A DNA stretch of 64,000 nt, taken from assembly GCF_016107525.1 (NCBI RefSeq), contig NZ_JABASR010000016.1, forward strand, positions 1 through 64,000. The letters run 5' to 3'. The stretch's first letter is position 1. Each line of letters opens with the position of its first letter. Position numbers and translations under genes: made by a program. Origin of the DNA: Psychrobacter aquimaris (GTDB taxonomy: Bacteria > Pseudomonadota > Gammaproteobacteria > Pseudomonadales > Moraxellaceae). A model generated the notes under the pieces. The model saw nothing but the letters and a program-made list of their open reading frames with translations, searched no databases and was not told the DNA's origin. This document shows positions 1-64,000 of this stretch, one piece after another.

Positions 1-1
1 T

Positions 2-76
2 GAGGACGATGATGATAAGACTGATGCCGCCGATAAGCTGACACAGTCTGGAGATGAGGACGCTGAGCTTGATTAG
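2..76 (+). CDS. 3' end of an unidentified gene with an acidic tail
   Basis: An open frame enters from the left edge and ends at a TAG at 74-76. The 24 visible residues are rich in Asp and Glu (EDDDDK near the start, DEDAELD at the end), which looks like a disordered acidic C-terminus. It converges on the pca operon and is followed by a palindrome and a T-run. The fragment is too short to assign a function, and it may be a chance open frame. Confidence 0.35.
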   Translation, partial: EDDDDKTDAADKLTQSGDEDAELD

Positions 77-113
77 TAGGGTCATGTTGCACCTACCGCG
101 TTACCAAAGGCAG

Positions 114-141
114 ATACATAATGAGTCGACTCATTATGTAT
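114..141. repeat. perfect 28-bp palindrome
   Basis: Two 14-base arms (ATACATAATGAGTC and its exact complement) meet with no spacer. It lies in the convergent spacer between the partial left-edge gene and pcaJ. No T-run follows directly on either strand, so it is not a classic terminator. It could be a cruciform or a dimeric protein-binding site. Confidence 0.7.
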
Positions 142-152
142 AAGCGGCCAAA

Positions 153-186
153 CAGTCTGCATGACTGCTATAGATAATTTTTTTTT
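153..186 (+). terminator. weak terminator candidate for the left-edge gene
   Basis: A short stem CAGTC-TGCAT-GACTG (153-167) is followed 10 bases later by nine T residues (178-186). The stem is short and the gap to the T-run is long, so this is only a candidate end for transcription entering from the left. Confidence 0.3.
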
Positions 187-253
187 CATCATGAAATCCC
201 TTCTTGATGGTTAAGCACTTTACGTATGATGGAACACTAAGCGTTTATCTAAA

Positions 254-901
254 TTATGGCTGTTGCAATGCGGCACCTGTTTTTGCTTGCAACTCATCAA
301 AAGTTAGTCCATCGACCATGTCACGAACCATCAACCCTTGCTCAGTGATGTCAATCACCGCAAGATCCGTATAAATTCGATTGACACATTTTTCGCCAGT
401 GATAGGTAGCTTTAGATTTTCGACAATTTTAGGATCACCATTTTTGCTAACATGATCCATGATGACGTACACTTTTTTAGCACCAACTGCCAAATCCATG
501 GCACCGCCAACGGCTGGAATGTCTTTTGGACGACCCAAAAACCAGTTGGCAATATCGCCATTTTCAGCCACTTCAAATGCCCCAAGAACACATAGGTCAA
601 TATGCCCTCCACGGATCATGGCAAACGAGTCACCATGATGAAAATAACTACCACCTTTGAGTAAGGTGATATACTGCTTACCGGCATTGATCAAGTCGCC
701 ATCCCTGTCCGCTTCCTCAGGTGCTGGCCCCATACCTAGTACACCGTTCTCACTATGCAAAAAAATATCTTTGTCTTTCGGGAGAAAATCAGCGACTCGA
801 GTAGGCTGTCCGATTCCTAGATTGACATACATGCCCTCTTCGATATCTTGGGCGACGCGCTTGGCGATCTCATCGACTGAACGTGGGGTGTAATCACTCA
901 T
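254..901 (-). CDS. pcaJ: 3-oxoadipate CoA-transferase subunit B
   Basis: This is the beta subunit of succinyl-CoA:3-oxoadipate CoA-transferase, which activates beta-ketoadipate to its CoA ester in the cytoplasm. The 215-residue length is normal for the family. The CoA-transferase motif SENGVLGMGP is present, with the catalytic Glu at about residue 51, and a Gly-rich segment (NLGIGQP) lies near residue 27. Its ATG overlaps the pcaI stop by four bases (ATGA), so the two subunits are translationally coupled. It is the last gene of the minus-strand pca operon starting at pcaF. Identification is secure at family level; the pca role rests on its neighbours. Confidence 0.95.
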   Translation of the reverse strand: MSDYTPRSVDEIAKRVAQDIEEGMYVNLGIGQPTRVADFLPKDKDIFLHSENGVLGMGPAPEEADRDGDLINAGKQYITLLKGGSYFHHGDSFAMIRGGHIDLCVLGAFEVAENGDIANWFLGRPKDIPAVGGAMDLAVGAKKVYVIMDHVSKNGDPKIVENLKLPITGEKCVNRIYTDLAVIDITEQGLMVRDMVDGLTFDELQAKTGAALQQP

Positions 902-1572
902 GATGCCTCTCCTTCAATACAGACGACTTCGTGGACAAAAATACCTGGGGTAATAATGTGTTCTGGATCGAGCACTCCCAGCTCAACCACTTCGCTGACT
1001 TGAGCGATAGTATGGTTGGAGGCTGCCGCCATAATCGGACCAAAATTACGCGCGGCTTTGCGATAAGTTAAATTACCCCAGCGATCACCCTGAAACGCTT
1101 TGATCAATGCAAAATCTGCTTTTATTGGATATTCCAATACGTAATTTTTGCCATCGATCGTCCGTGTTTCCTTACCTTCAGCAAGCAGCGTGCCATAAGC
1201 CGTTGGCGTATAAATCGCACCAAGACCACTGCCACCTGCTTGCATACGAGCCGCTAACGTCCCTTGTGGTACCACTTCAAGCTCAATTTTTCCCGCTCGG
1301 TAGAGATCATCAAAAATATATGAATCATGCTGACGCGGAAACGAGCAAATAATCTTGCGCACGCAACCTGATTTGAGCAATAGTGCCAATCCCGTCTCAC
1401 CGTTGCCTGCATTATTGCTAACGATAGTTAAATCCTTAGCATTGCGTTCAATCAGTGCGTCAATCAGTTCTGCTGGTTGACCTGCCAAACCAAAGCCACC
1501 TATCAAGATGGTTGCTCCATCATTAATATGGCTCATGGCGTCGATAGCAGATTCTGTCACTTTATTTAACAT
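898..1572 (-). CDS. pcaI: 3-oxoadipate CoA-transferase subunit A
   Basis: This is the alpha subunit partner of PcaJ. The 224 residues include the CoA-binding glycine motif GGFGLAGQP at about 25-33 and the conserved GSGLGAIYTPTAYGT stretch near 115, as expected for family I CoA-transferases. A Shine-Dalgarno-like AGGATG lies before the ATG at 1572. It sits between pobA and pcaJ in the minus-strand operon. PcaIJ acts on beta-ketoadipate from both the protocatechuate and the catechol branches, so it probably serves the ben/cat genes at the right end of the window too. Confidence 0.95.
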   Translation of the reverse strand: MLNKVTESAIDAMSHINDGATILIGGFGLAGQPAELIDALIERNAKDLTIVSNNAGNGETGLALLLKSGCVRKIICSFPRQHDSYIFDDLYRAGKIELEVVPQGTLAARMQAGGSGLGAIYTPTAYGTLLAEGKETRTIDGKNYVLEYPIKADFALIKAFQGDRWGNLTYRKAARNFGPIMAAASNHTIAQVSEVVELGVLDPEHIITPGIFVHEVVCIEGEAS

Positions 1573-1631
1573 TGAATCATCCTATATAAAAGAGTTAAGT
1601 CGCCAGATATAAATAATTAAAACGCAGCTAT

Positions 1632-2885
<1,254 letters not shown>

Positions 2886-2925
2886 CTAACGGTCTAAAAA
2901 CACCTCTGTATTGCAAAATGATTCG

Positions 2926-3549
2926 CTAAAAATCAAAGAAAACCGTTTCATTGTCGCCTTGTAAATAAATATCAAATCGATAGCGGGGCTTACCATCGCC
3001 TTGCTCTTTTTTGGCAATCAGCGTTTTACGACGTTCTACTGAAGGCACGCTATTTAATATAGGACACTCGGCATTGGCCTCTGGTTCGTCATCGAAATAG
3101 GCACGGGTTTGTAGATGCAAATTGATACCACGAGCAAAAATGGCAAGGCTGACGTGCGGCGCCATGGGCTTACCGTAAAAACCCACCTGTCCTGGTTTTA
3201 CCGTATGGAAATGGAAATCGCCATCTAAGGCACAAGCACTGCGCCCAAATCCACTAAAAGGTTGTTTATTGTCAAAATTGGCAACATAGTTACCATCGCT
3301 ATCGGCTTGCCATATTTCAATCAGGGCATCATGAACCGCTTCACCATTACCGTCGTATACATGACCCACTAACTCGATATGCTCGCCTTTAGCACCTTCT
3401 TTGGCCAAATCTTGCCAAATCTCATCTGAACGAGATTCAAAACCTGCGATTTCTAATGCCAAACCGATATGCACAAACGGCCCTGACGTTTGAGAGGCTG
3501 TCTCACGCAGCAAACCGCTATCATCTTGTAATTTGTATTGGCTATACAT
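2926..3549 (-). CDS. pcaG: protocatechuate 3,4-dioxygenase alpha subunit
   Basis: This is the alpha chain of the intradiol dioxygenase that cleaves protocatechuate to 3-carboxy-cis,cis-muconate. The 207-residue protein has the intradiol fold signature (GHVYDGNGEAVHDALIEIWQ) but lacks the RPAHIH iron motif carried by PcaH, as is normal for the alpha chain. Only three bases separate it from the pcaH stop, and its AGGAG ribosome site lies inside the end of pcaH. This arrangement fits equimolar synthesis of the two chains. Confidence 0.95.
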   Translation of the reverse strand: MYSQYKLQDDSGLLRETASQTSGPFVHIGLALEIAGFESRSDEIWQDLAKEGAKGEHIELVGHVYDGNGEAVHDALIEIWQADSDGNYVANFDNKQPFSGFGRSACALDGDFHFHTVKPGQVGFYGKPMAPHVSLAIFARGINLHLQTRAYFDDEPEANAECPILNSVPSVERRKTLIAKKEQGDGKPRYRFDIYLQGDNETVFFDF

Positions 3550-3552
3550 GAT

Positions 3553-4281
3553 CTACTCCTCAAAATACGTTTGTAATGCACCGCGCACCACGATATCAAA
3601 ACGATAGGCCAGACAATCCATTGGCTTGCTCATAGTCATATCTAAGCGGGCAATCATCGTTTCAACCGCTTCTGGGTCTTTTAAGACCTGTACAATCGGA
3701 CATAGCGGAATGAGCGGATCCCCTTCGAAGTACAATTGCGTAATCAAGCGCGTCGAAATAGAAGGTCCCATCACTGATACGTGGATGTGCGCTGGACGCC
3801 ACGTATTAACACCATTTGGCCACGGATAAGGTCCTGGACGTACGGTACGAAAATGATAGCGTCCGTCGGCATCGGTGATAAAGCGACCCACACCACCGAA
3901 GTTCGGGTCGAGTGGCGCCAGATAATTGTCTTTTTTATGACGATAGCGGCCACCAGCATTTGCTTGCCACATCTCAACCAAGGTATTGGGCACAGGCTTA
4001 CCAAACTGATCAATCACCTGACCGTGCATGATGATACGCTCACCAATAGGCAACCCTGCTTGCTCGCCTTCTGTCCGAAAGTTCATTAGCAGATCGTTGT
4101 CATACTGACCGATCTCTAAGCCATCAAATACAGGACCACTACGCTCTGAGTCACTGGCTCTTTGGATACTGACTAACGCCTGACTGGGTGAACGCGCCAC
4201 CGAGGTTTTGTAGCCAGGCGTATACTGTGCAGGCTGCCAAGACCGATCACGTGGAAGAAAAGAAGGGTATTTATGACTCAT
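3553..4281 (-). CDS. pcaH: protocatechuate 3,4-dioxygenase beta subunit
   Basis: This is the iron-carrying chain of protocatechuate 3,4-dioxygenase. The non-haem ferric ligands are visible: a Tyr in the PGPYPWPNG segment and the RPAHIHVSV motif with two His about 14 residues later, plus the GRYRHK region. The start chosen is the ATG at 4281 (MSHKYPSF) because GGAG lies nine bases upstream; an ATG 15 bases further out has no ribosome site. The resulting 242 residues match the family. It is followed immediately by pcaG. Confidence 0.95.
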
Positions 4282-4344
4282 TACGGTATTCTCCATTGCT
4301 ATAACGCAAACCTTATTGATAATCAGTGCTTGTGGTTTTGAATA

Positions 4345-5517
4345 TTAATTGATTGGATTGCCCCATCCGTTTTCTTTGGCCAAAGAAAACGCATGATTGG
4401 CCGCTGGCACACCTGCATAAATAGACACATGCATCAATACTTGGCGCAACTGGTCTTCAGAGATGCCCAAACGTTTGGCAGTACGCAGATGCAGACGTAG
4501 CTCGCCATCACGACCAAGCGCGGCTAATATGCCTGTGGTAATCATGCTTCTTTGCTGCACAGTCAAACTATGATCGCCCCACAGCTCGCCCCATGCGTTA
4601 CGGGTGATAAATTGCTGGAATGGGCTATCTAAGGTCGTGGCATTTTTGGACGCGCGCTCAACATGGGCATCGCCCAAAATGCGCTTGCGCTGTGTCAAAC
4701 CTTGCTCATAGCTGATGCCTGTTTCGCCAACAGTAGCGCGGTTGGTATTAGTTTGAAGATGTTCAACCAAATGATCAGGCGCTTCAATAGAGGGGACATG
4801 CCCCACGCCCTCAAAGACGCTTAGGCTTGCATCAGAAAATTCTGCTTTTAGCGTTTCTAGTGCCGCAATCGGGGTAGAGACATCCTCTGCACCTGCGATT
4901 AATGCAACATAATTTGGATAATCAGCAAGCTTTCCGCGGTTATCCACTTGAGCCAATACCTCACATAGCTTAGCGTAGCTTTCGTCATCATTACGTCCCA
5001 GCTGTACTTGCCAGCCTTGTGAGATTTCAGGGTTTTGCTCGATATAATGTGGTGAGAACCAGCGCGGTACGATTGTCTCGGCCATCTCGGTTAAACCCAA
5101 CTGGCGCACATTAGCAGCACGCTCAGCCCACGCATCCGCGGTACCAATGACGGCACCTGTATTGGTCAGCCATACTTGCTCTAAACGCTCAGCGACCAAT
5201 TGGCATAACGACTGACCAATCACGCCGCCGATTGATGTACCAATAAAACTGAAACCTTCAATATGTAAGTGATCCGCCAACGCTACGACATCCAACGCCA
5301 ACTGCTCAGCACTCAGTCCTTCTGCGGCTGCATCACTGCTACCATGACCGGGTAAGTCCCAGCGAACGCAGCGGTAATGTCCATGCAGTTGATCGCACAC
5401 GGTATCCCACACATCACGGCTCATACCGAGTGGATGCGCCATAAAGAGTGCAGGTAAATAAGTCTCACCACTGTCTTGGTAAGCAATCAAATGCGCGTCT
5501 GTTTTTAAAAATGCCAT
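4345..5517 (-). CDS. pcaL: fused 3-oxoadipate enol-lactonase / 4-carboxymuconolactone decarboxylase
   Basis: This 390-residue protein joins two sequential enzymes. Residues 1 to about 250 are an alpha/beta-hydrolase (PcaD-like enol-lactonase) with nucleophile Ser95 in GTSIGG, an acid residue in GAEDVSTP and the His in GVGHVPS. Residues about 265-390 are a carboxymuconolactone decarboxylase (PcaC-like) domain with the HLRTAKRLGIS and MHVSIYAGVPAANHA helices. Such fusions are known as PcaL in some actinobacteria. Two adjacent ATGs occur; the one at 5517 is preferred because the AGGAG is seven bases away, and it overlaps the pcaF stop. No catD is seen in the window, so the lactonase half may serve the catechol branch too. 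Confidence 0.9.
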   Translation of the reverse strand: MAFLKTDAHLIAYQDSGETYLPALFMAHPLGMSRDVWDTVCDQLHGHYRCVRWDLPGHGSSDAAAEGLSAEQLALDVVALADHLHIEGFSFIGTSIGGVIGQSLCQLVAERLEQVWLTNTGAVIGTADAWAERAANVRQLGLTEMAETIVPRWFSPHYIEQNPEISQGWQVQLGRNDDESYAKLCEVLAQVDNRGKLADYPNYVALIAGAEDVSTPIAALETLKAEFSDASLSVFEGVGHVPSIEAPDHLVEHLQTNTNRATVGETGISYEQGLTQRKRILGDAHVERASKNATTLDSPFQQFITRNAWGELWGDHSLTVQQRSMITTGILAALGRDGELRLHLRTAKRLGISEDQLRQVLMHVSIYAGVPAANHAFSLAKENGWGNPIN

Positions 5518-6728
5518 CATTCTTCTCCTACTCGTGAAACGATGAGCGCGATACCCTGCCCCACGCCAATACACATGGTGCATAGCGCGCGCTGTGCATC
5601 GGTACGTTGTAATTCGTGAACTGCTGAAATCAAGATACGCGCACCTGATGCGCCTAGCGGATGACCCAAGGCAATAGAGCCGCCTCTAGGATTGATACGT
5701 GGATCACGGTCATCCAGCCCAAGGGCACGTGAGCAAGCCAATGCTTGTGCAGCAAACGCTTCATTTAGCTCAATAATATCCATATCATCCAGCGTCAAAT
5801 TGAGTTTCTTTAACAGCTTTTGAGTGGCTGGTACGGGGCCAATACCCATGATTTCTGGCAGCACACCTGCCGTTGCCATCCCTTCTATTTTAGCTACAGG
5901 GGTTAAACCGTACTTTTCAACGGCTGCCGCGCTCGCAATCAGCATGGCAGCTGCGCCATCATTGATACCTGAAGCATTACCAGCCGTTACCGTGCCGTCC
6001 TTATATATAGGACGCAGTTTTTCTAAGGCTTCTATGGTTGAGTCTGGACGTGGATGCTCATCTGTATCAACGATGAGTGCGTCCTTATTGCGTCTCTCGA
6101 TGGTGATAGGCGTGATTTCAGCCGCCAGTTGTCCATTATCTTGTGCAGCCGCTGCTTTTTGCTGCGACCATAGCGCGAAGCTGTCTTGATCCTCGCGTGA
6201 GATGTCGTATTGTTTTGCTAGATTTTCCGCGGTTTGCGGCATAGCTTCTGTACCATATAGCGCATCTAACTTTTTATTGATAAAGCGCCAGCCCATGGTC
6301 GTGTCTTGCAGAGTTTGGCTGCGGCCATAAGCTTTTTCGGGCTTGCCCATGACAAAGGGCGCGCGCGTCATTGACTCAACGCCGCCTGCTAGCACCAGAT
6401 CCATCTCACCGCTGGCAATCGCGCGAAACGCGGTGCCGACCGCATCCAGACCTGAGCCGCATAATCGATTGATGGTATTTGCAGGTACGGTCTCTGGTAG
6501 ACCTGATAGCAGCACACTCATACGCGCCACGTTGCGATTGTCTTCGCCGCTTTGGTTGGCACAGCCTATAAAGGCATCTTCAATCGCGCTGTGATCAAAG
6601 TCAGGCGCATCATCGATTACCGCTTTGATTACTTGCGCTAACATATCATCAGGACGAATATCGGCCAAAGCGCCGCCGTAGCGACCGACTGCTGAACGTT
6701 TTGGATGACAAATATAGACTGCGACCAT
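5517..6728 (-). CDS. pcaF: beta-ketoadipyl-CoA thiolase
   Basis: This acetyl-CoA acyltransferase splits 3-oxoadipyl-CoA into succinyl-CoA and acetyl-CoA. The 403 residues carry the thiolase acyl-accepting Cys at about 90 (NTINRLCGSG), the His of ALGHPLGASGAR near 352 and the second Cys of CTMCIGVGQG near 388. The ribosome site AGGGAGAG precedes the ATG. It is the first gene of the operon; a two-dyad operator lies 83 bases upstream. Its stop overlaps the start of pcaL. It could be named catF or paaJ in isolation, but the context supports pcaF. Confidence 0.94.
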   Translation of the reverse strand: MVAVYICHPKRSAVGRYGGALADIRPDDMLAQVIKAVIDDAPDFDHSAIEDAFIGCANQSGEDNRNVARMSVLLSGLPETVPANTINRLCGSGLDAVGTAFRAIASGEMDLVLAGGVESMTRAPFVMGKPEKAYGRSQTLQDTTMGWRFINKKLDALYGTEAMPQTAENLAKQYDISREDQDSFALWSQQKAAAAQDNGQLAAEITPITIERRNKDALIVDTDEHPRPDSTIEALEKLRPIYKDGTVTAGNASGINDGAAAMLIASAAAVEKYGLTPVAKIEGMATAGVLPEIMGIGPVPATQKLLKKLNLTLDDMDIIELNEAFAAQALACSRALGLDDRDPRINPRGGSIALGHPLGASGARILISAVHELQRTDAQRALCTMCIGVGQGIALIVSRVGEE

Positions 6729-6810
6729 GCTGCTCTCTCCCTAGAGACGATATGAGTACACTATGCGAGTACATTGTATCCTTACAATCCAATATTGATT
6801 ACTGCCAATA

Positions 6811-6852
6811 TTGTTCTATATAAGAATTATTGTTCGTATAATGAATTAAATT
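6811..6852. promoter_or_regulatory. tandem-dyad operator upstream of pcaF (copy A)
   Basis: Two dyads of the form GTTC-N7-GAAT start at 6813 and 6832, 19 bases apart. Closely matching blocks lie upstream of the two TRAP-type lipoproteins (11696-11737 and, on the other strand, 14153-14194), in the same orientation relative to the gene each precedes. Multi-repeat operators are known for the IclR-family regulators PcaU and PobR; binding by the IclR protein encoded at 11925 is an inference. Confidence 0.7.
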
Positions 6853-6966
6853 ACACCCTTTTTTTTCGCTTGTCAATCGAGTTATTCCGTATTCTCTTCA
6901 ATTGAAAGTCGTATCCAGCATTTCCTTTATCGCGGCAAATCTCAAGAACATGACTGATGACTTTTC

Positions 6967-6996
6967 CAAAAACAAAAAAGACCCGATTGGGTCTTT
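6967..6996 (-). terminator. rho-independent terminator of vanR
   Basis: The stem AAAGACCC-GATT-GGGTCTTT (6977-6996) is followed on the minus strand by a T-rich run. It lies about 100 bases beyond the vanR stop codon, in the spacer before the pcaF promoter, and should stop vanR transcripts entering the pca operon. Confidence 0.75.
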
Positions 6997-7099
6997 GTTT
7001 GATCGTATATAGGGGATATGAATAGCTGCCAATGCATCCAATAATCGTCAGTGGCATACTAGCATCAGCTGCTTTTTAGTCATCAAATCACATCATCCT

Positions 7100-7825
7100 C
7101 TAATCATCATTTGCATCGCCACTGATGATCCGTATCGTATCGGGATCCTTTAGTTCGGAGTTGAATATCTGTGCATAACGCAGGGTGGCGTTGGCATGCT
7201 CTCTCATTATTCCTTCAGCCCTTGCCCCTTGACCATGGCTGATCGCATCAAACACCGCGTGATGCTGCATATGGGCAAAATTAAACCGCCGATACTCGCC
7301 TGCCAAGTTGTCACGATCAATAGCCAATGAGCTGACGGATGCAAAGGGCATGTGTTCACTGCGTGTTTTTGCGATATCGATGGCAGGATTGTGACTGGCT
7401 TCAATGATTAACGCGTGAAAGCGTTGGTTAATCTCATGATAGATCTCAAGATCTTCTTCCGTCACATGCCCTTTGGCAAACAACGCATCCCCTCTTACCA
7501 GACATTTCACCATGCTTTGACGATGTTCTGCTGTCAGCCCCCTTTCCGCGGCCTGCCTTGCAGCCAAGCCTTCTAACACGCCTCTCACTTCAACGGCGCC
7601 ATTGATTTCTTCGGTGGTTACTTCGCGCACGCGATAGCCGCGATTTTTTAGTTTAATCAATAACCCTTCTTGCTCAAGCGAACGAAAAGCGATGCGTATG
7701 GGCGTACGAGAGACCCCAAGACGTTCAGCCGTCGGTATTTCAGCGATACGCTCTCCCGCGACCAGCTCACCTGAGAGGATCATTTGCCGCAATGCGCTAA
7801 TCACACGTTGTCCCGCTTTACTCAT
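7100..7825 (-). CDS. vanR: GntR-family (FCD subgroup) regulator, probable vanillate repressor
   Basis: This 241-residue cytoplasmic regulator has an N-terminal winged helix (about 8-75, with AERLGVSRTPIRIAFRSL as the recognition region) and a C-terminal all-helical FCD ligand domain (about 85-220) with the expected His residues (EIYHEINQRFH and EASHNP). It is divergent from vanA, and two perfect copies of the VanO sequence known from the Caulobacter VanR system lie in the spacer. This supports a vanillate-relieved repressor of vanAB. A GAGGT site precedes the ATG. The specific name rests on context plus operator. Confidence 0.85.
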   Translation of the reverse strand: MSKAGQRVISALRQMILSGELVAGERIAEIPTAERLGVSRTPIRIAFRSLEQEGLLIKLKNRGYRVREVTTEEINGAVEVRGVLEGLAARQAAERGLTAEHRQSMVKCLVRGDALFAKGHVTEEDLEIYHEINQRFHALIIEASHNPAIDIAKTRSEHMPFASVSSLAIDRDNLAGEYRRFNFAHMQHHAVFDAISHGQGARAEGIMREHANATLRYAQIFNSELKDPDTIRIISGDANDD

Positions 7826-8111
7826 TCAAACCTCACCATCCATTCACATTTTTAAAAGACCAAACAAGCCAGCCATCGACACCAACATCAAAATTGACAT
7901 CAGTTAGCTCAGCATCAGCATAGCACGCTAGCAGCATAAACAAACAGTGCGCGCCCATCATAGACCAACCATACTGTTTTTTATTGGTTATGTCTGCTCA
8001 GGTATACTTTCGATAAGAATGACGGAGGCAAAGTAATACCTAGCAGTAAGAATAAATACATCACTGCTGATCTGTATAAAATTCACATGAAGAAATAGAT
8101 AATATTAACTT

Positions 8112-8123
8112 ATTGGATCCAAT
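8112..8123. promoter_or_regulatory. VanR operator, distal copy
   Basis: The palindrome ATTGGATCCAAT is identical to the operator known for Caulobacter VanR. It is centred about 92 bases before the vanA start and 52 bases from the second copy, about five helical turns. That spacing would place two repressor dimers on the same face of the helix. Confidence 0.8.
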
Positions 8124-8163
8124 ATACCCAAATTATAGTAGACAAACGCTATTTTTATGATAA

Positions 8164-8175
8164 ATTGGATCCAAT
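8164..8175. promoter_or_regulatory. VanR operator, proximal copy overlapping the promoter
   Basis: A second perfect ATTGGATCCAAT lies 33 bases before the vanA ATG. A -10-like TATGAT sits just upstream at 8156-8161, so occupancy would cover the start-site region. The -35 region is not clear (TTATAG at 8133-8138 is a weak candidate). Steric repression of vanAB is inferred. Confidence 0.8.
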
Positions 8176-8208
8176 TAAAGGGATTTTTACACACAAAAGG
8201 AGTTTGAG

Positions 8209-9255
8209 ATGTTTCCAAAAAATTGCTGGTACGTCGCCTGTACGCCAGATGAATATCAAGAAAAGCCACTAGGACGCACCATATGCGGCGAGAATATTGT
8301 CTTTTATCAAAGCGACACAGGGGTCGCCGCCGTCGAAGACTTTTGCCCGCATCGTGGTGCGCCATTATCACTCGGTTATGTAGAAGATGGCCTGCTGGTG
8401 TGCGGCTATCACGGCTTAAAAATGGGCAGCGACGGCAAAACCGCCGCCATGCCAGGCCAACGCGTCAGAGGCTTCCCTTGCAACCGCAGCTACCCTGTTG
8501 TCGAGCGTCATGGATTCGTATGGGTGTGGACGGGTGATGCTGAGCTTGCCGATGAGTCCAAAATTCCAGAACTAGAATGGGCAAACGATCCTGAATGGGC
8601 GTATGGCGGGGGTCTGTTTCACATCAACTGCGATTACCGCCTTATGATCGACAATCTAATGGATCTCACCCATGAAACCTATGTCCATGCCAGCAGTATC
8701 GGACAAGAAGAAATCGACGAAACCCCTGTCCATACTACCTCCGAAGACGATATGGTTATCACCAGTCGCTTTATGGAGAACATCATCGCCCCGCCTTTTT
8801 GGCAGGCGGCCCTGCGTGCCAATCAACTGGCTGACGATGTGCCTGTAGACAGATGGCAGATATGTAAGTTTAGCCCGCCCAGTCACGTTATGATTGAAGT
8901 CGGGGTTGCCCATGCTGGAAAAGGCAGTCACGACGCGGATCCTGAGCACAAGGCAGGCAGCATCGTCGTCGATTTTATCACCCCTGAGACGGAGACCTCT
9001 ATTTGGTATTTTTGGGGCATGGCGCGTAACTTCAAACCCGAGGACACCGAGCTGACAGAGCAGATTCGTCAAGGACAGCATCAGATCTTCAGCGAGGATT
9101 TGGAGATGCTAGAGCGTCAGCAACTCAACCTATTAGCGTATCCTGAACGCAAGCTCTTAAAATTGAACATTGATACCGGTGGCGTCAAATCACGGCGTAT
9201 TTTAGACACGCTCATCAAAGAAGAAAACCAATTGATAGAGAACGTCAATCTATAG
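8209..9255 (+). CDS. vanA: vanillate O-demethylase oxygenase subunit
   Basis: This Rieske non-haem iron oxygenase demethylates vanillate to protocatechuate and formaldehyde. The Rieske cluster ligands are C46, H48, C65 and H68 (CPHRGAP and CGYHG). The mononuclear iron motif follows near residues 145-165 (DNLMDLTHETYVH). The 348-residue length fits VanA. AAGGAG lies upstream of the ATG. It is paired with the reductase VanB and flanked by VanR sites, so induction by vanillate is expected. The product feeds PcaGH encoded nearby. Confidence 0.94.
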   Translation: MFPKNCWYVACTPDEYQEKPLGRTICGENIVFYQSDTGVAAVEDFCPHRGAPLSLGYVEDGLLVCGYHGLKMGSDGKTAAMPGQRVRGFPCNRSYPVVERHGFVWVWTGDAELADESKIPELEWANDPEWAYGGGLFHINCDYRLMIDNLMDLTHETYVHASSIGQEEIDETPVHTTSEDDMVITSRFMENIIAPPFWQAALRANQLADDVPVDRWQICKFSPPSHVMIEVGVAHAGKGSHDADPEHKAGSIVVDFITPETETSIWYFWGMARNFKPEDTELTEQIRQGQHQIFSEDLEMLERQQLNLLAYPERKLLKLNIDTGGVKSRRILDTLIKEENQLIENVNL

Positions 9256-9311
9256 ACGCCGATGTTAATACCCTTATCAAATGACAAATCAAATGACAAT
9301 TTAATGAACAA

Positions 9312-9344
9312 CTGGCTAAACACGCTGGCATGGTGTTTAGCCAG
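9312..9344 (+). other. strong hairpin between vanA and vanB
   Basis: CTGGCTAAACAC (9312-9323) pairs perfectly with GTGTTTAGCCAG (9333-9344) around a 9-base loop, ending directly before the vanB ribosome site (AAGGA, 9347-9351). No T-run follows, so it is unlikely to be a full terminator. It may stabilise the vanA message or tune vanB translation. Confidence 0.7.
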
Positions 9345-9359
9345 TGAAGGATACCTATC

Positions 9360-10313
9360 ATGATGGAAGTTTTGGTAAAGTCAAAAGAAGTGATCGCGAA
9401 CGATATCTGTCTTTTTGAGCTGGCAAGCGCAGATAATGAAGCACTGCCCCCCTTTAGTGCTGGCGCCCATGTTGATGTCAAAATGCCTAACGGCATCACG
9501 CGCCAATACTCGCTATGCAATCATCCCCACGAAAACCATCGTTACCAAATAGCGGTACTCAAAGACCCAGCCTCACGTGGTGGGTCGGTCGCGATGCACC
9601 AGCAAATAAATATCGGCGATCGCATAGAGATCAGCGAACCCAAAAACCTTTTCCCACTGGCTCACGATGCCAAGCGCAGCCTACTGTTTGCAGGTGGTAT
9701 CGGCATCACACCGATCCTATGTATGGCAGAGCGACTGGCCCATACTGGCGCAGAATTTAAGCTGCATTACTGTACGCGCAGCCCAGAAAAAACCGCTTTT
9801 ATGCAGCGCATTCAAGCATCGGCATTCGCTGATCGGGTACATTTTCATTTTGATGATGGAGATGCCGCGCAAAAGTTGGATACCGCAAGCATCCTTGCCG
9901 CACCTCACTCTGACACGCATGTATACGTGTGTGGCCCCGGTGGTTTTATGGAACACGTTCTTGAAACGGCAAAAGCACAAGATTGGCCGTCTGCACAATT
10001 ACATCGCGAGTATTTTTCTGCCACGCCGATCAGCACTGCTGATAATGGCAGTTTTGATGTTCAGATCAGTAGCACAGGGCAAATAATCAACGTGCCAGCG
10101 GACAAAACGGTCATCGAAGCCTTAGAAGCGTTCGATATTGAGATCCCTTTTTCTTGCGAATCGGGTATGTGCGGCACGTGCTTGACTCGTGTGTTAGACG
10201 GCGTGCCAGACCATAAGGACGTCTTTCTCACAGAAGAAGAACAAGCAAAAAACGACCAGTTTACCCCGTGTTGTTCGCGGGCGAAAAGCGCTCAGCTGGT
10301 ACTGGATATTTAG
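9360..10313 (+). CDS. vanB: vanillate O-demethylase reductase subunit
   Basis: This class IA reductase passes electrons from NADH to VanA. The 317 residues show an N-terminal FMN/ferredoxin-reductase barrel (RQYSLCN near 57), the nucleotide-binding region (LLFAGGIGITPILCMAE) and a C-terminal plant-type 2Fe-2S domain with CESGMCGTC plus a distal Cys (TPCCSR). The ATG at 9360 is placed eight bases after AAGGA. A terminator follows, so vanAB forms a two-gene operon. Confidence 0.94.
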   Translation: MMEVLVKSKEVIANDICLFELASADNEALPPFSAGAHVDVKMPNGITRQYSLCNHPHENHRYQIAVLKDPASRGGSVAMHQQINIGDRIEISEPKNLFPLAHDAKRSLLFAGGIGITPILCMAERLAHTGAEFKLHYCTRSPEKTAFMQRIQASAFADRVHFHFDDGDAAQKLDTASILAAPHSDTHVYVCGPGGFMEHVLETAKAQDWPSAQLHREYFSATPISTADNGSFDVQISSTGQIINVPADKTVIEALEAFDIEIPFSCESGMCGTCLTRVLDGVPDHKDVFLTEEEQAKNDQFTPCCSRAKSAQLVLDI

Positions 10314-10340
10314 GGCCTGTTACCTTTAAATCAAGCCTTA

Positions 10341-10367
10341 AAAAAGACCCAAACAGGGTCTTTTTTT
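10341..10367. terminator. bidirectional terminator between vanB and the first TRAP-type lipoprotein
   Basis: The stem AAAAAGACCC-AAACA-GGGTCTTTTT is followed by a T-run on the plus strand and, because it is A-rich on the left, by a T-run on the minus strand too. It lies between the convergent vanB and 10485-11540 genes. Confidence 0.85.
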
Positions 10368-10484
10368 ATTGCCTATTATTAAGGCATTTTTTCAATCTGA
10401 ACGAAAGCCTCTAAATAGACTAAAAGCACGGACACATCCTGGGGTCTATTGAAGATTCAACAGACCCTAGTAAACGTTTGTTAG

Positions 10485-11540
10485 TTACACTTTGCAAGCC
10501 GCACTGGCTTCTTGCGCTTTTTCATACACCATTTGTGCATCTAAACCCAAGGCGGTGACATCGTTTAGATACTTTTCAGTGCCAGCCTTTAGTCGCCCTT
10601 TCCAATGCGGGTCATTTAAGGGGTCAGGGATGTCGATCATGGTATCGCCTTTGGCTTTGGCTTCAGCCATATATTTGGCATCCTGAGCATCAAAGACTTT
10701 ACCAGCGCTCGCTGCCATGGCTTTACCTGAGTTATCATCGATGACTTTTTTAAGGTCGTCAGGTAGGCTCTCATACTTGTCTTTGTTCATCGTGACCATC
10801 ATAGCAGAGCTATAAAACGGAATATTGGTATGCGTGTTGGTCAGCTCGATCAACCTAAACGGCCCCATCGCATCCCACGTCAGGCTTACCCCATCTAACA
10901 CGCCACGCTGCAAAGAGGTATACAAATCCGTGGCAGGCAGACCGACGGGCGTACCGCCTGCTGACTCAATGATATCCCCTGCGATCGCTGATGGTCGGCG
11001 CATACGCAGGCCTTGTAAGTCATCTGGCGTACGGATAGCTTGGTCAACGGTATGCATCCCGCCAGGGCCAGTACCCATCATAAATAACAAATGGGTATCA
11101 TCGTACTCACTGGAGATCACTCCATCATCATACAAGGTTTGCAGCATACAGTTCATTTGCGTGGCTGAACTGGACAGCCCTGGTAGCTCGGCGACTTGAG
11201 TCAAGGGGAAGCGGCCGTTGGTGTAGCCTTGTAACTGTGTGCCAATATCAATAGTGCCTTTGGCAGCGGCCTCATAGGTGGCATCGGGTTTGCTTAGGGT
11301 GGCGGATGGGTATATTTCGACTTTTAAGCGGCCGTTCGAGTCTTCCTCGATTTTTTTTGCCCAAGGCTCTATCACCTCTGTATGCGCGGCGGCTGTCGCT
11401 GGCCATAAATGTGACAGGCGTAAAGTGGTGACCTCATCATTACTCGTCTCAGCACTTGTCGCGGTCTCATTTGACTGCGAGCAACCCATCAAGCCCATCA
11501 AAGCTGCCAATGTCAGGCTCAGAGGCAATATCTTTTTCAT
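10485..11540 (-). CDS. TRAP-type substrate-binding lipoprotein (paralogue 1)
   Basis: This DctP-family periplasmic binding protein has a lipoprotein signal (MKKILPLSLTLAALMG, lipobox LMGC), so it is probably anchored at the membrane. The 351-residue start at 11540 has AAGGA seven bases upstream; an earlier ATG at 11582 has none. The DctP core is clear (LSHLWPATAAAHTE, DLQGLRMRRPSAIAG, LQRGVLDGVSL). No DctQ or DctM membrane genes are nearby, so it must borrow or lack a permease. A near-copy lies inverted at 14232-15278. The tandem-dyad operator upstream and the pca neighbours suggest an aromatic acid ligand; the ligand itself is unknown. Confidence 0.85.
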   Translation of the reverse strand: MKKILPLSLTLAALMGLMGCSQSNETATSAETSNDEVTTLRLSHLWPATAAAHTEVIEPWAKKIEEDSNGRLKVEIYPSATLSKPDATYEAAAKGTIDIGTQLQGYTNGRFPLTQVAELPGLSSSATQMNCMLQTLYDDGVISSEYDDTHLLFMMGTGPGGMHTVDQAIRTPDDLQGLRMRRPSAIAGDIIESAGGTPVGLPATDLYTSLQRGVLDGVSLTWDAMGPFRLIELTNTHTNIPFYSSAMMVTMNKDKYESLPDDLKKVIDDNSGKAMAASAGKVFDAQDAKYMAEAKAKGDTMIDIPDPLNDPHWKGRLKAGTEKYLNDVTALGLDAQMVYEKAQEASAACKV

Positions 11541-11695
11541 CGTAAAGTCCTTTTTTGATCGTTCAAGTACCGCAGATTCCATATATGCTCAATGAATGTT
11601 GTCTTGTAAGCCCATGGTCTGAAGTAAAAACAGTAAATATCCATATTCATATGGTCAAATTTTTATAGTCAAATTACCTATCGATACGATTCCTT

Positions 11696-11737
11696 TTGTT
11701 CTATAATAGAATTAATGTTCGTATAGTGAATTAAATT
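11696..11737. promoter_or_regulatory. tandem-dyad operator upstream of TRAP lipoprotein 1 (copy B)
   Basis: GTTCTATAATAGAAT and GTTCGTATAGTGAAT are dyads 19 bases apart, and most of the 42 bases match copy A before pcaF. It lies about 156 bases from the lipoprotein start and points the same way relative to that gene as copies A and C. It is a candidate binding site of the neighbouring IclR regulator. Confidence 0.7.
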
Positions 11738-11854
11738 AAACTTTTTTTATTCTTCTGTCAATGGCTTATGCTAGTACGGATGCTGTCTATGCCAGATAAC
11801 ATCAAGCATGACCTATGACGTCAATTGACCTCATAGGAGCTAGGTATCACCTGA

Positions 11855-11893
11855 CAAAAAAGGCTGCCAACGCTTTAAAGCGTTGGCAGCCTT
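11855..11893 (-). terminator. terminator of the IclR-family gene
   Basis: A perfect 34-bp palindrome (17-base arms, AAGGCTGCCAACGCTTT) at 11860-11893 is followed on the minus strand by a run of T. It lies 32 bases beyond the regulator's stop codon. Confidence 0.85.
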
Positions 11894-11924
11894 GATGTCA
11901 AGATAAGAACCTTTTTATGAGCTA

Positions 11925-12707
11925 TCAAATATAATAGGTTTGGATTTTTTCAGCACAATCACGCAATATAGGCAGAAACTCTTCGATGAGCATCTCTTTT
12001 GACACGCGCATGGCATTGGTACTGATATTGATTGCACCGATTAATTCATTATTTGATTTATAGATGGGTAGTGCAAGTGATCGCAGACCGGTATCCAGCT
12101 CTTGATCGACAACCACGTATTGCTCGTCGTAAGCGTCGCTTAACATTTTTTTGAATTGTTCACGATCAGTGATACTAAATGGCGTATACGCGTTTAGCTC
12201 TATTTTGTTGACGTAGTCTTCACGCTCATCTTTGGGCAGATTGGCCAAGATAGCACGGCCCATAGAGGTGTAAGCAACAGGCAGCCGAGTACCGATAGAG
12301 AGTGCAATTGATAACAGGCGATGTTTGGCAGCAGAGCGTGCGATATACACCACTTCATCATCATCCAATACCGCAAATGAACAAGATTCACCCGTTTTTT
12401 CGGTCACCCGTTCTAGATAGAACTGCACAATATCGTGATGATGCGCACTGCTTAAATAACTGGATCCAATGCTGAGTGTCTTGGGAGAGAGTTTGAATTG
12501 ACGCTTATCTTTATGGACATAGCCTAATGCATGTAGCGTCAGCAGATAGCGCCGAGCCTTTGCTCTGTCCATATCCGTACATTCGGCGACCTCACTTAAC
12601 GTCATGGTCGAATGGTTGTCATCAAACGCCCGCAGAACGCTCAAACCGCCTGCAAGAGACGTCACGAAATCTGGACTATCAAAGGGTATTTTCTTATCTT
12701 GTGTCAT
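11925..12707 (-). CDS. IclR-family regulator, probable PcaU/PcaR-type activator
   Basis: This 260-residue regulator has an N-terminal winged helix (about 20-80, with LSEVAECTDMDRAKARRYLLTLHALG) and a C-terminal IclR effector domain (about 95-255, RLLSIALSIGTRLPVAYTSMGRAILA). The ATG at 12707 is chosen; a TTG eight codons earlier is possible but has no ribosome site. It is divergent from pcaB with a spacer of only 39 bases. IclR proteins of this type in Acinetobacter and Pseudomonas sense protocatechuate, 4-hydroxybenzoate or beta-ketoadipate. The two-dyad operator found three times nearby is its likely target; the name PcaU or PobR is not assigned. Confidence 0.85.
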   Translation of the reverse strand: MTQDKKIPFDSPDFVTSLAGGLSVLRAFDDNHSTMTLSEVAECTDMDRAKARRYLLTLHALGYVHKDKRQFKLSPKTLSIGSSYLSSAHHHDIVQFYLERVTEKTGESCSFAVLDDDEVVYIARSAAKHRLLSIALSIGTRLPVAYTSMGRAILANLPKDEREDYVNKIELNAYTPFSITDREQFKKMLSDAYDEQYVVVDQELDTGLRSLALPIYKSNNELIGAINISTNAMRVSKEMLIEEFLPILRDCAEKIQTYYI

Positions 12708-12746
12708 AGAAATATTTTTTACACTTACCAAAGTTAGGGATTCTAA

Positions 12747-14105
12747 ATGAAAATCAATCGATTAATCAATCAGCCTTTTGTACATCTTGGCGTTGCCGAA
12801 GCGCTTTCTGATCGAGCTTTTATTCAAGCAATGATAAATTTTGAGTTAGCCGTTTTAGAACATAGGGAGCAGAATCAGCTTATCCCAAAAAACACGTTTC
12901 AACAATCTAAACAAGCATTAGACATAGAGTTGTTTGATATTGATGCCATTGGGGCCCAGACTTATTTGGGTGGTAACGCGGCTATTCCTTTTGTGGCACA
13001 AGCAAAGTCTTTGCTACCGTCAGACGTAAGGCCTTTTTTTCATCAAACACTGACCAGTCAAGATGTGATTGATACCGCCATGATGATGATGCTCAAGCCC
13101 TCACTTGAGCGTATCACACAAGATTTGGAGGAGGTACTCACCGCTTGCTCGGTACTGATTAAAGCGCATCGCTCGTCACCTATGGCAGGTAGAACCTTGA
13201 TGCAGCAAGCCTTGCCGATCACTTTTGGCACAAAAGTCACCCAGTGGGCAGCCCCGCTGACCGCCATCATACCTGATTTATCGCAGTTAGTGCAGTCAGG
13301 ATTTTACTTGCAATGGGGCGGCCCTGTGGGGGTAAGCAACGAAGATAACGAAGATAACGATTTGCCGCAACAAGTGGCAGCATCGCTTGGGCTATCAGCC
13401 CCCCTGCTCCCTTGGCATACCAATAGACAGCCTATCCATGCGATTGCTTCCCTGTTGGATGCTTGTGCAGGCACGATAGAAAATATTGTCGATGACATTG
13501 CCTTGATGTCTCAATCTGAGTTGGGTGAAGTGGCTGAACCTCCTATCGAGGGCATGGGCGGCTCTTCATCTATGCCGCACAAACGCAACCCAGTACTATG
13601 TGCGTTGATAAAAACCGCCGCGCTTAGAATGCACGGGCACTTGAGCGTCATTAGTAATACAACCGCCCAGCCCTTTGAGCGCGCACTGGGACAATGGCAT
13701 GCCAGCTGGGTACCTTTGACGGAAGGCACAGCGTTGGTAGCAGGCGGGATGTCGTACTTAAAGACCTTATTACAAGGGCTGCAAGTGTATCCTGAGCGTA
13801 TGGCCGCCAACCTTGATTTAAATAGCGATGCTTATTTGAGCAAAAGCTTAAAGGCCTACTTTGCAGATAACAAAGACGCCATCTATCCTTTGATAGCGCA
13901 AGCGAGCGAGGAGGCGCATAGCAAACACCAAGGGTTTGTCACTACATTTCAGGCCTTGCTAGCAGAGCAGTCTGTCGACCTGAGCGAGGATGATGGGCTG
14001 ACAACTATTTTATCTCCACTCAGCTATTGCGGCGCGGCGCAAAGACAGTGCGACACGATATTGCAAGCCATTGAAAATATGACCTTAAAAAATGAGTCAG
14101 CGTGA
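12747..14105 (+). CDS. pcaB: 3-carboxy-cis,cis-muconate cycloisomerase
   Basis: This fumarase/adenylosuccinate-lyase superfamily enzyme converts 3-carboxy-cis,cis-muconate to 4-carboxymuconolactone, the step between PcaGH and the PcaC domain of PcaL. The 452 residues contain the superfamily signature GGSSSMPHKRNPV at about 270-283 and an N-terminal helix-rich region with the LTSQDVIDTAM His/Thr loop. It is separated from the rest of the pca genes by the van genes, an unusual position, and is flanked by the IclR regulator and the second TRAP lipoprotein. Confidence 0.93.
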   Translation: MKINRLINQPFVHLGVAEALSDRAFIQAMINFELAVLEHREQNQLIPKNTFQQSKQALDIELFDIDAIGAQTYLGGNAAIPFVAQAKSLLPSDVRPFFHQTLTSQDVIDTAMMMMLKPSLERITQDLEEVLTACSVLIKAHRSSPMAGRTLMQQALPITFGTKVTQWAAPLTAIIPDLSQLVQSGFYLQWGGPVGVSNEDNEDNDLPQQVAASLGLSAPLLPWHTNRQPIHAIASLLDACAGTIENIVDDIALMSQSELGEVAEPPIEGMGGSSSMPHKRNPVLCALIKTAALRMHGHLSVISNTTAQPFERALGQWHASWVPLTEGTALVAGGMSYLKTLLQGLQVYPERMAANLDLNSDAYLSKSLKAYFADNKDAIYPLIAQASEEAHSKHQGFVTTFQALLAEQSVDLSEDDGLTTILSPLSYCGAAQRQCDTILQAIENMTLKNESA

Positions 14106-14152
14106 TGCATAACAGCCATCGGATGGATTGACAAAAAACTCAAAAAAAGGTA

Positions 14153-14194
14153 TTTTAAATTCACTATACGAACAAGAGTTCTTATTTAGAACAA
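14153..14194. promoter_or_regulatory. tandem-dyad operator upstream of TRAP lipoprotein 2 (copy C)
   Basis: Read on the minus strand, it has the GTTC-N7-GAAC and GTTC-N7-GAAT dyads with the same 19-base offset as copies A and B. A perfect TATAAT at 14201-14206 lies between it and the gene start, so a regulator bound here would touch RNA polymerase as an activator would. Confidence 0.7.
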
Positions 14195-14231
14195 ATATTT
14201 TATAATGCAGCATCAAAAAAGGGATTTTATG

Positions 14232-15278
14232 ATGAAAAAAATATTGCCTCTGAGCCTGACACTCGCCGCTTTGATCAGCTTGTCGGGTTGCTCGCCATCA
14301 AACGATACCGCTGCCACAAGTACAGAAGCCGTCACTACGCTGCGCTTCTCGCACTTTTGGCCTGCCACAGCAGCAACGCATACAGAGATATTTGAGCCTT
14401 GGGCGCGTAAGGTCGAAGAAGAGTCTGGCGGTCGCCTCAAGGTTGAGATATATCCTTCAGCGACTCTCAGTAAACCTGACGCTACTTATGATGCCACTGC
14501 CAAAGGCACCGTCGATATCGGCTCTCAGTTGCAGGGCTACACCAATGGCCGATTCCCCTTAACTCAAGTGGCAGAGCTACCGGGTCTGTCTAACTCCGCC
14601 ACGCAAATGAACTGCATCTTGCAGACGCTCTATGATGATGGGGTGATATCGGATGAATATGAAGACACCCATTTGCTGTTTATGATGGGTACTGGCCCTG
14701 GGGGGATGCACACCATCGATAAAGCCATTCGTACGCCAGATGATTTAAAGGGCCTACGTATGCGTCGACCATCAGCGATCGCAGGCGACATCATTGAAAC
14801 TGCAGGCGGCACACCAGTCGGACTACCGGCTACCGATATCTATACTTCGCTCCAGCGCGGCGTGTTAGATGGGCTTAGTTTGCCATGGGATGCCACAGGC
14901 TCTTTTCGATTGATCGAGCTGACCAATACCCATACCAATATTCCTTTTTATAGCTCTGCCATCATGGTAACGATGAATAAAGACAAGTACGAAAGTCTGC
15001 CTGATGACCTCAAAAAAGTCATCGATGATAACTCTGGCAAAGCCATGGCAGCGAGCGCTGGTAAAGTATTCGATGCTGAAGATGCCAAATACATGGCCGA
15101 AGCCAAGGCCAAAGGTGACACCATGATCGATATCCCTGACCCCCTAAACGATCCGCAATGGAAAGGCCCATTAGAGGCAGGCACGCAAAAATATCTAAAC
15201 GATGTTGCAGCATTAGGCCTCGACCCACAAGCGGTATATGAGAAAGCACAAGAAGCCAGCGCCGCGTGTAAGCTTTAA
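14232..15278 (+). CDS. TRAP-type substrate-binding lipoprotein (paralogue 2)
   Basis: This is a second DctP-family lipoprotein (lipobox SLSGC) that differs from paralogue 1 at about 37 of 320 aligned mature residues by eye, and it lies in the opposite orientation. Two in-phase ATGs occur at 14229 and 14232; the second is favoured by AAAGGGA seven bases upstream. No TRAP membrane subunits are nearby. Differences cluster in places likely to touch ligand or lobe surface (for example SLPWDATGSF versus SLTWDAMGPF), which suggests different ligand preference. It follows pcaB and its own operator; the role in aromatic uptake or sensing is inferred. Confidence 0.85.
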   Translation: MKKILPLSLTLAALISLSGCSPSNDTAATSTEAVTTLRFSHFWPATAATHTEIFEPWARKVEEESGGRLKVEIYPSATLSKPDATYDATAKGTVDIGSQLQGYTNGRFPLTQVAELPGLSNSATQMNCILQTLYDDGVISDEYEDTHLLFMMGTGPGGMHTIDKAIRTPDDLKGLRMRRPSAIAGDIIETAGGTPVGLPATDIYTSLQRGVLDGLSLPWDATGSFRLIELTNTHTNIPFYSSAIMVTMNKDKYESLPDDLKKVIDDNSGKAMAASAGKVFDAEDAKYMAEAKAKGDTMIDIPDPLNDPQWKGPLEAGTQKYLNDVAALGLDPQAVYEKAQEASAACKL

Positions 15279-15317
15279 TCCACATCACGGTTTATAAATG
15301 ATCAAGGAAGATCAAAC

Positions 15318-16229
15318 ATGAAAATAAAAACACCTATGACATGGATATCATTGCTTACTGCTGCTGTCTTATCGACGGTCGCAGCGAACGCAGAAACACG
15401 GGTCATCATGCTGGGCACAGGAACACCAGTGCCCAGCGCCGAACGCGCAGGTTCGGGTGTCGCTATCATTTATAATAATGAAGCATACTTGTTTGATATG
15501 GGGCATGGAACAGTACAACGATCGATCCAAGCTTGGAAAAAGATGGATGCCCCTGAATTAAATCCAACGAAGATTAAAAATGTGTTTCTGACGCATTTAC
15601 ATAGCGATCATACTTTGGATTATCCAGAATTGGCGGCGACTTACTGGTGGCGACGTGACCAGCAGCTACATGCTTACGGGCCAACAGGTCTTCAGGACAT
15701 GACCAATGGCTACTATGATATGCAAAAAATGGACATTTCCCTGCGCCTCAATGGCAATACGCCTGTCCGCGATGCCAATATGTACAAAGTCGCTATCACG
15801 GAAATATCAAAAGACGGTATTATTTTCGATAAGAACGATGTCACGGTAGAAGCGTTCACAGTAAGTCATGGCGATATCGAGCCTGCTTATGGCTATAAAG
15901 TCACCACGCCTGATAAAACGATCGTCATTTCAGGCGACACCACCTATAACGAGAACTTAGTCAAAAAGGCTGAAAACGTAGACATTCTGATTCATGAAGT
16001 AATCAGTCATGAAGGCTGGAGTGCGCTGGATAAAAATTGGCAAAATTACCATCAACTATCCCACACATTGACGACAGATTTGGCTAAAGTTGCAAACAAG
16101 ACAAAGCCTGGTCTATTGGTCTTGACCCATGTATTGCATTACGGCGCTCCCATCGAAACTGCTTATACTGAGATTTCAGCGCTTTATGATGGAAAAGTGT
16201 CATTGGCAAACGATCTTGATGAGTATTGA
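15318..16229 (+). CDS. exported metallo-beta-lactamase-fold hydrolase
   Basis: This 303-residue protein starts with a Sec signal peptide (MKIKTPMTWISLLTAAVLST, cleavage after ANA). The zinc-site motif THLHSDHTLDY lies near residue 92, with a later SGDTTY Asp and THVLHYGAP His. The RNase Z/arylsulfatase-like GTGTPVPSAERAGSG opening is present. AAGGAAG precedes the ATG. The fold and metal site are clear, but the substrate is not. Following paralogue 2 by 39 bases, it may share its transcript, which suggests a periplasmic hydrolase of an ester or lactone taken up with aromatics; this is speculation. Confidence 0.8.
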   Translation: MKIKTPMTWISLLTAAVLSTVAANAETRVIMLGTGTPVPSAERAGSGVAIIYNNEAYLFDMGHGTVQRSIQAWKKMDAPELNPTKIKNVFLTHLHSDHTLDYPELAATYWWRRDQQLHAYGPTGLQDMTNGYYDMQKMDISLRLNGNTPVRDANMYKVAITEISKDGIIFDKNDVTVEAFTVSHGDIEPAYGYKVTTPDKTIVISGDTTYNENLVKKAENVDILIHEVISHEGWSALDKNWQNYHQLSHTLTTDLAKVANKTKPGLLVLTHVLHYGAPIETAYTEISALYDGKVSLANDLDEY

Positions 16230-16294
16230 ATTATTAATAATATTGAGTTAATAGTATTTAAGCTCATCAGACCGTTTGCCAAAGCACTTTTTGG

Positions 16295-16939
16295 GGCTGT
16301 CCTAGATAAGTAAAATAATCTAGGATAGTCAGATGAGAAAGAGTAGGTTAAGTTGGTACAAACAAATCAGACTCATTGAACTATTTGTTGCTGGTTGTAC
16401 AGTAAGAACAGCAGCAAGCTTATTGGCTATTAATAAAACGACAGCAAGCCACTCCTTTCATCATCTTAGACTGCTAATTTATAAAAATAATCGCAGACGC
16501 AAAGGCAAACGTGGTCGCGGTGCGGGTAACAAATTTCCTGTTTTTGGACTGCTTAAGCGCAATGGCAGCATCTATGCTTGTACCATTCCTAATGCCAGAG
16601 CCGGTACCTTAATTCCTAACATGAAAGAGAAAGTAAAGCCTGATAGTATCGTTTACACTGACTACTTTAGAGGTTAAAAAGCGCTTGATGTCAGTGATTT
16701 CATCCATTACCGTATCAATCATTCAAAAGATTTTGCACTAGACAGAAACCATATTAACGGAATATAAAACTTTTGGAGGATAGCGTCATATGCGTAAATA
16801 TAATGGCATCCTAAAAGAGCATTTCCATGTGTTTTTAAAGGAATGTGAGTAGCGTTTTAACTACAGCGATACAAAAAATCAATTACATCAGCTAAAACAA
16901 TGGGTTAAACAGGAACTGAACTAATTATCTAGGACAGTC
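16295..16939 (+). mobile_element. decayed IS1595/IS1016-type insertion sequence
   Basis: Terminal inverted repeats match at 14 of 15 bases: GGCTGTCCTAGATAA at 16295-16309 and the complement of GACTGTCCTAGATAA at 16925-16939. No clear target duplication was seen. The interior holds one interrupted transposase gene, so the element cannot move on its own. Confidence 0.8.
16333..16924 (+). pseudogene. IS1595-family transposase, interrupted
   Basis: The first 114 codons read as an IS1016-like transposase N-terminus (HTH region AASLLAINKTTASHSFHHL, then GAGNKFPVFGLL and DSIVYTDYFRG). The frame then hits TAA at 16675-16677, continues with recognisable sequence (RINHSKDFALDRNHINGI), stops again at the expected Glu, shifts frame near 16790, and shows a TAG in place of Trp in the LKECEWRFNY region. 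At least three nonsense changes and one frameshift are visible. Confidence 0.85.
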
Positions 16940-16972
16940 TGATTGTAAAATTAACTCCTCATCCTAAAAATA

Positions 16973-17015
16973 CAAAAAAAGCCTTTCAAACTTTATACTT
17001 TATAGCTTGAAAGGC
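16973..17015 (-). terminator. terminator of the siderophore receptor gene
   Basis: GCCTTTCAA (16981-16989) pairs with TTGAAAGGC (17007-17015); on the minus strand the stem is followed by seven T (16974-16980). It lies about 100 bases beyond the receptor stop. Confidence 0.8.
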
Positions 17016-17116
17016 TCTATCGATCACGAATTTTTATCTAGGTGAAAGTTTTAAACTTGGGGTTTAAATAACTCCAAGCGACTTATCCAACAAGATGTAA
17101 GCTAAGACTCTATTGT

Positions 17117-19447
17117 TTAATAATCAACAGTATAACTTAGACCATAGGTTGTCCCTGTGGCAGGTAGACGGTTCAAGTCGCCAAACGTGGTTTGATGATA
17201 AACCGTTTGATAGTCTTTATTGAGTACGTTATAAACCCCATAACCCACTCGACCTACTGGCATGTTTACTTGACCCAATACATCTAAAGTCATATAACCT
17301 GTGACTGGCAGCGCACCAGCATCAGGGTCTTTTTGTTGATCTTTAAACGCTCTATCATCGCCACCTATAGCCAATGCTTGCAGTCTTATGTTACTACCTT
17401 CATCAAAGTTATATTGAGCAAACGCAGTACCTTTGAGCGGTGTCAAGCGCACCGCATCTAACTCCAGCCAATCGCCATCTTTCTTATACTGACCACGCGT
17501 ATAAGCCACACTACCGCCCACTTGCCAGTTATCACTAATATCCTGAGTGAGCGATCCCTCTACGCCATAGATACGCTCGTCCGTATCCACCACTTCTACA
17601 GTATAATCCTTGGTAAAACGAACGGTTTTGTCCGAGGTATTATAAAAGGTGCTTACTCTGGCTGACGTATCACCGCGTTTACCTTCCCAGCCCAAATCAT
17701 AGTTGTTGATCGAGATGGGCTGCACATTGTCTGAGTTGACCACATAGCCTGCACGCACGTCACGTAAGGCGCGCTGGATGTCAGCGGTGGTAAATCCTTG
17801 TGAAAAATTGGCAAATATTTGATCATTTGGTGTCAGCTGATAACTGCTACCGAGGTTAAATAACGTTTTGTCGTGATCCGTCTTCCCTTTTGCTACGTCA
17901 CCGGCTTGGTAGTTAGTATCAGAGCCATCAAAGTATTCTTCTAACAGCTGCTCATAAAATGGGGTAAAGGCGTCTGTTTCTGCCTTAAGCTTTTGATAGC
18001 GCACGCCCGCACTGGCATGCCATTTATCCGTGATATCGGTATCAGCATTGATAAACACCCCAATCTTATCAATAGTGGTGTCCGGCCCACCATTATAGGT
18101 TATACCATTTGTCTTCGAAACCAGACCATTACTGTCCTCGAACTGAGTGAAGTCTTGCCCATGGTAGGTTTGTTCGCTGTTCTCACGCTCAAAGTCAGCG
18201 CCATAGCTCAATAATGTTTGTTTGCCAGCAAGCTCAGTATCAGTCTGCATGGCAGCGCGCAGACCCATCACTTCGATATCGGCTTCTGATTGCATAACGA
18301 ATTTCGCATCGGCTGCCAGCTCTTTCGCTGTGTCTTTGTCGATGCCGTTTGCTAGCAATACTTCACGGGCTTGTTTTCTGCCGTCTTTGGCCGAAGGATA
18401 AAAGCGTCCTTGTTCATCGCGGTAGTAACCCGTAACGCTTAGGTTAGAACCAAAAACATCGTCATTGTTATAGTTGAGATTCACGGATTTTTTGGTGGTA
18501 TAAGGCTGATTCTCTATACGAGCACCATCGATTGCTTTTAAGGATGGCGGCGTACCCAGTAATAATACTCCTAACTCTTTACCATAATCTGGGCCGTAAT
18601 CAGTATCTTGCTCATCGTTATAATAGGTCACCGCCAGATTCACGCTTTGGCTGTCATCGATGTCTATACCTAAGTTGGCGTTGACACTCAATGATTCGGT
18701 ATCTTGTTGATCGGTTTGATTGACATCTGGGCCGATACGGTCGCCATGGCTATCGAACTTGCCACCTCTATTCTCATAATCCACATCTAAGCGGCCATAA
18801 ACACGCTCGCCACCATAACCCAAGCTCTGACCCACATGATAACCCAATGAATCTGATTCGAACTCACGGCTGCTGTCAATACCCAATCGAGTTTGACCTG
18901 TAAAACCTGCGCCTGCTGCCGATTTGGTGACCAGATTAATGAGGCCACCTGCTGCGCCAGCGCCATAAATACTGGTCGCACCAGAAAGCACCTCTACCCG
19001 CTCAAGCTGCGCTGGATCAATACTATTTAGCTCTCGTGATAAGCTGCGTGAGCCTGATAAAGGCACGCCATTTAGCAAGTATTGTACCGGACGACCGCGC
19101 ATGGTCGTACCATAGTTGCTGGTTGAACCACTACTAGCACCCAAACTCGGAATCAGCTGTGCCAATATATCGCCTGTAGTACGGTTGCCTGTGGCCTGCT
19201 CTCGAATATCTTCTTCACCAATCACTTGGGTAACGGCTGGCATCTCACTGATTTTTTGTGCCAGCGCCGTTCCCGTCTTAGCGCGCGCTGTTACCGTAAT
19301 AGTATCTAAAGTCACGTTTGGTACATCACTGGCTATCGAGTTTTCGGTAGTGTCTGTCATTGGGGTATTAACGTTGGTTTGCGCATACAACTGCTGGCTA
19401 ATACAGAGTGTAAGAAGAGATAGAGCAACTTGATGATGGCTTTTCAT
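17117..19447 (-). CDS. TonB-dependent siderophore receptor
   Basis: This outer-membrane gated barrel imports ferric siderophore. The start at 19447 gives a signal peptide (MKSHHQVALSLLTLCISQQL, cleavage near YAQ) and a 776-residue protein; upstream in-frame ATGs lack this logic. A TonB-box-like DTITVTA, a plug domain (VIGEEDIREQ, PSLGASSGSTSNYGTTMRGR, VEVLSGATSIYGAGAAGG) and a C-terminal barrel ending in VDY are visible. A 15/19 Fur box lies about 90 bases upstream. As the only receptor in the locus, it probably takes up the hydroxamate made by the adjacent genes. A paralogue for an exogenous siderophore cannot be excluded. Confidence 0.93.
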   Translation of the reverse strand: MKSHHQVALSLLTLCISQQLYAQTNVNTPMTDTTENSIASDVPNVTLDTITVTARAKTGTALAQKISEMPAVTQVIGEEDIREQATGNRTTGDILAQLIPSLGASSGSTSNYGTTMRGRPVQYLLNGVPLSGSRSLSRELNSIDPAQLERVEVLSGATSIYGAGAAGGLINLVTKSAAGAGFTGQTRLGIDSSREFESDSLGYHVGQSLGYGGERVYGRLDVDYENRGGKFDSHGDRIGPDVNQTDQQDTESLSVNANLGIDIDDSQSVNLAVTYYNDEQDTDYGPDYGKELGVLLLGTPPSLKAIDGARIENQPYTTKKSVNLNYNNDDVFGSNLSVTGYYRDEQGRFYPSAKDGRKQAREVLLANGIDKDTAKELAADAKFVMQSEADIEVMGLRAAMQTDTELAGKQTLLSYGADFERENSEQTYHGQDFTQFEDSNGLVSKTNGITYNGGPDTTIDKIGVFINADTDITDKWHASAGVRYQKLKAETDAFTPFYEQLLEEYFDGSDTNYQAGDVAKGKTDHDKTLFNLGSSYQLTPNDQIFANFSQGFTTADIQRALRDVRAGYVVNSDNVQPISINNYDLGWEGKRGDTSARVSTFYNTSDKTVRFTKDYTVEVVDTDERIYGVEGSLTQDISDNWQVGGSVAYTRGQYKKDGDWLELDAVRLTPLKGTAFAQYNFDEGSNIRLQALAIGGDDRAFKDQQKDPDAGALPVTGYMTLDVLGQVNMPVGRVGYGVYNVLNKDYQTVYHQTTFGDLNRLPATGTTYGLSYTVDY

Positions 19448-19538
19448 TGTCATTTCACTTATTTGAATAGTGGCTGGATAATGTTCTGAGTTATGTTTAG
19501 CTCGTAATACAGAATGTACTAAGTTTGTGAATGGCATT

Positions 19539-19557
19539 GTAAATGATAACCATTAAC
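19539..19557. promoter_or_regulatory. Fur box upstream of the receptor gene
   Basis: The 19-mer GTAAATGATAACCATTAAC matches the classic Fur consensus at 15 of 19 positions, with the core ATGATAA-CATTA intact. It lies about 90 bases before the receptor start, so the receptor probably has its own iron-repressed promoter apart from the biosynthetic genes. Confidence 0.75.
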
Positions 19558-19673
19558 ATTTCTATACCTATTTACAAATTCAAAAGCCACTGGTGCTTCA
19601 TAACAGATAAGTGCGCCAAGGAGATGCATCATCAGCTCTATTGACATACACATCTGGCTCTACCTACCTATGA

Positions 19674-20309
19674 CTAAAATAATAAGTCCAGTTGATTTTT
19701 TTTGTAGGCTTCAAAGAATATCTGGAATTTTGTCTCATCTTGCTGATGCTTATCTTGGCAATCAGGTAATAACTGCTGGGCAACTTTTAGCGGCAATACA
19801 AATACCCCATCATTATCCATAATAGCGATGTCGCCTGAGCGAATCAGGGTACTTTGCGGGCCAAAGCGATAGCAGATATCAGCTCCTAAAATACCTTTTG
19901 TTTCATTACTCTTAAAGGTGGTGACCGCGCTCACGCCTTGAGCGAATACAGGAAAACCCAACTGCTGAATTTGTAACGAATCCGTCGCTTGTCCAATGAC
20001 GATAACGCCAGCGAGCTTTTCATAAATAGCAGCGCAAGTACGTAACGCGCCCCAACAGGCTTTGATGCCGAGCACTTGCGCATCGATACACAAGATGTCA
20101 TTCGGCTGCGCCTGAATCAACGCTTGATTAATCACCCCCGTATTGTCTGAGTTCAACGTCGCTGTGATGATCTTTCCAACGATAGTACGGGTGCAAGGAG
20201 ACAGCGCTTTGATATCTGGTAAATATCCCACTTCGGTCAAATGACCAATCGTCGAGGTGGCTATGTCTTTGTAACTCTCTACTAGCGTATCAATATCGAT
20301 TTTATCCAT
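19674..20309 (-). CDS. RraA-fold protein in siderophore locus
   Basis: This 211-residue protein belongs to the RraA / 4-hydroxy-4-methyl-2-oxoglutarate aldolase superfamily (STIGHLTEVGYLPDIKAL, then GVIVIGQATDSLQIQQLGFPVFAQGVS, then GDIAIMDNDGVFVLPL). In aldolases of this family the loop reads GxxRD with a catalytic Arg and Asp; here it is GQATD, so the Arg position is not kept although the Asp is. The start at 20309 is preferred (AGAGA eight bases upstream) and overlaps the synthetase stop by eight bases, showing tight coupling. It may make or modify a carboxylate building block, or be a non-catalytic partner. The function is not known. Confidence 0.8.
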   Translation of the reverse strand: MDKIDIDTLVESYKDIATSTIGHLTEVGYLPDIKALSPCTRTIVGKIITATLNSDNTGVINQALIQAQPNDILCIDAQVLGIKACWGALRTCAAIYEKLAGVIVIGQATDSLQIQQLGFPVFAQGVSAVTTFKSNETKGILGADICYRFGPQSTLIRSGDIAIMDNDGVFVLPLKVAQQLLPDCQDKHQQDETKFQIFFEAYKKNQLDLLF

Positions 20310-22428
20310 TAATTTTTCTCTCATTATGTTTTCGTACTGAATCCACCCTAAGATTTTCTTCGATGTTTTTTACCCTAAAAAAAGGATTGATGGTCACACT
20401 CTCCCCTGCGGGCATGCTGCCATGCGGATCATCACCGCGTTCAATCACGGGTAACAGCAATGTCTTATGTGGATAGTATTGAGTGGTCAGTAGCTGTTCG
20501 CGGATAAGCTCACATTGATCGGCATCGAAGTCAATATCCGTCAATGCCCTATCGATACTGTCCCTCGCCTCACGCCACAATATTGCTTCATTAATCTCAT
20601 AATGCACTGACAATGCTTCAATAATGGCGCGAAGATTGACCAATATACCCAAGGATTGAAGATAAAATATCAGTGCTTGCGGGGTCTCTCGATACAAGCG
20701 GTTTTTAAAATTGGGTGGGCTTAAATACTCAGGATCTGCTATTTGATGCCGCGCCAGCCACGGCAAATAAATACGTACCGAATCATGATCGCGCAATAGC
20801 AAGCTGGTAAAACGATGATTTTTCATCACCATCACGATGTTTTGTCCGTGCATCTCAGGGGCAAGCCCTAAACGCAGGCAGCGCAGCATCGTACCCAAAA
20901 ACACCTCGCACAGGTTTTTGAAGCAATCAATAGCCGTGCGTTTTATGTGCGCTGTTTGAGTCATAGGCGATTTTGCTTGGATGATCTCATCAAAGATATG
21001 ATGACTTATACCGTCTTTAGACACCAACATACCGAGGCTTGCCATCGGCAGTAACCGCACTTGGTCATCACACAGATCCGTTGGCAGAATCCTGAGCATA
21101 GCGCCCAAATGCGTGGGTTTTTCTTGATAAAAATAGGGATTGGTTGCGCTTTTATCTTGTAGATTCGTCGGCGACATATAGCCCCACCAAAGACGCTCAT
21201 CCCATAGCCGTAATGTTGCTGATAAGCCATTGTCAATCTGTCTTGCCTGCATCAGAATTGCTTGGTTTTTTTCACCATTGATCAGCTTAAGTGCTGGCAA
21301 ATACCGTTTGGAGTTTAAGGCGTACACTCCTATGGGCAACTTGATGCTATACGGCGTATCGGCACTCAACAGCATGCTGCGCATAGAGGCGCTGGCATAA
21401 GTGATGGGTGCATTAAATACTAACTTTACAACCGTGCCATCTGCCAAATCTTTAGCATAACTATCAGCCTCATGGTTAGAAGCATCGTTATCACAAGAAT
21501 TATTATTAGAAGGATCAATCACTTGAGCCAGCTGCCAAGGATGGACAGGTATCGCCACATGAGTGTCTATCAGGTTGTGGTCTTTCATCTCCCGTGCCAA
21601 TTGCTGTTGCTGCGTCTTGTCCAATAAATACGCCGCGGGATGTTGCTGGCTGATGTCTTTTACCTGATCCGCCACCATAAGATGGCTTTTGGCAACCGCT
21701 ACCCACACCAACGCAATGGGCTGATTAAATTCTGCCATGTAATGCTGATACTCTTCTGCTGTAAACCCCAGCTTGCCCTTAGCCAGCGGATGAAACGGAC
21801 GATCCATCAATGACGCCCATTGCTCTGCGGCAATCAGGGTTTGATACCAATGCGGCTGACTATAGACCGTCGTAGAGATATCGGCATGGGCAGATTGGGT
21901 TTTGGCAACCAAGGACGCTTGTAAACTCTCTTTTAATTTGACAATTCCTGTCGCACTCAGTGCTGAGTGTTCCATAGCAGACAGTAAAATATCTAATAGC
22001 GTTTCTACTGTCTCTACTGGTTGCAAACAAGCGCTGATAGCATTGTTCAAACGATATAAAATCGGCACGCAAGATTTATGCAGTCGCCACGGTGCGGTAT
22101 AGGCTGACTCCACGGGTAATAACAATCGACTGTCGCTGCTGATTTGAAGCACCAGTAATGGGTTGTCTTGAGCAAAGAATGATTGATAAGCGTTTGATAG
22201 CGAATCTACAGCCTGTGGCAAACCCTGCGCTGCTAGATAATCAAACGTTGTGGTGACCTCAATACGATTTTTCGCTAGCCACTGCTCAAGTAAAACGCAC
22301 TCAATCAGATACGTCATCAACGAGCTTTGTATTACCACCATATCAGGCTGGCTGTCCGAATGACTGATTTGGACTGGAAATAAAGTAGGCATGGTATTTA
22401 TCTTGACTGTTTCATCGGTATTTAACAT
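20302..22428 (-). CDS. NIS siderophore synthetase, IucA/IucC family (708 residues)
   Basis: This ATP-dependent NRPS-independent siderophore synthetase condenses a carboxylate with an amine or hydroxylamine. The family motifs are present: FHPLAKGKLGF near 217, VHPWQL near 295, PEMHGQNIVM near 525 and RDHDSVRIY just after. It is longer than the usual 580-620 residues, partly from a low-complexity Asn/Asp-rich insert after HPWQL (SNNNSCDNDASN). It starts five bases after the preceding synthetase and overlaps the RraA-like gene, so the three form a translational unit. Which bond it forms cannot be read from sequence. Confidence 0.9.
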   Translation of the reverse strand: MLNTDETVKINTMPTLFPVQISHSDSQPDMVVIQSSLMTYLIECVLLEQWLAKNRIEVTTTFDYLAAQGLPQAVDSLSNAYQSFFAQDNPLLVLQISSDSRLLLPVESAYTAPWRLHKSCVPILYRLNNAISACLQPVETVETLLDILLSAMEHSALSATGIVKLKESLQASLVAKTQSAHADISTTVYSQPHWYQTLIAAEQWASLMDRPFHPLAKGKLGFTAEEYQHYMAEFNQPIALVWVAVAKSHLMVADQVKDISQQHPAAYLLDKTQQQQLAREMKDHNLIDTHVAIPVHPWQLAQVIDPSNNNSCDNDASNHEADSYAKDLADGTVVKLVFNAPITYASASMRSMLLSADTPYSIKLPIGVYALNSKRYLPALKLINGEKNQAILMQARQIDNGLSATLRLWDERLWWGYMSPTNLQDKSATNPYFYQEKPTHLGAMLRILPTDLCDDQVRLLPMASLGMLVSKDGISHHIFDEIIQAKSPMTQTAHIKRTAIDCFKNLCEVFLGTMLRCLRLGLAPEMHGQNIVMVMKNHRFTSLLLRDHDSVRIYLPWLARHQIADPEYLSPPNFKNRLYRETPQALIFYLQSLGILVNLRAIIEALSVHYEINEAILWREARDSIDRALTDIDFDADQCELIREQLLTTQYYPHKTLLLPVIERGDDPHGSMPAGESVTINPFFRVKNIEENLRVDSVRKHNERKING

Positions 22429-22433
22429 GGTGT

Positions 22434-24332
22434 CTATACTCGGATTTTGGCTAATGGATTATTGATATATTTGATCGGAAACACCTGATCGCCGAACAAT
22501 CGGCGCTTAGCCAAAGACTCAATACGCGTTTGCTTGGCGAAGACATCAAACAACTCAAACCTCGATTGATGCTCTAGATGACGTACTTGATAGTCCATCA
22601 CACAGTCAGCAACTTGCTGCCAGAACTCAGCCTCAGGATAGTGGTAATGGGTCTGCATAAAAATAGCAATGTCGGCAAATGCCACAAAGAATAAGCAGGC
22701 AACCGTCATATCACGAATGCCATCGGTATCATCCGTTTCAATAAACGAGCCACGATTCAGCGCCGCGTGGGCAGCTGGCAGGCTATGAAAATTGGGAATT
22801 AAGTCTTGGCGGGTCAGATGCTTTGGCGAATAGCGCACCCCGTCATGCAAATCTTTTAGCAATACTTTTATAGGAAAACCCGCTTCGTGTACCAATACGA
22901 TGTTTTGCGCATGGCACTCGAGCGCAATACCGTGACCAAATAACAAGTGCAATATCGGGGTGACAGTCACTTTGATAAGCTGAGCCGTCCAACCCTCTAC
23001 GCTGTATTTTTTAATCCAAGGATCAATGAGTACAGAGCCATCCGTGTTGATATAGCTGACGCCATTTAAAGGAAAGGCTTTTTGGTTGGTCGATAAATAC
23101 TGACTGACGTTTTCGCGCCAAATTGCCCCCAGTCCGCCATAAATATGGGGATGCTGATAGCCGCGCTGTTGTAGCACTTCATGATCCAAACTGACACCCA
23201 CCGTTTCACCCAAAAAGGCAATTTGTAATGCTTGTGCCGTCTTATCCTCTGCGACCAATTGATTGAGCCACTTAGTCACCACCGCAGCGTTCATGACGGT
23301 ATGTTTGGCCAATATTCGAGTGCTTGAAGTATTCATCAGATGCATACTGAGTTTTAGATAGGATTTGTCGTCTTGCAACATAGACAAAGAGCGAATCGAC
23401 TGCTGCGAACGGTACTCAGCGCCTGTACTGCCTAGGTAAATCACTTCTTGCGTGTCAATAAGTGGCTGCAAAGCAACAATTAATGTGTTTTGCCATTGCC
23501 AAGGATGCGCTGGGATGAATCCATAAGCATTGATCGTTTCGCTGTCATTTATCTGATATCCATTCTGCTCACTCGTCGTCACAAGTATGTGTTTCAGTTT
23601 ATCTGTTAATGCGGCAAATTTATCCGCATCCACATAGTTTTCAATCCACTCGTTAAGTGTCATATCGAGATTGCTATCAAAAGCTGTGTTACTGACCAGC
23701 AGCTTTTTTTTAACCGCCAACCAGACCACCTCGATATTTTGGTCAAACTCCGGCCCATAGTCATAATTGTCTTGTAAATCAAAGCCAATACGCGACTTAA
23801 AACAGGGATGATAAGGATGTCCAGCCATCAAATAGCCTTCGAGTTGCTCGTAGGTGAGCGTGTCAATAGGCGTTGGTGCGTTTGGTGAAAGCTGCTGGGC
23901 TTGGGTCTCATTGATTAACGTGTGACGCAGCTCTTTGATAAAGCTGTCTTTTAAGGACGCATCTGGTATTTTCAATAAAATATCGCTGATGACATGCTCA
24001 AGTATGGCATCGCTTGCGTTGCCATCAACAACTCGCTGGACGTTCTGGGCATTAAAACGAATGATATCAAAACTATAATGAATATAACCTTGCACGCAGT
24101 AACTGACGTTATCGTTGGCTTTTATGGTAAAGTCTAAAAGCGCTTTGTCATGGTTGGCGTTGGCATTTGTATAGTCAAAATCAATAATGTTTTCATACAA
24201 TAACGCTTGCAACAGTTGTTTGATGACCCGTTGCTCTGTACGCTGCATGGCTCGATAATCTATCGGCGCTTGCCACGGCTTAGTAACATCAGTCCTGCTA
24301 TTGCTTGTGCTTTGATATATTTGATGATGCAT
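22434..24332 (-). CDS. NIS siderophore synthetase, IucA/IucC family (632 residues)
   Basis: This is a second synthetase of the family, with the N-terminal EQRVIKQLLQALLYEN segment typical of the type C (AlcC/RhbF-like) group, GHPYHPCFKSRIGF near 173, AHPWQW near 272, ECHAQNIVL near 470 and KDLHDGVRYS. Type C enzymes usually act on a citryl monoamide or on a hydroxamate-carboxylate chain. GGAG precedes the ATG at 24332, and a Fur box lies about 85 bases upstream, so it starts an independent iron-controlled transcript with the 708-residue synthetase and the RraA-like gene. Confidence 0.9.
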   Translation of the reverse strand: MHHQIYQSTSNSRTDVTKPWQAPIDYRAMQRTEQRVIKQLLQALLYENIIDFDYTNANANHDKALLDFTIKANDNVSYCVQGYIHYSFDIIRFNAQNVQRVVDGNASDAILEHVISDILLKIPDASLKDSFIKELRHTLINETQAQQLSPNAPTPIDTLTYEQLEGYLMAGHPYHPCFKSRIGFDLQDNYDYGPEFDQNIEVVWLAVKKKLLVSNTAFDSNLDMTLNEWIENYVDADKFAALTDKLKHILVTTSEQNGYQINDSETINAYGFIPAHPWQWQNTLIVALQPLIDTQEVIYLGSTGAEYRSQQSIRSLSMLQDDKSYLKLSMHLMNTSSTRILAKHTVMNAAVVTKWLNQLVAEDKTAQALQIAFLGETVGVSLDHEVLQQRGYQHPHIYGGLGAIWRENVSQYLSTNQKAFPLNGVSYINTDGSVLIDPWIKKYSVEGWTAQLIKVTVTPILHLLFGHGIALECHAQNIVLVHEAGFPIKVLLKDLHDGVRYSPKHLTRQDLIPNFHSLPAAHAALNRGSFIETDDTDGIRDMTVACLFFVAFADIAIFMQTHYHYPEAEFWQQVADCVMDYQVRHLEHQSRFELFDVFAKQTRIESLAKRRLFGDQVFPIKYINNPLAKIRV

Positions 24333-24415
24333 ATATAAATCTCCTCTCTAAAAATAAAAAGTAAACGGCCATACTATTAACCTAACCAAATCGTTAACCC
24401 AACCAAATCATTAAA

Positions 24416-24434
24416 GCGAATGATAATCAGTTAC
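24416..24434. promoter_or_regulatory. Fur box upstream of the synthetase pair
   Basis: GCGAATGATAATCAGTTAC matches the Fur consensus at 14 of 19 positions with an intact AATGATAATCA core. It lies in the 200-base spacer between the MFS exporter and the 632-residue synthetase, the widest gap inside the biosynthetic block. Confidence 0.7.
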
Positions 24435-24535
24435 ATTTATAAGGTAAAAAAAACTTCTCACGGTTTTTTTACAGGCTTGTTTGATAGGTTGATTTGAAAG
24501 GCTGCAAGTGACGATATACTGCTAAAAACACACTG

Positions 24536-25963
24536 CTAAATGGATGATGCCGTCTTTGGTAATTGCCGCGCTGAAAAGACCGTCAAAAACAAAATCACAG
24601 CCAGCATGACAAAAATCTCTTGGATAGCGGTACTGACACTTTGCGCGTTGCCAGCTTCTAATAACTGCGCGCCGCGTCCTGCCACATAGACCGTCATCAA
24701 CGTTATAAAAATGGTAGAGACAATTCGGCGGCTGATATTGTTGAGTGCTGCGCCTTCCGTGACCACTTCTTTGGCTAAGCTACTAAAACCTACCGTGGTG
24801 GTTGGCAGATACGCCAGTCCCACGCCCACACCTTGTATACTCATGACCGTTATCAGCAGCCAAAGCCTCGGCTCATACAAGCACCATGCCAGCATCAGCA
24901 TAGACAGCGCGCTGATGACAATACCCAAAATACCCATACTTCTAGCGCCATAACTATCCACTCGCTTGCCTGCAAAATGGGTCGTGACACTAGACATGAG
25001 TGTCGATATCATCAAAATAACGCCCGTCCATAGCGCACGTTCGCCCATCACCTCTTGCACCAATATAGGCAATAACAACAGGCCTACCATCAGACCCAAA
25101 GTCTGAGTAATGCTGATAATCGTACTGTGTAAATACACTTTGTTATGAAACAAGCGCACGTTCAATAACGGCTGACTCTGTCGGCGCTCATATGCCCACC
25201 AACCTGCAAAGGATAAGAAAAACACAGCAGCCAATAGGCTTGTTCCAACCATACTGGTTAGGCTGGCATAAAAATCTGCCTTAAGCGTACTCAGCCAAGT
25301 CATCAACGCCAGCAGCCAAACCAACAAGCTACCAAACCCAATTACATCAAACGTGCTAGAAGCCTTAGGCGCATGAATGTCAGGCAAGAACAACCACACC
25401 ATAATCATAACCAAAGCACTCAGTGGCAGAGTCACGGCAAATAATGTCCACCACGCAAATTGCTCTACCAAATAAGCCCCTATCAGCGGGCCAAATGCCA
25501 ATGACATCATAATCACAATGCCCCATAGCGCCATCACTCTGCCATGTCGATGCTGCGGATAAATTTGATAAAGCATACCAATGGACAAAGGAATAATCAG
25601 ACCACCACTCAGTCCTTGTACAGCACGAGCCACAATCACCATCGTCATGCTAGGTGCCAACATACCAATCACTGAACCCAGCATAAATCCTATGATAGCG
25701 AGCGAATACAAGGTCTTAAACGCAAACTGTTTATTCAAATAACCACTGAGCATCAGCCCCACGCTCATAGACAGTATATAAGCGTTCAACACCCAGCCAC
25801 CCATGACAATGTCGACAGCAAACACCGACATAAAGACCGGAATAGCAGGATTGAGGGCACTATTGCTAAAGCTAATGACCGTGCCGCCAAGCAATAGTGT
25901 CAATAGCACTTGTTGACGCTGCTTGCATGTCAATTCATGACTACTGTTAAGTGATGACATCAT
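24536..25963 (-). CDS. MFS exporter, DHA2-like, probable siderophore efflux
   Basis: This 475-residue integral membrane protein has about 14 hydrophobic segments and drug:H+ antiporter features: SGYLNKQFAFKTLYSL in the loop 2-3 motif region and RAVQGLSGGLIIPLSIGM, typical of motif C-like helix 4 and 5 sequence in EmrB/QacA-type transporters. Placed between the acyltransferase and synthetase genes, it probably exports the finished siderophore to the periplasm. Two adjacent ATGs (25963 and 25960) occur with no strong ribosome site, so the start is uncertain by a codon. Confidence 0.85.
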   Translation of the reverse strand: MMSSLNSSHELTCKQRQQVLLTLLLGGTVISFSNSALNPAIPVFMSVFAVDIVMGGWVLNAYILSMSVGLMLSGYLNKQFAFKTLYSLAIIGFMLGSVIGMLAPSMTMVIVARAVQGLSGGLIIPLSIGMLYQIYPQHRHGRVMALWGIVIMMSLAFGPLIGAYLVEQFAWWTLFAVTLPLSALVMIMVWLFLPDIHAPKASSTFDVIGFGSLLVWLLALMTWLSTLKADFYASLTSMVGTSLLAAVFFLSFAGWWAYERRQSQPLLNVRLFHNKVYLHSTIISITQTLGLMVGLLLLPILVQEVMGERALWTGVILMISTLMSSVTTHFAGKRVDSYGARSMGILGIVISALSMLMLAWCLYEPRLWLLITVMSIQGVGVGLAYLPTTTVGFSSLAKEVVTEGAALNNISRRIVSTIFITLMTVYVAGRGAQLLEAGNAQSVSTAIQEIFVMLAVILFLTVFSARQLPKTASSI

Positions 25964-26054
25964 TCAAAACATTGACTAGTAATGGCGTGACTGGCACTGT
26001 CGTACCGCCAAGCCTGATGAGACGTATGTAATCCGACAACCACAAAAAATCGAC

Positions 26055-26660
26055 TCATGAAGCAACCTCACCATAAAAGTTAAGATAGCCTCTAGATTCA
26101 AAAAACTCATCACGATTGCAAAAATAAAGCGACGCCTTTTTTTCAGGCATATCGATTAGCCGCTGAATATGATAAGCAAAACTATCGGCCACCCACTGAT
26201 AGACTTCAACCTTACTGTCTGGCTCAACCACGATTTTTTTGGCATCCGTGTGCTCAAATATAAACTTACTAATCATCATGCCTGTCGGTTTGAGATAGCC
26301 TTTCCCCACCACAGCAGGATCGCCCAGCAGAATATGCCAGCCCATATCACTTTCTTTGGCTTTATAGTAGTGAGACAATCGGTCACGAGCCGTCTCATAA
26401 ATTTCCGTATAACCAATAGCAACACCCTCACAAGTTATGAGGTAGAGACGCTGATGGTCATCGGCCAGCATTTTTTCAAAATGTACTCGCAGCTGCGGCA
26501 TCGGCAAATGTAGCTGCCACTGTTCGACCACATGCTCAGCATGCATCCATTTATAAAGCAGCGGCATGTCCTCAGGATATTTGACGGCTCGTAGTCCAAA
26601 CGTCTTTTGATACGCTTCTACCGTAAAAGTATCGGGCAGATTTTGTGTGATGGTGGGCAT
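26055..26660 (-). CDS. GNAT acyltransferase, IucB/RhbD-like
   Basis: This 201-residue enzyme resembles the siderophore acyltransferase group (IucB, AlcB, RhbD) that acylates an N-hydroxylated diamine. The conserved stretch GWHILLGDPAVVGKGY, the FIFEHTDAKKIVVEPD segment and the EKKASLYFCNRDEF C-terminus are visible. A good AGGAA site precedes the ATG. In this context the substrate is probably N-hydroxy-1,3-diaminopropane. The acyl group (acetyl or longer) cannot be told from sequence; related systems use acetyl (schizokinen, rhizobactin core) or medium-chain unsaturated acyl (acinetoferrin, baumannoferrin). Confidence 0.88.
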   Translation of the reverse strand: MPTITQNLPDTFTVEAYQKTFGLRAVKYPEDMPLLYKWMHAEHVVEQWQLHLPMPQLRVHFEKMLADDHQRLYLITCEGVAIGYTEIYETARDRLSHYYKAKESDMGWHILLGDPAVVGKGYLKPTGMMISKFIFEHTDAKKIVVEPDSKVEVYQWVADSFAYHIQRLIDMPEKKASLYFCNRDEFFESRGYLNFYGEVAS

Positions 26661-26715
26661 TGGTTATTCCTAATTTTGTGTGATTGATTTTATATTCCGT
26701 AAGGCATGTTTGATA

Positions 26716-28098
26716 TTACGATGACGCTCCAAATGTTTGAAATACTTGTAAAGCCTGTGTGTCGTAAACCGTTTTTCCCATCAATTGATTGACGATATAC
26801 CCCGCTCGATAAGCACCCAACCCTAAATCAGGCGTACCAACACCGTGAGTATGAATTTCTTGGTTTTGCACAAAAACTTTGCCACTATTGCTAGCCTGCT
26901 TTTGATAAACTAATGCATAATCGCGATCAATCTTGGGCTGCGCAAAGTCATCATGTTCGATTGCCTGCAGCAGTGTGTTGAGACATGACGGCAGTGCATG
27001 ACGGTAGCCAGTACCAGCGATAACACAATCATAATCAACCGTAAATTGCTGCTGTTGCTCTCGCTGCGCAAATGCCATTTTTACTGTCTCGTCAAAAGTC
27101 GCATCCATTACTTCACAGTTGCACAGCAGCGTGGTGTGCAGGTCTTGATTGCAGATACTGCGCTCATAAAGCTTGTGATAAATATCTCGGATGGTCTCAA
27201 ACCCCATGCCTTTATAAAGTAAGTCTTGCTTGGGCGCGACGTCTGCTTTGGCTTCTGGTGCCAATTGATAAAAATAATCGGTATAAGCAGGGCTAAAATG
27301 CTCCAAGCCCAAAGGTGAATATTCCATCGGAAAAAATCCCGTCGAACGGGTCAACCAATCCAGTTGAAACATGGGTTGATCATTGCTATCAAATTGTTGA
27401 TCGAACAACGCGCGGTATACTTCAGCCGATGACTGGCCAGAGCCCAATACCAATATCTTAGTCAGCCTATCAGCCGTCTTGCCTTCTTTTGCTTTGATCA
27501 CTTTCAGATCGAAGTTATCGGCAAAATGAGCGGTGTGCATACAGCGTTCGGGCGCTTGATTGGCGATTTTTTGTAGCGAGAGCGGTAATGTTGGCTGCGT
27601 GCCCGTTCCTATCACTAGATTTTTGGCATAGTACGTTTTTTGCTCGCCTTGCTCTTGAACTGTGACGACAAACCCGTTATGTGTGTCGGCATTGGCGCTA
27701 TCGGTATCATTATTAATAGAACCATCACCATTTTCGTTGAAAGTCACGTCTAGCACTTGGGCATCAAACGCTAGACTGTCTAACTGTCCTGCGACCCATT
27801 GGCAATAATGATTGTACTCTTTGCGATAAATCTTAAAATCCTCTAAAAAGTAAAACTTAAGCAATCGCTGCTGCGTATGTAAATAGTTTAAAAATGAATA
27901 AGGACTGGTCGGATCTATCAGCGTCACCAAATCTGCCATAAAGGGCACTTGTAGCGTGGTGTGCGGTAAAATCATACCTTTGTGCCAGTTAAATTCTGCC
28001 TTTTGCTCAAAGAATTTGGCTGTAATGTCTGTTTTTTTCAGCAATGCTGCCAGACTAAGATTAAATGGCCCTAAACCAATACCGAGAAGATCTAACAC
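26716..28098 (-). CDS. lysine/ornithine N-monooxygenase family, IucD/RhbE-like
   Basis: This FAD- and NADPH-dependent N-hydroxylase (460 residues) makes the hydroxylamine for a hydroxamate. The FAD motif GIGLGPFNLSLAALL is at about 6-20, the NADPH motif LGSGQSSAEVYRAL near 210, and the late ATGYxxxxP-like signature appears as GTGYRHALPS near 350. The start codon is GTG at 28098, backed by AAGGAA seven bases upstream. Next to diaminobutyrate decarboxylase, the likely substrate is 1,3-diaminopropane instead of lysine or ornithine; this is inferred from context. Confidence 0.9.
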   Translation of the reverse strand: MLDLLGIGLGPFNLSLAALLKKTDITAKFFEQKAEFNWHKGMILPHTTLQVPFMADLVTLIDPTSPYSFLNYLHTQQRLLKFYFLEDFKIYRKEYNHYCQWVAGQLDSLAFDAQVLDVTFNENGDGSINNDTDSANADTHNGFVVTVQEQGEQKTYYAKNLVIGTGTQPTLPLSLQKIANQAPERCMHTAHFADNFDLKVIKAKEGKTADRLTKILVLGSGQSSAEVYRALFDQQFDSNDQPMFQLDWLTRSTGFFPMEYSPLGLEHFSPAYTDYFYQLAPEAKADVAPKQDLLYKGMGFETIRDIYHKLYERSICNQDLHTTLLCNCEVMDATFDETVKMAFAQREQQQQFTVDYDCVIAGTGYRHALPSCLNTLLQAIEHDDFAQPKIDRDYALVYQKQASNSGKVFVQNQEIHTHGVGTPDLGLGAYRAGYIVNQLMGKTVYDTQALQVFQTFGASS

Positions 28099-28171
28099 GT
28101 TGATTCCTTACTTATTTATACCAGCAATATATTTTCTTAGCATACGTTTATTTTGGATTGACCAAGACTGC

Positions 28172-29980
28172 TTATGACTGTGCAACACGCCCAATAGGAT
28201 TGGGAATATCCACATAAATAGATTGAGTCTCGACAGGCGCAGTCAGCTCATCCAATGCGTGCAATCTGGTGAGTAGATTGCCTTTAAACGGCAGTGTGGG
28301 ACTACGCAACAATAAGTCAAATAACGAGCGGTGTGGATACTGTTTTTCCAGCGTAACCAGACAGTCTCGGAACGTCGCTAATAAAGTGCTTTCACTGACA
28401 AGTTCGGTGCGAGCAATCGCTGTAATAAGACCAAATATCGTATTGCCCACCAGATAATAAGCCACGCGTGAGTCGGCAAAATCTTCTGGAATGACGCACT
28501 CACTTTCACTGATAAGCTCAGGATACGCATCAATAAGCGGCATGGCATATTCAGCAATATAACCAAATCCTTGATTGTCCCTCGCCCAAAACTTGGCAGG
28601 ATAACCGTCCTTTAGTTCTATCAGGCTGTTTTGTTGATGAACCTCAAACCCAATACCGTGCTGATAATACAGATGAATAAGCGGTATAAAACCCACTTGT
28701 AAATACGTATCGAACCATTCGGCGGCAATCTTGTCCAAAGGCTCATTGGTACGCTGATGAATAGATTGAAATAAAGTCGCCAAGCGGTTGGTTAGACGAG
28801 TGGGATGGTCTTGGCTTAAACTCGCCAAATTGGTGACTTGCATGGATTCAGTAAAAGGATTGTCACGCAAGATACAAATGGTCTCATCGATGATTTTACC
28901 GTTGATCTGTAAGGCAATCCAAGCGGGATCATTCAATACTGCAATCGTAGGATATTCAGTACCCAACTGTTTACCATAGTCGCTACGCCATATTCGGCAA
29001 GCATGCATACCGCGCTTGCATTCTTTGGGCAGATTAATACGCACAGAATTGGTAATCGCCACAGATAATGACAGTTTAAACATCCAAGGGGCGTCAAATG
29101 CTGCGAGCGTGCGCACCGATGTCGTTGGATGTAAATACCAGCCAAGCATGCCCAAATCAACCAACGCTCCCTTCTCAATCAACTTCTGATACCATGCTTG
29201 CTGCTGCAAAAACGTCGCTTGCCAAGGATGCAGCGGCAACAATTTATGCTCAGGGTTTTGCGCTATCAATTGTTGCTGATAATCGCTCATATCTGTTAAT
29301 AGCTTTTCCTTTAGCTCCGCCGTGATGCTATCGCCATCAACAAACTCTTCAATAATGTAGTCCGAATGCACAAGCCAATAATTCAGCTGTGTTTTGCTAT
29401 TGGTCTCGGGCGCATACTTTGCCCACTCAGCACCATAAAACCCTGCTCGACCTTTTGGTGTCGGATGCATCGCATGTCCATAAATCAGACTTTGCTCGGT
29501 TTGAATAAAACCCTGTTTGTCGTCCACAATGTCATCAATCTCATCATTACGATGCTCTAAAATAATCTGTAGTCCTTCATAACTCTCAAGCCAGCGCTTA
29601 AGCACGCCATTGCCATCTAGCGTGACGTCACTTTTATGTTGATGAACGATATCTTCGATAATAAAAGAAGCTAAGCTCATAGCAGAAGATTTCAGCCACT
29701 GATGTTCATGCTGACTATCATTTAATGAGGCTGCACTTAATACAGAGGGCGTATCAGCGAAACGGTGCTGACCCAATTGACTGACTCTATCTACAGGAAC
29801 AGCCATAACCGTATTGTGCGGCGCAAGGTTTAATAGCAAAATAGGCTTATTTTGTGAGATTTGCTGTTGCAGCGCATTCTGCTCGTCTATCTGTATAATT
29901 TTGCCGCGCCCTGTCTCATAACTATAAGCATTCACTAAATTTTGTAGCGTCAAACGATCAAGCGTTTTATGTTGCATCAT
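28172..29980 (-). CDS. NIS siderophore synthetase, IucA/IucC family (602 residues)
   Basis: This is the third synthetase, with motifs MHPTPKGRAGF near 162, LHPWQATFL near 249, FEVHQQNSLIEL near 437 and WARDNQGFGYI. The opening (LTLQNLVNAYSYETG) resembles IucA/RhbC-type enzymes that act on free citrate. AAGGA lies seven bases before the first of two ATGs, and the gene overlaps the decarboxylase end by 14 bases. Having three family members in one locus is more than the two needed for a simple citrate bis-amide, so an extra carboxylate, amine or macrocyclisation step is likely. Confidence 0.9.
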   Translation of the reverse strand: MMQHKTLDRLTLQNLVNAYSYETGRGKIIQIDEQNALQQQISQNKPILLLNLAPHNTVMAVPVDRVSQLGQHRFADTPSVLSAASLNDSQHEHQWLKSSAMSLASFIIEDIVHQHKSDVTLDGNGVLKRWLESYEGLQIILEHRNDEIDDIVDDKQGFIQTEQSLIYGHAMHPTPKGRAGFYGAEWAKYAPETNSKTQLNYWLVHSDYIIEEFVDGDSITAELKEKLLTDMSDYQQQLIAQNPEHKLLPLHPWQATFLQQQAWYQKLIEKGALVDLGMLGWYLHPTTSVRTLAAFDAPWMFKLSLSVAITNSVRINLPKECKRGMHACRIWRSDYGKQLGTEYPTIAVLNDPAWIALQINGKIIDETICILRDNPFTESMQVTNLASLSQDHPTRLTNRLATLFQSIHQRTNEPLDKIAAEWFDTYLQVGFIPLIHLYYQHGIGFEVHQQNSLIELKDGYPAKFWARDNQGFGYIAEYAMPLIDAYPELISESECVIPEDFADSRVAYYLVGNTIFGLITAIARTELVSESTLLATFRDCLVTLEKQYPHRSLFDLLLRSPTLPFKGNLLTRLHALDELTAPVETQSIYVDIPNPIGRVAQS

Positions 29981-31511
29981 AGTGTTGTCCTTCAGAAATC
30001 TTGAGTCGATTAAAGCCAGCGATAGCCACTTGTTTAAGAATAGTATTAATATCGCTGACTTGGGTATTGGGATTTAAAATGGTGAATTTTAGACAGAGGC
30101 GCTTCTCAACTTGAGTGGTCGCCACATTGGCAATATTATGAATCAATAAGTCTTGCGCAATTTGGCGATTCAATTGAGATAGCTGCTTGTCAGATAACGC
30201 GGTGTTTTGTGGTTTAAAGTAAAATAAGACACTGCTGATAATCGGCTGGTGTACCAACACAAAATCTGTATGGTCTTCAATCAACTCTGCCGCTTGTCTG
30301 GCAGTATCAAGACAGGTGTCAATCAATGCGCCATAATCATCAGTCCCTAATAAATCAAGCGCCATCCAAAGCTTTAGCGCATCGAATCGACGGGTAGTCT
30401 GTAGAGAATAGGTGACCAAATTAGGAATATTGTCTTTTTCATCATCGGAGGAATTGAGATACTCGCTATGATGACGAATGCTCTCAAAGTCTTGCTGATC
30501 GCGTAATAAAAAAGCGCCACAGCTGATGGGCAAAAAGAAATGTTTGTGAAAATCCAAGGTAATTGAATCGGCTTCATGAATGCCGTCAATCAGCTGTCGA
30601 TAACGCTGAGACAGTAGTAACGCCCCGCCCCATGCTGCATCCACATGTAGCCATATCTGAGCAGTGCGACAAATATTGGCGATGTCTGTTAAGTCATCAA
30701 TAGCGCCCAAATCCGTCGTGCCAGCAGTTGCTACCACCGCCATCACATTGCTTGCCCCGATCTCTTCTATTTTATGCTGAAGATGCGATGTGAGCATCGC
30801 GCCACTCGAATCCGTCTTTATCTTTTCTACGCACTGCACACCAAGCCCTAAAAGCGCCGCGTTTTTTTCAATAGAAAAATGCGCTTGGTCTGAGCACAAA
30901 ATCGTACCGCGAGGCTGACCTACTAGCCCTTCTTTTTGAACATCAACGCCTTTGGCTGCATAGAACTTATTGCGCGCCAGCAGTAAGCCCATAAGATTGC
31001 TTTGTGTACCGCCACTGGTAAATACACCACCTGATTTACATGTCAATGAACTATCAGCTTGTGAATCGGTTTGAGCGTTTGTTTGAACAGCAAGACCTGT
31101 ATCAAACTGCCATCGCTGGCACAGCCACTCAACCAGCTCTTTTTCGATATAAGTGGCCGCTGGGCTTTGATTCCAAGAGTCCATACTTTGATTGGTCGCT
31201 GCGATAATCATTTCGGCAATTTGACCAATCAGCAAAGTCGGTGGATGCAAGTGTGCTAAACAATGACGATGCGCTGTTGACACGCAACTGGGCAAAAACT
31301 TGGCTTGTATGTCAGCCAATATGGTTTCGATGTCTCGTCCCTTTGCATTGATGTTGATAGCGGTTGCCGTTTGGAGCTGCGGCGGGGTTCCTCCTGAGTA
31401 CACATTATTGTCATCCAACCATTGTTTGATAACAGCACTCGTTTGCTGCATGTACGTGCGGTATTGCTCACTGGTTTGCTCATTTAATAAATGCAAAGTA
31501 TCCTCACCCAT
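29967..31511 (-). CDS. ddc: L-2,4-diaminobutyrate decarboxylase
   Basis: This PLP-dependent group II decarboxylase (514 residues) makes 1,3-diaminopropane. The PLP Lys sits in TLDFHKHFFLPISCGAF near 318, and the cofactor Asp in LHVDAAWGGALL near 286; GGTQSNLMGLLLAR near 170 is also typical. It lies between the aminotransferase and the first synthetase. It resembles the ddc/RhbB enzymes rather than aromatic amino acid decarboxylases because of its pairing with dat. The spacing of the ribosome site (AGGATAG) to the ATG is short, so a slightly different start is possible. Confidence 0.92.
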   Translation of the reverse strand: MGEDTLHLLNEQTSEQYRTYMQQTSAVIKQWLDDNNVYSGGTPPQLQTATAININAKGRDIETILADIQAKFLPSCVSTAHRHCLAHLHPPTLLIGQIAEMIIAATNQSMDSWNQSPAATYIEKELVEWLCQRWQFDTGLAVQTNAQTDSQADSSLTCKSGGVFTSGGTQSNLMGLLLARNKFYAAKGVDVQKEGLVGQPRGTILCSDQAHFSIEKNAALLGLGVQCVEKIKTDSSGAMLTSHLQHKIEEIGASNVMAVVATAGTTDLGAIDDLTDIANICRTAQIWLHVDAAWGGALLLSQRYRQLIDGIHEADSITLDFHKHFFLPISCGAFLLRDQQDFESIRHHSEYLNSSDDEKDNIPNLVTYSLQTTRRFDALKLWMALDLLGTDDYGALIDTCLDTARQAAELIEDHTDFVLVHQPIISSVLFYFKPQNTALSDKQLSQLNRQIAQDLLIHNIANVATTQVEKRLCLKFTILNPNTQVSDINTILKQVAIAGFNRLKISEGQHYDAT

Positions 31512-31604
31512 CTATCCTACGACGTTATAAAAAGTCGCTAAGCGATTATTATTATTAGTTTTTATCAACCTTTTAAGACACATTCATATTAACGCTATGA
31601 CGTG

Positions 31605-32954
31605 CTACAAATTGGCTTGCAGCGCACTTTCCAGTTTTGCCAATACTTGCTGTAACTCGTCCTTTGTCACATTGAGCGGTGGCAAGAAGCGCAGTACCGT
31701 TCCGCCGCGTCCGCCTTTTTCGATGACCAAACCGTTCTTAAAACAATCCTGCTGAATTCTAGCAGCCACCACGCTATCCGCAGGATAACTGCCGTCGGTT
31801 TGTTTGGGCAGACTCGGATCTATAATTTCCATACCGATCATCAGGCCTCGACCTCTGATGTGACCAATCCTTGGGTAGTGTTGCTGTAGAGATTTTAGCT
31901 CTGCCATAAACCACGCCCCTATGTCAGCGACATACGCGGCCATGTCGTTCTCTTTTAGATACTCAAGGGTGGCAAGCCCCGTTGCCATAGCCAACTGATT
32001 ACCACGGAATGTGCCAGAATGATTGCCCGCTTGCCATACATCGTATTGTTTTTTGATACCCAATACCGCCATTGGTAAGCCTCCGCCAAGGGCTTTTGAC
32101 ATAACAATCATGTCGGGATCGATATCCGCATATTGATAGGCAAACCAGCGCCCCGTACGGCAAAACCCAGTCTGCACCTCATCAATGATTAATAAGATAT
32201 CCAGCTCTTTGGTCACGCGGCGCACCTGCTTTAGCCATTCTATTGGCGCAGGATTGACCCCGCCCTCTCCCTGAATAACCTCTAAAATCACTGCCGCGGG
32301 TTTTACCACGCCACTTTCTACATCTTTTAAAAAGTTTTCAAAGTAAGTAATGTGTGCGCTGACACTTTGCTCACTAGACAAGCCAAAAGCGCAGCGGTAA
32401 GCATTAGGGTACGGCAGAAATTGCACTGGGCCCATCAACCCTTCGATGCCTTGTTTGGGGGCAAGATTGCCAGTCACTGCGAGCGCGCCATGAGTCATGC
32501 CATGATAACCGCCGCTAAAGCTGACGATGCCTGAACGACCAGTCACTTGTTTGGCCAACTTAATCGCCGCCTCTACTGCATCCGCACCCGTTGGGCCGCA
32601 AAACTGCAAGCAATATTCATCGCTACTGGTGGCCAAAAGCGTATATAAAAACTCACTAAATTTGTCTTTTAATGGCGTGGTAATGTCCAAGGTATGCATC
32701 GGCAGATCGCTGTCCAAAAGCTGCTTGATGCTCTCAGTGACCACAGGATGATTGTGTCCAAGCGCGAGCGTTCCTGCGCCAGATAGACAATCTATGTATT
32801 TATTCCCTTCCACATCGGTAATCCAAGCGCCTGTTGCTGATTGAATCGCAAAAGGCAGTTTGCGCGGATAACTGCGAACCTTGGACTCGAACTGCGCTTG
32901 GCGATGTAAATAGCATTCGTTATCAGTTTTTTCATCTAAAAAAGACATATACAT
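31605..32954 (-). CDS. dat: diaminobutyrate--2-oxoglutarate aminotransferase
   Basis: This class III aminotransferase (449 residues) makes L-2,4-diaminobutyrate from aspartate semialdehyde and glutamate. The PLP region [19 protein letters not shown] and Lys motif [16 protein letters not shown] are present, as is the [16 protein letters not shown] helix near 115. It is the first gene of the siderophore operon, upstream of ddc. Together Dat and Ddc supply 1,3-diaminopropane, as in the acinetoferrin and rhizobactin systems. A strong Fur box lies about 240 bases upstream, with a small repeat element in between. Confidence 0.92.
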
Positions 32955-33032
32955 AGTATCGAACCTTATTCGCTATTCTTAACTTCAACTTGAAAACAGG
33001 CTTTAAAGAAAGCTTGAGAAAATAGTCGGCTT

Positions 33033-33136
33033 ATACCAAACCCAAAGATCAAAGTAGCGAGGAAAACGAGTGCAAATACTACGCAAAGTAGGCTAAACAA
33101 GTTTGACGCAGCTCAGTGTGTTTTTGGATTTGGTAT
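33033..33136. repeat. 104-bp inverted-repeat element (MITE-like)
   Basis: The ends ATACCAAACCCAAA (33033-33046) and the complement of ATACCAAATCCAAA (33123-33136) match at 13 of 14 positions. The interior is non-coding. It lies in the dat leader between the Fur box and the gene. Only this copy was seen in the window, so its repetitive nature is inferred from its form. Confidence 0.55.
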
Positions 33137-33194
33137 TCATTTAAAAAAATATAGTGTGGATGCACTATAACGGGTATTAATATTGAATGATAAT

Positions 33195-33213
33195 ATAAAT
33201 GATAATCATTATC
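33195..33213. promoter_or_regulatory. strong Fur box upstream of dat
   Basis: The 19-mer matches the Fur consensus at 16 of 19, with a perfect AATGATAATCATTATC core. A further GATAAT hexamer just upstream (33189-33194) extends the array, as in multi-dimer Fur sites. It should control the dat-ddc-synthetase-hydroxylase-acyltransferase-exporter transcript. Confidence 0.8.
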
Positions 33214-33344
33214 GTTAATGTGACGTATTATTGACGACCGATGTCCTGCTGTCAACCTAATTTATTTATTTTTGAATATTTACCTTGATAATTAATACAA
33301 AATGAAGGTTTTAACGCCCAATAGCAGGCGAATGATTAACACTC

Positions 33345-33455
33345 ATGAATATAAACCCATCAGTATTGGTCATTAATCTGGCTTTCTTTGTATTAAGTTC
33401 TCTAACAATAGCGATTGTTGCCAGCATCGCAGCAGGTTTGACAAGCGCTGCCTAA
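33345..33455 (+). CDS. possible 36-residue single-helix membrane protein
   Basis: An ATG-to-TAA frame encodes a polar start (MNINPS) followed by a long hydrophobic stretch (VLVINLAFFVLSSLTIAIVA) and a short small-residue tail (GLTSAA). The ribosome site is weak. The composition is typical of a single membrane helix, but a frame this short could be chance in AT-rich DNA between the dat promoter and transposon remnants. No family is recognised. Confidence 0.25.
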   Translation: MNINPSVLVINLAFFVLSSLTIAIVASIAAGLTSAA

Positions 33456-33679
33456 TAACTTTACTGTTTATCTCGATTTTCTGAGTAAGTTGTTCATAGC
33501 TCATACTCCATTTGAGTAGCAAAACTATTTCCCGATATATCGCTGAATTCATTAATACTAAACTCATTAATACCAAGACTCTCTAGTTCCTACTTAATAC
33601 TACAGCCGCTAGCAAGCCGCCTTATCGGGCTCTTATTACTTTTAGAAATACTCAGGTCACTAGATTGATATTGAGGTTT

Positions 33680-33850
33680 GAATTACTGAACAGTGTGATT
33701 CGTACGGCGGTGAATAAGCGTAATGTGTTCCCATCTGATCAGGCGACTTTCAAGGTAGTCGCAATCCAGCAGGCGTCCAAGAAGTAGTCGATGCCAATCC
33801 GTCACTGGACGGCTGCTATTAATCACTTTATGATTATGTTTTATGATTAT
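33680..33850 (+). pseudogene. C-terminal remnant of an IS256-type transposase
   Basis: Translation of this stretch gives VIRTAVNKRNVFPSDQATFK, then AIQQASKK, a TAG stop, and MPIRHWTAAINHFMIMF. This order matches the C-terminal end of IS256-family transposases. The gene lacks its 5' part, carries a nonsense codon, appears to miss residues after ATFKVV, and runs into a short tandem repeat (TTTTATGATTATG). It is a dead fragment. Confidence 0.65.
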
Positions 33851-33905
33851 GTTTTATGATTATATTTGATGACCGCGTCAGCAGGCATTTAATCTAGATG
33901 ACAAT

Positions 33906-33940
33906 GACACAGAATATGAGATACCCTCATATTCTGTGTC
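33906..33940 (-). terminator. hairpin downstream of mhpD
   Basis: Fifteen perfectly paired bases (GACACAGAATATGAG and its complement) enclose a 5-base loop, about 85 bases past the mhpD stop. No T-run follows on either strand, so termination efficiency is uncertain; it may instead protect the 3' end of the mhp message. Confidence 0.55.
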
Positions 33941-34025
33941 ACTAAGCTTTTCATAGTTAGAGTTTTACTTAGGTGAGGTTTCGTACTTCAAATTCCCTTT
34001 CAAAGGGGACATTTCAATAAATGCC

Positions 34026-34811
34026 CTAAATAAAATCTATAGTAAGTTCCCCATAACTATCAAACTTAGCGGTATAACTGGTAGGTTCTGTGACTGCTGA
34101 CATTGGACCTAACGCACCCGTTAAAATGACCTCGCCAGCTTTGATAGGCGTACCCATTTTAGCCATAGTCTGCGCTAACCAACGCGTGGCAATCAACGGA
34201 TTGCCAAGACAGTTTCTACCAACACCTTGAGACACTTCTCTACCATCTGCTAGTAGGCTCATTTTAGTATTAAGCATGTCGATTTCGGAAAGCTGATAGG
34301 GACGTTGACCTAATACTATCAATGCTGACGAAGCATTATCTGCGATAGTATCTTCGATGCGAATATCCCAGTTATTGATACGACTATCGACTACCTCAAT
34401 AGCAATCAACACGTAGTCAATAGCTGCTATTACATCTAATAATGTACTATCAGGGTGCGGCAAATCTTTTTTTAGTACGACTGCAAGCTCAACTTCAACT
34501 TTGGGCTGAATTAGACCTTTTAGCTCAATGGTTTCACCTTCCATTACCACCATATTGGCATAGATGTTGCCAAAGTCAGGCTGATCGACTCCTAGCTGTT
34601 TTTGAACAACATCTGAGGTAAGACCAATTTTACGACCAATGATTCTATTGCCCATTGATAGACGACGCTTAGTATTGATCTCTTGAATTTTATAAGCGTC
34701 CTCAATGCTCAACGAGTGATCGAACAACTCTCGTACTGGTTTACAGGGTGCGTTATTCTCTTCGGCTTGCCAAAGCAAATCGGCGGCTTGTTGAAAAATT
34801 TGTGCTTTCAT
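34026..34811 (-). CDS. mhpD: 2-keto-4-pentenoate hydratase
   Basis: This enzyme adds water to 2-hydroxypenta-2,4-dienoate to give 4-hydroxy-2-oxovalerate. The 261 residues contain the fumarylacetoacetase-like metal-site region PKVEVELAVVLKKDLP near 102 and the EVVDSRINNWDIRIEDTIADNASSA segment, both typical of MhpD/XylJ. TAAGGGA precedes the ATG. It is the last gene of the mhp operon, nine bases after mhpC. Its family also includes 4-oxalocrotonate decarboxylases, but the mhpC and mhpE neighbours favour the hydratase. Confidence 0.9.
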   Translation of the reverse strand: MKAQIFQQAADLLWQAEENNAPCKPVRELFDHSLSIEDAYKIQEINTKRRLSMGNRIIGRKIGLTSDVVQKQLGVDQPDFGNIYANMVVMEGETIELKGLIQPKVEVELAVVLKKDLPHPDSTLLDVIAAIDYVLIAIEVVDSRINNWDIRIEDTIADNASSALIVLGQRPYQLSEIDMLNTKMSLLADGREVSQGVGRNCLGNPLIATRWLAQTMAKMGTPIKAGEVILTGALGPMSAVTEPTSYTAKFDSYGELTIDFI

Positions 34812-34820
34812 AATTATCCC

Positions 34821-35675
34821 TTAAGCTTTTTGACCTGCTAAATAATGAGTAATTAGCTGATTAAAATCATCTGCTCTTTCAATCTGTGACCAATGCCCGC
34901 AGCCACTAAATATGTGAGCTTCTGAATCAGGAATAGTTGTCAGCAACTCCCAAGTACGGGTTAATGGAATGACTTTGTCATCCTTACCATGAATCAACAA
35001 TATAGGCATGGTTAATTGGGAGAGTTTTTCTAAATCTAGTGGTAACGCATCTCGATCACGGTCACGTGCAGTGACTACTGGAATCAAACGTTCTTCTGCT
35101 TCGTCTTTTAGTGCTGCTGCATATCTGATATCCACCAAAGTGTCATTCACTAACGATTTATCAGTAACCATCATCTCTAAACCACGACGGATACCTGCTT
35201 TAGAGACATCAGGCTTAGAGTGAGCGGCTAAAGCTTTATTAAGCTTTGCGCCTCCTGTACCCATAGAAATAATGCCATGTAGGCGTTCTGGATGATCAAT
35301 CGCCATCTGAAAACCAACCCAGCCTCCCAGCGAATTACCGACTAGCCATGTTTTTTCAATATCGAGAGCATCCATAAGTCGAATCGTATGATTGACCCAC
35401 TCTCTGATACCATACTTTATATCTGCTGGTGTTACCGTTTCACCATAGCCAATAAAGTCAAAGGCTATTGCTCTAACCTCTTTACCGAGCGCTGGTAGGT
35501 TCTTCCACCAGTTAGCGGACGCCGATACGCCAGTTCCTGAACCATGTAAAAACAGGACTGGAGTACCTTTTCCAATATCATAGTAGTGAGTAAGCTCACC
35601 TGAATCCGTCTCAATCCATTTATCTTCAAGACCAAAAAACTCTGGCGTTTTAAAGTTTGGAATAGATGCTGTCAT
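34821..35675 (-). CDS. mhpC: 2-hydroxy-6-oxonona-2,4-dienedioate hydrolase
   Basis: This is a C-C bond alpha/beta-hydrolase of the meta-cleavage pathway. The oxyanion region LHGSGTGVSASANWWK, nucleophile Ser in GNSLGGWVGF near 113, Asp in HGKDDKVIP and His in GCGHWSQIE complete the triad. The start at 35675 is chosen because GGAG lies seven bases upstream; an ATG four codons earlier has no ribosome site. The 284-residue length fits MhpC. It releases 2-hydroxypentadienoate (to MhpD) and succinate or fumarate. Confidence 0.93.
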   Translation of the reverse strand: MTASIPNFKTPEFFGLEDKWIETDSGELTHYYDIGKGTPVLFLHGSGTGVSASANWWKNLPALGKEVRAIAFDFIGYGETVTPADIKYGIREWVNHTIRLMDALDIEKTWLVGNSLGGWVGFQMAIDHPERLHGIISMGTGGAKLNKALAAHSKPDVSKAGIRRGLEMMVTDKSLVNDTLVDIRYAAALKDEAEERLIPVVTARDRDRDALPLDLEKLSQLTMPILLIHGKDDKVIPLTRTWELLTTIPDSEAHIFSGCGHWSQIERADDFNQLITHYLAGQKA

Positions 35676-35764
35676 GGTGTTCTCCATATATTTTTAGAAT
35701 AAATTTTATGCTGTTCGAGATTAATAAAGTTACTGATAGCTTTATTGCTACGTCATACTATTTT

Positions 35765-36787
35765 TTAATTGCGATTCAGACTCATCGTTAAGGCTAAATC
35801 CTCAATCATATCTTCTTGACCACCAACAGTACCGCGCTTACCTAACTCAACCAGTAGATCACGGGCAGATACACCGTATTTTTCTTCAGCCCGTTTAGCA
35901 AATAGTAAAAAAGAAGAATAAACGCCTGCGTAGCCCAAAGTTAGAGAGTTTCTATCTACACGAATAGGTTGATCTAGTAATGGTACGATCAAATCTTCAG
36001 CAACATCCATAATCTGGTATAAATCAATACCTGTATGGGCTTTCATACGATTTAAAACGGCTACTAATACCTCCAACGCTGTATTGCCCGCTCCTGCACC
36101 AAGACCTGCTACCGACCCATCAATGCGTAATGCGCCCGCTTCAATAGCTGCTAGTGAATTTGCAACTGCCATAGACATATTATTGTGGCCATGAAATCCA
36201 ATATCTGTCTCTGGCTTTAACGCGTCACGCAGACTCTTTATTTTACTAGTGACCTCATCTGGCAACATATAACCTGCTGAGTCAGTGCAATAAACGCATT
36301 GTGCACCATAGCTTTCCATTAGCTTGGCCTGTTCGGCTAGTTTTTCTTTAGAGATCATATGAGACATCATTAAGAACCCTACAGTTTCTAAGCCATTTCC
36401 ACGTGCCCAATTTAAATGCTGCTCTGATACATCTGCTTCTGTACAGTGAGTTGCGACCCTGACCATATCTGCGCCGCAGTCTCTGGCTCGCTTTAGATCA
36501 TCCACAGTACCGATACCTGGTATTAGTAAAACTGAGGTCTTCGCATTTTTTAGCTTAGGTATGACCGCATTTAAATAATCTTCATCAGAATGAGCAGCAA
36601 ACCCATAATTGACAGAGTTGCCACCTAGACCATCTCCATGAGTCAACTCAATCAGAGGTACGCCTGCTTCATCTAAACCAGTGGCAATCTTGACGGCTTC
36701 ATCTAGTGAAATTTGATGACCTTTAGCGTGCATGCCATCTCTCAAGCTCATATCATGTAATACGACATATCTATTTCTTAAATCCAT
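35765..36787 (-). CDS. mhpE: 4-hydroxy-2-oxovalerate aldolase
   Basis: This DRE-TIM metal-dependent aldolase splits 4-hydroxy-2-oxovalerate into pyruvate and acetaldehyde. In its 340 residues the [10 protein letters not shown] start, the metal-binding [15 protein letters not shown] motif near 198 and the [18 protein letters not shown] segment are clear. AAGGAG lies ten bases before the ATG. It lies next to the acylating dehydrogenase MhpF, with which such aldolases form a channelling complex. Confidence 0.94.
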
Positions 36788-36811
36788 TAGTACTCTCCTT
36801 GATTAGTATTA

Positions 36812-37738
36812 TTACGAGATATGATTGGCTGCACGTTCAGGTAATTTAATCTCATTATTTGCCACTTCTTCAGCGAAGATTTCTGCAGTGCGTAATGCAG
36901 CAGCCGTCATAATGTCTAAGTTGCCCGCATACTTAGGTAGAAAATCACCTAAACCTTCAACTTCTAAGAAAATAGAAACCCGTTTGCCATCAAATACAGG
37001 GCCGTTGACTAGACGATAACCAGGTACATATTGCTGAACTTTTTCAACCATTTTCTCTACTGAGGCTCTAATAAGTGCTTCGTCAGGCTCTGAGTCTAAT
37101 AGACAATGTACGGTATCGCGCATCAACATAGGCGGCTCTGCAGGATTAATAATAATCAGTGCTTTACCTTTTTCTGCACCACCCACTTGTTCAATAGCTC
37201 TGGCAGTCGTTCGAGTAAACTCATCTATATTTTTGCGAGTACCTGGCCCTACAGACTTGGAAGATACCGTAGCTACAATTTCGCTATAATTTACAGATTG
37301 TACTTGCGATACTGCTGCCACCATTGGAATAGTTGCTTGACCACCGCAAGTTACCATGTTGACATTCATTTCTAACTTTTTTGTGTGCTCTTTCAAATTA
37401 ACTGGCGGTACACAAAAAGGCCCGATAGCGGCTGGTGTCAGATCAATCATGATCACACCAAGCTCATTCAACTTGCGACTATTTTCAGCATGTACATAGG
37501 CAGATGTGGCATCAAAGGCAATACGAATATCATCTTCTATAACCGCGTCTAAAATACCATCTACACCACTATCGCAGGTTTTGATACCCATTTCTTGAGC
37601 ACGTTTTAGTCCCGCTGACGTCGGATCGATACCGACCATCCATACAGGCTCAATCCAATTTGATCGCTGCATTTTCATCAATAGATCGGTACCGATATTG
37701 CCAGGTCCGATAATGATTGCTTTTAATTTCTGTGTCAT
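36812..37738 (-). CDS. mhpF: acetaldehyde dehydrogenase (acylating)
   Basis: This CoA-acylating dehydrogenase turns acetaldehyde into acetyl-CoA. The 308 residues hold the NAD-binding [13 protein letters not shown] at about 12-24, the catalytic Cys in [13 protein letters not shown] near 132, and the [14 protein letters not shown] segment. AAGGAGCAAG precedes the ATG. It is a partner of MhpE in the aldolase-dehydrogenase complex, which keeps toxic acetaldehyde sequestered. Confidence 0.94.
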
Positions 37739-37790
37739 AACTTGCTCCTTGATAGTTATAGAATGTAGTGAATGCTTTCATTAAAGTTAA

Positions 37791-39068
37791 TTAATCATTT
37801 ACCAATGCTGGCTTGTTTATGGTATTGGTTGTTGCATTCTTGCCAAGCATTGATTTGTCTAAATTTTCTCTGCGGCTAATGTTGTTAGTTAACATAATGG
37901 CAGCAATAGCGGCAATAATAATGACTGGAATACTACTACCAATAACAAAGGAAGAGCTTGAATTATAAGAGAATATGAGCCCTGCCAATAATGGTCCTAT
38001 AAAAGAGCCAATACGTCCCATAGCAACGGCTACCCCTACACCTGTACCTCGCATACTTTTTTGATAAACTTTAGCAGCAAGTGCATATAGAGCCGACTGA
38101 CCTCCTGTTAAGAAAAACCCTGAAAGCGCTGCTGACAACATTAGTCCTGTTAAAGACTTAGAAACTGCTAAGGCAGATAAGCCTACTAAAATCCCAACGT
38201 AAATCATGACGACAACGGTTCTAATCTTAATACGAGATAATAACCAACCTAAACTCAGTACACCCAAAAGAGCGCCAACTTGGTATGACACTTGAATGTT
38301 GCTTACGTTTTTCATGCTTAGTCCGTTGCTCTGCATAAGAACAGGTAACCAATTTAGAATGAAGTACAGCACGATTAGAGTGCCTAAGAAACTGAGCCAA
38401 ATCTGTAATGTTGATGCCAACCTACCCTCACCGAACAAAACAAATTTAAAGTCATTATTTTCAATCTCTTTTGTAGCTGGTCTTTTGGTATAAGTTTCTT
38501 TCAGAAATAGAGCAAGCAGCGGTAGAATCAATATTGGCGCTAAGCCACCTAAATAGAAAATATTCTTCCATTGCCCAACTTCAGTGAACATTCCTGCTGC
38601 CAAAGCTGTTATCGCGGCGCCTATAGGTACTCCTGCATACATGATGCTTACAGCAGTAGCACTCCAGCGCTCAGATACAGACTCTGACGACATTGCAATA
38701 ATTAAAGGTAGAGCGCCACCCATTCCTACCCCTGTTAAGAAACGTATTAATACCAATGAATTAAACCCAGTGGTAAATGCGGTCAAAAGCGACATAACGC
38801 CAAATATTGCTACACTGAAAATCAGTATTTTCTTACGTCCTATCTTATCTGAGAGACGGCCAGCAACAATTGCTCCAGGAAACATTCCCAGAGTAGCAGC
38901 GCTAAAAATCCAACCCAACTGCCCTTTAGTGAGATTAAATTCTGCTTGAATAGAAGGTGCCGCAACCCCAATGGATTGGATATCAAAGCCTTCTAAAATA
39001 GCAATACAAAAACATAAGAATAGTGTCAGGTATACTGATGATGCTTTTTTAAGCGATGAATTTGTCAT
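37791..39068 (-). CDS. MFS aromatic acid:H+ symporter (MhpT-like)
   Basis: This 425-residue, 12-helix transporter belongs to the aromatic acid/H+ symport (AAHS) family. The GFDIQSIGVAAPSI segment in helix 1 carries the essential Asp, the loop 2-3 motif is RLSDKIGRKK, and the loop 8-9 equivalent is present. It lies inside the mhp operon between mhpB and mhpF. It probably imports 3-(3-hydroxyphenyl)propionate or a related phenylpropanoid. It is shorter at the central loop than PcaK-type proteins, but substrate cannot be told from sequence. Confidence 0.88.
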   Translation of the reverse strand: MTNSSLKKASSVYLTLFLCFCIAILEGFDIQSIGVAAPSIQAEFNLTKGQLGWIFSAATLGMFPGAIVAGRLSDKIGRKKILIFSVAIFGVMSLLTAFTTGFNSLVLIRFLTGVGMGGALPLIIAMSSESVSERWSATAVSIMYAGVPIGAAITALAAGMFTEVGQWKNIFYLGGLAPILILPLLALFLKETYTKRPATKEIENNDFKFVLFGEGRLASTLQIWLSFLGTLIVLYFILNWLPVLMQSNGLSMKNVSNIQVSYQVGALLGVLSLGWLLSRIKIRTVVVMIYVGILVGLSALAVSKSLTGLMLSAALSGFFLTGGQSALYALAAKVYQKSMRGTGVGVAVAMGRIGSFIGPLLAGLIFSYNSSSSFVIGSSIPVIIIAAIAAIMLTNNISRRENLDKSMLGKNATTNTINKPALVND

Positions 39069-39119
39069 GAGCTCTTCCGTGAGTCTAAAATAAATATAAA
39101 ATTCAATGTTGAGAGTAAA

Positions 39120-40070
39120 CTAGCAGACTGTTTCAGCAGTTATGGCGCCGAACCCAACCAGCCACTCATTAATTTGTTGATAATAGACATCCTGTATCGT
39201 ATATTCAGAAATTTCAGCTAAAGCAGCAAAAGCAGCTGTCCAACATCTCACTTCATGTCCCCCTCTGCCGCCCATGCTAGAAATCTCGCTATCTGTCATA
39301 GCATTGAGATAATCAAAGTCGGCTTGTTGATACTTCTGCATTAATGCTCTATCCCATTCAGCATTAATTTTTAGCGAACTGCTTTCAGTCTGATTGAGTT
39401 CTTGAGCGGCTACAACGACACGGTTTTGCCTAGCATTACGAGAATCCGCTGTTGGGTTTTTACCCGCGATTAGAAACGCTTCAGTGTCTGTGTTTGCGCC
39501 TTGCATTTGCGGTGTCGGTGGGTCATGAGACAATCCACCAGTTCCTAATATGAGAACTCTCTTATTTTTTAAATTTGACGTTTTTATATACCGTCCTACA
39601 GCTTTACCTAGTTGTGTAGCAAATCGCATTGGTGGTAATGGTTTAGCGGCACAGTTAATAAAAATTGGTACCGTTGGATATTTAATTAATGAACCTGTTA
39701 AAAAAGTTAGTGGCTGTGTAACTCCATGATCAGCTTGCATTTGATACGAGCAAGCAATACCCAGCCCATCGTTCAACAGGCTTTGGGTCAAAGATAGCGC
39801 CGTTTCCTCATCAGTATTAATAGTGCCTGGACCATAGTTCCAGTCTCCTGCTGCTTCAGCTCGAATACCCACACAAGCGGCTGGCATCATGTCATAAAAG
39901 AAGCCATTAAAATGATCAGGGCCAAAAGTGATGATTAGATCAGGATCATACTCATCAACTTGCTGAGCAAGATCATGGATAACCTTCATCGTTGTGTCGC
40001 GAATCCCTTTTGGTGGAGAGGCAAACTCGATAAGAGGCGTGTGTGATAAGCAAATCAATTTAACCGACAT
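39120..40070 (-). CDS. mhpB: 2,3-dihydroxyphenylpropionate 1,2-dioxygenase
   Basis: This class III (LigB-type) extradiol dioxygenase opens the catechol ring by meta cleavage. The 316 residues begin with the CLSHTPLIEF His region, then FGPDHFNGFFYDMMPA near 50-65, and the HGVTQPLTFL segment near 120 that bears the catalytic His. GAGGAA precedes the ATG. It acts on the product of MhpA, and the ring-opened product goes to MhpC. Confidence 0.93.
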   Translation of the reverse strand: MSVKLICLSHTPLIEFASPPKGIRDTTMKVIHDLAQQVDEYDPDLIITFGPDHFNGFFYDMMPAACVGIRAEAAGDWNYGPGTINTDEETALSLTQSLLNDGLGIACSYQMQADHGVTQPLTFLTGSLIKYPTVPIFINCAAKPLPPMRFATQLGKAVGRYIKTSNLKNKRVLILGTGGLSHDPPTPQMQGANTDTEAFLIAGKNPTADSRNARQNRVVVAAQELNQTESSSLKINAEWDRALMQKYQQADFDYLNAMTDSEISSMGGRGGHEVRCWTAAFAALAEISEYTIQDVYYQQINEWLVGFGAITAETVC

Positions 40071-40156
40071 AAATATTCCTCATTACAAAAGCTATTAATA
40101 CGACGTGGGTCACAATGTTAATCATTAGGACGTAATGACTATCCTTCAGACGGGTA

Positions 40157-41791
40157 TTAATCTCGAGTCAAATGCAATTTACGGAATAATTCTTCAGACA
40201 CAGTGTTAAGTTCCTGAGCGTTACAAGTCGCTGCGACAAAACGATCAGGACGTATAAATACCGTTGAGATGTTGTCACGTTGTCCAAGCCATGTACGAAT
40301 GTCTAGATCATCACCAATTACCAGTTCATCTGCCGTTTCAGATATCTCTATGGCTCTTAAACGCTCTTTTGGTACTACTTTTATGAATCGAGCACCAATA
40401 GATTGCCATTGCTGCTTTGTGTTATCTGACATTTTGTTAGCGGCATCACATTCCCAACTCAAAATTGCGAAACTATTGCCTAAGATTTCATCAAGCTTGT
40501 GTGCATTATCATCATTCTTCAGATAAACATTAGGTTGAATAAACATCTTACCTATTAATGATTGTTTGATACTGCGCTTATGTATGACGATCCCATCAGC
40601 ATAGACAGGCATTGGTTTAAACTTCATCTCTACAAGATAACGTTTTAGTGCTGGCACAACATTTACAGCAAACGAGCACGTATCTCTTAGTTGTCCTTGC
40701 CACTTTTTAGGGGGAGCGAGGACGTTTCCTGCCATAACTGATAGATCAATCATAGCCTTGGCATGAGCTTTACGCTCGACTTGATAAGTTTCTAATAGAC
40801 CGTCGTCGGCTTGGTCTTTGATTACCATGCTCAATTTCCATGCAAGGTTAGACGCGTCACGGATTCCTGTGTTATAACCTTGACCTTGCCAAACTGGCAT
40901 GATGTGCGCCGCGTCTCCTGCTAATAGAATACGACCAATTTTAAATCGACCTGCTAGACGGGCATTATGAGTGTAAACACGCTGACGAATGACATTGACA
41001 TTATCAGGATCTGGAACGACTTTAGACAATAGCTCTCGTATACGATGAGGCTGTGATAGCTCTTCTTCGGTTTCATTAGGCATTACCATAAACTCAAAAC
41101 GGCGAATAGCATGAGGTAGCGCAGCTGATACATAAGGTCGCACAGGATCACAGCATAAATACACATGCGGTGTTGCTAATGGATCATCAGCGACATCAAT
41201 CACTATCCATTTATTTGGTGCTGTTTTTCCTTCGAAGGGAATATTTAAACTTTGTCTTATGTAACTGTTACCACCATCGCAGGCAATGAGGTATTTACAG
41301 CTGATAGTAGTAGGAGGGGTATTTGGAGAATCAAAATTAAGAGTGACACCTCTATCATCTTGTGAGAAATCTTTTAAACAACTATTGAACTCAACTGTGA
41401 CACAGTCAAAGCGTGATAGTCCTTCTAGCAAAACCGCATCGACTTGTGGTTGCACAAATGCGTTGCGACGTGACCAACCAAACTCACGAGTTGTAGGTTG
41501 TATATCTGCAAAACATCTACCACTTGGTGTTAAAAAACGCATAGCATGATCTGGCGTAATATGAGGTAACACCTCGTCGATCACATCTAAAGACTGTAAT
41601 GTTCGTAGGGACTCATCGTCGATACCAATCGCTCTTGGATAATCAATTAACTTATCCAATTGCTCAGCAACTAACGTCTTCACGCCTTGTAAACCTAAAT
41701 AATTTGCAATGGTCAATCCTACTGGACCTGCTCCTAAAATCACAACATCGTAATCATATTTATTAATCGTTGCTGTATTCGAATTACCCAC
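40157..41791 (-). CDS. mhpA: 3-(3-hydroxyphenyl)propionate hydroxylase
   Basis: This FAD monooxygenase (544 residues, MhpA length) adds the ortho hydroxyl to 3-(3-hydroxyphenyl)propionate. The [14 protein letters not shown] motif is at about 20-33, the GD motif [19 protein letters not shown] near 290, and the DG-containing [10 protein letters not shown] near 170. The start is a GTG at 41791, supported by AGGGAGAAG six to seven bases upstream. It is the first gene of the mhp operon and follows a 611-base spacer with dyad symmetry that separates it from the LysR gene. Confidence 0.92.
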
Positions 41792-41848
41792 TGCGCTTCT
41801 CCCTAAGTTGTTATTTCATTCCTTAGTAAGAAGTTAATTTATTTTAAC

Positions 41849-41889
41849 TATCAATACAATATCCTATATTTAGATACTTAGTATTGATA
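41849..41889. promoter_or_regulatory. dyad upstream of mhpA, operator candidate
   Basis: TATCAATAC and GTATTGATA (perfect 9-base arms) are separated by 23 bases, about 60 bases upstream of the mhpA GTG. LysR-type activators bind such spaced symmetric sites. The link to the LysR protein at 42403 is a guess. The rest of the 41792-42402 spacer is AT-rich with no convincing gene. Confidence 0.45.
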
Positions 41890-42339
41890 AAAACAATAGT
41901 TAGCAGCCATAAATGATTAATCAAAGTCATTACCTTCAATAAGATTGTCTATTTTTCAGACGACCCTCAGGAAAATATTATGGAAAAATGTGGAGTTATT
42001 ATTCAAATAGCCCGTATTTCAAATAAATTGAAACCTATATAAGTCTCTTTATATAGTTCTGAAAATATGAGATTTTTTCATGTCTTTCTATTAAAGACAT
42101 TTTAGAAATAGGAGTATTGTATTAACGCTGGTTTTAAAAAAAAGAAGAGGAAAATAGAGAATTGCTCTCTAAATGATTGAAAGAAGTTGTGGGTGGATTA
42201 GAAAGGGAATAGTAAGTTATAGCAGAACATGTAGGCAGAGCTCTTAAGATCGTCAGCGTATCAATAACTCTCTATTTTTTAGAGCTTTCTATGTTAAGTG
42301 TGGAATGAACAAATAAATGAACAAAAAACATTTCTATTA

Positions 42340-42380
42340 GGGCGTGTCCTCATTTCGAAAATGGAGATGAGGACATGCCC
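42340..42380. repeat. 41-bp short form of a TA-flanked inverted-repeat element
   Basis: GGGCGTGTCCTCAT and ATGAGGACATGCCC (one mismatch) face each other across 13 bases and are flanked by TA on both sides. The same ends bound the 170-base element in the urease operon. Standing 22 bases beyond the LysR stop, the hairpin may serve as its transcription end, although no T-run follows. Confidence 0.65.
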
Positions 42381-42402
42381 TAGTATATTCGATTCAGACT
42401 AA

Positions 42403-43299
42403 TTAGGACTGTAGAAGATTAAAACACGTTTGGCGCAACCATTGATTGTCCGCATTGTGATGGGCATACTCATGCCAATATTGCTTAATTGACCAAGAGG
42501 GAAGCTCAAAAGGCAATGGATACAAGCTGACACCAACATACTCTTGCAACAACCGCCCCATTTGCTCAGGCACGGTAGCGATAAGATTTGTACGCTGAAC
42601 AATAGTCCCTAACCCTAAATGACTCGGCAAACGTAAAACAATATTTCGTTCAATATTTAACTTTTGGATTTCATATTCAATTAAATAATGACCTGTACCA
42701 CGTGGCAAAATACCTATGTGCTCTGCACTCTGATATAGCTCTAACGATAGATCATTATTTAGAATATGTGTATTTTCAGAGTTAGCAATGACTACATAGT
42801 GTTCATCAAAAAAACGTTGTTGATAAAACCTTTCCTGTAACTGAGGTACAAAACCAATTACCAGATCAACTTCCCCTTTACTCATGAGCAATGCAGTATC
42901 ATTGTCGATAGGTACGATATCTAATTTGATAGAAGGGGCATGTTTATCAAAATAACTTATTAAGGTGGGCACAACTGATAAGTAATGACTGTCTGTCATA
43001 CTAATACGAAATGTACGTGACGCATTTAATGAATCGAAGCCCTTACTAAATTCATTGACTATCCGCATTTTTTCAATAGCTTCCACTACCAGTGGTAACA
43101 TATCTCTAGCAGTATTTGTAGGCTGCATTTTGTGCCCGACTCTAACAAATAACTGATCATCAAAATGTTGTCTTAACTTTTTAAGTCCACTACTAGCAGC
43201 AGGTTGACGGATGTTAAGCTCATGCGCAGCTTCTGAGATCGTGCCCCTTTCATATATACTATTGAATAAGCGTAACAAACGGATATCGATATCAAACAT
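42403..43299 (-). CDS. LysR-family regulator, probable mhp regulator
   Basis: This 298-residue regulator has the N-terminal LysR HTH (about 1-65, GTISEAAHELNIRQPAASSGLKKLRQHF) and an effector domain (from about 90, DIVPIDNDTALLMSKGEVDLVIGF). It most resembles the NahR/LinR/DntR side of the family because of the LFNSIYERGTISEAA opening. It is upstream of mhpA on the same strand, 611 bases away. E. coli mhp is controlled by the IclR-type MhpR, so control here would differ. The link to mhp rests on position only. Confidence 0.85.
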   Translation of the reverse strand: MFDIDIRLLRLFNSIYERGTISEAAHELNIRQPAASSGLKKLRQHFDDQLFVRVGHKMQPTNTARDMLPLVVEAIEKMRIVNEFSKGFDSLNASRTFRISMTDSHYLSVVPTLISYFDKHAPSIKLDIVPIDNDTALLMSKGEVDLVIGFVPQLQERFYQQRFFDEHYVVIANSENTHILNNDLSLELYQSAEHIGILPRGTGHYLIEYEIQKLNIERNIVLRLPSHLGLGTIVQRTNLIATVPEQMGRLLQEYVGVSLYPLPFELPSWSIKQYWHEYAHHNADNQWLRQTCFNLLQS

Positions 43300-43595
43300 A
43301 ATTAACCTATTCAGTTTAATGTGATTATGAAGTACTGCTGTAGATACTTTGTTGATTGACGCTAGCTAAAGCTAAATCTTAGGCAGACATTTCATAGACG
43401 AAGTGAGCATATTCGGTATAAACTTACTTCATAGACTTGACCTATGCTGTCAAGAAGATAGCAGACAACAATAGCAATCTGAGTACGATAAACTCTTGTA
43501 AGCCAAGTGCTGCAAGGGTTTTTTATTACCTAGCAAACGATAGTCACCGATTAATCACGGTATCATAGACGGTATTCATCGATACCGTCAAATGG

Positions 43596-43664
43596 CTAAA
43601 ATAATAAAACCGTCAAGCCAAAAATTGCACCAATGACCGCAGCAAATACTTTCGGTAAAAAGAA
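43596..43664 (-). pseudogene. possible remnant of a membrane protein C-terminus
   Basis: Twenty-two codons ending in TAG read FFLPKVFAAVIGAIFGLTVL then LF, typical of a final membrane helix, but nothing upstream continues the frame. The whole 43300-44140 spacer between the LysR gene and the urt operon looks decayed: it holds an 8-bp hairpin (43568-43589), this fragment, and an element end near 44034. No intact gene is seen. Confidence 0.25.
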
Positions 43665-44033
43665 CAAACTTTCAGTAAGACAACGTCCCCAAAGGGTGTG
43701 TTTTTAGCATACGCCTTTCCTCAAATTTTAAATAATAAAAAACCCTCAAATCGAGAGTTATATTTTAAATAGCAAACTCACTATTAAATAGCAGACTCAC
43801 TAAATGTGATGTCTGGCGCTTTGCTCATTATCGTTCCACGGCGTCTGTCATGTCATGTCAGCACTTTTTGCTGTCTCCATACCCCGTCAATAGGATAGTT
43901 GTGCCGTTAGCTGTTTGCATTACAACTTTAACGCCGCTTCTATTTATAAGCAGCGCTTTGGTTTCATGACTGGTCACTGCTTGGATGATAAAGAGGTAAA
44001 GTTTGCTACTTATCAGGTTGAGCTTGATGAGGG

Positions 44034-44073
44034 TAAGCAATTTATCTCATGTTTCTCACCATTTTTAAAATGA
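44034..44073. repeat. degraded right half-end of the TA-flanked element
   Basis: This stretch (GCAATTTATCTCAT, then CACCATTTTTAAAATGAG) closely matches the right end of the element at 52062-52235, but the terminal GACACGCCC has decayed to AACAATCTC and no left end is seen nearby. Confidence 0.55.
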
Positions 44074-44145
44074 GAACAATCTCAATAAATCCATTCACAC
44101 TTTTTAAACTTAATAGCATATCGCTTTCAATTTAGTCATTTTTTA

Positions 44146-44256
44146 TGCACAACTTTAGTTCTCTAAAATAGACGCTTATGGTGCATAGAAAATCATAGAA
44201 ACCAATTATGGTGCAAAAAATCACCATAACTCCTGATAAAGACCGATATTGGTGCA
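44146..44256. promoter_or_regulatory. cluster of NtrC-type half-sites upstream of urtA
   Basis: TGGTGCA occurs three times on the plus strand (44179-44185, 44209-44215, 44250-44256) and TGCAC once at 44146-44150. TGGTGCA is the half-site of enterobacterial NtrC operators, so nitrogen control of urea uptake is plausible. The spacing is irregular and no full palindrome TGCAC-N-GTGCA of ideal length was found. Confidence 0.5.
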
Positions 44257-44275
44257 TTTATTTTGTATTTCATAT

Positions 44276-44291
44276 TGGCATAGATATTGAA
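44276..44291 (+). promoter_or_regulatory. sigma-54-like promoter candidate for urtA
   Basis: TGGCAT-N5-TTGAA fits the -24/-12 pattern (TGGCAY-N5-TTGCW) except for the -12 GC, here GA. It lies 74 bases before the chosen urtA start and just after the NtrC-type half-sites, the expected geometry. The imperfect -12 keeps confidence low. Confidence 0.35.
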
Positions 44292-44364
44292 GTATTAATA
44301 ATAGTTAGGAATGGTTCGTTCACTCGGCCTACCAGGCTGCTACTTTATCTTTCTGGAGAAATAT

Positions 44365-45729
44365 ATGTCTTTATTGCCAACGCTTATCACTGCTACTCCT
44401 ATCAATACAAACTATCGTATCGACTCAAAATTGACATCACGTTTGTCTCTACTAGCAGTAGCTGTTGTCGGCAGCTTAAGTCTTATAGGTTGTCAAAAAC
44501 CTGCGGAAACTAGTGCAGAAACCAATTCTACCGCCACAAAAACGGAAACCTCTGAGACGACTGCTACCCCAGCGGCAGACGGTGACACCATCAAAGTAGG
44601 TATCTTGCACTCTTTATCTGGAACGATGGCCATCTCTGAGACGTCCTTAAAAGATACGGCGCTCATGACCATTGATGAAATTAACGCCAATGGCGGCGTG
44701 TTAGGTAAGCAGCTAGAGCCAATCGTCGTAGATCCCGCCTCTGATTGGCCGTTATTCGCTGAAAAAGCGCGTCAATTGCTAACCCAAGATAAAGTCGATG
44801 TGATATTTGGTGGTTGGACATCTGTGTCACGTAAGTCCGTGCTGCCTGTCGTTGAAGAACTAAATGGTTTAATGTTCTACCCTGTGCAGTACGAAGGTCA
44901 AGAGCAATCAGAAAACATTTTCTACACTGGTGCTGCACCTAACCAACAAGCCATTCCTGCCGTTGAATATTTAATGAGTCCAGAGGGCGGTAGTGCAGAA
45001 CGCTTTGTCTTACTTGGGACAGACTATGTCTATCCTCGAACTACTAACCAGATACTGCGTGCTTTCTTAAAATCTAAAGGGGTCGCTGAAACAGACATCA
45101 TGGAAGAATATACACCTTTCGGTTTTAGCAACTATCAGACCATCGTTGGCAACATTAAAAGCTTCTCGACGGGTAAGAAAACGGCGGTTATCTCTACCAT
45201 TAATGGGGACTCAAACGTACCCTTCTATCGTGAGCTTGCCAACCAAGGCATCAAAGCCTCTGATATTCCAGTCATGGCATTCTCAGTAGGAGAAGAAGAG
45301 CTTCGCGGTATCGATACCAGCTTATTGCAAGGGCATTTAGCGTCATGGAACTACTTTATGTCAGTTAAAAATCCTGTCAACAGCGACTTCACCAAAAAGT
45401 ATAAAAAATACGCGCTGGATCATAAGCTACCCAATGCTGACAAGGTCGTGACGAACGATCCTATGGAAGCCACATACGTGGGTATCAATATGTGGAAACA
45501 AGCAGTCGAAAAAGCTGGTACTACTAATGTCGATAAAGTGCGTATTAGTATGGGAGGTCAGACTTTTGACGCGCCATCAGGGTATACATTGAAAATGGAT
45601 GAAGAAAACCATCACTTATGGAAGCCTGTCATGATCGGTCAAATTCGTACCGATGGGCAGTTCGATGTGATCAGCAAAACGCCAAAAGCCATTCGGGCTG
45701 AGCCATGGAGTCAGTACATCCCTAAATAA
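44365..45729 (+). CDS. urtA: urea ABC transporter substrate-binding protein
   Basis: This is the periplasmic urea-binding component of the Urt transporter. The start at 44365 has GGAG eight bases upstream; the earlier ATG at 44311 lacks one. A long N-terminal segment leads to a hydrophobic stretch and lipobox (SLIGCQKPAE near 50), then a Ser/Thr-rich linker. The type I periplasmic-binding (Leu/Ile/Val-like) core begins at IKVGILHSLSGTMAIS and includes GGWTSVSRKSVLPVVEE. About 454 residues. It heads urtABCDE directly before the urease genes. Confidence 0.93.
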   Translation: MSLLPTLITATPINTNYRIDSKLTSRLSLLAVAVVGSLSLIGCQKPAETSAETNSTATKTETSETTATPAADGDTIKVGILHSLSGTMAISETSLKDTALMTIDEINANGGVLGKQLEPIVVDPASDWPLFAEKARQLLTQDKVDVIFGGWTSVSRKSVLPVVEELNGLMFYPVQYEGQEQSENIFYTGAAPNQQAIPAVEYLMSPEGGSAERFVLLGTDYVYPRTTNQILRAFLKSKGVAETDIMEEYTPFGFSNYQTIVGNIKSFSTGKKTAVISTINGDSNVPFYRELANQGIKASDIPVMAFSVGEEELRGIDTSLLQGHLASWNYFMSVKNPVNSDFTKKYKKYALDHKLPNADKVVTNDPMEATYVGINMWKQAVEKAGTTNVDKVRISMGGQTFDAPSGYTLKMDEENHHLWKPVMIGQIRTDGQFDVISKTPKAIRAEPWSQYIPK

Positions 45730-45854
45730 GTTTATGGTCACTTAAACTCTAGTCCCTTAGTGGTATCAATACCAGCATCCCTTTAGCTTCTCTACTGATA
45801 AAAACAATGTTCAGTAGAGGTTAGAGGCGTGTTGACTGTAAAAAAGGAGCCATC

Positions 45855-47606
45855 ATGTCACGTTATTATTCCTATTCTAAAAGTGACGCGCAAGCCAATT
45901 ACTCTTATAAGACTTTTATCATCGCCCTACTATCTTTAGCACTTTTCATCGCTATCGCATCACCTGCCTACGCTGAAGATACAATATCTTCCAACACTGT
46001 GGCAGCGACATCTAATGCTGCAAGTAATGAGACCTTACTTGCTCAAAACGAGAAGTCTTTAACCACGCCAGCTCATCTTACGATAAATAAAGGGGATGCT
46101 ATCGAACAGTTCGTTGCTGCAGACTTCACTAAGCGCCAAACCATGCTCAATCAGTGGCCCGGGTCAGTTGAGAGTTTAGATACTTTGGTTGAGCTGATAA
46201 AAAATGATGAGTTATACCAAGGCAATGGCGGACAAACTTACCTACTTAACAGCGAAGATGAGTTATTTACTTACCCTGCTAAGCAGCTGACCACAGAGTG
46301 GCCCAGCGACTTGGCACAAGTAACTTTGACCAATGCACTACGCTCAGCCTTAGTATTTGGACAAGCTAAGGTTAAGCTTGCGTCAAACGATCCTACGCAA
46401 CGTATGCAGGCAGTTGCTATCTTAGCGGACAATATCGAACAGCTAGATCCAGCACTTATAAGCGCTGCTGCCACTAATGAGGAAGACGTCGACGTCAAAA
46501 CGGCGTTAAATACCTTGCAAGCGAGGATTGATTTTAGAGATGGCGACGTCGCCAAACAAATTGCCGCGCTTACCGTGCTTGCCAATAGCGATAGCCCACA
46601 AGTCTTAGTGGATGTTAAAAAGGCATTGGCGGCAGACGATATCGATCCTGTACTCAAATCTGCGTTATTAGACGCTGAAGATAGTATTGAGCAGCGCATT
46701 ACCATCAGTACTTGGATCGGTCATCTTTTCACCGGTCTTAGCACTGCGAGTGTCTTACTTCTCGCCGCTTTAGGGCTTGCCATTACCTTTGGGCTGCTTG
46801 GTGTCATCAATATGGCTCACGGCGAGCTGATTATGATTGGCGCTTACTCTACTTATGTAGTGCAAAATCTGTTTCAAGCTTATTTTCCCAGTATGACAGG
46901 GTGGTATCTTGTTGCCGCTATACCTGTTGCTTTTTTAGTTAGTGCCATTATTGGCATGGTTATCGAACGGATCGTTATTCGCCCCCTTTACGGTCGTGAG
47001 CTTGAAACCTTACTAGCAACCTTCGGTGTCAGTCTGATTCTTATGCAGTTGGTTCGGATGATATTTGGCGCGCAAAATGTCGAAGTCAGCAATGTCGACT
47101 GGTTGAGCGGGGCCTATCAAGTGTCCTCAAGCCTTGTACTCCCCTTCAACCGTATCGCTATTATCGGCTTTACTATCATCATTCTTATGCTATTGGTGTA
47201 CTTACTTAACAAGACTCGCTTCGGGTTGTTTGTACGCGCCGTGACTCAAAATCGGCAAATGGCCCGTGCGGTTGGTATTTCATCTGCCCGTATCGATATG
47301 TTGGCTTTTGGACTTGGCTCAGGTCTCGCTGGTCTCGCTGGTTGTGCTTTAGCGCAAGTGGGCAACGTCGGACCTGACTTAGGCCAGACTTATATTATTG
47401 ATGCGTTCTTAGTCGTCGTGGTTGGCGGTGTTGGGCAAGTATGGGGCGCGGTATTGGCATCCTTAGGTCTTGGTATCAGTGGCACTGTGCTTGAGATTGG
47501 CATTGGTGCTGTGATGGCTAAGATTGTATTACTGGTTCTTGTGATTTTGTTTATTCAGAAACGTCCACAAGGTTTATTCGCCCTCAAAGGCCGTTTTGTA
47601 GACTAA
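45855..47606 (+). CDS. urtB: urea ABC transporter permease UrtB
   Basis: This is a membrane permease of the branched-chain-type ABC family. Its 583 residues have a signal-like start (about 25-45), a long extracytoplasmic helical region (about 60-280) normal for UrtB, and then eight or so membrane helices with LGLAITFGLLGVINMAHGELIMIGAY and the EAA-like FVRAVTQNRQMARAVGI loop. AAGGAG precedes the ATG. It pairs with UrtC. Confidence 0.92.
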   Translation: MSRYYSYSKSDAQANYSYKTFIIALLSLALFIAIASPAYAEDTISSNTVAATSNAASNETLLAQNEKSLTTPAHLTINKGDAIEQFVAADFTKRQTMLNQWPGSVESLDTLVELIKNDELYQGNGGQTYLLNSEDELFTYPAKQLTTEWPSDLAQVTLTNALRSALVFGQAKVKLASNDPTQRMQAVAILADNIEQLDPALISAAATNEEDVDVKTALNTLQARIDFRDGDVAKQIAALTVLANSDSPQVLVDVKKALAADDIDPVLKSALLDAEDSIEQRITISTWIGHLFTGLSTASVLLLAALGLAITFGLLGVINMAHGELIMIGAYSTYVVQNLFQAYFPSMTGWYLVAAIPVAFLVSAIIGMVIERIVIRPLYGRELETLLATFGVSLILMQLVRMIFGAQNVEVSNVDWLSGAYQVSSSLVLPFNRIAIIGFTIIILMLLVYLLNKTRFGLFVRAVTQNRQMARAVGISSARIDMLAFGLGSGLAGLAGCALAQVGNVGPDLGQTYIIDAFLVVVVGGVGQVWGAVLASLGLGISGTVLEIGIGAVMAKIVLLVLVILFIQKRPQGLFALKGRFVD

Positions 47607-47616
47607 GGAGAACCTC

Positions 47617-48687
47617 ATGCGTTTCGCTCAATTATTATCTGATTCCCCACGTAATTCCATTTTGATTGGTCTGTGTTTTTTGGTGCTGCTGATATTGCCT
47701 TGGCTCCATCTACTACCTGAAACCTCTAGTTTGCACCTGTCTGCTTACTGGATAACTTTGATTGGTAAAATAATGGCACTTGCCATGGTAGCACTGGCTT
47801 TAGACTTGGTCTGGGGCTATGCCGGTATCTTAAGCTTAGGTCATGGTCTTTATTTTGCGCTAGGAGGTTATGCCTTTGGTATGTACTTGACGCGAGAAAC
47901 TGCTGGCACGGGCTTGCCAGACTTTATGCGTTTCTTAAGTTGGACCGAATTGCCATGGTATTGGGCAGGCACTCAACATTTCTGGTGGGCCATGGCTCTA
48001 GTGGTACTAGTTCCAGGTCTGGTCGCTTTTATATTTGGTTTCTTTGCCTTTCGCTCAAAAATCAAAGGGGTTTATTTTTCGATTATTACTCAGGCCATGA
48101 CCTACGCAGCAGCCTTATTATTCTTCCGTAACGAAACAGGCTTTGGTGGTAACAATGGCTTCACAGGTTTTACGACGCTATTAGGTTATGACATCACTGC
48201 CTCTTCAACGAGGGCTGTGCTGTGCTTTACGACCGCTTTGGCGCTGCTACTGTCATATCTTGGGCTACGCTATCTTATGAGCCAGCCTTATGGGCGTGTG
48301 CTCGGTGCCATCCGTGATAGTGAAAATCGCTTGCAATATCTAGGCTATCGCACGCTTTGGTACAAGCTTTCAGCTTGGGTATTGTCTGCAATAATAGCTG
48401 GTATCGCTGGTGCGCTATATGTACCGCAAGTTGGCATCATTAATCCAGGCGAGATGAACCCCGTCAACTCTATCGAGATGGCAGTATGGGTGGCTGCTGG
48501 AGGCAGAGGTTCATTAATCGGTGCCATTGTAGGCGCTGGTACAATTAATGTGATTAAAACGTATTTTACCGTCGCCTATCCGGAGTTTTGGTTGCTTATT
48601 CTGGGCGGATTATTTGTGGTGGTTACTTTATTTTTACCTAACGGCATCATTGGTGTACTTGATCGTCTTAAGAAGGAAAAAGAATAA
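47617..48687 (+). CDS. urtC: urea ABC transporter permease UrtC
   Basis: This second permease has 356 residues with about nine hydrophobic segments. The ALALDLVWGYAGILSLGHG motif and the EAA loop GRVLGAIRDSENRLQYLGY are typical of LivM/UrtC. It starts ten bases after urtB with AAGGAG upstream, and its stop overlaps the urtD ATG (TAATG), so the three are tightly coupled. Confidence 0.92.
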   Translation: MRFAQLLSDSPRNSILIGLCFLVLLILPWLHLLPETSSLHLSAYWITLIGKIMALAMVALALDLVWGYAGILSLGHGLYFALGGYAFGMYLTRETAGTGLPDFMRFLSWTELPWYWAGTQHFWWAMALVVLVPGLVAFIFGFFAFRSKIKGVYFSIITQAMTYAAALLFFRNETGFGGNNGFTGFTTLLGYDITASSTRAVLCFTTALALLLSYLGLRYLMSQPYGRVLGAIRDSENRLQYLGYRTLWYKLSAWVLSAIIAGIAGALYVPQVGIINPGEMNPVNSIEMAVWVAAGGRGSLIGAIVGAGTINVIKTYFTVAYPEFWLLILGGLFVVVTLFLPNGIIGVLDRLKKEKE

Positions 48688-49652
48688 TGTCAATAATATC
48701 TAATAATACTACTTTCCAAAAGACTGCTAACGATGGACTTATTAAAAATGTAAATAATCCTAGTATTAATAAGCCAATGGAAAATCTTGAAAATGCAAAC
48801 AACATAACGATTGCAGAAACCACGCCTACCCAACCAGTCACTACTTTGGCTGAAGATTATGGAGATAGTGGCGGCTTCGCTCAACCTGTTTCTAAATCAG
48901 GTCCAGATATGAGACATGGGATTGCGCTTTATTTGGAAGACGTTAGTGTGTGGTTTGACTCGTTTCGGGCACTCAATGATTTATCGTTATATATTGAGGC
49001 GGGCGAGCTACGCTGCATCATCGGTCCTAATGGCGCAGGTAAGACGACGTTAATGGATGTTATCACTGGTAAAACGCGGCCGACAAAAGGTAGCGCATTT
49101 TTTGGTCAAGTACATAATTTAGCAAAACTATCTACCGAAGAAATAGCCGAAGCAGGCATTGGTCGTAAGTTTCAAAAACCTACCGTATTTGAGAAATTTA
49201 CCGTGCTCGACAACTTAATGCTGGCGGCGCCAAAAGACAAACGGGTGTCAAAAAGCTGGTTTACCAAAATTGATGCTGAAATCAAAGATACGCTTGACTC
49301 AACATTAGCTCAAATACGCTTAAAAGATATGATCAACAAGCCAGCTGGACTGTTATCTCATGGTCAAAAACAGTGGTTAGAAATTGGGATGTTACTGATG
49401 CAGAGACCAAAACTTATTTTACTTGACGAGCCAGTAGCAGGCATGACAGATGCCGAAACTGAACATACCGCTGAGTTATGTCTGCGCCTTAAAAAGAATC
49501 ACACCTTAATCGTGGTTGAACATGACATGACTTTCATTGACGCCATAAGTGAAAAAGTAACGGTCTTAGCAAATGGTGCTATTTTGGCTGAAGGGACGTT
49601 AGCTGACGTACAGAACAATGAAGCCGTTATTGAAACTTACTTGGGTCGATAG
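48687..49652 (+). CDS. urtD: urea ABC transporter ATP-binding protein UrtD
   Basis: This cytoplasmic ATPase carries Walker A IGPNGAGKTTL at about 112-122, the signature LLSHGQKQWLEIGMLL, Walker B KLILLDEPVAG and the switch His in VVEHDMTF. It is 321 residues, about 70 longer than usual UrtD; the extra N-terminus is Asn/Thr-rich and disordered-looking. The AAGGA before 48687 and the TAATG junction with urtC support the long start, although an internal ATG (48909, MRHGIALYLED) would give a normal-length protein. Confidence 0.9.
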   Translation: MSIISNNTTFQKTANDGLIKNVNNPSINKPMENLENANNITIAETTPTQPVTTLAEDYGDSGGFAQPVSKSGPDMRHGIALYLEDVSVWFDSFRALNDLSLYIEAGELRCIIGPNGAGKTTLMDVITGKTRPTKGSAFFGQVHNLAKLSTEEIAEAGIGRKFQKPTVFEKFTVLDNLMLAAPKDKRVSKSWFTKIDAEIKDTLDSTLAQIRLKDMINKPAGLLSHGQKQWLEIGMLLMQRPKLILLDEPVAGMTDAETEHTAELCLRLKKNHTLIVVEHDMTFIDAISEKVTVLANGAILAEGTLADVQNNEAVIETYLGR

Positions 49653-49698
49653 TCGATAGTAGTGCTTAGAAATAGACCTAAAAAATAAGGGTAGTTAT

Positions 49699-50397
49699 AT
49701 GTTAGAAATTAATGCTATAAATCAATATTACGGCGGCAGTCACATCTTACGTGATGTCACCCTAGCCGCACCAGTAGGAGAATGTAGCGTCGTACTGGGT
49801 CGTAATGGCGTCGGTAAAACCACCTTGCTTAAATGCTTGATGGGCATCCTACCAATAAGATCCGGTGAAATTTTATTAGACGGTAAGGATATTAGTAAGA
49901 TGACGCCTGAGCAGCGTGTGCGCGCAGGACTGGCTTATGTGCCGCAAGGACGTGATATCTTTTCCACTTTGACCGTTGAAGAAAACATCCTCATTGGAAT
50001 GGCAAAATTCTCTCAACGTAAAGCGAGTAAAGTACCTAAACACTTATATGATGTATTTCCAGTGCTGGATGAAATGAAACATCGCCGCGGTGGTGATCTA
50101 TCAGGCGGTCAGCAGCAGCAACTCGCTATTGCTCGTGCACTTGCTTCAGAGCCTCGCGTGCTAGTACTTGATGAGCCTACTGAAGGTATTCAACCGTCAA
50201 TCATTAAAGACATCGGTAGAGTCATTCGGAGTCTTGCTAATAAAGGCGATATGGCAATCGTTTTAGTCGAGCAGTTTTATGAGTTTGCTGAAGAGCTTGC
50301 TGATAACTATACCGTGCTTTCTAGAGGACAAGTGGTTGCCCAAGGGGCTGGATGTGACATGGCAGAAAACAATATTCAAGAATTGGTGGCAATCTAG
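49699..50397 (+). CDS. urtE: urea ABC transporter ATP-binding protein UrtE
   Basis: This second ATPase has 232 residues: Walker A LGRNGVGKTTLL near 34, signature DLSGGQQQQLAIARAL near 135, Walker B VLVLDEPTEGIQP and switch LVEQFYEF. Length and motifs fit LivF/UrtE proteins. It ends the urt block, with 128 bases before ureD, so the urea importer may be co-expressed with urease. Confidence 0.93.
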   Translation: MLEINAINQYYGGSHILRDVTLAAPVGECSVVLGRNGVGKTTLLKCLMGILPIRSGEILLDGKDISKMTPEQRVRAGLAYVPQGRDIFSTLTVEENILIGMAKFSQRKASKVPKHLYDVFPVLDEMKHRRGGDLSGGQQQQLAIARALASEPRVLVLDEPTEGIQPSIIKDIGRVIRSLANKGDMAIVLVEQFYEFAEELADNYTVLSRGQVVAQGAGCDMAENNIQELVAI

Positions 50398-50525
50398 TTA
50401 GCAGCCACTAGGTTCTGCGTATTGAACAAAATTTTGAGAAAATAATATACCTTATATTTTTATTAGTGGTCATAATTGGATTTAGGGTTTGACAATATAC
50501 TGCATAGCTTCAAGGATATTATATT

Positions 50526-51542
50526 TTGACTTGGCAATCCTCACTACAGCTTCATTTCGACTGCGCCTCTAATACTGCAAAAACTCGACTGTATCATCGC
50601 GCCCATACTGGTGCATTAATGGTGCAGCGTGCGCTTTATCCTGAGCCTGATAGTCAAGCAGCGATTTGCCATATTTATGTGTTGTATCCTCCTGCTGGCA
50701 TTGCCGATGATGACCGCTTAACATTGGAATTTAACCTAAAATCTAATAGCCATGCGGTGATTACTACCCCTGGAGCTGGCAAATGGTATGGGCAACGGCA
50801 GTCATTACGATTCTCTAAACCCAACGATTTATCAAAACCTACCGAGGGCACTCAAGCGACAACTAGCAACAACTCCGACCATCCTCTCGACAATAACTCT
50901 GGCTCACATATTATCGACAATACTTTCAACAATGCCGTCAGCGCAGAACAATCTATCGACGCCCGCCTCGATGATCACGCTGTTCTTGAATGGCTACCTC
51001 AAGAAAGCATTTATTACGATTATTCCGACTCTAATGCCAATAATCGCTTTTATTTAGCTAAGACGGCAAGTTTGTTGACTTGGGATATTGCGGTGTTTGG
51101 ACGTCAAGCGCATCAAGAGACTTTTGCTAATGGTCATTATGCCAACCGCTTGGAGATATGGCGCGATTGCAATTTATTAGTCAGTGAATGCACCTCTCAG
51201 CAAGCAAATACCCGCTGGTTCACCTCACCATTAGGACTGAATAATCAACATGTTCATGGCTCTTTTTGGGCAATACCTAGCACAGAGGTCATTGCATTAG
51301 AACTACAGAATAATCCGCTCAAGCTTGGTCAGTATTTAGATGCCACTATTACCGAGATACGCAGTCTCATTGATACACAGTCATTACCTATTTATTGTAC
51401 CCACAATTTTCAAGGTATCAATTGCCGTTATCTAGGGGCAGATGTGCGTGCCTGCTTTGAAGCTTTTTACCAAGTCCGCGAGCTTATAAGGTCTACATGG
51501 TATGCGCTTGAGCCTCATCGACCAAGGATTTGGGATACCTAA
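50526..51542 (+). CDS. ureD: urease accessory protein UreD
   Basis: This scaffold protein binds apo-urease and helps deliver nickel with UreF and UreG. The 338 residues carry the UreD features LFTYPPAGIADDDRLTLE-like YPPAGIADDDRLTLEF near 55 and TTPGAGKWYG near 80, and a later WDIAVFGRQAHQE. The start is a TTG at 50526 with AAGGA nine bases upstream. It has an Asn/Ser-rich insert (about 100-145) not typical of the family. It comes first in the urease operon, as in most Gammaproteobacteria. Confidence 0.9.
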   Translation: MTWQSSLQLHFDCASNTAKTRLYHRAHTGALMVQRALYPEPDSQAAICHIYVLYPPAGIADDDRLTLEFNLKSNSHAVITTPGAGKWYGQRQSLRFSKPNDLSKPTEGTQATTSNNSDHPLDNNSGSHIIDNTFNNAVSAEQSIDARLDDHAVLEWLPQESIYYDYSDSNANNRFYLAKTASLLTWDIAVFGRQAHQETFANGHYANRLEIWRDCNLLVSECTSQQANTRWFTSPLGLNNQHVHGSFWAIPSTEVIALELQNNPLKLGQYLDATITEIRSLIDTQSLPIYCTHNFQGINCRYLGADVRACFEAFYQVRELIRSTWYALEPHRPRIWDT

Positions 51543-51678
51543 TATTATGCACTCCTGCATGCTCTCATTCTTGAACAATGCTGAATCAAGCCAGAATGAC
51601 TCTACTTATCATATTTACTTTATAAAGATTAAAAACGGTTAATAACTTTCAAAGAACCATAATTATTAAGGAGACTTT

Positions 51679-51981
51679 ATGCAATTAAATCCCACAGAAA
51701 AAGACAAGCTCTTGCTATTTACGGCGGGCATGGTAGCGGAACGTCGCAAAAATCGTGGCGTCAAGCTTAATTATCCTGAGTCTATCGCTTACATCAGCAT
51801 GTTACTGATGGAAGGCGCGCGTGATGGCAAAACCGTAGCGCAACTAATGAGCGAGGGAGCCACCTATCTCTCTGCCGATGAAGTCATGGAAGGTATTGCA
51901 GAGATGATAGGCGATGTACAAGTTGAAGCGACTTTTCCTGATGGCACTAAGCTTGTCACGGTGCATAATCCCATCGTATAG
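51679..51981 (+). CDS. ureA: urease gamma subunit
   Basis: This 100-residue gamma subunit shows the canonical [19 protein letters not shown] opening, the [11 protein letters not shown] motif and the C-terminal [26 protein letters not shown] lies before the ATG. It is separated from ureBC by 330 bases that include a mobile-like element, so gamma is a separate chain here whereas beta and alpha are fused. Confidence 0.96.
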
Positions 51982-52061
51982 CTTGCTTGTGTAAGTCGCT
52001 GTCTACTATGGCGATATCTCTGCGCTAGTAATGAGTCACACTAAGGAACGATATAACCTAC

Positions 52062-52235
52062 TAGGGCGTGTCCTCAATTCAATCGATTACTTTCTAAATG
52101 GGCTAAAAATGGCTAAATTTTGCCAAACATCGTCAAATAGCTTATCAATATCTCGATATTATTTGCGCTACTTTCCTTGTTTGACGGCAATTTATCTCAT
52201 TTTTATCACCATTTTTAAAATGAGGACACGCCCTA
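52062..52235. repeat. TA-flanked MITE-like element between ureA and ureBC
   Basis: GGGCGTGTCCTCA at 52064-52076 and its perfect complement at 52221-52233 bound about 170 bases of AT-rich non-coding DNA, with TA on both sides, as a two-base target duplication would give. Related ends occur at 42340-42380 and 44034-44073. The small open frame that crosses it is not considered a gene. Confidence 0.75.
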
Positions 52236-52311
52236 ATAAAACGGTATCAAACGAAAAATGCTTTGAAATTAAATTGTAGCTAATGCGATAAGATGATTAA
52301 GGATAATAAAA

Positions 52312-54444
52312 ATGACGATAAAAGCAGGCGAATATAATATTAAAGCAGGCGATATGGCTTTGAATGCTGGTCGATACATTCAAACCATAACGGTAATAAA
52401 TACAGGTGACCGCCCTATTCAAATCGGCTCTCACTATCACTTCTTTGAAGTAAACGCGGCACTCAGCTTTGATCGAGATTTAACAATTGGATACCGACTA
52501 AACATTCTATCGGGTACTGCTGTACGCTTTGAACCAGGACAAGCGCGCGAAGTTGAGCTGGTTGCCATCGCTGGTAAACAACACATCTATGGTTTTACGG
52601 GAAAAGTTATGGGACCAGCTGTTGTCAAAGCGACCAATGGCACTTCCCAAAAACGCATTGACAGACGTATCTATGCCGAGCATTTTGGCCCTACCACAGG
52701 GGATAAAGTACGCTTGGCAGATACGGATTTATGGCTTGAGGTTGAATATGATTTGACCAATCATAGTGACCAACGTACTGATACTGATAGCATCAGCATT
52801 GGTGAAGAGGTTAAATTTGGTGGTGGCAAGGTTATCCGCGATGGCATGGGTCAATCACAGCTACTGGGTGACCAAGTTGCCGATACTATTATTACCAATG
52901 CTTTAATTGTGGACTACAGCGGTATCTATAAGGCAGATGTCGCTATCAAAGATGGTCGTATCAGTGGCATCGGTAAAGCTGGCAACCCTGATATTCAGCC
53001 TAACGTGACGTTACCTATTGGTGCGGCTACCGAAATTATCGCAGGAGAAGGCAAAATCTTAACTGCTGGCGGTATCGATAGTCATATTCACTTCATTGCA
53101 CCGCAGCAATGTGAAACGGCATTGATGTCTGGTGTAACCACGATGTTAGGCGGTGGCACGGGGCCTGCTGAAGGTACTCTTGCCACTACTTGTACTCCTG
53201 GTGCTTATCATATTCACAGCATGCTAAAAGCCACTGATGCTATTCCGATGAATATCGGATTCTTGGGTAAAGGCAATGTTAGTTTACCAGCGCCAATTGT
53301 TGAGCAAATCGAAGCGGGTGCTATCGGGCTTAAGCTTCATGAAGACTGGGGCTCTACGCCCAAAGCTATTGATAATTGCCTTAGCGTGGCTGAAGAATAT
53401 GATGTGCAAGTTGCTATTCATACTGATACGTTAAATGAGAGCGGTTATTTAGATAGCACTCTAGGTGCCTTTAAAGACCGCTGTATTCACACCTTCCATA
53501 CCGAAGGCGCTGGTGGTGGTCATGCACCAGATATCTTAAAAGCTATTGCCGAAACCAACGTCTTACCCTCATCAACCAACCCAACGCGCCCTTTCACTAT
53601 TAATACCATTGACGAGCATCTCGACATGCTCATGGTTTGTCACCATCTAAGCCCAGCCATTGCTGAGGATGTTGCTTTTGCAGAAAGCCGTATTCGTAAA
53701 GAGACCATTGCCGCTGAAGATATTTTACAAGATATGGGCGCTATCTCCATGATGAGTAGTGATTCGCAGGCGATGGGACGCGTGGGAGAAGTCATTATTC
53801 GTACGTGGCAAACGGCTGATAAGATGAAAGCACAACGTGGTCACTTGGCTCCTGATCAATCTGCTAAAACTGAGCAATCCTTAGCGCATATCATGTTAAG
53901 CCCTACTGACTCTGATAGCGGCAATGACAATTTTCGTATCAAACGCTACCTCGCAAAATACACCATCAATCCTGCCATCACGCATGGCATTAGTGATGAA
54001 GTGGGGTCAGTTGAAATAGGGAAATGGGCAGATTTAATTTTATGGTCGCCGGCATTTTTTGGGGTAAAGCCCGACCTTATCATTAAAGGTGGCTTGATTG
54101 CGGCAGCGCCCATGGGCGACCTCAATGCTTCCATCGCTACCCCGCAGCCTGTGCATTATCGCAGCATGTTTGGCAGCTTCCCCAAAACAGTGGCACAGAC
54201 TTGCATGACTTTTATGTCAAGCGCTGCGATAGACAAAGGCGTTGATAAACACTTGGAGTTAGAAAAAGTCATTAAAGCAGTACATAACATCCGCCAAGTA
54301 CGCAAACAAGACATGAAATTTAACAGCTACTGCCCTAATATGGAGGTCAATCCTGAGACCTATGAAGTATATGCCGATGGTGAGCTGTTAACCTGTGAGC
54401 CTGCCGAACATCTACCGATGGCACAGCGCTACTTTTTATTCTAG
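52312..54444 (+). CDS. ureBC: fused urease beta-alpha subunit
   Basis: This 710-residue chain joins UreB (residues 1 to about 110; [27 protein letters not shown]) and UreC (from about 114; [20 protein letters not shown]). The frame is open across the junction with almost no linker. All urease active-site residues are visible: HIHFIAP (about 257-263, two Ni ligands), the carbamylated Lys in GLKLHEDWG near 341, [21 protein letters not shown], catalytic His in VCHHL near 444, and the Asp/Arg-bearing [12 protein letters not shown]. Nothing else looks broken, so it should be active with UreA. AAGGAT precedes the ATG. Confidence 0.93.
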
Positions 54445-54518
54445 CTGCTTTTTATTGTTGTGCTGATAACCCCCAATCAGCAGTTAATCATCTATTTTAA
54501 CGGACTATAAACATAATT

Positions 54519-55142
54519 ATGAACATTTATACGCAACGTCTTGACCAATCAACCCTAAGCGCTGAACAACAAGCGATTATTGATAGGCAAAAACAGGCAG
54601 AAAACTTTTTATATTTAGATTTTGACACCCGTCAGCGTAGCCGTTTTAAAGCAGAAACACAGCACCAAGAAACCATTGGTGTTGATTTGCCACGTACGGA
54701 AACTATTAAGAATGGCAGTGTACTGGCAGACCATCAAGGCAACTTGATACAGATTATGGCCGCTAATCAAGCCTTAATCGAAGTGACTGCTGATAATGGT
54801 TTTGACCTTATGAAAGGCGCTTACCATTTAGGTAATCGTCATGTGCCATTAATGATTACACCTAAGGCCCTATACTTTGAGCCTGACCATGTTTTAGAAG
54901 CGATGTTACATCAACTTGGCCTACATACCCAAGCCGTACAAGCGCCATTTGAGCCAGAGACTGGTGCCTATAAAGGTGAACACGGCGGACATTCTCACTC
55001 TCATAGCCACAATCGTGATCACAGTCACAGTCACAGTCACAGTCACAGTCACAGTCATGAACATAGCGATAACCATCAGCATAATCACTCTGACGCTCAC
55101 AGCCATAGCCGTAATCATAATCATGAGCATACTCATGACTAA
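54519..55142 (+). CDS. ureE: urease accessory protein UreE with a His-rich tail
   Basis: This nickel metallochaperone has 207 residues with an N-terminal UreE domain (LDFDTRQRSRFK, VDLPRTETIKNGSVL), a metal-site GNRHVPLMIT near 108, and a C-terminal tail rich in His, Ser and Asp from about 153 onward. The tail is partly encoded by six perfect copies of a 6-base repeat. Such tails store or buffer nickel. Its last codons overlap the ureF start by eight bases. Confidence 0.93.
   Translation: MNIYTQRLDQSTLSAEQQAIIDRQKQAENFLYLDFDTRQRSRFKAETQHQETIGVDLPRTETIKNGSVLADHQGNLIQIMAANQALIEVTADNGFDLMKGAYHLGNRHVPLMITPKALYFEPDHVLEAMLHQLGLHTQAVQAPFEPETGAYKGEHGGHSHSHSHNRDHSHSHSHSHSHSHEHSDNHQHNHSDAHSHSRNHNHEHTHD
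55021..55056 (+). repeat. six perfect 6-bp tandem repeats in ureE
   Basis: ACAGTC is repeated six times without error, encoding alternating His and Ser in the UreE tail. Copy-number change by slippage would be in frame and would lengthen or shorten the nickel-binding tail without killing the gene. Confidence 0.95.
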
Positions 55143-55932
55143 TCACGCCACACACTCACAGCAGACTACCCGTACCGCACAAGGTATAAATGATCTGCAT
55201 AATACAGAGGTAACTGGACGTCTGTTAATGCTGGCTTCAAGTAACCTACCTATTGGCAGTTATACCTACTCGCAAGGCATAGAACCCGCTATTGAGTCAG
55301 GGCTCATTCATAATGAAAGCAGTAGTTTAGCGTTTATGAGTGACTATCTGGAGCTGGCATTATGTCGGTATGAGCTACCGCTACTGGCGCTGATGATAGA
55401 GGCACTTATGGTTGATGACGTTGCACTTGCTGACGCTTTAGGTGCAGATTACCATGCCAGCCGTGAAAGCAAAGAGTTTGTCTATGAGTCAAGCCAATTG
55501 GCTCTTTCTTTATCAGCTTGGCTTGGTGATGTCCTTAAGCTCGACGTGCCTGACAGCTTACTTGCCCATGGATTTTTGCCACTCTTTGCCCATATCAGCT
55601 CGCACTGGCAGCTTAAGCCCGTACAAGCCATGACCACCTACGCTTTTGGTCAAATAGAAAATATGGTGTTGGCTGCGGTCAAGACCGTACCGCTTGGGCA
55701 AATGGCAGGACAGCGCATTATTTGGCAGCTACAACAGTTATTAAGTCAGCAAATACAGGCATTGGTTGCCAACGTCAAGCAAAGATTTTTGCAAGTTCAA
55801 GATATGCCTTTAGAGGCTAACGTAAAGCTGAATCTACTTTATCAACAGCTACATATGTCCGCTAACCTACCAAATTTAGCGATACTGTCTTGTCAGCACG
55901 AAAGGCAATACAGCCGTTTATTTCGCTCTTAA
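55135..55932 (+). CDS. ureF: urease accessory protein UreF
   Basis: This helical protein works with UreD and gates UreG activation of urease. Residues from [27 protein letters not shown] onward match UreF, including the [11 protein letters not shown] and [11 protein letters not shown] segments. The start is set at the ATG at 55135, which overlaps ureE's end; the frame is open further upstream only because it crosses the ureE repeat region. The ribosome site is weak, so coupling with ureE translation is likely. Confidence 0.88.
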
Positions 55933-55970
55933 TCGTTGATAAACACAACTCTCATCAAGGAACTTTATTT

Positions 55971-56624
55971 ATGGCACTGACACCCAAAGTCGAAAACAAA
56001 AATTTAGACACGACGCTCTCGCCACTACGCTTAGGGATTGGCGGTCCTGTTGGCTCAGGAAAAACAGCATTAACGCTAAGACTATGTCAACGCCTGCGGG
56101 ATGACGTCAATATGGCAGTGGTAACCAATGATATTTATACCAAAGAAGACTCTGAATTTTTAACCCGCCATGAGGCCATGCCAGCTGAGCGCATTCGCGG
56201 TGTTGAAACCGGTGGCTGCCCGCATACGGCCATTCGTGAAGATGCCTCAATTAACCTATCTGCCATCGCCGAATTACAAGACCAATTTGCAGGTCTCGAG
56301 CTTATTATTATCGAATCTGGTGGTGACAATTTGGCAGCAACTTTTAGCCCTGAACTATCCGACTTAACTTTGTATGTCATTGATGTTTCAGCAGGCGATA
56401 AAATCCCTCGTAAAGGTGGGCCTGGCATCATGAAATCTGACTTGCTCATTATCAATAAAACCGATCTTGCCCCTCTCGTAGGTGCGTCACTTGAGGTTAT
56501 GGCACGTGATGCCAAAAAAATGCGCGGCGATAAGCCTGTGGTCTTTAGTAATATGAAAACAGGCGAAGGGCTTGATGACATTGTTGCCTTTATATTGGAT
56601 AAAGGCATGATAAATGTAGCGTAG
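55971..56624 (+). CDS. ureG: urease accessory GTPase UreG
   Basis: This SIMIBI-class GTPase hydrolyses GTP to load nickel into urease. The P-loop [11 protein letters not shown] is at about 24-34, followed by [17 protein letters not shown], the nickel-binding [16 protein letters not shown] with the CPH motif near 79, [13 protein letters not shown] and the NKTD guanine motif. Length 217 is normal. The ATG at 55971 has AAGGA upstream; upstream extension lies in the end of ureF. Confidence 0.95.
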
Positions 56625-56741
56625 AATGTTGCCTCTAATGTCTTATATTATGGAATAAATAGCTGCTTTACAAACCGCTGACGGATAAGCAGATTATCAG
56701 TCAGTTTTTATATCGATTTGTTTACTCATTAAGGATGTATC

Positions 56742-57419
56742 ATGACAATAAAAATATCACAAACTATGACATATAGAGCTTTCAACAACAAAGCGGCAAT
56801 GACCAGTGGCTTAGCATTGTTATCATTGCTACCAACACTCGCATTGGCTCACCCTGGGCATGGCTTGATGGCAGAAGAAAGCACATTTAGCACTTCAGTA
56901 TTGTCTGGTATCATGCATCCTTTAACTGGGCTTGATCACCTCATGCTGGCATTGGGTATGGGCCTGCTATTTACTCAGATGCACAGTTTTAAGAAAGGCT
57001 TTATAGCACTGTTAATTGGTCTAGTAACAGGATTTGTACTCAGTTTAAGTGTGAGCTTGAACAGCGTATTTATTGAATTCGGTATCGTACTGTCTATCGT
57101 ATTACTAACCATGGCACTTATGAGCCGCTACTTTAACAATTCACTGAATCAAAGCAATGAAGCCTCAGTCAAAACATGGCATAACTTAGCCATCGTTGGC
57201 TTTGGTGCACTCGCTATGTTCCATGGTGCGGCGCACGCCATTGAAGTTCCTGCAAACAGTAATACTGCTGGATTTTTTATAGGTATGATTGTTGCCATGC
57301 TAGGTCTATATACTGTCGGCAAAGGCGTTGCTACCTATCTAAACACTCACTTGCAAGACAGTTTGATTGTTCAACGTATCATGGCGGTTGTCGGTCTATG
57401 CGCGGTACTGTTGAGTTAA
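56742..57419 (+). CDS. HupE/UreJ-family membrane protein, nickel-related
   Basis: This 225-residue membrane protein has a signal-like N-terminus, the motif HPGHGL near 38, HPLTGLDHLMLALGMGLL near 60, a MFHGAAHAIEVP segment, and about six hydrophobic helices. HupE/UreJ proteins are thought to import nickel or cobalt. AAGGATG lies before the ATG. It follows ureG by about 117 bases in the same direction and probably supplies nickel to urease. Confidence 0.85.
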   Translation: MTIKISQTMTYRAFNNKAAMTSGLALLSLLPTLALAHPGHGLMAEESTFSTSVLSGIMHPLTGLDHLMLALGMGLLFTQMHSFKKGFIALLIGLVTGFVLSLSVSLNSVFIEFGIVLSIVLLTMALMSRYFNNSLNQSNEASVKTWHNLAIVGFGALAMFHGAAHAIEVPANSNTAGFFIGMIVAMLGLYTVGKGVATYLNTHLQDSLIVQRIMAVVGLCAVLLS

Positions 57420-57613
57420 TTAAGTCCCTATATAAGTAGTCTCAGCAAATACTGTACTCAATTTGAAGGCTTGCCTATGCTAACGATTTATCATCATAGT
57501 CCTTAACACCATACTCGCTGAGATGCAGACGGGTAACACGATACAAACTATCTTGCTGATTACTGATATAACGGTTTAAGTTGGCAATCATATAAGAGAT
57601 ATTTGCTCAACAA

Positions 57614-57646
57614 GAACACAGGATGATTTTTGACTATCCTGTGTTC
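57614..57646. terminator. hairpin between the HupE/UreJ gene and the LysR gene
   Basis: GAACACAGGAT and ATCCTGTGTTC pair perfectly around an 11-base loop in the spacer of convergent genes (57420-57738). T-runs are weak on both sides, but position supports a shared end for the urease operon and the LysR gene. Nothing else is seen in this 319-base spacer. Confidence 0.6.
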
Positions 57647-57738
57647 TATTACCTTTATAAAGCCTGTAAAAACAATTAGTCTCATCTCGCGTTATTCTAC
57701 TCAATTTTGAGAGCACTACTAATGGTATTAAAAGCTTG

Positions 57739-58656
57739 TCAGATTTTCTCACGTTTATAATCAAAACCTTCTGCATCATAGATTTGGTAAGTGACATTCA
57801 GCAATGTTTTTAATAGCTCTGACTTGTCAAAGTGTCTGACACTCATCACAATCGGTGAGGTAATCAATCCATCTTCAAAGGGTATATAAGTCACTTCTTG
57901 ACTCCGCAAATGTTCAAGGGTTTTGGGCACAATTGTCAAACCCTCGCCTGCCGCCACCAGCCCCAATGCAACATGCAACTCACGCACCTCTGTAAAATAA
58001 TTGGCCTTTAAGTTACGAGCGTCAAATAATTCCAAGACATAATCGATAAAACTGGGACGCGGCGCGGTTGGATATAGCAATAAATTCTCATTGGTTAAAT
58101 CCATCAGTCTCACACTGGTACGCCCTTCCTTCGCCAAAGGATGACCAACAGGAACGGCAACGACCAAGCTCTCTTCCCTAAGCACCATCCGCCTGATAGA
58201 AGCGTCTTCAAATAATAGCCTACCAAACCCAACGTCTATTTTTCCGTCTACCAATCCTTGTGTTTGTTGCCAAGAATTCAGCTCATATAGTTTGATTTCC
58301 ACATTTGGATATACCTCACGAAAACGGGCGATCACTTTTGGCAATATGCCAGATAAGATAGAGGAAACAAAACCGATAGACAGCGTATTATCAAAATTAC
58401 CTTTGCGAATGGTCATCGCCCGCAGATCGTCCGATTTTTTCAATATCTGAATGGCATGATCATAAAAAAACTCCCCTGCCTCAGTCAGTTTGAGTGGACG
58501 ATTTTCCCTATCAATTAACGTAACTCCGATCTCTTCTTCTAGCTGCTTGATTTGTCTACTAAGTGGCGGCTGTGAGATATACAAGCGCGCAGCTGCCTTA
58601 TTAAAGCTCTTTTCTTCTGCGACTGCCACAAAGTAGCGTAAGTGCCTCAGTTCCAT
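57739..58656 (-). CDS. LysR-family regulator, CatM/BenM type
   Basis: This 305-residue regulator opens with the MELRHLRYFVAVAEEKSFNKAAARLYISQPPLSRQIKQLE HTH typical of BenM/CatM/CatR, followed by an effector domain with LLYPTAPRPSFIDYVLEL and GLVAAGEGLTIVP. It is divergent from catB, and perfect ATAC-N7-GTAT and weaker copies lie in the spacer, the binding pattern of CatM and BenM. It should activate cat (and perhaps ben) genes in response to muconate and possibly benzoate. CatM versus BenM cannot be settled from one copy. Confidence 0.9.
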   Translation of the reverse strand: MELRHLRYFVAVAEEKSFNKAAARLYISQPPLSRQIKQLEEEIGVTLIDRENRPLKLTEAGEFFYDHAIQILKKSDDLRAMTIRKGNFDNTLSIGFVSSILSGILPKVIARFREVYPNVEIKLYELNSWQQTQGLVDGKIDVGFGRLLFEDASIRRMVLREESLVVAVPVGHPLAKEGRTSVRLMDLTNENLLLYPTAPRPSFIDYVLELFDARNLKANYFTEVRELHVALGLVAAGEGLTIVPKTLEHLRSQEVTYIPFEDGLITSPIVMSVRHFDKSELLKTLLNVTYQIYDAEGFDYKREKI

Positions 58657-58765
58657 CTTTTCTCTTCCTTGATCAGGCCTTGGGCTGGTTTCTTAACATC
58701 AGTTTTTCAGTTGTGACGCTAATTACTATGACAACCGAATGAACTCGGTCGTAGCAATCATCTTT

Positions 58766-58842
58766 ATACCTAAAGAACATAACACGGTGCAGGTTATATA
58801 TAAAAATACCTAAAAGGTATTAATAATAGACTAAATAGGTCT
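58766..58842. promoter_or_regulatory. CatM/BenM-type binding sites upstream of catB
   Basis: ATACCTAAAAGGTAT (58806-58820) is a perfect ATAC-N7-GTAT. A weaker AGAC-N7-GTCT (58828-58842) has its centre 22 bases downstream, and an ATAC-N7-ACAT (58766-58780) lies 40 bases upstream. The 22-base spacing is the usual recognition/activation site geometry of LysR proteins. Confidence 0.75.
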
Positions 58843-58916
58843 TAGACATGCTGTTATCTAGCATTTATAGTTCTTATTAAGCATAAGGACGCACCACTCA
58901 TCAATTAGGGACTGTC

Positions 58917-60035
58917 ATGATTCGTTCAATTAATACCTTGCTGGTACCAATACCTACTATTCGAGCGCATAAGCTTGCTTGTACCGTCATGAACGAACAA
59001 GTACTCGTGCTAGTACATATCCAAACAGAAGATGGCTATGAAGGCTGGGGAGAGGCAACCACGATCGGCGGTCTCAGCTATGCCGAAGAAAGCCCTCACA
59101 GCATCAAAACCAATATTGATACTTATTTCACGCCTCTTTTATTAAAAGAGCAGCCGACCAGTGCAGCAAAAGCGATGCAACTGCTAAACCTTCATATCAA
59201 TGGCAACCGTTTTGCAAAATGTGCGATCGAAACTGCCCTACTAGACATTGAAGGCAAACGCTTAAACTTGCCCGTGAGTGAGCTAATTGGTGGCCGTGTC
59301 CGCGATCGTATCGAAGTGGCTTGGACGCTAGCCAGCGGTAATACAAGCAAAGATATCGCTGAAGCTAAGCACATGGTTGAGCAAAAACGCCACCGTATCT
59401 TTAAGTTAAAAATCGGTAGCAATCCGATTCTTGACGACGTAGCGCACGTATTGGCGATCAAACAAGCCTTACCTGATTGTCGCATCACAGTCGATGTCAA
59501 TCAAGCATGGACAGAGCTTGAAGCGATGAAAGGCATTAGCCTATTGCAAGCGGGCGGCGTTGATTTAATAGAACAACCTATCTCCATGAGAAACCCTACT
59601 GGACTTAAACGCTTAACAGATCATTTTGACGTACCCATCATGGCGGACGAAATTGTCCAAGACCCGCAAAATGCCGCTCGTTTAGCAGCAGATCATTGTG
59701 CCGACGTCTTTGCCGTAAAAATCAATCAAGCAGGTGGATTAAAGGCCGCCTGTCTCATTGGACAAATGGCACATTTAGCAGGTATTGAGCTGTATGGCGG
59801 TACGATGCTTGAAGGCCCTATCGGTACAGCGGCATCAGCACACGTGTTCTCAACGTATCCGAGTTTGAACTTCGACACAGAGCTGTTCGGCCCGCTCTTA
59901 TTGACCGAAGACATTTTAGTGCAACCTCTTGATTATCAAGACTTTGGTTTGACAGTACCCAGCGGAGCTGGATTAGGTATCGAAGTAGACAGCGATAAGG
60001 TATATCGCTATGCCAAACAAGCCGCCACTAAATAA
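58917..60035 (+). CDS. catB: muconate cycloisomerase
   Basis: This enolase-superfamily enzyme lactonises cis,cis-muconate to muconolactone. In its 372 residues the catalytic Lys of FKLKIG lies near 164, the metal Asp of VDVNQAW near 195, the Glu and Asp of ADEIVQD near 245, and KINQAGG near 270; GGTMLEGPIG is typical. An AGGGA site precedes the ATG. It is first in the cat operon with catC. Confidence 0.95.
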   Translation: MIRSINTLLVPIPTIRAHKLACTVMNEQVLVLVHIQTEDGYEGWGEATTIGGLSYAEESPHSIKTNIDTYFTPLLLKEQPTSAAKAMQLLNLHINGNRFAKCAIETALLDIEGKRLNLPVSELIGGRVRDRIEVAWTLASGNTSKDIAEAKHMVEQKRHRIFKLKIGSNPILDDVAHVLAIKQALPDCRITVDVNQAWTELEAMKGISLLQAGGVDLIEQPISMRNPTGLKRLTDHFDVPIMADEIVQDPQNAARLAADHCADVFAVKINQAGGLKAACLIGQMAHLAGIELYGGTMLEGPIGTAASAHVFSTYPSLNFDTELFGPLLLTEDILVQPLDYQDFGLTVPSGAGLGIEVDSDKVYRYAKQAATK

Positions 60036-60121
60036 GAAAAGTCATCATTTGCTACGGACGTTCAAAATGAAACGCGATAGCAACTCGCCAACTTACCCTC
60101 ATCAAATATAAGGAAGTAATT

Positions 60122-60412
60122 ATGTTATACCACGTCAGAATGGATGTGTTAATCCCAACAAGTATGGATGCAGACAAGGTCAACGAGCTTAAAGCAACCG
60201 AAAAAGCCCTCTCGCAAAAGCTACAAGAGCAAGGTAAGTGGCGTCACATTTGGCGCTTGGCTGGCGAATACTCTAACTTCAGTATCTTTGATGTCGACAG
60301 TAACGAAGAGTTACACGACATCATGATGTCGTTACCTCTATATCCCTACATGAAGGTTGAGGTGACACCCTTGTTACGTCATCCATCATCTATTCGTAGT
60401 GATGACAGCTAA
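60122..60412 (+). CDS. catC: muconolactone delta-isomerase
   Basis: This 96-residue ferredoxin-like-fold enzyme turns muconolactone into 3-oxoadipate enol-lactone. MLYHVRMDVLIPTSMDADKV at the start and WRHIWRLAGEYSNFSIFDV in the middle are characteristic, as is SLPLYPYMKVEVTPL. Its product is the substrate of the lactonase half of PcaL. AAGGAAG precedes the ATG. Confidence 0.95.
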   Translation: MLYHVRMDVLIPTSMDADKVNELKATEKALSQKLQEQGKWRHIWRLAGEYSNFSIFDVDSNEELHDIMMSLPLYPYMKVEVTPLLRHPSSIRSDDS

Positions 60413-60653
60413 GCGGTAGATAGCGTATTGATAGGCTCAATCAGAGCAGACAACCACTCATCAATAGCGTATTGGCTTAAAGCCCCCTTATTTATTACCA
60501 AACATCATTGGTCTATATCAGACCAAGCGGGCGCTATGGCTCAAATTTTAATAGCGCAATAACACAGGCAAACAAATTTTGAGTAAGAATACTCAATACT
60601 TATCCCGTTAAAATATTTATCCCTTTTAAATAGTCCTCAACAAGGAGAGAGAC

Positions 60654-61577
60654 ATGGAACGCAGCCAAATTGAAGCATTAGCCACGCAATTTATCAAAGG
60701 CAAAATTGACTTCCCTGAACAAGTCAATCCACGCGTACAAGAGATTGTATTACGTATCGTCACCGACCTCATGCAAACCATCAATGACCTAAAAATCACT
60801 GCCGATGAATATTGGACTGGGGTTGAATTCATTGGTGATTTGGGCAAAGAAGCGGGGTTGTTATCACCCGGCCTCGGTTTTGATCACTTCATGGATTTGA
60901 TGATTGAAGAGGATTTAAAAGCAGCAGGACTTGATGGCGGCACTATACGTACTATCGAAGGGCCACTCTATGTCGCTGGTGCGCCAGAAGCACAAGGCTT
61001 TGCACGTCTAGACGATGGTACAGACCTTGATAATGGTACCGTGCTGTTTATGCAAGGGACTGTTTATGACAACGATGGCAACCCACTACCGAATGCCAAA
61101 GTTGAAGTATGGCATGCCAATAGCTTAGGCAACTACTCTTTCTTTGATGAGTCACAGTCAGCATTCAACTTACGTCGCAGCATCATCACGGACGAAAACG
61201 GCAATTATGCCTTCCGCAGTATTGTACCGCTAGGTTACTCGGTGCCACCAGACGGCATGACGCAAAAAGTACTGGGCCCGCTAGGTCGTCATGGTCATCG
61301 CCCCGCCCATATTCACTTCTTCGCCAGTGCGGATGGTCATCGCAAATTGACCACGCAAATCAACATCGATGGCGACGAGTACTTATGGGATGACTTTGCT
61401 TTTGCCAGTCGCGAAGGCTTGGTGCCAGAAGTCACGATGGTTGAAGATGCTGACCAGCTAAAAGAAAAAGCGCTTGATAAGCCTTACGCCAGTATCGACT
61501 TTGACTTTCATTTAGTAAAAGATATTGACCAAGCGGTACAAGGTAGTGAAGTAGAACGCCGCCGTGCCCAAGGTTAA
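60654..61577 (+). CDS. catA: catechol 1,2-dioxygenase
   Basis: This intradiol dioxygenase cleaves catechol to cis,cis-muconate. The 307 residues include an N-terminal helical dimerisation domain (about 1-100), EVWHANSLGNYSFFD (first Tyr ligand), SIVPLGYSVPPDG (second Tyr) and the RPAHIHFF His ligands near 215. AAGGAGAGAG precedes the ATG. A 240-base spacer separates it from catC, with an imperfect ATAC-N7-TTAT (60589-60603), so it may have its own promoter. Confidence 0.95.
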   Translation: MERSQIEALATQFIKGKIDFPEQVNPRVQEIVLRIVTDLMQTINDLKITADEYWTGVEFIGDLGKEAGLLSPGLGFDHFMDLMIEEDLKAAGLDGGTIRTIEGPLYVAGAPEAQGFARLDDGTDLDNGTVLFMQGTVYDNDGNPLPNAKVEVWHANSLGNYSFFDESQSAFNLRRSIITDENGNYAFRSIVPLGYSVPPDGMTQKVLGPLGRHGHRPAHIHFFASADGHRKLTTQINIDGDEYLWDDFAFASREGLVPEVTMVEDADQLKEKALDKPYASIDFDFHLVKDIDQAVQGSEVERRRAQG

Positions 61578-61706
61578 CCATCATTTAATATTAAAGATAA
61601 ATAGCTGATAAACCGTAGGATTTTGCGTTTGATACTTCATCAGCTGTCGTATCAAACGTCACACCCTACCCTCATTTAACATCGTTATTATACAAGGAAG
61701 GCAGCC

Positions 61707-63083
61707 ATGAGCGAGCGTATCAATCTAGTACCTGAAGGATCAGACATCACTATTGATGATTTTTTAGAAGAGAACAGTGAACAAGGGGTTTATCGCTTGC
61801 ATCGTAGTGCCTTCACTAACGAAGAGCTGTTTGAACTTGAGATGAAATACATCTTTGAGAGCAATTGGGTGTACTTGGCGCATGAAACTCAAGTTCCGAA
61901 TAACAACGATTATTACACCTCATACATTGGTCGTCAGCCAGTCATCCTTGCCCGCAATAAAGAAGGCGAGCTGCATTGTATGATTAACGCCTGTTCACAC
62001 CGTGGCGCGCAGTTATGCCGTCATAAAAAAGGCAACAAAGCCACTTACACTTGCCCATTCCACGGTTGGACCTTTAACAACACAGGCAAGCTGCTTAAAG
62101 TAAAAGACCCACGTGGCGCAGGTTATCCTGAGATATTCAACAAAGACGGTTCACACGATCTAAAACAAGTGAAGATAGCCAATTATAAAGGCTTTATCTT
62201 TGCCAGCTTAAATGATGACGTCCAGCCTATCGAAGAATGGCTTGGCGGTTCTACCAAGATCCTTGACATGATTGTCAATCAATCTCCAGAAGGTTTAGAA
62301 GTCTTGCGTGGCAGCTCAACCTATACCTTTGACGGCAATTGGAAGTTACAAGCTGAAAACGGTGCTGATGGCTATCACGTTTCAGCAGTGCATTGGAACT
62401 ATGCTGCCACGACTGCCCGCCGTAAAGAAGAAACCGTCAAAACAGACAACATCAAAGCCATGAATGCGGGTAAATGGGGTCGTCAAGGCGGTGGTTTTTA
62501 TTCTTTTGAAAACGGTCATATGTTGCTATGGACTCAGTGGGAAAACCCCCAAGACCGTCCAAACTATGCATATCGTGATGATTATGTCGCAAGCTATGGT
62601 GAAGCGATGGCGGATTGGATGATTGGACGCTCGCGTAACTTATGCCTCTATCCAAACGTCTATATCATGGATCAGTTCAGCTCACAAATTCGTATGTTAC
62701 GCCCTATTTCCGTTGATAAAACTGAAGTGAGTATTTGGTGTATCGCCCCCAAAGGTGAAAGCGATGAAGCACGTGCGCGCCGTATCCGCCAGTACGAAGA
62801 TTTCTTTAACGTCACTGGCATGGCAACGCCTGATGATCTAGAAGAATTCCGCTCGTGCCAAGAAGGTTATAACGGTATCAAACTTGAATGGAATGATATG
62901 TGCCGTGGCTCAGAGCATTGGATAGAAGGCGCAGATGAAGGTGCGGCAGCAATTGATCTCAAACCTTTATTGAGTGGGGTTAAAACTGAAGATGAAGGCT
63001 TGTATACCGTCCAGCATCGCTACTGGCATGAAGAGATGAAAAAAGCGCTAGAGCAAGAAAAACAGATACATGGCGAAGGGTAA
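61707..63083 (+). CDS. benA: benzoate 1,2-dioxygenase alpha subunit
   Basis: This Rieske oxygenase large subunit dihydroxylates benzoate. The Rieske ligands C96, H98, C116 and H119 are in CSHRGAQ and CPFHGWTF. The mononuclear iron site is in [17 protein letters not shown] (about 216-232). The 458-residue length fits. AAGGAAG precedes the ATG. It is followed by benB and benC, the beta subunit and the reductase. Confidence 0.95.
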
Positions 63084-63143
63084 TACGACAGCCAGTAACT
63101 TGCTCATCATGGCAGGAACAACCAACACATAAGGATATCAATC

Positions 63144-63641
63144 ATGAAAAACACCACTGTGCAAATTGAAGACATTCGACAGTTTTTATACCGTGAAGCG
63201 CGTTTATTGGACGAGAAAAAATGGGAAGAATGGCTGACTTGTTATGACGAAGACTGCCCTTTTTGGATGCCAAGCTGGGATGACGATGGTGAGCTGATTA
63301 GCGATCCGCAGAGAGAAATCTCACTGATTTATTATCCTGATCGTCGTGGTCTTGAAGATCGTATTTTCCGTATCGAAACGGAGCGCTCATCTGCGACCAT
63401 TCCCGATACCCGCACCGCTCATAATCTATCTAACATTGAACTGCTTGAAGATAACGACGGTATCGTGACAGTACGCTTTAACTGGATCAATAAATCTTAT
63501 CGCTATCATGAGACCAATACTTACTGGGGTTACTCTCAGTACAAAATAGACATGACTCAAGAGCAACCAAAGATTTTGGACAAATATGTGGTCTTAAAAG
63601 ACGACTATGTGCATCAAATCATGGATGTCTATCACGTCTAA
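63144..63641 (+). CDS. benB: benzoate 1,2-dioxygenase beta subunit
   Basis: This 165-residue small subunit has the SnoaL-like cone fold: DIRQFLYREARLLDEKKWEEWL, then FWMPSW and ISLIYYPDRRGLEDRIFRIETERS. It has a structural role in the alpha-beta hexamer. AAGGATAT precedes the ATG at 63144. Confidence 0.94.
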   Translation: MKNTTVQIEDIRQFLYREARLLDEKKWEEWLTCYDEDCPFWMPSWDDDGELISDPQREISLIYYPDRRGLEDRIFRIETERSSATIPDTRTAHNLSNIELLEDNDGIVTVRFNWINKSYRYHETNTYWGYSQYKIDMTQEQPKILDKYVVLKDDYVHQIMDVYHV

Positions 63642-63687
63642 TATTCGCGCGTTATCTAGTTATTGCTCAGTCATGATTCAGTAAATA

Positions 63688-64000
<313 letters not shown>

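Follow-up and report, generated by a model that had tools for sequence, protein, structure and literature searches.

In the window, the 64,000-nucleotide stretch of Psychrobacter aquimaris contig NZ_JABASR010000016.1 that was analyzed, urease subunits beta and alpha lie in one reading frame and gamma is a separate gene; the genome holds no further ureB or ureC. It is highly likely that the locus specifies a nickel urease built from two gene products, one of them encoded by a merged ureB-ureC gene, with a predicted urea-hydrolysing activity. The architecture is already known, is usual for the genus and evolved more than once; it is a tidy variation and not a new kind of enzyme. Its interest lies in a natural system for the effect of tethering beta and in a loop that is specific to the lineage.

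The joined frame opens with ATG and continues for 710 codons without interruption (Table 1). Pfam places Urease_beta at residues 6-101 of the protein (E = 1.6e-40), Urease_alpha, the N-terminal domain of alpha, at 115-243 (6e-47) and Amidohydro_1, the amidohydrolase barrel, at 249-596 (7.6e-75). The beta half and the alpha half each exceed the NCBI curated cut-offs (PRK13203 and TIGR01792). Together with the gamma ORF upstream, the gamma, beta and alpha domains are all encoded (PF00547, PF00699 and PF00449). The original prediction, made from the DNA alone, of a beta-alpha fusion in one ORF with gamma apart is therefore confirmed, and the calculated mass of 76.71 kDa agrees with the chain of about 77 kDa that it gave. 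The joined gene was the single match to the joined protein in its own genome, and no redundant second urease was found elsewhere in it.

Active-site positions were assigned via alignments to the Klebsiella chains. All eleven equivalents of the K. aerogenes active site are kept, as had been claimed (H258, H260, K341, H343, D345, H370, H396, C443, H444, R460 and D484), and none of them varies across the 40 rows of an alignment of joined ureases. The nickel-site residues in the alpha chain are H258, H260, K341, H370, H396 and D484. We take the aligned residues to act as nickel ligands, including the carbamylated Lys, and as the Cys and His of the flap. The cluster runs in the order urtABCDE, ureD, ureA, joined ureB-ureC, ureE, ureF, ureG and a ureJ/hupE-like gene, and thus contains the full set of ureDEFG accessory genes.

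Table 1. Features of the urease locus, with positions in the window.
Feature	Position	Strand	Basis or remark
urtABCDE urea ABC transporter genes	44311..50397	+	TIGR03407, 03409, 03408, 03411, TIGR03410
ureD accessory gene	50526..51542	+	PF01774
ureA, urease gamma, separate 100-aa ORF	51679..51981	+	PF00547, TIGR00193
MITE-like element, not part of enzyme	52064..52233	+	inverted repeats; ~40 genomic copies
Joined urease beta-alpha gene (ureB-ureC fusion)	52312..54444	+	710 aa, 76.7 kDa, single open frame
Beta domain, residues 1-101	52312..52614	+	PF00699 at 6-101; NCBIfam urease subunit beta above cut-off
Linker, residues 102-114	52615..52653	+	varies in length and sequence among relatives; UreC start codon absent
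Alpha chain, residues 115-710	52654..54441	+	PF00449/PF01979; TIGR01792 above cut-off
27-residue loop in alpha, residues 513-539	53848..53928	+	loop-length comparison; model
ureE accessory gene, His-rich tail	54519..55142	+	PF05194, PF02814
ureF accessory gene, approximate start	55189..55932	+	PF01730
ureG accessory gene, assumed start codon	55968..56624	+	TIGR00101 above cut-off
ureJ/hupE-like permease gene	56742..57419	+	PF04955

The two domain ends are separated by about 13 residues (102-114) in the window copy. The stretch that leads from the MG closing beta into the alpha core has 18 residues here and 18-53 residues in the other joined Moraxellaceae examined. The statement that the junction has almost no linker holds for the window copy but not for the clade. 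We calculated dN/dS between the window copy and 16 joined relatives, using unsaturated comparisons only. The values were 0.026-0.058 for alpha (8 comparisons) and 0.07-0.10 for beta (6 comparisons); for the linker they were 0.35-1.06 (8 comparisons), a range that comes from 12-13 codons and very few sites. Where it can be measured, purifying selection on each of the two domains is strong. This, and the presence of accessory and urea-transport genes, speaks for the view that the gene is functional and not a broken operon.

The working enzyme could in principle still have three chains, if the joined chain were cut after translation or if alpha were also made from an internal start. In many relatives the linker is polar-rich and variable, and in some of them Shine-Dalgarno-like stretches precede in-frame internal starts. 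Because these starts have stronger Shine-Dalgarno-like scores in some divergent members (L139, L135 and L142), an alpha-only product is possible there. In the window copy, however, the linker is short and is modelled as ordered, and the UreC start codon is lost. The sole in-frame start near the junction is a Met of the beta domain with a Shine-Dalgarno score of -4.3, which is weaker than the -5.9 at the gene start. An internal alpha start is thus a weak candidate in the window copy, and a three-chain enzyme is improbable.

The gap of 330 bp between ureA and the joined gene contains a MITE-like element of 170 bp. This element has 13-base terminal repeats (52064-52076 and 52221-52233) and 42 matching places in the genome, 2 of them weak, and it is predicted to form a strong RNA hairpin (z -8.0). 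The element is missing from L002, the locus whose joined protein is closest to the window copy among the genus matches (97% identity). The fact that L002 has an empty site with a single TA, in place of the TA on both flanks seen here, indicates that the insertion is probably recent. An inverted pair of the same 13-base repeats, 15 bases apart, is present at 42340-42380 and is perhaps a remnant of a MITE-like element.

The element may affect urease expression. If the hairpin upstream of the joined gene lowered it, the gene could be silenced; that two relatives (G012 and G075) carry joined copies with an internal stop would also be in line with a gene in decay. Against this stand the kept catalytic residues, the accessory genes and the strong purifying selection, and a decaying or silenced gene is even less probable than an enzyme of three chains.

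Next we consider the distribution of the joined form. A search of 105 genomes of the genus gave a match in 79 and none in 26. The joined form was found in 58 of these 79 genomes, in 56 of them without internal stop, and separate ureB and ureC genes were found in 22, including G012; these tallies were made by eye from the match listing, and 44 of the 58 joined and 9 of the 22 separate cases were examined at the sequence level. The joined urease is the usual form among the urease-carrying genomes of the genus, a recurrence far above what chance would give. It is also dispensable, since 26 genomes have no match and 22 have the separate type. G012 contains both its interrupted joined urease and a separate-type operon (L116 and L117), as if a replacement were under way. 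One Psychrobacter isolate is reported as urease-positive, which was unusual among the species compared there, and either urease type could account for this (PMC12953519).

In the family sample of 348 genomes, 166 had a match; among the matches listed, the joined form occurred also in G298 and G299, which belong to one other genus group, and in G329, which belongs to another. All of the 120 database matches listed span the whole query and have 708-761 residues. Where a name is given it is mostly 'urease subunit alpha', from Psychrobacter; a single UniProt entry is labeled 'Multifunctional fusion protein'. Records of this kind can contain both subunits, and a Psychrobacter genome annotated without ureB need not lack the subunit. 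A sequencing or assembly artefact, in which a lost base or a misread stop would conceal two genes, can be set aside for all practical purposes. The joined frame recurs across the genus, in three genomes that represent two further genus groups of Moraxellaceae, and in the database; moreover, the end of beta has a normal shape, nothing is left of the UreC start codon, and changes in the linker have kept the frame. Errors of this type do occur in at least six database proteins, none of them at this locus. The indel that the original prediction had allowed for is rejected on the same distribution.

Joined ureases outside the family were sought in several samples. In the class sample 100 of 369 genomes had any match, and no other uninterrupted beta-alpha frame was recognised among the matches listed; G585, a candidate for a second fusion in this sample, was ruled out on its sequence, which has separate genes. 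In the phylum sample 168 of 398 genomes had any match, this genome included. Among the matches listed, an uninterrupted beta-alpha frame occurred in one of the 167 other matching genomes (G835), with the reservation that about 23 of the 167 matches, tallied by eye, are weak (E above 1e-7). G555 was not counted as joined; its alpha frame runs back over the beta end and beta is matched in another frame. The fusion had been called uncommon, and this is correct for the phylum sample but not for the genus. It had also been noted that a joined form common in the genus would lower the novelty of the case, and this is what we find; the form moreover recurs in other lineages.

Three of 80 named collection loci are joined, namely those of Neptuniibacter marinus (L038), an Oceanobacter MAG (L040) and an Arenicella MAG (L047); the 80 loci are the best 80 of 590 matched stretches and are biased towards in-frame neighbours. 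The beta portion of the G835 protein, used as query against proteins several hundred residues long, gave 1378 matches. According to a tally by eye, 109 of the 120 listed carry a Pfam domain for beta together with one for alpha, and 2 of these have gamma as well. Many of the 120 are fragments, and about half form one group close to G835; among the others are proteins from Thalassobaculum, Defluviicoccus vanus, Elstera cyanobacteriorum and Sinomonas cyclohexanicum. A pattern meant to pick out an unusual beta end flagged 48 of 106 proteins, mostly from the regular group near G835, for which it was too narrow. A garbled beta end, picked out by eye, was seen in at least six database proteins (P0174, P0187, P0210, P0222, P0238 and P0240), and these six fusions are probably frame errors in the records. 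Together, these results indicate that the beta-alpha architecture is scarce yet recurrent across lineages, and that database fusions of this type call for case-by-case checking.

To place the joining on a phylogeny, we ran a quick maximum-likelihood analysis on 146 alpha chains and rooted the tree at its midpoint; L116, L125 and L130 (duplicates) and L149 (10 bases) were dropped beforehand. All 47 joined Moraxellaceae rows, 44 from the genus and 3 others, form one clade (SH-aLRT 99), which includes the alpha chain of the window with its long loop at 513-539. The sister of this clade consists of nine separate rows from Acinetobacter and two other genus groups (support 98). Within the clade, a grouping of just the joined rows of the genus has little support (36). 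Nine ureases of the separate type from the genus were examined, and they fall elsewhere on the tree, five beside Halomonas/Marinobacter and four in their own group; these nine were probably acquired by transfer.

The distribution of the joined and separate states over the 146 rows requires three changes, and the starred branches force three. With separate genes as the starting state this gives three origins: in Moraxellaceae, in the Neptuniibacter/Oceanobacter/Arenicella rows (one or more) and in G835. Fission of an ancestral joined gene is not favoured, since three changes suffice from a separate start; in a quick tree with a midpoint root, the three changes could also be one gain and two losses.

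The separate loci suggest how little is needed for the joining. Among the 77 separate collection loci, ureB and ureC share a frame and are parted by a single stop codon in 37, and in a further 12 the common frame spans a longer gap; for the 18 separate genome loci the corresponding numbers are 3 and 3. Because ureB and ureC are often in the same frame and one stop apart, joining is a short path, in a sample that is biased to such cases. The simplest route would be that two genes already sharing a frame lost the stop, and the UreC start, that lay between them. The joining probably took place a single time in the common ancestor of Psychrobacter and part of the other Moraxellaceae, and the joined gene was then kept. 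In three loci of the Acinetobacter type (L127, L148 and L059) the ureB and ureC frames are 420-450 bp apart; other loci are tightly arranged.

The alpha chain of the joined clade differs from other ureases in the interval between L512 and N540. This interval has 27 residues in every one of the 44 joined proteins examined from the genus and in G329, and 34 in G298 and G299. It has 9 residues in each of the nine separate-type ureases of the genus, 8-9 in most separate ureases from beyond the genus (77 of 86; range 7-18) and 8-13 in four joined ureases outside the family. The long loop was found in none of the nine separate rows of Acinetobacter and its kin and in none of the nine separate-type rows of the genus. 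The alpha loop of 27 or 34 residues is a newly noted second marker of the joined Moraxellaceae clade. A second loop, between D147 and E166 in the N-terminal domain of alpha, is of very uneven length in the joined ureases of the genus, with 6 to 62 residues (L141, L139 and L143).

A structure model was built from 40 sequences, one of which is P0210 with its garbled beta end. Loop 513-539 is modelled with high confidence and contains short helices; the model is weak at 430-460 (below 50). In one superposition it fits the beta-alpha part of jack bean urease.

The most likely reading is that of an ordinary urease function with beta tethered to alpha. The chain would fold into a beta domain and an alpha chain of the ordinary kind with a short linker between them, and would pair with the separate gamma, probably as (gamma, beta-alpha)3. 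The tethered beta would presumably sit on its own alpha, with the caveat that a single-chain model does not distinguish docking on its own alpha from docking on a neighbouring one. UreD, UreE, UreF and UreG of the same cluster would load nickel into the enzyme, UrtABCDE would import urea and the enzyme would hydrolyse it.

This arrangement bears on what is reported for the activation of separate-chain ureases. Residues 1-19 of UreB in K. aerogenes are described as a hinge that is required for activation (PMC6332059), and the shape of urease is reported to be altered by accessory-protein binding (PMC3792862). Marsh et al. (2013) found that beta leaves the K. aerogenes urease first, and judged that fusing beta to a neighbour would not conserve the order of loss; they also noted a beta-alpha fusion from STRING (PMC4009401). 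A search of open-licence PubMed Central, mainly of titles and abstract openings, returned no paper that describes a beta-alpha joined bacterial urease as such. In the joined chain the N-terminal end of beta is free and its other end is tied, and maturation would therefore have to cope with a tethered beta. One could go further and propose that the joining and the ordered loop evolved jointly and gave the clade its own route of assembly and maturation, with nickel loading while beta is tethered; we regard this as a rather doubtful proposal. The corollary, that beta could no longer leave or swing freely, seems just as speculative. The fact that a natural beta-alpha chain has separate-chain relatives in the same family and genus offers a clean test of free versus tethered beta, and the comparison would address assembly and nickel loading.

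Finally, the ordinary enzyme with a tethered beta, which we prefer, can be compared with known ureases. Joined Psychrobacter ureases deposited in public databases are the same gene as the window copy, with no difference of substance. Thalassobaculum, Defluviicoccus, Elstera, Sinomonas, Neptuniibacter, Oceanobacter, Arenicella and G835 have the same beta-then-alpha ORF of about 675-726 residues. On the tree, L038/L040, L047 and L111 are outside the Moraxellaceae clade, and they lack the long loop (8-13 residues).

The urease chain of plants also includes gamma. The enzymes of jack bean and pigeon pea (PDB 3la4 and 4g7e) are a single gamma-beta-alpha chain of 840 residues, whereas the separate gamma of the window sets its enzyme apart from the single-chain type of plants and fungi. 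The Helicobacter urease (PDB 1e9y and 3qga) also consists of two gene products. In that enzyme gamma is joined to beta and alpha is free; the window instead has beta and alpha in one chain and gives gamma an ORF of its own, so that the locus is not of the Helicobacter type. The urease of Klebsiella aerogenes (PDB 1krb and 2kau) is alike in its domains, its active-site residues and its separate gamma, with 64% identity in alpha; it differs in that beta and alpha are two chains and that alpha is without the long loop at 513-539.
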